Shown here: positions 1-44,382 of the stretch, in pieces | Numbering within the stretch: the first letter of the stretch is position 1 | Layout of the letters: each line of letters begins with the position of its first letter | Origin: Acidobacteriaceae bacterium | GTDB lineage: Bacteria > Acidobacteriota > Terriglobia > Terriglobales > Acidobacteriaceae | Direction of reading: 5' to 3' | DNA: 44,382 nt | Assembly: GCA_025355385.1 (NCBI GenBank) | Contig: JANXZS010000018.1 | Span: forward strand, 1 to 44,382 | Notes under the pieces: generated by a model | What the model was told of the DNA's origin: nothing | Database searches by the model: none | Seen by the model: only the letters and a program-made list of their open reading frames with translations | Program-made: the position numbers and the translations under genes

Positions 1-16
1 GATGCCAGACATTACG

Positions 17-36
17 GCGACGCACCCGTGCGTCGC
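17..36. repeat. perfect 9-bp palindrome upstream of the tRNA cluster
   Basis: GCGACGCAC is followed after two bases (CC) by its exact reverse complement. It lies 27 bp before the first tRNA. It could be the end of an upstream terminator or a structure in the tRNA precursor. There is no T-tract, so its role is open. Confidence 0.5.
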
Positions 37-63
37 TGCAGCGCCTGGGTCATGGCTGTTCGG

Positions 64-139
<76 letters not shown>

Positions 140-361
140 GACTTATTCCGGCGTGGACGGTCGGCAGCAGGGGAATTTTGTGCGCTGGCTGGCTTCGGCC
201 TCCGGTTTTCGCCCGCAGTCATCCCATCTACTTCTCCCGTCTCCCGAAGCTGTTTTCGAGGGAATTTGTAGTCTCCGTCGAGACCTCCCGGGAAAGTTGG
301 TGTGCGGAGATGGAGAAGGTGTCGGCGAGCGGGACGACACAGGTTTTGTTGAAAGGGATGT

Positions 362-450
362 GCACAGGTGGCCGAGCGGTTAATGGCAGCAGACTGTAAA
401 TCTGCCGCTCCTTGCGAGCTACGGAGGTTCGAATCCTCCCCTGTGCACCA
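362..450 (+). tRNA. tRNA-Tyr (anticodon GTA)
   Basis: Acceptor GCACAGG pairs with CCTGTGC, discriminator A, and CCA is encoded at 448-450. The anticodon loop CTGTAAA lies in the stem GCAGA/TCTGC, with GTA at 396-398. The length (89 nt) and long variable arm are typical of class II tRNA-Tyr. It lies 222 bp after tRNA-Thr(TGT). That spacer shows no convincing gene. Confidence 0.97.
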
Positions 451-471
451 CAAGATTTGCGGGTCCGGCGG

Positions 472-681
472 GTGAACTTTCTAGCCGGTGGCCGACGCAA
501 GGGGATTGCGCTTCTGCTGCTTGCCGGACTGGCGTTGCTGGCCTGGGAGACGATCGATCCGGGGCAGGTCCGGTGGGTAGTGATGCTGATTTTAGGGGGA
601 TTTGCCCTACGCGTCGTGTTGGCTACCGGGTCGCGCGACAAGGCCGATACGCGTTACGATAGGGAAGAGCGTCCGCAGTAG
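472..681 (+). CDS. small hypothetical membrane protein
   Basis: A 69-codon frame from GTG at 472 begins 21 bp after tRNA-Tyr. It encodes a basic N-terminus (AGGRRKG), a hydrophobic segment (about residues 9-24), a short loop with D-P-G-Q, a second hydrophobic segment (about 32-48) and a charged tail ending EERPQ. This looks like a two-helix membrane protein. The GTG start is a guess: an in-frame ATG at 412 lies inside the tRNA and is implausible. It sits in a tRNA cluster where E. coli has no protein gene. No family is recognised; it could be a chance frame, though the hydrophobic pattern favours a real gene. Confidence 0.45.
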   Translation: MNFLAGGRRKGIALLLLAGLALLAWETIDPGQVRWVVMLILGGFALRVVLATGSRDKADTRYDREERPQ

Positions 682-703
682 CTGGCGGGCAGATTTTGAG
701 TAG

Positions 704-779
<76 letters not shown>

Positions 780-873
780 GGAATTGGGAGCAGCGCAGAC
801 AAGGGGTGAGGCAGCAGGGAAGCGTATTGGGATGCGCATTCCGGCGGCATTTGCTGTCTGACTGGTCGTTGAG

Positions 874-948
874 GCGGGAGTAACTCAGTGGTAGAGTCAC
901 AGCCTTCCAAGCTGTTGGTCGCGGGTTCGATTCCCGTCTCCCGCTCCA
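874..948 (+). tRNA. tRNA-Gly (anticodon TCC)
   Basis: Acceptor GCGGGAG pairs with CTCCCGC, anticodon stem ACAGC/GCTGT encloses CTTCCAA with TCC at 906-908, and CCA is encoded (946-948). It reads Gly GGA/GGG codons and corresponds to E. coli glyT. It is the last tRNA before the small ORFs and tuf. Confidence 0.97.
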
Positions 949-1044
949 GGTTCAGGGTTGCAGTTGGTAGGGTCGTAGTTCTTCGTATCGCAAGTGCCTG
1001 GCCATGGGCGCCGATGGCGCGAGGGCGGTGCGGGAGTTGGGAAC

Positions 1045-1353
1045 ATGTTCGAACAGTCAATGATTCCGATTCAGGATCAGCAGCGCGTGTCTGAAGTGAG
1101 CGCCGTGCTGGAGCGTACGTTTGCTACAGGGAGCGTGGCGGCTTTTCTCAAGCAGGTGCAATCCGCTGGGCTGCGGGTTCGCGATTTTGAGGGGATTCTC
1201 TCACGCGGCCTGATTGGGGCAAGTACTCCCGCGCTCTATGCTGCGCTACCGGATTCAGATCGCGGGCAGGTTCGTGAGCGGTATCTGGCGCTGGTGGAGC
1301 GAGTGGCGCCGGAGCACCGAGCGAAGTTTTTAAAGGTCTACGCGTATTACTGA
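1045..1353 (+). CDS. hypothetical protein, helical
   Basis: A 102-residue frame beginning MFEQSMIPIQDQ. It looks soluble and mostly alpha-helical, with a segment rich in Leu, Val and Arg (SAVLERTFATGSVAAFLKQV) and a C-terminus ending FLKVYAYY. An upstream in-frame ATG at 994 would add 17 Gly/Arg-rich residues and looks less natural; ATG 1060 is another option. The gene ends 11 bp before the next start, so the two are probably co-transcribed between tRNA-Gly and tuf. No family is recognised. Confidence 0.6.
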   Translation: MFEQSMIPIQDQQRVSEVSAVLERTFATGSVAAFLKQVQSAGLRVRDFEGILSRGLIGASTPALYAALPDSDRGQVRERYLALVERVAPEHRAKFLKVYAYY

Positions 1354-1364
1354 AGCAGGGAACC

Positions 1365-1685
1365 ATGACCAGAGCGGAAGATGGCGTCTACGTCGTGGTG
1401 TGGAAGTTCGAAGTGAAAGCGGGATGCGAGGCGGAATTTCTTGGCGCATATGGATCCGATGGAGACTGGGCTCAACTCTTCCGCAAGTCACAGGGGTTTC
1501 TGCGCGTAGAGCTAGCGAGAAGCGTGATGAGCGGCGACCGGTTTTTCACCTTTGATTATTGGGTTCCGAGTGGTGCGTTTCTGGCGTTTTGTTCGGAGAA
1601 TGGCGCCGAGTATGAGGCGCTCGATGAGAAGTGGGAAGCAATCACGGAGCGGGAGCGGCGCATAGGCGCTTTTCCGTCCGAGTAA
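1365..1685 (+). CDS. antibiotic biosynthesis monooxygenase (ABM)-like small protein
   Basis: A 106-residue protein whose layout matches the dimeric alpha-beta barrel (ABM/YgiN-like) fold: a first beta strand YVVVWKFEVKAG, the helix GCEAEFLGAYG, then SQGFLRVELARS, FFTFDYWVPSGAF and a final helix. ABM-like proteins include cofactor-free monooxygenases and haem- or quinone-related enzymes; the substrate cannot be read from sequence. The start has AGGGA 5 bp upstream. It lies 11 bp after the previous gene and 18 bp before tuf, so it shares their transcript. Family assignment is by overall pattern only. Confidence 0.65.
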   Translation: MTRAEDGVYVVVWKFEVKAGCEAEFLGAYGSDGDWAQLFRKSQGFLRVELARSVMSGDRFFTFDYWVPSGAFLAFCSENGAEYEALDEKWEAITERERRIGAFPSE

Positions 1686-1703
1686 ATCAGGAGAGCGATT
1701 GAG

Positions 1704-2891
1704 ATGGCGAAGGAGAAGTTTGACCGATCCAAGCCGCATGTGAATGTGGGAACGATCGGGCACATTGATCACGGCAAGACGACGTTGACGGCGGCGATCA
1801 CGAAGGTGTTGTCGAAGCACAACCCGAAGAACTTGTTTCGCTCGTTTGATTCCATTGACAATGCGCCGGAAGAGCGGGAGCGGGGCATCACGATCGCGAC
1901 GGCGCACGTGGAGTACGAGACGGCGAACCGTCATTACGCGCACGTGGATTGCCCGGGTCACGCGGATTACATCAAGAACATGATTACCGGCGCGGCGCAG
2001 ATGGACGGTGCAATCCTGGTGGTAGCAGCGACCGATGGTCCCATGCCGCAGACCAAGGAGCACGTGCTTCTGGCGCGCCAGGTAGGTGTGCCGTATGTAT
2101 GCGTGTTTTTGAACAAGTGCGATGCGGTGGATGATCCCGAGCTGATCGATCTGGTGGAGATGGAGGTTCGTGAACTTCTGTCGAAGTACAACTTCCCGGG
2201 CGATGATCTGCCGGTGGTGCGCGGTTCTGCGCTGGGTGCATTGAACGGGGAAGCGAAGTGGGAAGCCTCGGTGGATGAACTGATGGAGGCGGTAGACAAG
2301 AATGTTCCCATGCCTGCGCGTGCGATCGACCAGCCGTTCCTGATGCCGATCGAGGATATTTTCTCGATCTCCGGGCGGGGCACGGTGGTGACGGGCCGTA
2401 TCGAGCGGGGCAAGGTGAAGGTAGGCGAGGAAGCCGAGATAGTGGGTTTCCGCGATACGCGCAAGACGGTCGTGACCGGCGTGGAGATGTTCAAGAAGCA
2501 GTTGGACGAAGGCCTGGCGGGGGATAACGCGGGACTCCTGCTGCGCGGCATCGCCAAGGAAGATGTGGAGCGGGGGATGGTACTGGCCAAGCCGGGATCG
2601 ATTACGCCGCACACCAAGTTCAAGGGCGAGGTGTATGTGTTGTCGAAGGAAGAGGGCGGTCGTCATACTCCATTTTTCAACGGGTATCGTCCGCAATTCT
2701 ACTTCCGCACGACGGATGTGACGGGCACGGCGAAGCTGCCGGAGGGTACGGAGATGGTGATGCCGGGAGACAACGTGCAGCTGGAGATTGAGCTGCATAC
2801 GCCGGTGGCCATGGAAAAAGGCCTGCGCTTCGCCATCCGCGAAGGCGGACGCACCGTAGGCGCCGGTACCATCGCCGAAATCGTCAAGTAA
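1704..2891 (+). CDS. tuf: elongation factor Tu
   Basis: A full-length EF-Tu of 395 residues that delivers aminoacyl-tRNA to the ribosomal A site as a GTP complex. The GTPase motifs are intact: G1 [10 protein letters not shown] near residue 19, switch [10 protein letters not shown] near 81, and NKCD near 136. Domains 2 and 3 follow ([28 protein letters not shown]), and the C-terminus reads AGTIAEIVK. The start [20 protein letters not shown] is the family standard. The shine-dalgarno-like AGGAGA lies about 9 bp upstream. It heads the tuf-rpmG-tRNA-Trp-secE-nusG block. Whether a second tuf copy exists elsewhere cannot be seen from this window. Confidence 0.99.
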
Positions 2892-2914
2892 ACGGAAGTT
2901 AAAAAACTACATGG

Positions 2915-2940
2915 CTTCGGGCGCGTGAAAGCGCCCGAAG
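2915..2940 (+). promoter_or_regulatory. strong hairpin after tuf
   Basis: CTTCGGGCGC, the loop GTGAAA, then GCGCCCGAAG form a perfect 10-bp stem 24 bp after the tuf stop. No T-run follows on the + strand, so it is more likely an mRNA 3'-end stabiliser, a processing signal or a weak terminator allowing read-through to rpmG. An A-run precedes it, so it would have a U-tract only if transcribed from the - strand. Confidence 0.7.
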
Positions 2941-2992
2941 TGATTCAGGGAGGCGGGCTAAGTGCTCTCCGGATCGGTTAGGATGAACAGAG

Positions 2993-3142
2993 ATGCGTGA
3001 AATCGTGACGTTGCAATGTCCGGTATGCAAGGAACGAAATTACTCGACGACGAAGAACAAGAAGACGACCACTGGCCGTCTGGAGTTCTCGAAGTTCTGC
3101 AATCGTTGCCGCAAGCACACCGACCACAAGGAAACCAAGTAA
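2993..3142 (+). CDS. rpmG: 50S ribosomal protein L33
   Basis: A 49-residue protein beginning [20 protein letters not shown] and ending KHTDHKETK. It has the two CxxC pairs of the zinc-binding form of L33 (C9-C12 and C36-C39) and the conserved NKKTT and [10 protein letters not shown] blocks. It is a component of the large subunit near the E site. Its position between tuf and tRNA-Trp/secE is common in bacteria. The intact zinc ligands mark it as a C+ form, which in some bacteria has a zinc-free paralogue induced under zinc starvation. Confidence 0.97.
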
Positions 3143-3239
3143 AGCGGTTTTCGGCAGTCAGCGATGTGTTGTCAGGCTCTGATTCTGGAGCTGTCCTGCA
3201 AGTTGACAGCTGATTTCCGAGAGTTGATGGCTGTTCTAC

Positions 3240-3315
3240 AGGGGCGTAAGCTCAGTGGCTAAACTGCCGGTCTCCAAAACCGGACTCCTCGGTTCGAATC
3301 CGAGCGCCCCTGCCA
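3240..3315 (+). tRNA. tRNA-Trp (anticodon CCA)
   Basis: Acceptor AGGGGCG pairs with CGCCCCT, the anticodon stem CCGGT/ACCGG encloses CTCCAAA with CCA at 3274-3276, discriminator G (the known tryptophanyl-tRNA synthetase identity base) and CCA encoded at 3313-3315. It sits between rpmG and secE, a common bacterial arrangement. Confidence 0.97.
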
Positions 3316-3415
3316 GTAGTTGAAGTCTTGCCGAGCGAGCAGGAGTGGCGGGAGCCGTTTGGAACGGTTGTCGCGGGAGAGGGCTACGATGCCCGTTGTG
3401 GAAAAGGGAAAGAAT

Positions 3416-3679
3416 ATGACCAAGGCAATCGCGGTGCCGGACAGCGACAGCGGGAAACCGAATCAGCTCGCCGGCCTCTACCCCAAGACCGTCGATTTTC
3501 TTAAAGATGTCCGCGGCGAGATGCGCAAAGTAGTGACGCCGTCGAAGGGGGAAGTGCGTGCCACGACGACGGTGGTCATCGTGACAGTGTTCGCATTCGC
3601 GGCGTATTTCTACGTTGTCGACCAGGTTCTTGGCCGGACGGTACAGGCTGTGCTGCACTCGTTGGGTGGCGCGCAGTAG
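3416..3679 (+). CDS. secE: preprotein translocase subunit SecE
   Basis: An 87-residue single-span SecE, the small essential subunit that clamps SecY in the SecYEG channel. The amphipathic helix carries the family signature (FLKDVRGEMRKVVTPSKGEV, about residues 31-50), followed by one transmembrane helix VVIVTVFAFAAYFYVVDQVL. I prefer ATG 3416 because the protein then begins MTKAIAVP like close relatives I recall; an in-frame ATG at 3389 (MPVVEKG) is possible. It lies 100 bp after tRNA-Trp and 124 bp before nusG. Confidence 0.93.
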   Translation: MTKAIAVPDSDSGKPNQLAGLYPKTVDFLKDVRGEMRKVVTPSKGEVRATTTVVIVTVFAFAAYFYVVDQVLGRTVQAVLHSLGGAQ

Positions 3680-3710
3680 AGCGATCCCACTACTACTATG
3701 TCCTGAGTAA

Positions 3711-3740
3711 GTGCAGCTTTTCTGAACGCAAAAGCTGCGC
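3711..3740 (+). promoter_or_regulatory. hairpin in the secE-nusG spacer
   Basis: GTGCAGCTTTT and AAAAGCTGCGC form an 11-bp stem with one G-U pair around the 8-base loop CTGAACGC. No T-tract follows, so this is not a standard terminator. It lies 31 bp after the secE stop and 63 bp before the nusG start. It could be an mRNA processing site, a stabiliser or a protein-binding leader. Confidence 0.7.
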
Positions 3741-3803
3741 CGGGGTCGGCTATCCGGGCACACCTGAAGTGGACATGCTCCAAGCATGGCGAAAGAGGAA
3801 TGG

Positions 3804-4406
3804 ATGGCGGAAGAAATTTCAGGGCCAGTAGATAAAGCGGCAGGTTCAGAACAGTTGGGGCCACCCGCGAACGAGAATTTCAAGTGGTACATCATTCACG
3901 CCTACTCGGGTTTCGAGCGCAAGGTGCGGGAGTCGCTCGAGGGCCGCGTGCAGGCGTTCGGCCTGCAGAACAGGATCGGCCGCGTGATGATTCCGCTGGA
4001 GTCTGTGACGGAAGTCGTCAACGGCAAGAAGCGCACGGTGGAGAGGGTATTCCTTCCCGGGTATGTGCTGGTTGAGATGGATATGGATAACGATCTGTGG
4101 CACATTGTCAAAAACACGCCGCGGGTGACGGGTTTTCTTGGTACGGGCGACAAGCCGGTGGCCCTGAGCGAGGAAGAAGTAAGCTCGATTCTCTTCCGCA
4201 CAGATACGTCGAAGGATAAGCCCCGGCTCAAGATCAAATTTGAGAAGAATGAGTCGGTGCGTATCACGGAGGGCCCCTTTGCCAACTTCAATGGCATCGT
4301 GGATGAAGTGAATGAAGATCGAGAGACGGTGAAGGTGATGGTCACGATCTTTGGCCGCTCCACTCCGGTCGAGCTTGAATTTGGCAAGGTAGAGAAGGTC
4401 GTTTAA
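3804..4406 (+). CDS. nusG: transcription termination/antitermination factor NusG
   Basis: About 200 residues. After an acidic, poorly conserved N-terminal tail of about 25 residues comes the NGN domain (FKWYIIHAYSGFERKVRESL, then VFLPGYVLVEM), and then the KOW domain near the C-terminus (VRITEGPFANFNGIVDEVN). NusG binds RNA polymerase beta-prime, suppresses pausing and links to Rho or ribosomal protein S10. I chose ATG 3804 because AGAGGA lies just upstream; ATG 3786 would add six residues without a visible ribosome-binding site. It follows secE as in most bacteria. Confidence 0.97.
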   Translation: MAEEISGPVDKAAGSEQLGPPANENFKWYIIHAYSGFERKVRESLEGRVQAFGLQNRIGRVMIPLESVTEVVNGKKRTVERVFLPGYVLVEMDMDNDLWHIVKNTPRVTGFLGTGDKPVALSEEEVSSILFRTDTSKDKPRLKIKFEKNESVRITEGPFANFNGIVDEVNEDRETVKVMVTIFGRSTPVELEFGKVEKVV

Positions 4407-4534
4407 CACCAGCTATTGGGCTCGCAGCTTCTAACCGTGCGCTTGCGTTCGCGATCGTGAGTCAGATCCGAAGGAGGGCGCGAATAGGAAGTAGCTAAGA
4501 GTTGGCAGCTAGAAGTTGAGGAAGGTTTTCATAG

Positions 4535-4969
4535 ATGGCTCCGAAGAAAATTCAGACATACGTCAAGTTGCAGATCACTGCCGGCAAGGCAACGCCGGCG
4601 CCTCCCGTCGGGCCCGCGCTTGGCCAGGCGCAGGTCAACATCATGGAGTTCTGCAAGCAATTCAACGCGCGCACGCAGATCAAAGAGATGGAAGGCCTGA
4701 TTATTCCGGTGGTCATCACCGTCTACACCGACCGCACGTTTTCCTTTGTTACCAAGACGCCACCTGCCGCCGTTTTGCTGAAGAAGGCTGCTGGCCTGGC
4801 GAAGGGTTCCGGTACCCCGAACAAAGAGAAAGTTGGCAAGGTGACCGAAGCCCAGGTGCGCGAGATTGCCACCCAGAAGATGCCCGACTTGAACGCCGCC
4901 TCAGTAGAGACCGCGATCAAGAGCATCAAGGGCACGGCGCGCTCGATGGGAATTGACGTGGTCGCTTAA
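4535..4969 (+). CDS. rplK: 50S ribosomal protein L11
   Basis: 144 residues, close to the usual 141-142. It begins [20 protein letters not shown], has the [22 protein letters not shown] block that contacts RNA and release/elongation factors, and the C-terminal rRNA-binding domain ([20 protein letters not shown]). It belongs to the GTPase-associated centre and is needed for stringent-response sensing by RelA. GAGGAAGG lies about 10 bp upstream. An AAGGAGGG at about 4471 has no start codon after it. Confidence 0.98.
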
Positions 4970-5350
4970 AGCCATCATCCGCTCCGCGCTTCTGGCTATC
5001 GGGGAACTTAGGTGTCTGTGACTGATACGGACCGCTCAATGTATTCGGAATTCTCCTGTCACGGGGATACGCGAGGACTGACGTTGTACTTTGAAGAGGT
5101 CCAACCGCGGTTGCTTTGAGGCGTTCGCAGCCGGGACAGCGTGCCGCGGAGATGTTAGCGAATCGAAGGCGATATTTCGAGGCCTCCCCCCAACTTGCGA
5201 GCTTGCATTTGGGTTTCATTTGGTAGATACTACACAGTATGTCTGTAGCTCCGATTACAGGCCGTCACCAGGGTTGACCGGCGAGTCCGGATCCAACCAG
5301 CACCACGGCAAGGCGAAACATATAAGCTGAGCGGTGGGAGACGAGGAACA
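4970..5350 (+). other. rplK-rplA spacer, 381 bp, structured but without a gene
   Basis: No convincing coding frame. It contains the 12-bp palindrome CAACCGCGGTTG at 5102-5113, and a two-part stem at 5272-5298 (GGTTG/CAACC outside, CCGG/CCGG inside). In many bacteria rplK and rplA are almost adjacent, so this gap is long. An L1 autoregulatory site could lie here, but I cannot identify one by motif. Confidence 0.5.
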
Positions 5351-6061
5351 ATGGCGAAAAAAGCAAGCAAGAATATTGACAAGGCGCGCGCGCAGGTTGA
5401 AGCGCGACCCTACCCGCTTCCCGAAGCAGTCTCTCTACTCCAAAAGATCAAGTTTGCGAAGTTCGACGAGACAGTCGATTTAACACTGCGCCTGGGCGTG
5501 GACCCGCGTCATGCAGACCAGATGGTTCGCGGCACCGTGGTTCTGCCGCACGGCTTGGGCAAGACCAAGAAGGTTGCCGTCATCGCCTCCGGTGACCGCC
5601 TCAAGGATGCCGAAGCAGCGGGTGCTGACATCGTCGGCGGGGAAGACCTGGTGGAGAAGATCCAAAAGGAAGGGTGGACGGATTTCGACGCTCTGATCGC
5701 GACGCCGGACATGATGAAGTCGGTGGGACGTCTGGGCAAAGTGCTCGGACCCCGCGGTCTGATGCCCAATCCAAAGACTGGTACCGTAACCAATGACGTG
5801 GCTGCCGCGATCAAGGAAATCAAGGCCGGCAAGATCGAGTTTCGTACCGATAAGACCGCGTTGGTGCATGTGCCGGTAGGTAAGATTTCATTTCCGCCCG
5901 AGAAGTTGATCGACAACGCTACCACGGTAATTTCTAGCATCGTCCGCGCCAAGCCTTCGGCGGCGAAGGGTAAATACATCAAGGGCATTACGCTGAGCTC
6001 GACGATGGGCCCAGGCATTTTGCTCGATGGCGCAGTCGCGGATACGGCAGCCAAGGCCTAG
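5351..6061 (+). CDS. rplA: 50S ribosomal protein L1
   Basis: 236 residues, the normal length. It begins [20 protein letters not shown] and has the conserved [50 protein letters not shown] and [14 protein letters not shown] blocks. L1 forms the mobile stalk at the ribosomal E site and often represses its own operon by binding mRNA. A good ribosome-binding region (GAGACGAGGAAC) precedes the ATG. It is followed after 109 bp by rplJ. Confidence 0.98.
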
Positions 6062-6170
6062 GCCGGCTTCCGGTCAGATTTTTATGATCAGGTTTCAGGT
6101 CGGGTGCGGCAATCTCTGGCGAAGTTTGACTAGGGACTGTGAGTGCCGGCCAGCAAGGATTCGGGAAATA

Positions 6171-6950
6171 ATGCCATTAAGCAAAGCAAAGAAGGCGGAG
6201 CAGATCGACAAGTTGTCGCAGGAGCTTAAGGGCTCTACGACGGCTATTGTCGGCACTTTCGCAAAACTGACGGTCTCTCAGGATTTCCAGTTGCGCAAGG
6301 CCGTTCGCGGCGTTGGGGGCAGCTATCGCGTGGTCAAGAACAAGCTTGCCGCACGCGCAGCTCAGGGAACCGGAGTAGAAGCGGCACTGCAGGGCCTGAA
6401 GGGCGTTTCGTCCGTGGCATATACCAGCGGCGACCCGGTGGCGCTGGCCAAAGCTCTCTCCGCGTGGGTAAAAGACAATTCCGAATTTACCTTCAAGCTG
6501 GGTATTTTGGATGGCAGGGTATTGACAGTCGCCCAGATCGGCGAACTGGCGACCATGCCGAGTAAGGAAGAGATTTACGCTAAGCTGCTGTTCCTGATCA
6601 ACTCGCCAGCGCAACGGCTGGCAACCGTGATCAGCGCCACAGGCCGCGATCTGGCGGTGGTAATCAATCAGGGAGTGGAGAAGGGTAAGTTTGCAGCGCC
6701 GGCAGCAAGTGCCGCGGTCGAGCCTGTCGTGGCGGCGAAGGTTGCGGCACCAGCTGAGCCCGCGACGCCCGCTGAGCCCGCGGCTGAGATTGTAGTATCG
6801 AAAGAGCCAGGTGCGATGGAAGTTGTGGCCCCGGTGGCTACGGAGCCTGCAGGCTCGGCTCCGGCGGAGCCCTCGGCAGCTCCGGTGGTGGAAGCTATCG
6901 ACGAGCCGGCCGTGGGCGCAATAACTCCCGACGAGCCGGCAGCTTCGTAG
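6171..6950 (+). CDS. rplJ: 50S ribosomal protein L10 with extended C-terminus
   Basis: Begins MPLSKAKKAEQIDKLSQELK, with the L10 core including VVKNKLAARAAQGTG and the C-terminal helix that binds L7/L12 dimers (LLFLINSPAQRLATVI). The usual protein ends near residue 170. Here a tail of about 85 residues follows, made almost only of Ala, Pro, Glu, Val and Ser with repeats such as PAEPA. Total 259 residues. L10 anchors the L7/L12 stalk that recruits translation GTPases, and the tail would project from the stalk base. A reading that begins at 6027 overlaps rplA and is not credible. Confidence 0.96.
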   Translation: MPLSKAKKAEQIDKLSQELKGSTTAIVGTFAKLTVSQDFQLRKAVRGVGGSYRVVKNKLAARAAQGTGVEAALQGLKGVSSVAYTSGDPVALAKALSAWVKDNSEFTFKLGILDGRVLTVAQIGELATMPSKEEIYAKLLFLINSPAQRLATVISATGRDLAVVINQGVEKGKFAAPAASAAVEPVVAAKVAAPAEPATPAEPAAEIVVSKEPGAMEVVAPVATEPAGSAPAEPSAAPVVEAIDEPAVGAITPDEPAAS

Positions 6951-6959
6951 AAGAATTCT

Positions 6960-6974
6960 GGGCGAGTTTCGCCC
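6960..6974 (+). promoter_or_regulatory. small hairpin after rplJ
   Basis: GGGCGA, loop GTT, TCGCCC: a perfect 6-bp stem 10 bp after the rplJ stop, in the 199-bp rplJ-rplL spacer. No T-tract follows. It is at most a weak regulatory or stabilising structure. Confidence 0.4.
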
Positions 6975-7149
6975 TGACCCGTCGGAAACAGCGGCCTTGC
7001 CTTGGCCCTGTTGAGAGACAAGTTTTCGTGCAATCGGCATAGGGGTGCCAAGTCTGGGCACATCGGAAACCTCAGCCAATGCGACAACCGACGCGCTTAC
7101 GCGGGTCGGAGCAGTAAAAAATTTAGTTTAGGTTAAAGTGGAGAGAATC

Positions 7150-7524
7150 ATGGCGGACTTACAGCAGTTAGAGGAACAGATTGTCGGGCTTAGCCTGTTG
7201 GACGCGGCTGCCCTTGTGAAGAAGCTAGAAGAGCGACTCGGCGTCTCGGCGGCAGCAGCGGCACCGGCGGCGGCGGCTGGGGGAGCGGCAGCAGCAGCGG
7301 CTCCAGTCGAAGAGCAGACCGAGTTCACCGTGATCCTCAAGGATCAGGGAGCGAACAAGATCAACACCATCAAGGCGGTACGGGAAGTGACCTCGCTCGG
7401 CCTGAAGGAAGCGAAGGATCTCGTGGATGGCGCTCCCAAGCCCCTGAAGGAGAACGCCACCAAGGAAGAAGTTGAGACGATCAAGAAGAAATTCGATGGC
7501 GTCGCGACCCTAGAAGTCAAGTAG
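7150..7524 (+). CDS. rplL: 50S ribosomal protein L7/L12
   Basis: 124 residues. The N-terminal dimerisation domain ([20 protein letters not shown]) is joined by an Ala/Gly/Pro hinge at about residues 35-57 to the C-terminal factor-binding domain ([20 protein letters not shown], then [20 protein letters not shown]), ending TLEVK. It is the multicopy stalk protein that recruits EF-Tu, EF-G and IF2. ATG 7150 has GGAGAG 4-9 bp upstream; an in-frame GTG at 7138 would place that sequence inside the gene, so I reject it. Confidence 0.98.
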
Positions 7525-7839
7525 GCAAGTTGCATGCCAAAGCAAGACGCGCTATGCTCAGTCATGGGGCGTCTCGCTTAGGCTGTAAGTTTTTTTCGGT
7601 CACGAAGACGCGAAAGGCTGCGTTGATTTTTGCGCCTGGCATAACGCCAGCGCGTCGATCCCTGAGTTGATTGGGTATCGCACGACAGTTCTCGGCACGC
7701 TGGTGCCGACATTTCTGCAAAGCGGGCGGCGGGTTTGCAGTAATGCTGAATGATCTGCTGTGAGGCGGCACACACGCTAGTTCTAAACCGGTGGGAATCG
7801 GACATTCTATTTTCGTCAAGTGCACAATTCGGTTGTGAC

Positions 7840-7872
7840 GCTCGAGGGGCTTCCTGTCCCTACGAGCCTTTT
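7840..7872 (+). promoter_or_regulatory. terminator-like hairpin in the rplL-rpoB spacer
   Basis: GCTCG-AGGGGC, loop TTCCT, GTCCCT-(bulged A)-CGAGC: an 11-bp stem with one G-U pair, then CTTTTGCGTTGTT. It is 315 bp after the rplL stop and about 380 bp before rpoB. In E. coli the same spacer holds a partial terminator and an RNase III site that set the ribosomal-protein to polymerase ratio. This hairpin is a candidate for the same job, inferred from position and structure. Confidence 0.65.
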
Positions 7873-7963
7873 GCGTTGTTCGTGGCAGGCCATTTGTGGT
7901 CGGGCCTGACATATTGCGATTGTCTGATATTGTGATGCCGATTTTACCCATCATCTGGCTAAC

Positions 7964-7989
7964 GTGTCCCGAATAAATACACGGGACAC
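7964..7989. promoter_or_regulatory. 8-bp inverted repeat upstream of rpoB
   Basis: GTGTCCCG and CGGGACAC are exact reverse complements separated by 10 AT-rich bases. The size and spacing fit a dimeric regulator operator or a small RNA stem. It is 262 bp upstream of the rpoB start and directly before the 17-bp tandem repeat. Confidence 0.55.
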
Positions 7990-7995
7990 AAGCGC

Positions 7996-8029
7996 GAAAT
8001 CTTTACCGTTCTGAAATCTTTATCGGTCT
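7996..8029 (+). repeat. tandem 17-bp repeat upstream of rpoB
   Basis: Two adjacent 17-bp units, GAAATCTTTACCGTTCT and GAAATCTTTATCGGTCT, match at 15 of 17 positions. They start seven bases after the inverted repeat. Such paired units often bind a regulator. The remaining ~220 bp to rpoB show no gene and no clear -35/-10 pair that I would defend. Confidence 0.75.
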
Positions 8030-8250
8030 TACATCGGACCGCGCATTGCAGGTTGGCTGAAGCCGTTTTTCCAGGCGCATTCTTTGGTAGGTTCGCCTGA
8101 TTTTAATAGAAAGCCATGTCCGGTCTGAACGAGGCGGGTCGGATATGCGAGCGGAAGTGTATTACCAGATTTGCCGTTTGACTCGGGCGGCAGGTCTTCT
8201 TCCGGTGTACAGTGCCGGAGCCTCGGGGACACGAGTTCCAGGAGTGAAGC

Positions 8251-12723
<4,473 letters not shown>

Positions 12724-12726
12724 ATC

Positions 12727-12760
12727 GTGTCCCGGGCCGCGCAGTAGCGGCTCCGGGCAC
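12727..12760 (+). promoter_or_regulatory. long GC-rich hairpin between rpoB and rpoC
   Basis: Starting 3 bp after the rpoB stop, GTG-(T)-CCCGG-GCCGC, loop GCAGTA, GCGGC-(T)-CCGGG-CAC form 13 base pairs with one bulged T on each side. No T-tract follows, so it should not terminate efficiently. A processing or stability role is more likely. The rest of the 197-bp spacer includes a 7-bp inverted repeat (CCTGTCC...GGACAGG). Confidence 0.7.
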
Positions 12761-12907
12761 TGGTTCATCGCCCAGATTTTTGAAGACAGGCGCCTGTCCC
12801 ATAAGAGCTAACGGCTCCCCCGGGAAGGACAGGAACCGATAAACATTTATCCCGGGAACGCAGCAGGCCACACTCCGCCGGCAATATGCCATGCGGAGAA
12901 AGGTGCC

Positions 12908-12914
12908 AAGGAGG
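12908..12914 (+). promoter_or_regulatory. ribosome-binding site that fixes the rpoC start
   Basis: AAGGAGG, a full Shine-Dalgarno match, lies six bases before TTG 12921. It decides for the TTG start over the upstream in-frame ATG at 12891, which would put this site inside the gene. Confidence 0.85.
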
Positions 12915-12920
12915 GTCGTC

Positions 12921-17111
<4,191 letters not shown>

Positions 17112-17180
17112 TGTTGTTCGCCAGATGGCGCTCTCGGCGCCGGTCTGGATGACGAGCATGATTCAACTACCAGTAACCAG

Positions 17181-17208
17181 CGGCGGAGCCCACAAGCTCC
17201 GCCGTTTT
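17181..17208 (+). terminator. intrinsic terminator after rpoC
   Basis: CGGCGGAGC, loop CCACAA, GCTCCGCCG: a perfect 9-bp GC-rich stem followed by TTTTAGTTAC, 69 bp after the rpoC stop. It is a clear end of the ribosomal/RNA polymerase operon. Confidence 0.92.
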
Positions 17209-17336
17209 AGTTACAACTAAGATCGAGCCCAAGTACTAAAGTTCGAGTGATTCCGGCATTCGTACTCTGGCGGCAGCGGGCTTACACCACTATTATTTGT
17301 CCAGTTGAAGGAATGCTAACGCCGGGGAGTGCCATC

Positions 17337-17573
17337 ATGGCGCATGAACCTTTCGAAGTGAGCGCGCGATTCAGTCAGATTATTGTTGCCAGGATCGTTG
17401 AACTGGACCTGGGTGCGGCGAGGGATGAGCAGTTGATTCCGTCACTGTTGAGCGAGGACCACAAGTCTCGGCAGCGCAAGCTCATAAAGGAACAACGGGC
17501 TGAGGCCGAACGTATGCGGAACTTCCTGAGAGACGCTCGCATCCGCGATCCCCAGCAGCCGCAGGAAGTCTGA
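17337..17573 (+). CDS. small hypothetical protein, helical and charged
   Basis: A 78-residue frame from ATG 17337, preceded by GGGGAG at 8-bp spacing. It begins MAHEPFEVSARFSQIIVARI and has a strongly charged C-terminal half (SEDHKSRQRKLIKEQRAEAE) that looks alpha-helical. No membrane segment or signal peptide. An ATG at 17313 would add eight residues with a poorly placed ribosome-binding site. It stands alone after the rpoC terminator. No family is recognised. Confidence 0.6.
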   Translation: MAHEPFEVSARFSQIIVARIVELDLGAARDEQLIPSLLSEDHKSRQRKLIKEQRAEAERMRNFLRDARIRDPQQPQEV

Positions 17574-17892
17574 AGCCGGGTGGATGGTTGCAGTTCGCGT
17601 TCGAAGTTTGGGCCGACTCATGGTCGCGATCGGCGCTCCCAATGCAATTCAACTTTCCTGCCGTCCGTTAAACTGCGCTCCCAGAGCTGTCTTCTGAGAG
17701 CATCTCAGCGTCGCTCCAAAGATGTCGCGAGCTTACTTGTTTTCCACGCATTGAGTTGGGGGAAACTGGCGGATTTTGCCGACGAACAGCTGCCGGCGGA
17801 TTGCTCGTCTTATGTGACCCATTGTCGCGCTATTTGTGGCTTTAGGCAGCGAGAGGCCGTATTCTACTCGTTCTGACCTTTACCTGCCGCTG
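17574..17892. other. 319-bp spacer without a recognisable gene
   Basis: An open frame of 98 codons crosses most of this stretch but its product (Ser/Arg/Cys-rich, no folded-protein pattern) is not convincing. No clear promoter, repeat or RNA was seen. It probably holds the promoter for the lipid kinase gene. Confidence 0.4.
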
Positions 17893-18828
17893 ATGCATAG
17901 AGTTCTCCTGCTTATCAATCCGCTTATTGGGCAACGGGCTCGCCGCAAGCGCGACTTGGTGCGCGTGCAAGAGGCGTTCCGTGCCGCAGGCGTGCATACT
18001 GTCACCGAGGAGACACCGCGCGATCACGCGGCCGGGGACCTGGTACGAGCGATTGGACAGAATTTTGACGCAGTCATCCCATGCGGCGGAGATGGCACGA
18101 TCTTCGACGTGGTGCAGGGCGCGGTAGAGACCGAGATTCCTATCGGCGTGGTTCCCTTTGGAACCGGCAATATTCTGGCGCAAAATCTGGGCATCCCTCT
18201 CGATCCGGTGAGAGCGGTGGAGACGCTGCTCCGTTCGCAACCGCGCATGGTGCCGCTGGGCAGGATCACTTGCGGATTCGAAGATGAGCCGGCACGAAGT
18301 TGGTACTTCATGTTTGCCGCGGGCCTGGGAATGCATGCCTCAGTGCTGGGTGCTTCGACCGGATGGGGCAAGCACACGATTGGCCCGGCTGCCTATTACG
18401 TGGCTGGCATGGCCCGGTTGCTTCGTGGGCGGATAGAGCCGTTCATGATGGAGACAACGGACGTCAACGGTCTGGTGGAGCTGCGTGAGTATTGCGAAGC
18501 CATAGGTGTTCGCGTCGCCGCGCTGAATCGATGGCGTCCCGGAGGTGGGCTTTACAGCGGCTCCATTCGCATTGTGGCGGTGCCGGGCTCTTCGCGTGTG
18601 GCGCTGGCTCGCGCGTCCTTCCAAGCCATCGTCCATCGCTCTACTGAAGTGGGGGGGCGACGGCAAGGGGCGGCGGTCAGCGGAGATTTTGTGCGCGCCA
18701 TATTTCGCCCGGTCCCCGGGTATGAATACGCCTCGCCTATCGAGGTGGAGGCCGATGGTGAGGTGCTGGGGACTTCGAGCGCTACCATCGAAATCACCAA
18801 CGATCGAGTAACGCTGCTGGTGCCGTAG
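17893..18828 (+). CDS. diacylglycerol kinase family lipid kinase (YegS/DgkB type)
   Basis: 311 residues. The N-terminal catalytic domain begins MHRVLLLINPLIGQRARRKR and carries the nucleotide-binding GGDGT at residues 65-69, followed by GVVPFGTGNILAQNLGIPLD, the signature of the DAGK catalytic family. The C-terminal beta-rich domain ends VEADGEVLGTSSATIEITND. Members phosphorylate diacylglycerol, sphingosine-like bases or other lipids using ATP; the substrate here is unknown. I chose ATG 17893 since it starts at the first beta strand. No membrane helices, so it probably acts at the inner face of the membrane. Confidence 0.92.
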   Translation: MHRVLLLINPLIGQRARRKRDLVRVQEAFRAAGVHTVTEETPRDHAAGDLVRAIGQNFDAVIPCGGDGTIFDVVQGAVETEIPIGVVPFGTGNILAQNLGIPLDPVRAVETLLRSQPRMVPLGRITCGFEDEPARSWYFMFAAGLGMHASVLGASTGWGKHTIGPAAYYVAGMARLLRGRIEPFMMETTDVNGLVELREYCEAIGVRVAALNRWRPGGGLYSGSIRIVAVPGSSRVALARASFQAIVHRSTEVGGRRQGAAVSGDFVRAIFRPVPGYEYASPIEVEADGEVLGTSSATIEITNDRVTLLVP

Positions 18829-18992
18829 TAGACCGCACCTTTCTACAGCGGGAGAGCGCGTAACGCGAACCGACTAGTTGCCGTTTGACGGCGATAGGCT
18901 GCGACGGTGTGGCCAGTGATGCGTGAAATCGGCAATCCAGCGCTCGATGGCGGGGCACCGTGCGAGATATCTTTTGTTTGGGGGAGGTCTTC

Positions 18993-19361
18993 ATGGAGAG
19001 TCAGCGGAGCGGAAGTCCGTTCTGCCATATCATTCCTCGGGCGCCTGACCTCGTGATGTCGAAGCTATTCTACGAATCCATTTTCAACTGGAGCGCACGG
19101 GAAAACGTGCCGGGGCCGAGGTACTGGTTCTTCGAATCGGGAAATGTGGGCGGAGCATGCGGCAGCAATCACAAACCCGTTGAGCGATCCATCGTTCTCG
19201 TCATAAAGGTGGACGATATGCCCGCCACCCTTCAAAGCATTAGCAAACAAGGGGGAGTATTGACACCAGGCCGAAGCCGGATCGGGGAAGTTGCGGCCCG
19301 GTACGATGCTTATTTCCTCGACCCTAACGGAAACGAAATGGAACTCCACTCCGACGAATGA
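18993..19361 (+). CDS. VOC (glyoxalase/bleomycin resistance-like) family protein
   Basis: 122 residues, one VOC unit pair. It has the FCHIIPRAPDLVMSKLFYES strand-helix typical of the first module, and the second module ends in YFLDPNGNEMELHSDE, matching the usual D-P-x-G-N-x-x-E/L ending. Possible metal ligands are H12 and E117. The family spans glyoxalases, dioxygenases and antibiotic-binding proteins; the substrate is not predictable here. The start at ATG 18993 has GGGGGAGG with 6-bp spacing, which rules against the upstream in-frame GTG at 18960. Confidence 0.85.
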   Translation: MESQRSGSPFCHIIPRAPDLVMSKLFYESIFNWSARENVPGPRYWFFESGNVGGACGSNHKPVERSIVLVIKVDDMPATLQSISKQGGVLTPGRSRIGEVAARYDAYFLDPNGNEMELHSDE

Positions 19362-19495
19362 GATCGAGCAGTACAACACAGAAAATCTGAAAATTTGAGT
19401 CTTCGGGACCTGACTTTTTGCAATTCGCAGCGCCCGGTTTCACCGTGGGTGCCCACTGTGTAACACTAGAGAGACCTTGTTTTGAGGAGCGAGTG

Positions 19496-20035
19496 ATGCC
19501 TATGTTTCCTACTCCACGGGTCTACTCCGCAATGGCGAGTCTGCTGATACTGTCCAGCTCCTTCGCCGCGTTTGCGGCTACTCCGCAGCTTTACTCCGAT
19601 AGTGCCGATGCCAAAGCCGAGATACGCCAGGCGCTGACTGAGGCCGCGCGCCAGCACAAGCATGTTCTGCTGGATTTTGGCGGCAACTGGTGTGGAGACT
19701 GCCACATTCTGGATCTCTATCTGCACGATCCCGGCAATGCGGCGATTCTCGCCGCCAATTATGTTCTTGTGGATGTAAACGTCGGCCGGTACGACCGCAA
19801 CCTGGATGTCGCGAAGCAGTACGGGGTGCCGCTGGAGAAGGGTGTGCCCGCACTGGCGATTCTCGATTGGAATGGGAAGCTGATTTACAGCCAGCGGAAT
19901 GGGGAGTTTGAAACCATGCGCCGGCTGGATGTCTCGAGCGTAATGAGTTTTTTAACGAAGTGGAAGCCTGCATTAAGCCATGCCTCCCAACGGTCGGTCC
20001 CATGCTCGACGGCTGCCGGTAAGACACCTTGCTGA
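19496..20035 (+). CDS. secreted thioredoxin-like protein
   Basis: 179 residues. Residues 1-28 form a signal peptide (hydrophobic SLLILSSSFAAFAA). The thioredoxin fold follows with HVLLDFGGNWCGDCHILDLY, redox pair C66-x-x-C69, and the cis-proline strand GVPALAILD. The C-terminal 20 residues are Ser-rich with two extra cysteines (SVPCSTAAGKTPC). It probably reduces or isomerises disulfides, or delivers electrons, in the periplasm. GAGGAG precedes the ATG. It stands alone, ending 50 bp before the palindromic repeat. Confidence 0.9.
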   Translation: MPMFPTPRVYSAMASLLILSSSFAAFAATPQLYSDSADAKAEIRQALTEAARQHKHVLLDFGGNWCGDCHILDLYLHDPGNAAILAANYVLVDVNVGRYDRNLDVAKQYGVPLEKGVPALAILDWNGKLIYSQRNGEFETMRRLDVSSVMSFLTKWKPALSHASQRSVPCSTAAGKTPC

Positions 20036-20085
20036 GCACTTCGTTAAAGAGCCATACGCTCTGGCCGAATATCTTTATCCTGCGA

Positions 20086-20120
20086 AAACCCACGTCTCAA
20101 AAGCGAGACGTGGAGCACCC
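20086..20120. repeat. 35-bp palindromic repeat, copy 1
   Basis: AAAC then CCACGTCTC, loop AAAAGC, GAGACGTGG and AGCACCC: a perfect 9-bp stem with a conserved flank. It matches the element at 25311-25345 at 32 of 35 positions. It lies 50 bp after the thioredoxin-like gene and 31 bp before a terminator. The form resembles REP-type intergenic repeats. Confidence 0.85.
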
Positions 20121-20150
20121 GATTTGTTTAGCATGAGTCCGAGCAAACAG

Positions 20151-20180
20151 AAAAGCCCTCACGGCGAGTGAGGGCTTTCG
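20151..20180. terminator. bidirectional intrinsic terminator
   Basis: AAAGCCCTCAC, loop GGCGA, GTGAGGGCTTT: an 11-bp perfect stem with A-runs on one side and T-runs on the other, between the convergent thioredoxin-like (+) and beta-glucosidase (-) genes. It can serve both. Confidence 0.93.
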
Positions 20181-20201
20181 CTTTAGAGCGGTGGAGCAAG
20201 G

Positions 20202-22589
20202 CTATTTTGTGATTTCGACTTCGGTATGTTCTGTAGCTTTGGAACTGCCGCCGACTACGATGCGGTACTTGGTCGGCTCGACTACTCGTTCGAGCGCGGC
20301 GTTGTAGAAGGCCAGTTCTTCGAAGCCGAGGGTAAACTCCACCTGCTTTTGTTCCCCGGGAGCAAGAGTGACGCGCTCAAAGCCCTTCAACTCGCGAATG
20401 GGCTGCTCTAGGCTGGCTGAAGTGTTGTGGATGTATAGCTGCACTACTTCAGTACCTGCAACCGAGCCGGTGTTCTTGACGACGACTCCTACCTTGATGA
20501 AGCCGCCCTTTTGTTGACGGCCCGCCTTGATGGTTGCAAGCGGCACGTGCTGGCTGTTGAGGGTGAGTGGAGAGTAGGAGAACTGTGTGTAAGATAGGCC
20601 CCACCCAAAGGGATAGAGGGGATCATTGGGGCCATCGATGTAGCGGGAGCCGTACCTCTCGCGGTCGACGAGGTCGGGCACCACACCATCAGGATCGGTG
20701 ATTGGACGGCCGGTGGGGAACTGCGAGTAGGAGATAGGTTCCTGCCCCACGCTGTATGGAAAGCTTGCGGGCAGCTTCCCGCTCGGATTGACGTCGCCAA
20801 GGAGCACGTTGGCGACGGCGTTCCCTGCCTCGATGCCGGGGTACCAGGCTTCAAGAATCGCGGGAACGTTTTTTACTGCCCACGGCAGCGCCAGTGGGCG
20901 GCCGTTGAAGAGGACGAGAACGACTGGTTTGCCAGCAGCGGCAACGGCTTCGAGAAGCTGCTGCTGGTTGCCTGTCAATCCCAGATTCATGCGTGAGGCG
21001 GCCTCCCCGGTCTCGTTGCCCGGTTCGCCGAGAGCGATCAGCACGATATCCGCCTGCCGGGCGGCGTGGACGGCCTGCTCAAACCCTTCTGTACTGTCGC
21101 CTTTGATATCGGTGCCTTTGGCATAGAGAAGTTTGGTTGACCCTGCGGCAAAGCGCTGTTCGAGCGCTTGTTTGAGGGTGACGGAGTCCGCGGGATTCCC
21201 GGATCCAGGCCAGGACCCAAGCATATCGGCTTTGGAGTCGGCCAGCGGACCGATGAGGGCGACGGTGTGCGCGGATTTCCTAAGAGGCAGCAGACGGCCA
21301 GTTCCCTGCAATGGTTCGTTCTTCAACAGGACTAGCGTTTCCTCAGCGACCTTGCGGGTGAGTTCGCGTTTCTCGGGGGATGCCACATAGGGGGCACCTT
21401 TTTCCGCGTAGGGATGCTCGAAGAGGCCGAGGGCGAATTTGACCCGCAGGATCCGCCGCACTGCTTCATCCACAACGGACTCCTTGAGTTCGCCGGAGCG
21501 TACCAGGGAGACGAGGTGGGTTCCATAAAGACCGCCCTCCATATCCATGTCCACGCCAGCGGTAAGGGCCTTGAGCGCAGCGGTGGCGCCATTGGGTGCG
21601 ATGGAGTGGTTGATCAGCTCCCTGACTGAAGCCCAGTCGCTGACCACGAAGCCGTCGAACTTCCATTCCTTGCGAAGTATTTGCGTGAGGGTCAGCGGGT
21701 TGGCACTTGCCGGAACGCCGTTGAGTGAATTGAAGGAGCTCATCAGTGAGGCTGCGCCGGCTTCCACGGCGGCTCGATAGGGCTCCAGGTAGACTTGTCG
21801 CAACGTGACCTCGGACATGTCGACGGCATTGTAATCTCTGCCGGCGGTGGCTCCGCCATAGGCTGCGAAGTGCTTGACGCAGGCGGCGACAGATTGCGGG
21901 TTGCCGAGATCGCCCTGTTGATAGCCGCGAATCCAGGCGCGCGCCATGGCACTTCCCAAATATGGATCTTCGCCTGCGCTTTCAGTGATGCGGCCCCATC
22001 GGGCATCGCGCGCAATGTCGACCATGGGGGAGAAAACCCACTGCACGCCGTCTGCCCGGGCTTCGATGGCGCTGGCGTGGGCTACCGTCTCCGCTGCCTG
22101 GGGATCGAAGCTGGCGGCTAGCGCCAGGGGCACGGGGAAGGTGGTGCGATGGCCGTGAATGACGTCATAGCCGAAGATGAGAGGAATATGCAGCCGGGTT
22201 TTTTCGACGGCGAGGTGCTGGTAGGCATTTGTGGTGTCGGCACCGATCGCGTTGAGCAGCGAGCCGATCTGGCCCTTGGCGATTGCTTCTTCGGTGTTGC
22301 TGCGGCCGGTTCCAGGTCCGGTGGCCTCGCCCGAGGAGTACTGCACCAGTTGCCCGACCTTTTCTTCGAGAGTCATCTTACGCAAGAGGTCTTCGACACG
22401 CTGATTTAATTTAGGGTCGGCAAGCTGGGCATTTGGGGGCGCAAAGGAATACTGCGAGACCGCAGCGACCGGTTTCGGGTCGGTCTTCCTGGGAGCTGCG
22501 TGCGCGGTGTTTCCAGTGAAAACGACAACAGCCGAGAGCAGAGCGCAGGCGAAGGCAAAGAGGCGATAGGCCGAGAGTGTATTGAGCAT
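20202..22589 (-). CDS. bglX: secreted GH3 beta-glucosidase
   Basis: 795 residues. A signal peptide of about 31 residues (MLNTLSAYRLFAFACALLSA, cleavage near TAHA) precedes the GH3 TIM-barrel domain. Motifs include VACVKHFAAYGGATAGRDYN and the nucleophile Asp318 in GFVVSDWASV. The second domain (LALPWAVKNVPAILEAWYPG) and a C-terminal fibronectin III-like domain (GTEVVQLYIHNTSASLEQPI) complete the BglX layout. It hydrolyses terminal beta-glucosyl residues in the periplasm, or acts on related beta-glycosides. A longer in-frame reading from 23165 overlaps the divergent YihY gene; the signal peptide supports ATG 22589. Confidence 0.96.
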   Translation of the reverse strand: MLNTLSAYRLFAFACALLSAVVVFTGNTAHAAPRKTDPKPVAAVSQYSFAPPNAQLADPKLNQRVEDLLRKMTLEEKVGQLVQYSSGEATGPGTGRSNTEEAIAKGQIGSLLNAIGADTTNAYQHLAVEKTRLHIPLIFGYDVIHGHRTTFPVPLALAASFDPQAAETVAHASAIEARADGVQWVFSPMVDIARDARWGRITESAGEDPYLGSAMARAWIRGYQQGDLGNPQSVAACVKHFAAYGGATAGRDYNAVDMSEVTLRQVYLEPYRAAVEAGAASLMSSFNSLNGVPASANPLTLTQILRKEWKFDGFVVSDWASVRELINHSIAPNGATAALKALTAGVDMDMEGGLYGTHLVSLVRSGELKESVVDEAVRRILRVKFALGLFEHPYAEKGAPYVASPEKRELTRKVAEETLVLLKNEPLQGTGRLLPLRKSAHTVALIGPLADSKADMLGSWPGSGNPADSVTLKQALEQRFAAGSTKLLYAKGTDIKGDSTEGFEQAVHAARQADIVLIALGEPGNETGEAASRMNLGLTGNQQQLLEAVAAAGKPVVLVLFNGRPLALPWAVKNVPAILEAWYPGIEAGNAVANVLLGDVNPSGKLPASFPYSVGQEPISYSQFPTGRPITDPDGVVPDLVDRERYGSRYIDGPNDPLYPFGWGLSYTQFSYSPLTLNSQHVPLATIKAGRQQKGGFIKVGVVVKNTGSVAGTEVVQLYIHNTSASLEQPIRELKGFERVTLAPGEQKQVEFTLGFEELAFYNAALERVVEPTKYRIVVGGSSKATEHTEVEITK

Positions 22590-22703
22590 AAGTTTTTGTT
22601 GGACTCTTGATGCTATTCCGCTGAGTGCCTGCGGGCAACTCATTTGCTGATTAGATGAGGAGTAACTAGCTGAGGACGGGGCGTTCGGATACTCTGCACT
22701 TAT

Positions 22704-23534
22704 ATGAAGCGTAGCTTTCATTATTTCCGGGAGGCGATGCTCAGTTCGCTGGATCATGATGTGCTGGGGACGGGGAAGGCGGCTGCGTATTCGGCGATTT
22801 TGAGTGTATTTCCTGCGTTGCTGGTGCTGACGGCGCTGCTGGCCGTGGCACCCGGCAGCAACTCGTTTCGCGGCGAAATTCGTTCGGCGCTGGACCAGGT
22901 TCTGCCTCGGGACACGATGGATCTGGCACAGGCCTATCTGCAAAATCAGCATAAGCGGTCGATCCAGGTCGTTCTCTCCGCGGCCGCCATCAGCATACTG
23001 GCAGGAATGGGCGTGATGCTTTCCCTGATGGACGGCTTTCTGCGCGCATACAGCATGGACCGGACGGCATGGAAATCCCGCAGGCGGTATCTTGTGGCTT
23101 TTTTCCTGCTTCCCAGTTGTGCGGTGCCCATGGGGTGCGCTACGTTGATGGTCATCTTCGGCCACCAGATCGAGCTGTGGATGATCAATAACGCCGATTC
23201 TGAACTTCGCAGCTATGTGCTGGTGCTTTGGAGAACGGTGCGGTGGGCGATTGCCATCGTGACCTGTGTGTCAGTGCTGACAGTGATCTACCATTTGGGC
23301 ACTCCGCACCAGAACCGCTGGAAGTGGGTGGTTCCGGGTGCTTCCGTGGCCACGATCTTGTGGTTTCTCAGCACTCTCCTCTTTGGCTGGTACGTGACTC
23401 GCTTTGCAGATTATTCTGTTGTGTATGGATCGCTGGGTGCTGGGATCGCAACCCTTGTATGGCTGTACATCACGGCGATAGCGGTATTGTTTGGCGGAGA
23501 ATTCAACGCTCGAATCGCGCCGATTTCGCGGTAG
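22704..23534 (+). CDS. YihY/BrkB family inner-membrane protein
   Basis: 276 residues with about six hydrophobic helices, starting MKRSFHYFREAMLSSLDHDV. The family marks are the N-terminal GKAAAYSAILSVFPALLVLT, the central YHLGTPHQNRWKWVVPGASV and the terminal YGSLGAGIATLVWLYITAIA followed by GGEFNARI. The family was once misread as RNase BN; its role is unsettled, with BrkB linked to serum resistance. It is divergent from the GH3 gene, with 114 bp between the two starts that must carry both promoters. Confidence 0.93.
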   Translation: MKRSFHYFREAMLSSLDHDVLGTGKAAAYSAILSVFPALLVLTALLAVAPGSNSFRGEIRSALDQVLPRDTMDLAQAYLQNQHKRSIQVVLSAAAISILAGMGVMLSLMDGFLRAYSMDRTAWKSRRRYLVAFFLLPSCAVPMGCATLMVIFGHQIELWMINNADSELRSYVLVLWRTVRWAIAIVTCVSVLTVIYHLGTPHQNRWKWVVPGASVATILWFLSTLLFGWYVTRFADYSVVYGSLGAGIATLVWLYITAIAVLFGGEFNARIAPISR

Positions 23535-23670
23535 CCGGCGGGCCAAATCTTGCGCCTCCGGTGAAAATAGCGTGACTCCGGTCACACGCGGATGGTTTAA
23601 TCACCACTCTTCCCCGGGTCTAGTAGAATCAGATGGAAAAGCCAACAGAAAGCATTGTTTTGGGGGATTG

Positions 23671-25266
23671 ATGAATTCTCTCTTTGCCGATTCGAGCCTG
23701 AGTACCACTCAGGGTCAACGAAGAGCCAAGATTGTTGCAACACTTGGTCCAGCTTCCAACAGCGAAGCGATGTTCCGCGAGCTGGTGCGTGCGGGCCTTG
23801 ATGTGGCCCGTCTCAACTTCTCGCATGGAGCAAACTCCGAGAAGCTGGAACTGATCGAGATGATCCGCTCTGTGTCCGTGCAAGAGGGCAAGAGGATCTG
23901 CATCATGGGCGATCTTCAGGGTCCAAAGATCCGCACCGGGCGACTCAAGAACAAAGTCCCCGTCTTGCTGCGGGCTGGGCAGATGCTGATGATCACGCCG
24001 GGAGACATAGTTGGAACAGCGGACCTTATTGGCACCACCTTCAAGACACTGGCGGAGAACCTCGAGCAGGGCTCGCGCCTTCTGCTCTCGGATGGTTTGA
24101 TTGAACTGCGGGTGCGCGAGGTCCAGGATGCCGATGTGATCTGCGAAGTGATCAATGGAGGTATGCTTGGCGAGAATAAGGGGATCAATCTGCCGGGGAT
24201 CGCGGTACGCGTGCCCTCTTTGACGGAGAAGGACGAGGGCGATCTTGAATTCGCGCTGAAGAGTGACGTGGATGCAATCGCCGTATCGTTTATCCGCACC
24301 GCGGAGGACGTCAAGCTGGTCAAGCACCGCATTGCGGCACTAGGGTCGGAAACGTGGGTGATTGCCAAGCTGGAGAAGCCGCAGGCTATCGAGCACCTGG
24401 AGAGCATCCTGGAAGCCGCCGATGGGGTGATGGTAGCGCGCGGCGATCTGGGCGTGGAGGTGCCGCCGGAGAAGGTGCCCGCCATCCAGAAGCACGTAAT
24501 CCGCCGCGCATCGGAATATCGCAAGCCGGTGATCACGGCGACGCAAATGCTCGAGTCGATGATCGAGAACCCGCGTCCGACGCGCGCCGAAGCCAGTGAC
24601 GTTGCCAATGCCATCTACGACGGAAGCGATGCGGTAATGCTGTCTGGCGAGACGGCGATGGGCAAGTACCCGATTGAAGCCATCCGCATGATGGCCAAGA
24701 TTGTGAGTGAGACGGAGTCAGCGATGCGCGAGGCGCCTGTTCGTGATCGCGAGCGTTCCCACCGCATCCATCTGTCGATTGGCGAAACGATCTGCGAATC
24801 GATGTCGCACGCAGCCGACGATCTTGATCTGAGTGCGATTGCGGTTTTCACGGAGTCGGGGACAACCGCGCGGCAGCTTTCGAAGTACCGTCCACGCACC
24901 ACGATCTATGGACTTTCGAGCGTTGATGTGACGATCAATCGCATGGCCATGCTGTGGGGTGTTCTTCCTATCAAGTGCACCAAGCTGAATACCACCGACC
25001 AGATGGTGGATGCCGCCGAGCAGTTGCTTGAAGAGGGCGGGTACGTTCGTCCCCGGGAAGTGATTGGGATCGTCGCTGGCACGCGTACCAAGTCGGGTTC
25101 CACCAACTTCCTGCGCCTTCACGTTCTGGGAGATTACTTGGCGGACCAGGCGCGGGCTAAGGAACTGGCTAGCCATAAGGTCGAACTTCCTCCAGCGCGG
25201 GCTATCAAGGGTGCTTCGAAATCGAATACACCGCTAAAAAAAGGGAAGCCGGCCCGGTCCCGCTGA
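23671..25266 (+). CDS. pyk: pyruvate kinase
   Basis: 531 residues, about 50 longer than typical, the excess being a basic C-terminal tail ending GKPARSR. It converts phosphoenolpyruvate and ADP to pyruvate and ATP. Visible signatures are RRAKIVATLGPASN, VARLNFSHGA, IAKLEKPQAIEHLESILEAA, VMVARGDLGVEVPPEKVPAI and VITATQMLESMIENPRPTRA (active site). ATG 23671 follows GGGGGA and gives MNSLFADSSLSTTQGQRRAK; an upstream in-frame reading from 23491 overlaps YihY and is not credible. Expected to be a cytosolic homotetramer. Confidence 0.98.
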   Translation: MNSLFADSSLSTTQGQRRAKIVATLGPASNSEAMFRELVRAGLDVARLNFSHGANSEKLELIEMIRSVSVQEGKRICIMGDLQGPKIRTGRLKNKVPVLLRAGQMLMITPGDIVGTADLIGTTFKTLAENLEQGSRLLLSDGLIELRVREVQDADVICEVINGGMLGENKGINLPGIAVRVPSLTEKDEGDLEFALKSDVDAIAVSFIRTAEDVKLVKHRIAALGSETWVIAKLEKPQAIEHLESILEAADGVMVARGDLGVEVPPEKVPAIQKHVIRRASEYRKPVITATQMLESMIENPRPTRAEASDVANAIYDGSDAVMLSGETAMGKYPIEAIRMMAKIVSETESAMREAPVRDRERSHRIHLSIGETICESMSHAADDLDLSAIAVFTESGTTARQLSKYRPRTTIYGLSSVDVTINRMAMLWGVLPIKCTKLNTTDQMVDAAEQLLEEGGYVRPREVIGIVAGTRTKSGSTNFLRLHVLGDYLADQARAKELASHKVELPPARAIKGASKSNTPLKKGKPARSR

Positions 25267-25310
25267 GAGTCAGCGAAGAACAACTAAGAGCTGCTGTTTC
25301 GGTGCGCAAT

Positions 25311-25345
25311 AAACCCACGTCTCAAGGGCGAGACGTGGGGCACCC
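25311..25345. repeat. 35-bp palindromic repeat, copy 2
   Basis: CCCACGTCTC, loop AAGGGC, GAGACGTGGG: a perfect 10-bp stem, flanked by AAA and GCACCC. It differs from the copy at 20086 at three positions and has the longer stem. It lies in the 127-bp pyk-mutL spacer, 44 bp after pyk. It could double as a transcript 3'-end structure. Confidence 0.87.
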
Positions 25346-25393
25346 TGCGGGTGGCTTTGAGTGGAGCGCCGTTCCTGTTAACGTGAGTTGGTC

Positions 25394-27376
25394 ATGGGCC
25401 GCATCCGCATACTCTCCGATCAGGTAGCCAACCAGATTGCTGCTGGCGAGGTAGTAGACCGTCCCGCATCGGTAGTGAAGGAGTTGCTGGAGAATGCGCT
25501 GGACGCGGGCGCGACGCATATTCGCCTGGAAGTAGAGGGCGGTGGGCGCAAACTTATCCGCATTGCAGACAATGGTTGCGGCATGCTGCGCGACGACGCG
25601 TTGTTGGCCTTCGAGCGCCATGCCACTTCGAAGATTCGCTCCAGCGACGACCTGCTTTCCATCGCTACGCTTGGTTTCCGCGGCGAAGCGCTCCCGTCCA
25701 TCGCGTCCATCTCCCGGCTGCAACTCGACACCAAAACCGATGAAGAGTCGGCAGGCACGCACATTGAAATCATGGGCGGCAAAATCGTGCGCGTGGACGA
25801 GGCTGCAGTTGCGCGCGGAACTACGATTGCAGTACGCGATCTCTTCTTCAATACGCCGGCGCGGCGCAAATTTCTCAAATCCGAGACGACGGAGTTGTCA
25901 CACGTAACAGCGTTGGTTACACATTATGCGCTGGCGCATCCCGACAAGCATTTCGAGCTGCATTCGGCTACGCACGCGCTGCTTGTGGCACCTCCGGTGC
26001 GCAAATCATCCGAGCGGCTGTATCAGATATTTGGTGGAGATCTGGTAGATCAGCTTCTTCCGGTTGCGGCGGAGATGAGTCTGGAACACGCGGGGCTGCC
26101 GGAGCCGCCTCCATGGAAGCGCGATGCGGATTATAAAAGGCCGGAGCCGGGCTTTCTGCGTCTGAGCGGTTTCCTGTCGAAGCCCGAACTACAGAAGCTG
26201 AACCGAAACTCCATCTACGTCTTCGTGAACCGCAGGCTGGTGCGGGACCGTGTGATTCTGCACGCGGTGAGCGAGGCCTATCGGAACATAATGCCGCCAA
26301 CGTCGTTTCCAGTGGTGCTGATGTTTCTGGAGATGCCGCCAGATGAGGTGGACGTGAACGTCCATCCAGCGAAGGCCGAGGTGCGTTTTCGGCAATCCGG
26401 ATTTGTGCACGACTTTGTGCGCGACAGCCTGCGTAATGGCCTGATCAAGGCGCGTCCGGCGGCGAGCTTTCTGCAGGCGCTTACGGCTAGTCCGCACGCG
26501 ACCTCAGTTATATCCGGCGCGTTGTTGCCGGATGTCTCGCCGCTGCCGGGAGAGGAAGGCGAAACGCGGTTTGCTGCCGCCGATTCCGAACCAGTGCTGG
26601 TAGAGGATGCCGCCGACTTTGAGCTGCGGCCGCCGCAGCCGGAGCCGGAGACGGACAAACTTCCATTTTCCCTGGCTGGGTTGGAGGTGGGCCTGGAGAA
26701 GCTTACATCTGGGTTGCCGGAGGCGCACGATTGCGATTCGCAGACGCCGATAGAGGCTGGTGAGACAGAGGCTCAAGCGCCCGCCACGCTCAACGGGCTG
26801 GCCTCGCTGAAGCCACTGGGCCAGTTGCGGGAGTCGTTTATTCTCGCGGTGAACGAGGAGGGTCTCTGGATCATCGACCAGCATGTGGCTCATGAGCGTG
26901 TGCTATTTGAAAAAATCCTGCGCGAGCGGCAGGTGGAGCGGGTCGAGCGCCAGCGCCTGTTGATGCCCATGCTGGTGGATCTGCTACCGCAGCAGATGGT
27001 GGTTTTTGCGGCGATTGCCCGGGAGCTGGAGCGCAACGGATTTGAGGCGGAAGCCTTTGGCCCGCGTACGATCGCCATCAAGGCAGCGCCCATCGGGCTC
27101 GAAGGCAATCGGCTGGAGCGGATGCTGGTGGAAGTGTTGGAGCAGAGCGAGCGTGAGACGCAGCGCGAGAATCTGGAGACGGTGCGCACCCGGATCGCCG
27201 CCTCGATTGCCTGTCATGCGGCTATCAAGGTCAACACTCCGCTGGATTCCAAGCGCATGGAATGGCTGCTGGCTGAGCTTGCGAAGACCGATCATCCGAC
27301 GAGCTGTCCGCACGGGCGGCCTATCGCATTAAGGTATGCTTGGAAGGACATCCAGCGCGCCTTTCAGAGGATCTGA
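25394..27376 (+). CDS. mutL: DNA mismatch repair protein MutL
   Basis: 660 residues. The N-terminal GHKL ATPase has IAAGEVVDRPASVVKELLEN, DNGCGM, GFRGEALPSI and TTIAVRDLFFNTPARRKFLK. A ~110-residue linker leads to the C-terminal dimerisation domain, which carries the endonuclease motif as IIDQHVAHERVLFEKI (usual form DQHA-xx-E-xxxx-E, here with V for A), plus SIACHAAIKVN and SCPHGRP. MutL couples MutS mismatch recognition to strand incision. These motifs suggest an intrinsic-nicking MutL as in bacteria without MutH. mutS is not in this window. Start ATG 25394; a TTG 6 bp upstream is possible. Confidence 0.97.
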   Translation: MGRIRILSDQVANQIAAGEVVDRPASVVKELLENALDAGATHIRLEVEGGGRKLIRIADNGCGMLRDDALLAFERHATSKIRSSDDLLSIATLGFRGEALPSIASISRLQLDTKTDEESAGTHIEIMGGKIVRVDEAAVARGTTIAVRDLFFNTPARRKFLKSETTELSHVTALVTHYALAHPDKHFELHSATHALLVAPPVRKSSERLYQIFGGDLVDQLLPVAAEMSLEHAGLPEPPPWKRDADYKRPEPGFLRLSGFLSKPELQKLNRNSIYVFVNRRLVRDRVILHAVSEAYRNIMPPTSFPVVLMFLEMPPDEVDVNVHPAKAEVRFRQSGFVHDFVRDSLRNGLIKARPAASFLQALTASPHATSVISGALLPDVSPLPGEEGETRFAAADSEPVLVEDAADFELRPPQPEPETDKLPFSLAGLEVGLEKLTSGLPEAHDCDSQTPIEAGETEAQAPATLNGLASLKPLGQLRESFILAVNEEGLWIIDQHVAHERVLFEKILRERQVERVERQRLLMPMLVDLLPQQMVVFAAIARELERNGFEAEAFGPRTIAIKAAPIGLEGNRLERMLVEVLEQSERETQRENLETVRTRIAASIACHAAIKVNTPLDSKRMEWLLAELAKTDHPTSCPHGRPIALRYAWKDIQRAFQRI

Positions 27377-27495
27377 CGGCCTGAGTTAAGCATTTCCATT
27401 GTGAACGTGGTGTGGCAAAAGTCGCGTACGTCCGCCGTTTTTCTGGCGGAGCGTCGCCGCCGAGCGTTGTGTCTCGGTTTACACTGACTGTGAAA

Positions 27496-29784
27496 ATGCT
27501 CGATTCGGCGGGAAGAACTCCGGCGCGCGGCAAGAGAGAATCCATTTTGACACGAGAGCAACTCCAGGCAACACGCGCCGAACGCTGGCGACAGAACGGC
27601 GAGGCTCTCCTTACGCTCGAGGCCGCACAGGAATGGATGCGGGAGACAGGCATTTGTCTCTTTCTGCCGCGGAAGATGCAATTGCCGGCTCCGGCTCCTT
27701 CCTTTGTTGAGGCATGCCAGGGAGAGACGAATGCCACCCCCGCGCGGGAGGCTATTGAAGCGGCAACGGCGCTGCTGGTAAGGTTGATCGACGCGGGCGA
27801 CGTGGTCGCGTTGAACCTGCTGGGCATGGCCGGAGAACAGCCAGACTTCCTGGTGACTCCGGAGTTCCTGCCCTACATCTTCGCATTGCGCGGGGACCGC
27901 GACTGGAAGCATGATCCACCGTCCACAGGCAATGGCAGGGTGTCTCCGCTGGTGCTCGAGGTGTGGAAGACGATTGAACGAACCGGCGTGCAGACAGCGA
28001 TCGAGATTCGCGAGACGCTGGGCAAAGAGCTGACCGAGGCAGCGGTCCTGCGAGCGCTCAACGAGTTGTGGACGGGAATGCGCATCATCGTGTTGCCCGG
28101 CGAAGGCGACGAGCCCGCAACGTGGGAGGCGCTGAAGACGCGTTTCGAAAAGGCAATGGCCGCAGGCACGGCAACATCGCTTGTAACGGCTCTCTCCGTC
28201 CTGCTTGCGCGTTATCTGCAATCGGCCGTGGCTGCGACCAGCGAGCAGGCGGAGATATTTCTATCGCCGCTAGCCTCGCGCAGCAAGGTTCGCGAGGTAA
28301 TACGCGGACTGAGTGCGACACGGCAACTGGAGACGTATTCGCTCGATGCGCAGCCTCTCCTGTATGTGGAAGGGACGCTGCCGGAATTCGGGGATCCAGT
28401 CGTTGCGACGGATATTGAAGCACTTCCCGCTGGGGAGGGTTCAAGGCCCAGGGACGCCGCGACCCCGAGGATTCGGACGTACGCGCGGCGGCCGGTTACG
28501 GGGCCCGATCCGCTGCGTTGGAAGCGGGATTCGAGTGTGCCGCTGCCCGCGGGCGCACGCCGGTCATCGACCGGGGATGCTGCTCGGGATGAGGCGCGGG
28601 GCAGTAAGCCGGAGGCAGAAAAATTTGCCGCACGGCGCAGGCCGGCGAAGACCTCCGATCGCCCCGCAACTGGGAGACCCGCAAGCGGGCCGCGTCGCGA
28701 AGGCACAGGAGCGCCAAGGCGCGCGAGTGCGGACGGAGAGAAGAAGCGTTGGACGCCGCGTGAGGGTTCGAGCGCCGAGCGTCCTCGCCGTGAGGGAGGC
28801 TTCTCCAAGCCAGCGGGACGGCCAGCCGGAAGGCCGCCAACTGCGACATTCACTCCCCGGCGCGAAGGTGGGGTAGCGGGCGAAACGCGCCGGCCAGCGT
28901 CTGGGTTGAGGCCAACGGGATCCAAGCCAAGTTTTGGCTCTCGACCGCCAGCGGCCCGCGGCTTTGGGGCGAGGCCCTCGGGTCCACGCGCGACCGGCAG
29001 GATTGCAACCGGCCGATCCTTTGGCAAGAGCGCGGAGTCGGGTGAGAAGAGACGCTTCTCGCGTTCGGCTGGCAGCGACAGTGCGCGGACGGATCGTCCA
29101 AGTTCGGATCGTTCAAGTTCAGAGCGGCCGAGTTACGGTCGTCCTGCTGGGGACCGACCCAGATATCCAAAGAGTGGTGGCAGCAAATTTGGGCCTCGCC
29201 GCGCAGCAGGTGCGGCTCCGGGTGAGGGAGCAGGAAGCGCCAAGAAGGGACGCTGGGTTCCTCGCACTGGAGCAGGAGACCGGCGGGAGGAGCGTCCGCA
29301 GCAAGAGGGCGGTTTTGCCGGTCCGTCTGGTCGCGTTTCGCCGCGTAGCGGCAGTGGGACGAGAACTGGTGGCCCGGGTGCACGTCCAACATCGTCGCGA
29401 CCCAGCTTCGGTTCCCGCGGCACAGCTTCCCGCGGCACAGCCCCGCGGAGCTTTACAGCCAAGCCTTCCTATGTCAAGCCGTGGGCCGAGAGCACGGGAC
29501 GGGCACCGCGCCCGTCGGGCTCAGGGGCAAATTCCGACGGCAAACGCGCCAGGCCGGAAGGCACTTTTGAACGCAAGCGCCCCGCGAGTGGTGGGACGGC
29601 GGGTACAGGCGAGCGTCGTCCAAGGACATTTGGAGCACGGCCGTCTACTGGCAAGGCAGGCTTCAAGCCGCGGTCTGGTGGCAGGACCGCGGGTGGCAGG
29701 ACAGGGTCTTCAGGCAAGCCCGGGAAATCTGGCAAGAAGCGCGCTCCTGGAGATTATCCGCCGAGGAAGAAGCGGCCTGAATGA
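27496..29784 (+). CDS. two-part protein: helical/winged-helix-like N-terminus plus long basic disordered tail
   Basis: 762 residues from ATG 27496 (TTG 27547, giving MTREQLQATRAERW, is a good alternative). Residues about 20-315 form a folded region of helices and short strands; segments such as VLEVWKTIERTGVQTAIEIR and SKVREVIRGLSATRQLETYS resemble winged-helix units, and I tentatively liken it to YcaQ/AlkZ-type winged-helix proteins. From about residue 318 the remaining 445 residues are an Arg/Gly/Ser/Pro/Ala-rich, strongly basic, unstructured tail with repeated units such as KKRWTPREGS, PRREGGF and KKGRWVPRTG. The design suggests a nucleic-acid binder. The stop overlaps the cmk start (ATGA), so the two are co-translated. 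Confidence 0.75.
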   Translation: MLDSAGRTPARGKRESILTREQLQATRAERWRQNGEALLTLEAAQEWMRETGICLFLPRKMQLPAPAPSFVEACQGETNATPAREAIEAATALLVRLIDAGDVVALNLLGMAGEQPDFLVTPEFLPYIFALRGDRDWKHDPPSTGNGRVSPLVLEVWKTIERTGVQTAIEIRETLGKELTEAAVLRALNELWTGMRIIVLPGEGDEPATWEALKTRFEKAMAAGTATSLVTALSVLLARYLQSAVAATSEQAEIFLSPLASRSKVREVIRGLSATRQLETYSLDAQPLLYVEGTLPEFGDPVVATDIEALPAGEGSRPRDAATPRIRTYARRPVTGPDPLRWKRDSSVPLPAGARRSSTGDAARDEARGSKPEAEKFAARRRPAKTSDRPATGRPASGPRREGTGAPRRASADGEKKRWTPREGSSAERPRREGGFSKPAGRPAGRPPTATFTPRREGGVAGETRRPASGLRPTGSKPSFGSRPPAARGFGARPSGPRATGRIATGRSFGKSAESGEKRRFSRSAGSDSARTDRPSSDRSSSERPSYGRPAGDRPRYPKSGGSKFGPRRAAGAAPGEGAGSAKKGRWVPRTGAGDRREERPQQEGGFAGPSGRVSPRSGSGTRTGGPGARPTSSRPSFGSRGTASRGTAPRSFTAKPSYVKPWAESTGRAPRPSGSGANSDGKRARPEGTFERKRPASGGTAGTGERRPRTFGARPSTGKAGFKPRSGGRTAGGRTGSSGKPGKSGKKRAPGDYPPRKKRPE

Positions 29785-30461
29785 CGGCAAAGCACTTGAT
29801 CATCGCCATTGACGGGCCTGCGGGAGCGGGTAAGAGCACGCTGGCGGCGCGACTTGCCAATCGCTTCGGACTCCTCAATCTGGAGACGGGCGCGATGTAT
29901 CGGGCTTTCGCGCTGGCGGCTCTCGAAAAGCGCGTTCCGTTGGATGAATCAGTGGATCTGGAACGGTTGATGACGAGCACTGTGATTCGCCTGCAACCCG
30001 ACGCCGGCGGCAATCGTGTTCTACTGGACGGCCGCGACGTGACCGAGCGCATCCGGCAGCAGGACGTGACGGAGGCGGCCTCGCGAGTGAGTGTCCATCC
30101 CCCTATCCGCCGTTGGATGGTCGCTATGCAGAGAAAGCTGGGGGAGGCGGGCGGCGTGGTGATGGAAGGCCGCGATATCGGCACCGAGGTCTTTCCCTCT
30201 GCCGATGTAAAGATTTTTCTGGATGCCTCGCCCGCGACGCGAGGTGAACGGCGTCATCAGCAGCTGGGACCTTCCCAAGAGACGGAGCAGGCAGCCATAT
30301 TGCGCGGGATCGAGGAGCGGGATGCCCGCGACCGGACTCGTGTCCAGTCGCCTCTCAGACCGGCCTCGGATGCGGTTGTGATTGACTCCACCAACTTGTC
30401 GATGGAAGAGGTTGTCGCCCGCGCGGAGGCGCTGATTACTGCACGGCTGGCTGCCCGCTAA
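29781..30461 (+). CDS. cmk: cytidylate kinase
   Basis: 226 residues. It phosphorylates CMP and dCMP with ATP. The P-loop GPAGAGKST is at residues 12-20, then RFGLLNLETGAMYRAFALAA, the NMP-binding RDVTERIRQQDVTEAASRVS, the motif GVVMEGRDIGTEVFPSADVK and the lid region DASPATRGERRHQQL. The ATG overlaps the preceding stop by 4 nt, implying translational coupling to the disordered-tail protein. The 3' end overlaps the convergent DUF4097 gene by 26 bp. Confidence 0.97.
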   Translation: MTAKHLIIAIDGPAGAGKSTLAARLANRFGLLNLETGAMYRAFALAALEKRVPLDESVDLERLMTSTVIRLQPDAGGNRVLLDGRDVTERIRQQDVTEAASRVSVHPPIRRWMVAMQRKLGEAGGVVMEGRDIGTEVFPSADVKIFLDASPATRGERRHQQLGPSQETEQAAILRGIEERDARDRTRVQSPLRPASDAVVIDSTNLSMEEVVARAEALITARLAAR

Positions 30462-32046
30462 CGCCGGGTGGCTGACGTAGGTGCTTCGTGATCTCGGGTG
30501 CGTGCGGAGTCCTGGGCATCTTCTGCATTGAGGGCATACCGTTCACTGACGGCATGGGCGGGAGCGGCGGAATGGGCGGTAGCGCTGGAAAAAGGTCGCC
30601 CTTCTTCAGGTGAATGTCGCCCTGATCAGAGACGAGGGTAATCCTTGGTCCACCATTTCCAACTTCGCCCGTGAGGCTGTGGCTGGAGTCGCTGCCAGTT
30701 TGATTGAGGGAGAAATCGGTGGAGATCTCCCCATTGTGGGCGCGACCATCGACAGAGAAATTGGCGGTGGCGGGAATGCCGAGGTTAATGGAGCCCTGGC
30801 GGTTGTTGATGGAGATATTTCCCAGGGGTGCGCCCGGCGTGACGCTCACATCGTCATTGGAATTCTCAATGTGAACATCGCCAAATACCTGACTGCAGTC
30901 GATAGCCTTGGAGCGCGTTACGATTTTGATCGGTCCCTGGGCCTGCTGCAGGCGCAGGTCGCTCGAGTCCATCGTCAGGTCGCCGGCTATGCGGGCGATT
31001 TCGAAGTCGGTACGGCTGGAGTGCAAGTGCAGCGGAGCTTCGATGCGTTCCAGGTGGGTCGATCCAAAGAAGTCGCCGTCCAGCAGGACCTTGCCGCGGA
31101 TCTCTGAAAGTGTGACGTCGTCCATGCGGCCCTCGACGGAGAGGTCACCGCGAACGTCGTGCGCGGAGAAGTTCCCCTTGCTCATACGAGCGTGTGTGGT
31201 GCCCCCGAGGTTTTCGAACTTAATGTCGCCATGCCCCGCAGACGCGTTGACCGAACCCCTCAGTCCCTCAATATTGATGTCGCCATGTCCGGCGTTCACG
31301 TCGGCGGCGGCGTCGGTGGGCAGTTCTATCGTGACGTCGGACTTGCCATTGGAGTTGCCGTTCACGCGCACGACCACATTTGCTGCGTTCACGGTTACAT
31401 TTGGTGCCAGCGACTTGAGAAAGCGCTGGGCGTCGTCGTCTGAATTGCTGTAGGCGGTCTCATGCGAACGAACATGCATGCGACTGTCCGGGGACGGCGT
31501 TATGTTCACGTCGCCCCGAGGATTCTGGACCTGGACCTGGGACGCCGCGGCAAGATCAATATCCATCTGGGTATCGTTCACATGCTCGGTGCCCATGAAG
31601 TGGAAAAAGTCTCCATCCTGGCCGGAAAACTGGTCTTGCAGAGGGCCCCAGTTCCAGTGCGAGTAGCTCGCGCTGGCTACCACTCCTGCCAGGATCAACA
31701 GGAAGACAACTCCGCCAGCGGAGCGCCGAATCGGATGGGGCTGGTTACGATCGACAAACCACTCCCCCAGCAGGACTACGCCAACCAATATGAAGAGGAG
31801 TGGCCACCAGCGGTGATAGACCATCCAGAAAGTGGGGCCGTCGAGCCTGCCGGTAACGAGCAACATGGCGACGATACCGATCAGGATCAGGATAATGGGT
31901 CCGGCGATAGAGGGGCGGCGCATGGCACGCCAGTAGTTGCGCTGGGCACGGGCTGCGGCTCGTTGCGCGGCTGCCTGCGCGCGCCAGCTTTCGCGAGCAC
32001 GGCGCTGCACTTCCTGGGGGCTGTAGGGAGGAGGAATGGTTGCCAT
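30436..32046 (-). CDS. DUF4097 beta-strand repeat protein with LiaF-like membrane anchor
   Basis: 536 residues. A cytosolic basic N-terminus (about 1-45) leads to three hydrophobic segments (IAGPIILILIGIVAMLLVTG, WWPLLFILVGVVLLGEWFV, VVFLLILAGVVASASY), then a long extracytoplasmic region of short repeating beta units (for example VNAGHGDINIEGLRGSVNAS) typical of DUF4097, and a Pro/Met-rich end. It is the last gene of the ECF operon. ATG 32046 has GGAGG 5 bp upstream and overlaps the preceding stop by one base. The stable surface-like repeats suggest an adhesin or envelope sensor; the function is unknown. Confidence 0.85.
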   Translation of the reverse strand: MATIPPPYSPQEVQRRARESWRAQAAAQRAAARAQRNYWRAMRRPSIAGPIILILIGIVAMLLVTGRLDGPTFWMVYHRWWPLLFILVGVVLLGEWFVDRNQPHPIRRSAGGVVFLLILAGVVASASYSHWNWGPLQDQFSGQDGDFFHFMGTEHVNDTQMDIDLAAASQVQVQNPRGDVNITPSPDSRMHVRSHETAYSNSDDDAQRFLKSLAPNVTVNAANVVVRVNGNSNGKSDVTIELPTDAAADVNAGHGDINIEGLRGSVNASAGHGDIKFENLGGTTHARMSKGNFSAHDVRGDLSVEGRMDDVTLSEIRGKVLLDGDFFGSTHLERIEAPLHLHSSRTDFEIARIAGDLTMDSSDLRLQQAQGPIKIVTRSKAIDCSQVFGDVHIENSNDDVSVTPGAPLGNISINNRQGSINLGIPATANFSVDGRAHNGEISTDFSLNQTGSDSSHSLTGEVGNGGPRITLVSDQGDIHLKKGDLFPALPPIPPLPPMPSVNGMPSMQKMPRTPHAPEITKHLRQPPGVSGQPAVQ

Positions 32047-32348
32047 CACGGCCTCCAGTCAGAGGCGTCAGACTCAGAGCCTGGGGTCGGAACAATCGAA
32101 GTCGTCGTGCTCGCGGGAGGGGCGGCCGGATCCGGGGGATAGGATCCGGGGTATCCGGGATAGGCGTCCGTCTCGATTTGCGATAGCGCCGCTCGCTGGG
32201 CGAGTTTGAGCACGCCCAGGGTTATGAGATATAACGGCCAGCTCTTGCCCCAGGACAGGATATGAGCCTGGTTGAGCAGAGCGAGAACCCCTGTCAGAAT
32301 TATCATGGCAGGTCCGGTGAGACGGCACAGCAGCGAATAGCGGTTCAT
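32046..32348 (-). CDS. small DUF5668-like membrane protein
   Basis: 100 residues with two hydrophobic helices: GPAMIILTGVLALLNQAHIL and WGKSWPLYLITLGVLKLAQR, then a Pro-rich tail (YPGSYPPDPAAPPASTT). The second helix carries the W-P-L-x-L-I-x-L-G motif of the LiaF N-terminal (DUF5668) type, repeated in both neighbours. GGAGG lies 7 bp upstream. Its start overlaps the previous stop by 4 nt (ATGA) and its stop overlaps the next start by 1 nt, so it is translated together with them. Confidence 0.75.
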   Translation of the reverse strand: MNRYSLLCRLTGPAMIILTGVLALLNQAHILSWGKSWPLYLITLGVLKLAQRAALSQIETDAYPGYPGSYPPDPAAPPASTTTSIVPTPGSESDASDWRP

Positions 32349-33211
32349 TTGATGCCTCCGTTCGGTATCCCGCGCGTCCGCCGGAAGATGAGCCAGCCTC
32401 CCAGGATGATGAGGAGGATGGGCCATCCGTGACCGATCCACCTCATGCTGAATATGCCCAGCGAGCTAAGCAGGAACAGAACTCCGAGGGCGATGAGGAC
32501 GATGGCACCAACCGGTTCGGAGGCGCGTGGCATGGGTGGGATCGGGGGCATCGGCGGGACCGGAGCAAATGGGACACTGTAAGCCGATTGCGACTCCGGG
32601 GCCGGGGGAGATGCCGCTGCCTGAAAAGCAGTAGGCTCGTAGGACGCCTGAGCCGCAGCAGAGGGATAGCCGGCTGCGTTTGGAGCTGCGGCAGGGGGAA
32701 CAGGGACGGACTGCGCTGGATGCAGTCCCAGCCTGGCACCGAGATCATTCAGGCCGAACGGGTCTGGCAGCGACAGGCCATCCCGCCGAGCCTTGGCGGT
32801 CTGGTAGGCGTCAAAAATCTGGTAAAAGAACCAGGCCGCGATGAATATGCCGAAGGGTCCGTGTTCATCGGCGATCGTAACCAGGATCACGAAGACCAGC
32901 ACGTGCACCAGTCCCTTGACGAACTGGCCGTTATACATCGCTCCGACTCCCGGGATCGCTCCCAGGAACCCAGCCAGGCCGGGCCTGGCGTCGCCGCTAT
33001 ATGGCCCGCTTGCGGGTACAGAGCCCGTTGCCGTGTTTCCGGCATAGGAGCCGGCTGGAGCGCCAGCCGCAGCCATGCCTAACCTGGCCGCGAGGCATGG
33101 CTCGCAGTAGACGATCCCGGATACGGTTCGGACACACTTGGAACACAGAGCCTTACCACATTGCTGGCAGAAGGCTTCAACAGATGCTTCAGAATGATTT
33201 GCGCAGTTCAT
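32345..33211 (-). CDS. B-box zinc-finger membrane protein with TM2-like and LiaF-like segments
   Basis: 288 residues. The N-terminal zinc-binding module has C3, H6, C15-xx-C18, C23-xx-C26 and C36-xx-C39 (MNCANHSEASVEAFCQQCGK and following), a B-box/zinc ribbon fold. Next is a TM2-like hairpin (GLAGFLGAIPGVGAMYNGQF then HVLVFVILVTIADEHGPFGI), a Pro/Ala/Ser-rich linker and a C-terminal LiaF-like pair (AIVLIALGVLFLLSSLGIFS, then GHGWPILLIILGGWLIFRRT). AAGGAG lies upstream of the ATG. It overlaps both neighbours by 4 nt. Probably a cytoplasmic zinc module tied to a membrane anchor. Confidence 0.8.
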   Translation of the reverse strand: MNCANHSEASVEAFCQQCGKALCSKCVRTVSGIVYCEPCLAARLGMAAAGAPAGSYAGNTATGSVPASGPYSGDARPGLAGFLGAIPGVGAMYNGQFVKGLVHVLVFVILVTIADEHGPFGIFIAAWFFYQIFDAYQTAKARRDGLSLPDPFGLNDLGARLGLHPAQSVPVPPAAAPNAAGYPSAAAQASYEPTAFQAAASPPAPESQSAYSVPFAPVPPMPPIPPMPRASEPVGAIVLIALGVLFLLSSLGIFSMRWIGHGWPILLIILGGWLIFRRTRGIPNGGIK

Positions 33212-34086
33212 GCCAAGCTCCTTCCCGCCCGGTCTGCTCTTTTAGGGAACAAACTGGCTTCCGCTTCTTCAACTCCGACTTCGTGGGTGAACAACCGGTG
33301 GCAACCGCCCGGCAAACCTTGCAGGCCAGCACGGACCGGCCGCCCGACATAGATGTTGGGGGGACCGGCAGTGCGCGGCGATTCCGACTTGCCGCCGTTT
33401 TTGCGCGCGCTGCCTCCGTTTTCATTGGTTGCCGGAGGCTTCTGCTGATTGGTAGTTGTAGGAGTCTTGGACTCGTCGCTTTCACTTGTCCGGCGCAATT
33501 CGCGCATTATGGACTCGACCTCGTACACCACCCGGAGATTCTCGTAATAGCGCACCACGGGGGCCTTTGCCGTGTAGAACTGACGCTCCAGGTTCGAGCG
33601 CAATATCGACGGGCGCAGATCCTGTCCGCGCATGGCCGTCAGCCGAACGCCGGCCATATTCAGAGTGAGGGCGATGGAGAAGAATGCCATGGCCGCGGTC
33701 ATCATCATTCGCGGCTCGACAAAGCGGCGCATGCCCACCGGAATCGAGAAGCGCTTCCACTCCGGGGTACGGTGTGCGGCCACCGCGAGTGGTAACGCCG
33801 GTGCGGTTGCACTGGTTAGGCTGGTTGCTCCGATGGTCCGGGTGAGGATTTTCTGCAGCAAGTCAGCCGGAACGGGCGGTTGGGGATGGAGGAACTGGAG
33901 CCACTGCTGACCCTTTTGCGCCTCTCCCAGCATGGTGACGCAGGTGGGGCACTCGGTGGTATGCAGCTCAAAACTCTCCCGATCCCGGGTGGTCAAAGCT
34001 CCATCGAGCGCGTCGGCGAGCAGGGCTTCCCACTCCTCACAGCGGAGCTTGCGCGGATTCAACTCAAATGGAGTACGTTCAGACAT
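33208..34086 (-). CDS. ZAS-type anti-sigma factor, single-pass membrane protein
   Basis: 292 residues. The N-terminal anti-sigma domain has the HxxxCxxC zinc motif (H42, C46, C49 in FELHTTECPTCVTML). A transmembrane helix lies at about residues 128-147 (MMMTAAMAFFSIALTLNMAG), followed by an extracytoplasmic region with a helical part (VVRYYENLRVVYEVESIMRE) and a disordered Ser/Pro/Asn segment. It likely sequesters the adjacent ECF sigma factor and releases it on an envelope signal. The start lies one base after the sigma stop (TGA-G-ATG), and the end overlaps the next gene by 4 nt (ATGA). Confidence 0.9.
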   Translation of the reverse strand: MSERTPFELNPRKLRCEEWEALLADALDGALTTRDRESFELHTTECPTCVTMLGEAQKGQQWLQFLHPQPPVPADLLQKILTRTIGATSLTSATAPALPLAVAAHRTPEWKRFSIPVGMRRFVEPRMMMTAAMAFFSIALTLNMAGVRLTAMRGQDLRPSILRSNLERQFYTAKAPVVRYYENLRVVYEVESIMRELRRTSESDESKTPTTTNQQKPPATNENGGSARKNGGKSESPRTAGPPNIYVGRPVRAGLQGLPGGCHRLFTHEVGVEEAEASLFPKRADRAGRSLA

Positions 34087-34087
34087 C

Positions 34088-34948
34088 TCAAACCACCTGT
34101 TTCTTATTACGTTCCAGCAGGCGTGCTAGTTCCGCACGTCCCCGGCTAATGCGTGATTTAACAGTGCCCTCGGGAATGTGGAGCACCTGGGCGATTTCCT
34201 TATAATCCAGATCCTGAAGATCGCGCAGGATTACGGCCTCTCTCAGTTCCGGAGAGATCTGGGTCAACGCCTGCTGCACCATGCGCTGCAATTCCTCAGT
34301 GGCAGCATTCTCGTGCGGGCTGGGGCGGGAATCGGTTAGGCGGTCGGCGGGGCGCACGTCCTCGGGATCATCCCAACCGGCGTCGATGGAATCCGTTGCC
34401 CGCTGCTGGCGGCTGCGCCGGAAGTGATCGACGAGCAAGTTTCGGGTGAGGGTGGCCATCCAGACCTGGAAGCTGCCGCGGGAGCCGTCAAAACTGTGGA
34501 GATTGGCGTAGATCTTGAGGAACACGTCCTGGGTCAGGTCTTCAGAATCCTGCGGGCAGCCGGTGAATCGATAGCACAGGCTGTAAACACGGCGATGATG
34601 AGCCCGAACCAGTTCGGTCCAAGCCACCGAATCTCCGCCGAGGCAACGCCCTACAACGACATTCCAATCCGGTTCCAAACGCCGTTCCTCGAATCTCTCT
34701 CCCGCGTGCCGCTCGCCGACCGTGGCCGCCGCTTCGGTTGCTGAAGCGGACCGGCGACCAGAACTCTGGCTCTCTCGAGGCCCGATCTGACGCGATCTGC
34801 TCTTATTGTCTGTGCGCCCCGAGTCGCGGTCGGCCGAATACGGCGCTACCCGGCTGGGAGCCAAGCGCTTCTGACTGTGGGTGTGCCCGGGGCCATTGGA
34901 CAATTCCGCCCCGAAATCGTTCCACGTCATTGCGCCCACAGTGTGCAT
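34088..34948 (-). CDS. ECF-type RNA polymerase sigma factor (sigma-24 like)
   Basis: Region 2 at about residues 100-175 (VRAHHRRVYSLCYRFTGCPQ, then DLTQDVFLKIYANLHSFDGS and NLLVDHFRRSRQQ) and region 4 at about 225-280 (LREAVILRDLQDLDYKEIAQ, then VLHIPEGTVKSRISRGRAEL). There is no region 3, as expected for an ECF factor. From ATG 34948 it is 286 residues, with about 90 low-complexity N-terminal residues. TTG 34678, with GAGGA 7 bp upstream, would give a standard 196-residue protein; ATG 34930 is a third option. The promoter candidate at 34958-34984 would make the ATG 34948 message nearly leaderless. The start is therefore uncertain; the identity is not. Confidence 0.92.
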   Translation of the reverse strand: MHTVGAMTWNDFGAELSNGPGHTHSQKRLAPSRVAPYSADRDSGRTDNKSRSRQIGPRESQSSGRRSASATEAAATVGERHAGERFEERRLEPDWNVVVGRCLGGDSVAWTELVRAHHRRVYSLCYRFTGCPQDSEDLTQDVFLKIYANLHSFDGSRGSFQVWMATLTRNLLVDHFRRSRQQRATDSIDAGWDDPEDVRPADRLTDSRPSPHENAATEELQRMVQQALTQISPELREAVILRDLQDLDYKEIAQVLHIPEGTVKSRISRGRAELARLLERNKKQVV

Positions 34949-34957
34949 ACCTGCCAG

Positions 34958-34984
34958 ATACGGCAGAATGGTGTCCGTAGTTCC
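34958..34984 (-). promoter_or_regulatory. ECF-type promoter candidate for the sigma operon
   Basis: On the - strand, GGAAC (-35, at 34984-34980) and CGTAT (-10, at 34962-34958) are separated by 17 bases. This spacing and the GGAAC / CGTA elements match the known pattern of many ECF promoters. It lies directly upstream of the sigma gene, suggesting autoregulation. Called by eye. Confidence 0.5.
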
Positions 34985-35174
34985 GAACAGAAAAGATTAT
35001 CCCGCAAATCGGGCCAGGCCGCACCTTAGTGAAAGGTTTAAGTGGTTGGTGATGATGATTCTGGTTCAGACCGGGCCGGCCGCGGCACGATTCTGGAGTC
35101 GTGGGCATATGGCTCAAACAGGGCATCTGATGAATGATCGGACCGAGGAATGATCTGGCCATTCTTGCACAGAT

Positions 35175-35831
35175 TCAAAGTCGGAGTTGCGATACGCCGG
35201 CTCTTAAATCGCCACTGTGAATGGTGTGAACCCCGTTCGTATCGAAGTCGCGCCTGGTTGCTTCGACGGAGCCGTCCCGGTTGATGGCGCGGCATGCGTC
35301 CTCAATCACGAACGATTCAAAGCCTGCATGCTTGCCGTCTACCGCAGAGAAGCGCACACAGTAATCGTAGGCCAGGCCGGCGACAAAGATGCGCTCAAGG
35401 CCGCGCTCCTTTAGATAACCGGTAAGCCCTGTCCGGGTCTCGCGGTCGTTCTCCTGAAAGGCCGAATAGGAATCGATAGCCGGGCGAAATCCTTTGCGAA
35501 GGATCAACTCAACGGACGTTACATCGAGCTTCGGGTGAAACAGCGCACCAAAGCTGTGCTGGACACAATGATCCGGCCACAGTGTCTGCTCGCCTTCCGG
35601 AGTCTGGATGGTTTCGAACGCTGCCTTGCCGGGATGGCTGGAAGCGAAGGAGTGATGGCCCTTCGGATGCCAGTCCTGCGTCAACACGGCGTGACGAAAG
35701 AGAGGCGCGATACGGTTGATCACGTCGACTACCTCGTCTCCGCGAGGAACGGCCAGCGTGCCTCCGCTGCAGAAGTCGTTCTGCACATCGACTACGAGCA
35801 GGACGTCGCGATCCGTCACCGTGATTGGCAT
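35175..35831 (-). CDS. pncA: nicotinamidase
   Basis: 218 residues of the isochorismatase-like hydrolase fold. The catalytic triad is D15 (LLVVDVQNDF), K113 (LRKGF) and C158 (AGLAYDYCVRFSA); likely metal ligands are D53 and H55 (DWHPKGHHSF) and H88 (WPDHCVQ). It hydrolyses nicotinamide to nicotinate for NAD salvage and would activate pyrazinamide if expressed. ATG 35831 has GGAGAG upstream; the TTG immediately before it is less likely. It is transcribed towards the sigma operon, 226 bp upstream of it. Confidence 0.96.
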   Translation of the reverse strand: MPITVTDRDVLLVVDVQNDFCSGGTLAVPRGDEVVDVINRIAPLFRHAVLTQDWHPKGHHSFASSHPGKAAFETIQTPEGEQTLWPDHCVQHSFGALFHPKLDVTSVELILRKGFRPAIDSYSAFQENDRETRTGLTGYLKERGLERIFVAGLAYDYCVRFSAVDGKHAGFESFVIEDACRAINRDGSVEATRRDFDTNGVHTIHSGDLRAGVSQLRL

Positions 35832-36170
35832 CAATTCTCTCCGCTGGCCTAGTGTATCGAAGCAGAGGACGTTCTTCCTGAAGAGCGGCTCAGCTAACCA
35901 GATCGGGGCATGGCGGCGGTGCTCATTTGGCAGCAGAATCGATATAGGTTGGTGTCGCGGAGCTCTGAGGAGTTGGCGGGTCGTAGGAATATTTTTCTAA
36001 TACAGGTAAATGCGCGTTTAATTAGATCAGCCCCACCTCGCAGTTTCCACGTAGCGCGCTTTCCTACCGTGTTTACGGGTAGGAGTAGCGTCGGTGCGGC
36101 TTAACTGTTCACGAAAACCGCGCCGCTCTGTTACCTGGGTAATTGATTCGAATCGATGTAAGGGAGAAAG
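35832..36170. other. divergent spacer between pncA and the His-rich gene
   Basis: 339 bp with no gene that I can support. It includes an imperfect inverted repeat at 36063-36083 (CCTACC and GGTAGG around GTGTTTACG), which could be an operator for the + strand gene. Further left the sequence is AT-rich (TAATACAGGTAAATG around 36000). Both promoters should lie here. Confidence 0.5.
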
Positions 36171-36647
36171 ATGAAGCACAGATTGTTTTTGGTCCTGTTA
36201 CTTATCGGATTTGTGCCGGGGTTTCTCATGGTTCCGGCAACCATGGCTCACGCCAAAGACCACGGGGATGACCACGGGAACGGGCATGGGAATAAGCATG
36301 ACCATGAGGAGCGCGGAGACCACGGCGATGAAGATGGCGGCCACGGCGGGCATCACGGGGGCGGTCGCTATCTGCGTGATTCCGATTACGGAATGCTGCA
36401 GCAATATTATGCTGGTCCGCGCGACCTGCCGCCTGGTCTACGCAAGAAGTACTACCGCACGGGAGCTCTTCCGCCGGGCTGGCAGAAGCGCTTTCAGCCC
36501 ATGCCGATTGTATTGGTGCAGCAACTTCCACCAGTCCCCGTATATTACGAGCGCGGCTACATTGACGGATATGCCGTGGTGTATGACCGCAGAACGCGCA
36601 TCATCGTCGACTCCATCGACCTGTTCGGTGCCATAACCGGCCGATAA
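36171..36647 (+). CDS. secreted histidine-rich, RcnB-like protein
   Basis: 158 residues with a signal peptide (MKHRLFLVLLLIGFVPGFLM, cleavage near MAHA). Residues about 29-65 are a His/Asp/Gly-rich stretch (KDHGDDHGNGHGNKHDHEER and HGGHHGGGR). The C-terminal part, with LPPGLRKKYYRTGALPPGWQ and YAVVYDRRTRIIVDSIDLFG, resembles the RcnB/CigR periplasmic group. The His-rich part probably binds nickel, zinc or copper, which is inference. AGGGAGA precedes the ATG, and the terminator at 36670 follows. Confidence 0.8.
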   Translation: MKHRLFLVLLLIGFVPGFLMVPATMAHAKDHGDDHGNGHGNKHDHEERGDHGDEDGGHGGHHGGGRYLRDSDYGMLQQYYAGPRDLPPGLRKKYYRTGALPPGWQKRFQPMPIVLVQQLPPVPVYYERGYIDGYAVVYDRRTRIIVDSIDLFGAITGR

Positions 36648-36669
36648 GAGTAAGTGGTTCGGTCGCAGT

Positions 36670-36699
36670 GGGGCGGCCAGAAGGTCGCTCCGTTTTTTA
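36670..36699 (+). terminator. intrinsic terminator after the His-rich gene
   Basis: GGGGCGGCC, loop AGAA, GGTCGCTCC: nine pairs including two G-U, then GTTTTTTAT. It lies 23 bp after the stop. Confidence 0.9.
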
Positions 36700-36839
36700 T
36701 GCAGCGAACAAATACGTTTTCGGTATGACCCAATGTTTCTCTAATTCACTGAAATGGCACTTATTCATGGAAAATTGGCTGCGAGAGGATGGGACAGCCA
36801 CAGTGAGGCGTGGTGCATCCTGCGTCGCCAGGAGTTCGC

Positions 36840-36977
36840 ATGCCGACGCAGTCAAACGATGGGAATGGTTCAGAAAAAAATGCCGATATCCGGCCATTCA
36901 TTTTATGTTTCTCCCATCTGCGCTGGAATTTTGTCTATCAACGACCTCAGCATTTGAAGTCCCGCGTCGCCTCACAT
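36840..36977 (+). pseudogene. glycosyltransferase 5' fragment
   Basis: From ATG 36840 (AGGAG 7 bp upstream) 46 codons encode MPTQSNDGNGSEKNADIRPF then ILCFSHLRWNFVYQRPQHLK and SRVASH. The block CFSHLRW-FVYQRPQHL is the start of a glycosyltransferase family known in acidobacteria and other phyla. The similarity stops at about 36977, where the DNA becomes the antisense of a GH2 fragment. The frame runs on to 37328 as a chimeric reading of 162 codons. This looks like a decayed gene. Confidence 0.72.
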
Positions 36978-37232
36978 GTCGGTTGCAACACTTTCCCAAC
37001 CATCGTTGCCAATGACCGGCCGGCTCGGATCCAGCGCCTTGGTCGTGTGGTAGAGCGATTGAACATAGTGCCGTTGCGCCGGGCTGTCGGGAAGGTCAGG
37101 AACGCCCCAGCTTTCGTTGAACGGCACCCATGCCACTATGCAAGGATGGCTGCGGTCGCGCTCCAGCGCCTCCAGCCACTTTCGTGTCAGCCGTTGAATC
37201 GACTTTGTTGTGTAGCGATACGCGCTTGGCGG
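36972..37232 (-). pseudogene. GH2 glycoside hydrolase inner fragment
   Basis: On the - strand, 86 codons between two stops encode [48 protein letters not shown] and [20 protein letters not shown], ending TDM-stop. This is the GH2 TIM-barrel segment holding the catalytic acid/base Glu (codon 37113-37115, in F-N-E-S). A full GH2 enzyme has several hundred residues on each side, so the gene is truncated at both ends. It meets the glycosyltransferase fragment at about 36975. Confidence 0.78.
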
Positions 37233-37459
37233 TCAGACCCGCGATCTGTAACGGATTACGGTGTAGCCGTGGCCGGAATGTCGATACGCTTCTGGCCGCG
37301 ACCGCTGCTACTATGCGGCCACAAATGAGCATGCCCGGGAAGCGCCTTAGTCGAGTTCTTGCTTGCAACTGTGGCGCTTCAATCTGACTTTGGCCAAAGA
37401 CGCTTTTATGGAAACATGCCGCTATACCATTTTTTATATGTGTCCTAAAAAACCGGTGC

Positions 37460-37497
37460 GTAAATTAACTTCGTCCTAGTAAATTAGCTTCGCCCTA
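37460..37497 (+). repeat. tandem 19-bp repeat upstream of the histidine kinase
   Basis: GTAAATTAACTTCGTCCTA followed directly by GTAAATTAGCTTCGCCCTA, 17 of 19 identical. It lies 121 bp upstream of the kinase start. It may be a paired regulator site. The rest of 37233-37618 shows no gene I can name. Confidence 0.78.
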
Positions 37498-37618
37498 TAC
37501 GACAAACACACCCTTTTCCGCATCGAATAATTTAAGAACTGGTTTGCGGAGGTTCTCCCTCCAGCCCTAGACGCCGCAAAAGGGCGTTCTCTCCAGAGTC
37601 GTACCATGGAGAGCTTTG

Positions 37619-38359
37619 ATGGATGCTACCGCAATCTCAGACCTGCAGTCGAAATTGGCGATGGCGACCGAGTCGTTACAACGGGCGGAAGAGCGCGCCG
37701 TGGCGGGTCAACTGGCTCTCGAAGTTATGCACGAGATCAAGAATCCCCTGGAGGCCTTGGGGCACCTTACCTATCTCGCTTTGGAAGAAGCCGACGATCC
37801 AGAAAAGGTGCGGAGTTATATGCGCTTGGCTGACGAACAGCTCGCCACGTTGAGCTTTATCTCCAGTCAGACGCTCGGGTTCGCCAAGTCCTCTCCTTCC
37901 CTTAAGCCCATCGATTTCGTCGGCTTGGCGGAAGCGGCGCTTCGTATCCATCAGCGAGCCATCGAAGCCAAGAAGGTGCGCCTTGTCAAAGATCTTCCTG
38001 AGGATTTGATGGCCGAGGCGTATACCGGTCAGATGCTTCAGGTGATCTCGAACATGGTTGTCAACGCGCTGGATGCCCTGCCGTCCGATGGAATCCTTTA
38101 TTTGCGACTCCGGAAACGGCAGGGACAGCTTCATCTGGTGATTGCTGACAACGGTCATGGAATCCCCAGCGAATATATCGGTAAAATCTTCGAGCCGTAT
38201 TTCACCACCAAGGGAGAACGCGGCACCGGCCTTGGTCTCACGCTCTCAAAGAATATCGTTGAACGCCATCGCGGCACGATAAGAATACGGAGCTGCGTGC
38301 GCCCAGGCAGGAGCGGAACTACCATCATGATTTCACTACCACTTAAACGAAGCTCATAG
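37619..38359 (+). CDS. sensorless sensor-histidine kinase
   Basis: 246 residues. After a short helical N-terminus, the dimerisation/phosphoacceptor domain has H38 in ALEVMHEIKNPLEALGHL. The ATPase part has the N box (QVISNMVVNALDALPS), DNGHGIPSEYIGKIFEPYFT and GTGLGLTLSKNIVERHRG, and ends ISLPLKRSS. There is no membrane segment, PAS or HAMP domain, so it is cytosolic and must get its input from a partner. No response regulator lies next to it. GGAGAG precedes the ATG. It could be the 3' part of a longer kinase gene. Confidence 0.9.
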   Translation: MDATAISDLQSKLAMATESLQRAEERAVAGQLALEVMHEIKNPLEALGHLTYLALEEADDPEKVRSYMRLADEQLATLSFISSQTLGFAKSSPSLKPIDFVGLAEAALRIHQRAIEAKKVRLVKDLPEDLMAEAYTGQMLQVISNMVVNALDALPSDGILYLRLRKRQGQLHLVIADNGHGIPSEYIGKIFEPYFTTKGERGTGLGLTLSKNIVERHRGTIRIRSCVRPGRSGTTIMISLPLKRSS

Positions 38360-38694
38360 CCTTGACTCCTATTGAAAGTTCTAACGTGCGCCAGAAACGA
38401 AGGAAACCTGTAAACCTACTCCTCGGGCGGAACCTTCCTGGCGATGAAAAGTTTGTTGCCGCAGGGAAGATAGTGACAGTAAATCTGCATCGTCCTATGG
38501 CACTTCGCACGCTAATCCAGTTTGAGATCTGCAAATGTGTCACCACGTAAAAAAGATCATGTATCCAGTGAACATCGGAGAGCCAGACGTTCGGATCGGC
38601 AATAACTGATTTGCTTTAGGTTGCCGATTAGCGTTCGTTTGGGGAAAGAACAATCATTCGACGACCTTATTCTAACCAGCTACGCACTCTATTC
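38360..38694. other. 335-bp stretch without a supported gene
   Basis: Short frames on both strands (up to 67 codons) are not convincing. An alternative 5' end of the following gene may begin at 38653-38656. No clear terminator follows the kinase gene. Confidence 0.35.
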
Positions 38695-39462
38695 GTGCTC
38701 TCTGCATTGTTGGCGCTTCAGCTTCCTTTTGCCACGCACGCAGCGAGCGTACCTGTGCGCTACACAGAAGGCTCCGCTCGGGGCCTTCTCGTATTGCGAA
38801 ACCTCGATGGCGTTATCCTCGCCTCGGGCGAATTGAAACAAGTTACCCGAGGCGGCCAGGTTACTGCACGGCTGACTTTCCATTTCAAAGACGGTTCTAT
38901 CAATGAGGAAACGACCGTGTACTCGCAACGGTCCGAGTTCCGGCTTTTGAGCAACCGCCTAGTGCAACGTGGCCCATCTTTCCCCCACCCCATCGACATG
39001 TCGTTTGATGTCCCGACCGGTACGGTAACCATCCGAAGTGAAGATGGGGGCAAGGAGAAGGTAGAGACCCAGCACCTGGATCTTCCTGCGGACGTATCCA
39101 ATGGAATCTTCTTGAACATCATCAAGAATCTTGGGCCGACTGCAGGCGCAACAAAATTGTCGATGCTGGCCGGAGGATCGAAACCCCGATTGGTTACGCT
39201 CGCGATCTCACCAGGCGGCGAGGAAGCATTCTCTGTGGCGGGATATGCGCACAAGGCCAGGCGGTACGTCGTCAAGGTGGAGGTTGGAGGGATTGCGGGC
39301 GTCGTCGCACCTTTAATTGGAAAAGCTCCGTCGGATATTCACGTCTGGGTTATGGAGGGAGTCCCGCCAACCATGCTCAGGGTTGAAAGCCAGCTTTATT
39401 TGAACGGCCCCATTTGGAGGATCGAGCTGACTAGCCCTGCATGGCAGCATCATGAGCGTTAG
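38695..39462 (+). CDS. secreted hypothetical protein
   Basis: 255 residues from GTG 38695. A hydrophobic start (MLSALLALQLPFATHAASVP) looks like the core of a signal peptide lacking its basic part. The rest is beta-rich: RGLLVLRNLDGVILASGELK, TARLTFHFKDGSINEETTVY, IRSEDGGKEKVETQHLDLPA and SDIHVWVMEGVPPTMLRVES. The frame extends upstream to 38632 and would supply RRPYSNQLRTLF from an ATT or ATC codon after GGGGAAAG, a more normal signal peptide but with a rare start codon. It resembles acidobacterial conserved hypothetical proteins in style. Function unknown. Confidence 0.65.
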   Translation: MLSALLALQLPFATHAASVPVRYTEGSARGLLVLRNLDGVILASGELKQVTRGGQVTARLTFHFKDGSINEETTVYSQRSEFRLLSNRLVQRGPSFPHPIDMSFDVPTGTVTIRSEDGGKEKVETQHLDLPADVSNGIFLNIIKNLGPTAGATKLSMLAGGSKPRLVTLAISPGGEEAFSVAGYAHKARRYVVKVEVGGIAGVVAPLIGKAPSDIHVWVMEGVPPTMLRVESQLYLNGPIWRIELTSPAWQHHER

Positions 39463-39499
39463 CCCACTCGTCGCTCGAGACCTATCCGCGTTGTGGTAG

Positions 39500-39823
39500 T
39501 CACTGGGTCGTATGGTAGTCTGCCCAGGCTTGTCGGAGTCTGGTAGCAGCTTCGTCTGCCGGGACCGGATTGCGAGTGGCGGATTGGTTACTGCGGACCA
39601 GCATCCAGGCTGCGGTACCGGTGAGGATTCCAATAATCAAGGGTAGATTCAGGTTGATCGTACCTCGAGTCTGAAGAGTACTGCAGGGATTCTGCTGCAG
39701 TATGCGTTGGAATTCGCGCAGGCGCGTTCGCGATGACCGAGCGCGCGCCCATTTGAGCAGAAGCAGAAACAGGGTGATGTATCCAGCGTCAGCGATGAAG
39801 GCATTTTCTTGATGAAAATGCAT
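39500..39823 (-). CDS. small hypothetical membrane protein
   Basis: A 107-codon frame. The C-terminal half (NLPLIIGILTGTAAWMLVRS then NPVPADEAATRLRQAWADYH) has one hydrophobic helix and looks protein-like. The first half has another hydrophobic stretch (ITLFLLLLKWARA). The start at 39823 has no good ribosome-binding site, and the real gene may begin nearer the second hydrophobic helix. It is not recognised. It lies tail-to-tail with the preceding gene. Confidence 0.45.
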   Translation of the reverse strand: MHFHQENAFIADAGYITLFLLLLKWARARSSRTRLREFQRILQQNPCSTLQTRGTINLNLPLIIGILTGTAAWMLVRSNQSATRNPVPADEAATRLRQAWADYHTTQ

Positions 39824-40111
39824 GCAAAGCTCTGTGGCTCACCTTACAGTAACCCTCCTTCTGCTCTAGCCGTCGATAGGAAGGATTTCAAAACTAGACT
39901 CACTACCACTTAACTTGATGTTCACTGAAGGCGACAGCGCCCCAAAGAAAACGTGGTTTTCGCGGCCGCATTGCTCGCTGTAAGCACTGGCTCTCATGTG
40001 CTAGGGGTAAGCTAGCCCCATCCGCTGGAGAAGGTTGGAGCGACCTGTGCTGCAAGGATTACCTGGCCTACCCTGTACGACGCCCATGGTCTGTTAAATT
40101 TCTTCTTACCT

Positions 40112-43100
40112 TCACCAGCTCTTCTTGATTCGTGTATCCAGTGCAAATCCGCCGTTTTGATCGCGCGTCGCACTCACAGAAACTCGCGGGGAAAGCCGAT
40201 ACTGTCCGGTGATCACCTGGTTCTGTGTGGAAGTAACATCACTAGAAAACGTAACATACAAATTGCCGGTAACTCTTTGCTGAATGGTAATCCGCGCACC
40301 GGGATTGGCCGAGCCCCCTCCCAGTACCGGATCAATCGAAAGCTGAGAGATACCTGCAATCTTTGAGACGCGGCTGGTAATCTGGCTGCTGACTTGAGAC
40401 GCCACAAGAGACTCCGCCGCCTGGTTTCCCGGCGTCGCCGGATCTGCAACTCCCGCTTCATTGGTCTTTCCGAAAGCAAGCAGATTGATGATGTCTGCAG
40501 CAGGTAACGCCGGATCAGACGCATAGTTGGTATGCAGTTGATCCACCGGGCCGCTGAAGCGCAAATGGATGTTGTACTCCTGAATGGTCGTATCCAGTGC
40601 AACGTTGACGACGGGCTGCGTCTCGGAGGGATTCACAAACTGGATCGTGCCTCGGTCGAGCAGGAAGCGGTCGCCGTTAGCAATAAGATCTCCTCCAGTG
40701 AGATTAATGCGTCCGAGAATAACTGGTTGCGCCGCCGTGCCACGCACTTGAAGGTTTGCTGTTCCGCCTACACTCAGGGTGCGGCTTACCAGGTTTATGC
40801 CGCTCGATGAAGTTACTCCGACGTTCAAGCGCAGATTCTGAGTGAAGCCCTGTGCCGGTGGAGGAGTAGCGCCACCAGAAAACTGACCAGCAAACCTCGC
40901 AAGATCGAAATCTGGAGTGAAGGACAAATCGGTCAGCCGCACCTGGCCACCTAGGAGCGCATCTTCCGGCGTGCCCGACAGAGCCAGGTCAGCGTCTATT
41001 CCTTCGCGCATACCTTGTGGATAGAGCAAGCGTATGCCGCGAGCCGCCAGCCCCATGTTGAACTGGAGAACAGGCCGATAAGCCACCCCTCCCTGGGCAG
41101 TAAGTGTTCCTCCGCCGACCTTACCTTCGAACTTAGTGATATTCAACCGATCCTTCGTTAGCGTGAGCATGCCATTGCCGTGCTGCAGACCTACGGGGAG
41201 GTCCCCATCTGCGAAGCTCGCGTCAACCACCTCAACCTGTCCCTCTACATTTGGATCTGTCCTGGCGCCATAAGAATCGATGTTGAAACGAAGCCGTCCG
41301 GAACTCCTTACATCGGGGCTTAGTAACTGGGCGATCTGCAGGTCGACAGTGCCTCGCAGAAGTATGGATATTGGAGCGTTACCGACAGTCGGCACAGTTC
41401 CCTGGAATTCCAGGTCCGTACCCGTCCCCTTGATAATGGAATGCTGCACCGTAAGCACGTTATTCGAGAAATCCGCGTGGATGGGAGATACTGCGGCCAA
41501 TTGCAGGGTGTTACTGTAAGCCATCTTCAGGATTGGAATAGTCACGTGCGCTTCGAGACGGCTCCTGTCTTGCAGCGGACCGCGCAGTGTAGCATGTAAC
41601 TCGGTTTGACCACTCAAGTCCGCAGCCTGTGCGGGCGCATAGATCGCAACCAGCGGCGGAAGCGGGATGGGCTGAGTATCGAGCGTCGCATCAGCGAAGT
41701 AATCACCTGTCAGGTTTACTCTGGCCTTGGCTTGTACCGATGTATTCATAGCCCCGGAATTCAATGTCGCATTCGCCACATGATTGACGACGTTCACCTG
41801 CAAGATGAGATCAGTTAGCGTCTGCTTCTGAATATCTAGTCGTGGTATCTGCAGTGTCGCATTGACCTGTGGATCTTTGAAAGTTCCCTGGCCACTGGCT
41901 TTGAGTGAGAGCGAGCCAGTTGCATCCACATTCCTTGCCTTGAGTGTCTCCAACTGTTCCAGCTTGATCCCATTTGCGGTCAGCTGCGCTTGATACGTCT
42001 GCTCCCGAGGCCGGACAGTAGCTACTCCCTCGATCGTGCCCGCAGCCAGGCGCACTATCAAGTTGCTGTGAACATCATCACCCGAACTGGAAAACTTCAA
42101 CTTAGCAGATTGAATGGTTTCGTCCTGAACTTTCGCTTGCAGGATGGTGATGTCTCCTTGGCCCGCCGGACTCAATTCAGTCCCTTGCATCTTTACATGC
42201 GCCGTTAGATTGCCGGTTATGGGAGCCTGCACACCGGCTAACTTTGCTAGATCTGCGAGATTGATCTGCGAAGCGGTGAGATCTACACGGATAGGGCTGG
42301 TGTCGCTGAACCTCCACTTATTAAGTTCAGTTCCGGCACTGAAGGCTATCCTCCCTCGGGTTGCGGGTTCCAGGACGGCGTTCTGCAGGCTGACAAGCGA
42401 AGGGTCTACGTCGATGTCGGTGCGCAAAACTCGCCATGCTGTCCCTCTCACCTGGAGGTTCGACGCTTGTAACTGCCCTGTGAGGTGGGGGGCCGCTGAT
42501 GATCCGCGAACAACTCCTTTAAACGCCGCCGTCCCCGCCAGGCCGAGGGGTTGCATGGGCTGGCCTGGAGTTGGCACAGTAGCAATCATTGCTACCGTCT
42601 CGAGTTCATGCAAATCTTTGGATTCGAAATCGAGGGCGAGGCTTGAGTGGTTACTTATCGTTCCATCCATGGTCAGCACGCTTTCGGGTAGGCGAATGTA
42701 GCTCCTCCGAAGTCCAATAACCCTATTGCTGCCGCTGTAAGTTCCATGAATAACTCCATCGATCGGTAAGGTGGCGGAGTTAGCTGCGCGGGAGAGAGTG
42801 CCGTGTAGAGCGGCATTGGTGTGTGCCTGGATACTATCCAGCGTCTTGCCCCAGGTCGCTTCCGCCTCGGCATTCAACACTCCACCCACTGCTACATCCC
42901 TGGTTGCAGGAGAGGGAGGAGCCAGCCGCTTCAGGTCAGTAAGCGAGACTCCCCGCAGAGTCAATTTCACCGTTGGGTGCGGGTCACCCGCGACGTTTTG
43001 CATGTTGGCTTCACCAGTCAGTTCGCCGCCGAGAAGGTGCGCACGGAAGTCGTGAACGATCGCGTTGCCGTTCGAAAAAGAATAGTGTGCAGCAATGCTT

Positions 43101-44134
43101 CCTATTTGCATTTGCAGATCGGGGCTGCGTAGGGAGAGCTCGTGGCTGTCGGCATCGCCATCGACAACTAGCATCTCGATCGCTGGCCGGTTCCGATCAT
43201 TCTTATAGCTGAGGGTACCGCCCGCGTGAATCAACCCTGTCGGAATCGAAGCATTCTTCAGAATGTTCCGAACCTCTCCGACGTCAACGACCGCATCATA
43301 GTGCGCTTGGACTTTCGGACTGTCGTAGTAATCTACGCTTGCCGTCACCACCAGCTGCGAGGAGCCGCTTGTTAGCTTTGCCTGATTCAAATGAAAGGCA
43401 GTGCGCGTCGCATCGAAAGTGGCTTCCAGATTATGAGGAATTGGGTTGAGCGCGCCCGAGTGCACATGTCCGTCCTGATAACTCAAGGTACCGGAATACT
43501 TCTCTAGAATGGTACTGAAGCTCGACCGAAAGTCGAGATTGTGGACGTCTGCTGCAAAGATCGCCTTTTCATCGTTATAATAAAGCTCGCCTCGATCAAG
43601 CACGGCATGGCGTATGCCAAAATCAAACAAGTTTGTATTGCTGTTGTTTCCACTACTTTTAGGCCCTGGAATGTTGGTCATGCCGTTAACATCTGAGAGT
43701 ATTCGAACGACCGGATGATCCACTACAACTTGATCCAGATACCAGCGCCGATGCAGCACAGAGACAATCCTGACTCCTACCAGTGCATGCTCTAATTGCA
43801 GGATGGGCGGATTCGAATAGGGATCGGCACCGTGTACGACCAAACCATAAACATCAACGCTCAAATTCGATGGATGAAGTGCGATATTCTGCAGGCGAAC
43901 CTCGACTCCCAGGCTCTCGCTTGCCTTCTCTTGTATTGCCGTAAGGAGATAGCTATGAACCTTGGAGTTCGTAAGAATCACCGATGCTGTAGCAATCACT
44001 AGCAACCCCAGCAATACGAGGCTGCCTGCTATCCAAAGGCCGGCTTTGATCCACTGGCGCTGTCTTCCTCCGCTGTTTGCATTCCCTTGTTGCGGATAGT
44101 TTGACGGTGATGGATGGGTAGTCAATGGATTCAT
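40112..44134 (-). CDS. tamB: translocation and assembly module inner-membrane protein TamB
   Basis: 1340 residues. An N-terminal membrane anchor (IKAGLWIAGSLVLLGLLVIA, about residues 28-55) is followed by a very long repetitive beta-rich region with AsmA-like units and the C-terminal DUF490 domain (TAQPVILGRINLTGGDLIAN, then PADIINLLAFGKTNEAG), ending in DTRIKKSW. TamB forms a periplasm-spanning groove that with TamA helps outer-membrane protein assembly or lipid transport. Start ATG 44134. It follows the tamA-like gene by 13 bp, so both are one operon. Confidence 0.93.
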   Translation of the reverse strand: MNPLTTHPSPSNYPQQGNANSGGRQRQWIKAGLWIAGSLVLLGLLVIATASVILTNSKVHSYLLTAIQEKASESLGVEVRLQNIALHPSNLSVDVYGLVVHGADPYSNPPILQLEHALVGVRIVSVLHRRWYLDQVVVDHPVVRILSDVNGMTNIPGPKSSGNNSNTNLFDFGIRHAVLDRGELYYNDEKAIFAADVHNLDFRSSFSTILEKYSGTLSYQDGHVHSGALNPIPHNLEATFDATRTAFHLNQAKLTSGSSQLVVTASVDYYDSPKVQAHYDAVVDVGEVRNILKNASIPTGLIHAGGTLSYKNDRNRPAIEMLVVDGDADSHELSLRSPDLQMQIGSIAAHYSFSNGNAIVHDFRAHLLGGELTGEANMQNVAGDPHPTVKLTLRGVSLTDLKRLAPPSPATRDVAVGGVLNAEAEATWGKTLDSIQAHTNAALHGTLSRAANSATLPIDGVIHGTYSGSNRVIGLRRSYIRLPESVLTMDGTISNHSSLALDFESKDLHELETVAMIATVPTPGQPMQPLGLAGTAAFKGVVRGSSAAPHLTGQLQASNLQVRGTAWRVLRTDIDVDPSLVSLQNAVLEPATRGRIAFSAGTELNKWRFSDTSPIRVDLTASQINLADLAKLAGVQAPITGNLTAHVKMQGTELSPAGQGDITILQAKVQDETIQSAKLKFSSSGDDVHSNLIVRLAAGTIEGVATVRPREQTYQAQLTANGIKLEQLETLKARNVDATGSLSLKASGQGTFKDPQVNATLQIPRLDIQKQTLTDLILQVNVVNHVANATLNSGAMNTSVQAKARVNLTGDYFADATLDTQPIPLPPLVAIYAPAQAADLSGQTELHATLRGPLQDRSRLEAHVTIPILKMAYSNTLQLAAVSPIHADFSNNVLTVQHSIIKGTGTDLEFQGTVPTVGNAPISILLRGTVDLQIAQLLSPDVRSSGRLRFNIDSYGARTDPNVEGQVEVVDASFADGDLPVGLQHGNGMLTLTKDRLNITKFEGKVGGGTLTAQGGVAYRPVLQFNMGLAARGIRLLYPQGMREGIDADLALSGTPEDALLGGQVRLTDLSFTPDFDLARFAGQFSGGATPPPAQGFTQNLRLNVGVTSSSGINLVSRTLSVGGTANLQVRGTAAQPVILGRINLTGGDLIANGDRFLLDRGTIQFVNPSETQPVVNVALDTTIQEYNIHLRFSGPVDQLHTNYASDPALPAADIINLLAFGKTNEAGVADPATPGNQAAESLVASQVSSQITSRVSKIAGISQLSIDPVLGGGSANPGARITIQQRVTGNLYVTFSSDVTSTQNQVITGQYRLSPRVSVSATRDQNGGFALDTRIKKSW

Positions 44135-44147
44135 CTTTCTCAAATAG

Positions 44148-44382
44148 TTAGAATGCCTGCCCGATGCTGATGAAATATTGGTTGGGCTGTATGCCAGGGG
44201 TGGGATTCAAGTTGCGTCCGAAGTCGACTCTGACTGGACCCACTGGTGTCGCATAGCGAAGGCCCGCGCCAATGCTATTCGAGTAGAGAGAAGTAAAGTG
44301 GCTCAAGCCAACAACAGGAAAGACGTTGCCACCGTCATAAAACGCAACTACGCCGAGGCCTTGCTTGATAGGAAGAGGGATT
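44148..44382 (-). CDS. tamA: Omp85-family protein (TamA/BamA), C-terminal part
   Basis: Only the last 78 codons are in the window; the gene enters from the right edge. They read IPLPIKQGLGVVAFYDGGNV, FPVVGLSHFTSLYSNSIGAG and LRYATPVGPVRVDFGRNLNP, and end QYFISIGQAF. This is the end of the 16-strand barrel of Omp85 proteins: the GLRYATPVGPVRVDFG strand and the final aromatic F are the recognised C-terminal signal for outer-membrane insertion. Being next to tamB supports TamA rather than BamA. Confidence 0.88.
   Translation of the reverse strand, partial: IPLPIKQGLGVVAFYDGGNVFPVVGLSHFTSLYSNSIGAGLRYATPVGPVRVDFGRNLNPTPGIQPNQYFISIGQAF

Follow-up and report, generated by a model that had tools for sequence, protein, structure and literature searches.

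A probable three-module leader between rplL and rpoB in Acidobacteriaceae, with promoter-like, attenuator-like and pseudoknot elements

The spacer between rplL and rpoB in a genome of the family Acidobacteriaceae is probably a conserved three-module leader that uncouples the synthesis of RNA polymerase from the upstream ribosomal-protein genes. We analyzed a stretch of 44,382 nucleotides of this genome (hereafter, the window) and compared its spacer with those of relatives. Module A is a promoter-like site within a hairpin directly after rplL, module B is an attenuator-like hairpin, and module C is a predicted pseudoknot at the rpoB ribosome-binding site. The structures of modules A and B are well supported by sequence comparison in the larger of two groups of loci (group 1), and that of module C in the main clade of this group. 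We infer promoter activity, termination, and the involvement of any regulator, and in our best reading the leader would supply rpoBC with a putative promoter of its own, a terminator that acts in part, and an element that controls translation. Such a layout could let the cell set its amount of RNA polymerase; how this amount is balanced against that of ribosomes is a basic problem in the study of growth.

The rplL-rpoB spacer and the loci compared

The source genome has a size of 4.6 Mb, and, by rpoB, the closest named relatives among the matches listed include members of Paracidobacterium, Silvibacterium, Acidipila, Granulicella, and Edaphobacter, which are genera of the Acidobacteriaceae. 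Pfam searches gave the gene order nusG, rplK, rplA, rplJ, rplL, rpoB, and rpoC around the spacer. The upstream gene rplL, encoding L7/L12, lies at 7150-7524 on the forward strand, as do all features described below. Its Pfam domains (PF00542 and PF16320) were found on 7138-7524; we took the ATG at 7150 as the start codon, and the list of open reading frames begins at the GTG at 7138. The downstream gene rpoB, with Rpb2 domains, occupies 8251-12723. The gap at 7525-8250 thus has exactly the 726 nt given in an earlier note on this DNA, which was made from the sequence alone and had called the spacer long and rich in control elements. All 106 compared gaps measured 333-988 nt (median, 695), and the proposal of a control region in the spacer is supported by the results below. 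In 37 more distant loci, the spacer measured 101-523 nt and was shorter than 333 nt in 28.

The comparison set consisted of 106 rplL-rpoB spacers, of which 105 were distinct (L047 and L055 are identical). Thirty loci came from the source genome and its relatives; 29 of these are labelled as the same family and one, L008 (from genome G038), as another family of the order, despite which its rpoB and spacer resemble those of group 1. The remaining 76 were taken from the 80 named loci with the most similar rpoB, four of which were dropped because their spacers were identical to ones already present; their record titles vary in precision, from a genus name down to 'Acidobacteria bacterium', and L107 is titled Rhodanobacteraceae. 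Group 1 comprises 86 loci (L002-L011 and L032-L111), and group 2 comprises 20 (L012-L031), which we take to be a Koribacter-like lineage. By database labels, nine of the 37 distant loci belong to the same order, nine to the class, and 19 to the phylum. The patterns for module A, for the ECF-like motif of group 2, and for the pseudoknot were recognized by eye in the loci on which they were afterwards tested. To count pair changes, we used a quick tree built from the first 1200 bases of rpoB in 83 loci and counted the fewest switches from one Watson-Crick pair type to another; rows lacking such a pair are ignored in these counts, and a switch may go via G-U.

Several other features of the locus came to light. 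The rplJ-rplL spacer at 6951-7149 is also long, with 199 nt up to the ATG at 7150, and it served as a control region in the pseudoknot scan. At the 3' end of rplJ, GACGAGCCGG occurs twice, at 6900 and 6930 (6900-6939 of the window), and because of this repetition L10 may carry a small repetitive tail. The rpoB-rpoC spacer at 12724-12890 (167 nt) contains a perfect palindrome, GACAGGCGCCTGTC, at 12785-12798, together with CCCGGGA/TCCCGGG repeats. In 15 of 18 non-family genomes with near-full RpoB matches (all except G038, G053, and G055), the protein alignment breaks at approximately amino acids 1263-1306 (about 12037-12168 of the window), a sign that the RpoB of the family may carry an insert of about 45 residues.

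Promoter-like and attenuator-like hairpins

Module A lies at 7530-7579, directly after rplL, and contains the promoter-like site TTGCAT-17-TATGCT, a putative promoter of rpoB. The -35-like hexamer TTGCAT is located at 7530-7535 and the -10-like hexamer TATGCT, 17 nt farther on, at 7553-7558. The pattern TTGC-N19-TANNNT, which was picked after viewing the alignment, was present in the first 260 nt of the spacer in 84 of the 86 group-1 loci and in none of the 20 group-2 loci; dinucleotide-shuffled spacers gave a mean of 1.2 and a maximum of 7 among 106. This sigma70-like site lies 2-153 nt past rplL, and its hexamers are conserved with a spacing within the 16-18 nt of sigma70-type promoters. TTGCAT matches the -35 consensus at only three of six positions, and the site was absent from the list returned by a standard promoter scan. 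That scan listed another sigma70-like site, CTGACA-16-TATTGT at 7906-7933, which lies downstream of hairpin B and is seemingly unconserved in a ten-locus alignment.

The -10-like hexamer is enclosed in a predicted hairpin at 7540-7579, in which 7540-7543 pairs with 7576-7579, 7545-7550 with 7569-7574, and 7552-7556 with 7563-7567. The hairpin has a folding energy of -21.8 kcal/mol in the window (z -3.93 for the cut-out stretch), and the predicted fold encloses the -10 in all 84 motif-positive loci. We examined covariation in alignment A3, which holds 55 of these 84 loci; the 29 omitted were the duplicate L055 and loci that were poorly alignable by eye (L007, L011, L051, L053, L057, L071, L072, L074, L090-L092, and L095-L111). 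Over 12 pairs, 87.6% of the positions were paired and nine pairs had changed on both sides. Double-changed cells numbered 65 versus 23.7 in shuffles (0 of 500 as high), slid registers scored much lower, and the rpoB tree required at least 27 Watson-Crick pair changes over 10 pairs. A covariance model of module A had a single match in the source genome and, under strict filters, matched 21 of 100 family genomes, among which the match in G025 was weak and distant from rpoB. The T fraction after the hairpin was 0.21-0.54 over 18 positions against a background of 0.22, and because this enrichment is weak, hairpin A is not a clear intrinsic terminator. A run of seven Ts at 7590-7596 begins 10 nt past hairpin A in the window and is variable among relatives.

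In group 2, a different motif was found at the place of the sigma70-like site. The pattern GAANC-N17/18-[AG]TC[ACT]A, again picked after viewing the loci, occurred in 14 of the 20 group-2 spacers, compared with a mean of 0.34 and a maximum of 3 in shuffles, and also in five of the 86 group-1 loci. It lies mostly within a strongly folding stretch and reads like a putative ECF-type promoter, a type expected to have a GAAC-like -35 and a GTC-like -10 at 16-18 nt.

Module B, at approximately 7800-7880, consists of an 11-bp hairpin with AGTGCACA ahead of it and a T-tract behind it. Its conserved upstream part at 7800-7839, as seen in alignments A1 and A2, has AGTGCACA at 7819-7826 and a small variable hairpin recognized by eye; the T-rich tract CTTTTGCGTTGTT follows the main hairpin at 7868-7880. 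The main hairpin itself was correctly located by the earlier note at 7840-7867, with 11 pairs, a 5-nt loop, one bulge, and a folding energy of -18.8 kcal/mol (z -4.31 for the cut-out stretch). As a single sequence it is unremarkable on its own, because hairpins with 11 or more pairs and no more than one mismatch arose in 131 of 200 dinucleotide shuffles. Evidence for it comes from the relatives. A sequence profile of module B, which was iterated on the same set that it scored, matched 100 of the 106 spacers; among the six misses, the hairpin was visible by eye in four, and the other two were L090 and L091. The profile gave no match at E<=1 in the 37 more distant loci. A covariance model built from group 1 scored 69 bits in the source genome, where the next match had 19.7 bits. 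With strict filters, the model matched 67 of 150 family genomes at E<=0.01 (four with a second match) and 47 of 150 at E<=1e-5, with one match each at that level. In all 17 of these 47 genomes with a listed rpoB position, the strong match lay less than 500 nt upstream of rpoB. The other 20 of the 67 genomes had weak matches only (E > 1e-5), some of them distant from rpoB (G015, G025, and G027).

Alignment A2 comprises 81 of the 84 group-1 profile matches after removal of three identical fragments. The stem of hairpin B was 94.9% paired, with 34 double-changed cells versus 16.3 in shuffled alignments (0 of 500 as high); the number of pairs with a double change was not above shuffles (338 of 500), and at least 17 Watson-Crick pair changes over four pairs were counted on the rpoB tree. 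In group 1, the T fractions at positions 1-5 after the hairpin were 0.38, 0.52, 0.79, 0.89, and 0.61, with a background of 0.22. At 7840-7880, the window thus has the arrangement of the E. coli-type attenuator, in which a hairpin with a T-tract behind it lies between rplL and rpoB. In group 2, the tract is displaced about 8-11 nt past the stem, unlike in a standard terminator. The suggestion that this terminator-like hairpin is an attenuator has therefore gained from the comparison: the hairpin is conserved, shows compensatory changes, and is followed by a T-tract, and we regard it as a good candidate attenuator of rpoBC in group 1 and a less clear one in group 2. Judged by sequence comparison, the covariation of modules A and C, both of which lie outside the region at 7840-8029 described in the earlier note, is stronger than that of the 11-bp hairpin.

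Two repeats farther downstream had also been described, and a regulator of rpoBC had been proposed to bind them. Both are present: an 8-bp perfect inverted repeat at 7964-7989 (7964-7971 and 7982-7989, with a 10-nt loop) and a 17-nt tandem repeat at 7996-8029 (7996-8012 and 8013-8029, 88% identical). Among the three features described at first, the tandem repeat alone stands out in single-sequence statistics. No tandem repeat of 12-25 nt at >=87.5% identity appeared in 60 dinucleotide shuffles of the whole spacer, and an 8-bp perfect inverted repeat with a loop of 3-20 nt appeared in 30 of 200 shuffles, which is not above chance. The region at 7800-8060 folds slightly better than its shuffles (z -1.81; 8 of 200 equally good). 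Taken out of its context, the inverted repeat has a good fold (z -4.91), though it was chosen for folding; this fold and the above-chance tandem repeat are what would speak for a repeat-binding regulator. Against it, the best match of the 17-mer in other spacers was 14 of 17 positions in the genus-mate L003, where it is single-copy, and the remaining 104 spacers reached 13 of 17 at most, which equals the maximum in shuffled spacers (13). The inverted repeat is shortened to GTGTCC/GGACAC in L003, and none was seen in eight further aligned relatives. Because the tandem repeat is unconserved and the inverted repeat is reduced in the genus-mate and at chance frequency, we rejected both as conserved operators, and the binding of an rpoBC regulator to them is very improbable. 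Unrelated tandem repeats of 12-14 nt were seen in three other spacers (L043, L044, and L105).

The pseudoknot at the rpoB ribosome-binding site

Module C at 8168-8244 is a predicted H-type pseudoknot, which ends 2 nt before the Shine-Dalgarno site of rpoB. Stem P2 and its loop occupy 8168-8196, with 8168-8176 pairing with 8188-8196. Within this loop, the strand GACTCG at 8180-8185 can pair with the 3' strand CGAGTT at 8232-8237 to form the pseudoknot helix. An extra hairpin, P3, is predicted by folding at 8200-8220 inside the pseudoknot, and a similar hairpin was seen by eye in L032 and L034. The Shine-Dalgarno sequence AGGAG follows at 8240-8244, and its GGAG is invariant in alignment A4. This alignment contains 57 of the 86 group-1 loci, which are the distinct loci of the main clade; 19 Edaphobacter/Granulicella-like loci, nine L007-like loci, and one duplicate were omitted. 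The omitted clades entered the unaligned pseudoknot scan only and were weaker there.

The two strands of the pseudoknot helix co-vary among relatives, as in GACTCG/CGAGTC, GACCCG/CGGGTC, GAGACCTG/CGGGTCTC, AAACCTGG/CCAGGTTT, and GAAACTC/GAGTTTC. In the window, the helix has only six pairs, one of which is G-U. Over the 57 aligned loci, 84.0% of its positions were paired, and seven of eight pairs showed a double change. Double-changed cells numbered 35 versus 11.9 in shuffles (0 of 500), slid versions scored much lower, and at least 19 Watson-Crick pair changes over seven pairs were counted on the rpoB tree. Stem P2 scored 20.1 per sequence versus 10.2 with shuffled arms, and 48 of 57 loci exceeded the 95% point of this control. 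In one fixed register, P2 was weaker (68.9% paired; 31 versus 16.9 double-changed cells; 187 of 500 shuffles for the number of pairs with a double change), because its register shifts between clades. Pairing of a hairpin loop with sequence at the ribosome-binding site, preserved through compensatory change as expected of an H-type pseudoknot operator, was found in the main clade only.

In an unaligned scan of the last 150 nt before rpoB, the pseudoknot exceeded the 95% point of the control in 44 of 58 main-clade loci, six of 19 Edaphobacter-like loci, and one of nine L007-like loci; in control regions, the corresponding numbers were six of 58 upstream of rplL and eight of 58 in mid-leader. An earlier scan with fewer shuffles gave 42 of 86 for the whole of group 1 and two of 20 for group 2, the latter not above control. 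Several of the Edaphobacter/Granulicella-like loci (L095-L111) show the same topology with other letters in the last 115 nt before rpoB, for example GGAGGG, the loop CCTGACCG, CCCTCC, and CGGTCAG in L101, but the six that exceed the control's 95% point are too small a number to test this firmly.

The nested minimum-energy fold of 8160-8255 extends P2 into the loop and pairs the Shine-Dalgarno sequence locally, with an unremarkable z of -1.38. This fold hinted at a conserved stem masking the Shine-Dalgarno sequence, a candidate that we rejected because it was not above control among the main-clade loci (2 of 58). We also searched for a leader peptide in two loci with a crude filter: L002 had no open reading frame of >=15 codons with a Shine-Dalgarno-like site, and L003 had one TTG-started frame.

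A model for rpoBC control and its relation to known systems

The three modules can be combined into the following model. RNA reading through from rplJL would fold hairpin A at once, and this would mark the 3' end of the ribosomal-protein mRNA by termination, processing, or protection. The internal promoter would start RNA inside hairpin A and give a leader of about 685 nt. Because RNA started there is without the 5' arm, it could not form hairpin A and would escape. Hairpin B may then terminate part of the internally started transcripts, that is, attenuate them, and the pseudoknot would gate the access of ribosomes to rpoB, perhaps while bound by beta or polymerase. Beta or polymerase is a reasonable candidate ligand by analogy, because E. 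coli rpoBC is described, in an excerpt of PMC10931766, as regulated independently via autogenous control.

A bolder version of this model is a conjecture to which we give about one chance in four. In that version, the family-wide leader would represent an undescribed class of RNA switch through which polymerase (beta or core) senses its own level. The promoter would sit inside the hairpin at which the ribosomal-protein mRNA is closed, this nesting would have been kept while the promoter type changed (mostly sigma70-like, and ECF-like in the Koribacter-like lineage), and the main-clade pseudoknot would be the autogenous operator.

Other explanations of the conserved structures have to be weighed against the uncoupling leader. 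The inverted repeat of module A might be a DNA operator, at which a dimeric protein covers the -10 and represses rpoB with no need for an RNA hairpin. Its inner arms, ACGCG and CGCGT, are almost invariant in the 55 aligned loci with mostly constant spacing, and it overlaps the promoter-like site as classical operators do. The outer arms, however, vary and yet stay complementary with many G-U pairs (22 of 55 at one pair), and pairs of this kind, which are common in hairpin A, fit RNA better than a DNA operator. In addition, the spacing differs among clades, and where the ECF-like motif is present in group 2 (14 loci), a strong hairpin whose arms are very different is predicted in most cases; we therefore find a DNA operator unlikely. 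A somewhat better chance, still well short of even, goes to the idea that hairpins A and B are processing sites for RNase III or a similar enzyme, or protectors of mRNA ends, so that the ratio of L7/L12 to beta is set by stability and not by termination. The T-tracts are weak after A and displaced after B in group 2, as this idea would have it, and the E. coli rplL-rpoB transcription unit reportedly shows both attenuation and processing, to go by the title of a 1980 paper by Barry et al. cited in PMC5371410. The clear T-tract right after hairpin B in group 1, by contrast, is expected of a terminator.

Module C could also be a structural spacer or stability element without a regulator, in which the pseudoknot merely fixes the translation rate. 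A search for a conserved alternative fold that would mask the Shine-Dalgarno sequence gave none (2 of 58), and so no switch is evident, as this explanation would predict. The repeated compensatory changes beside the ribosome-binding site nevertheless show that the fold is kept, and a constant rate would presumably need a kept fold less. We consider a pseudoknot of this passive kind possible but doubtful, about as much so as the processing of hairpins A and B. A leader that uncouples rpoBC from the ribosomal-protein genes is thus the reading that we prefer. It would offer, in soil bacteria, a set of defined elements: a hairpin that holds a promoter-like site, a second hairpin that resembles an attenuator, and a pseudoknot at a ribosome-binding site. 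Since each base-paired element predicts the behavior of break-and-restore mutants, the control of rpoBC becomes testable outside the usual model organisms.

Pseudoknot operators at ribosome-binding sites exist, such as that of rpsO/S15. Operators of this type likewise have an H-type pseudoknot beside the Shine-Dalgarno sequence; here, the gene is rpoB, without a known binding protein. Searches with Rfam 15 at the gathering thresholds gave nothing in the spacer or in 12 other loci, and five tRNAs were the only matches in the window. The sole weak match under permissive settings, mir-2003, had 23.9 bits against a cut-off of 114 and was taken as chance. Among the papers listed from the open-access literature, we recognized no description of such a leader in Acidobacteria; most subscription journals lie outside that scope. 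The nearest named RNA is Lacto-rpoB (RF01709), a structured RNA of Lactobacillales that is tabled as a likely cis-regulator in an excerpt of PMC2864571, and whose position before rpoB we read from its name. Its model had no match in the window at gathering, none in 7480-8300 up to E=5, and none in 12 other loci at gathering.

Transcription of rpoB from its own promoters is described for mycobacteria. According to a portion of PMC6181997, mycobacterial rpoB-rpoC has promoters I and II with a conserved region between them, promoter II carries a conserved CGCTATNGTT motif, and no read-through from upstream was found, as far as that portion goes. The CGCTATNGTT motif slightly resembles CGCGCTATGAT in module A of some relatives of the window. 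The mycobacterial layout as given there, with two promoters flanking a conserved region, is unlike that of module A.

The closest parallel in position is the rplL-rpoB region of E. coli. In the text available from PMC4670729, the regulation of rpoBC is called complex and still incompletely understood, and an attenuator between rplL and rpoB is said to uncouple ribosomal proteins from polymerase subunits; an attenuator between the same two genes has the same place and a similar role to those proposed here. The loci described here show a conserved promoter-like site in the hairpin directly behind rplL and, for the main clade, a predicted pseudoknot at the Shine-Dalgarno site. In role, the three-module leader, itself without an Rfam match, is similar to the region between rplL and rpoB of E. 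coli.
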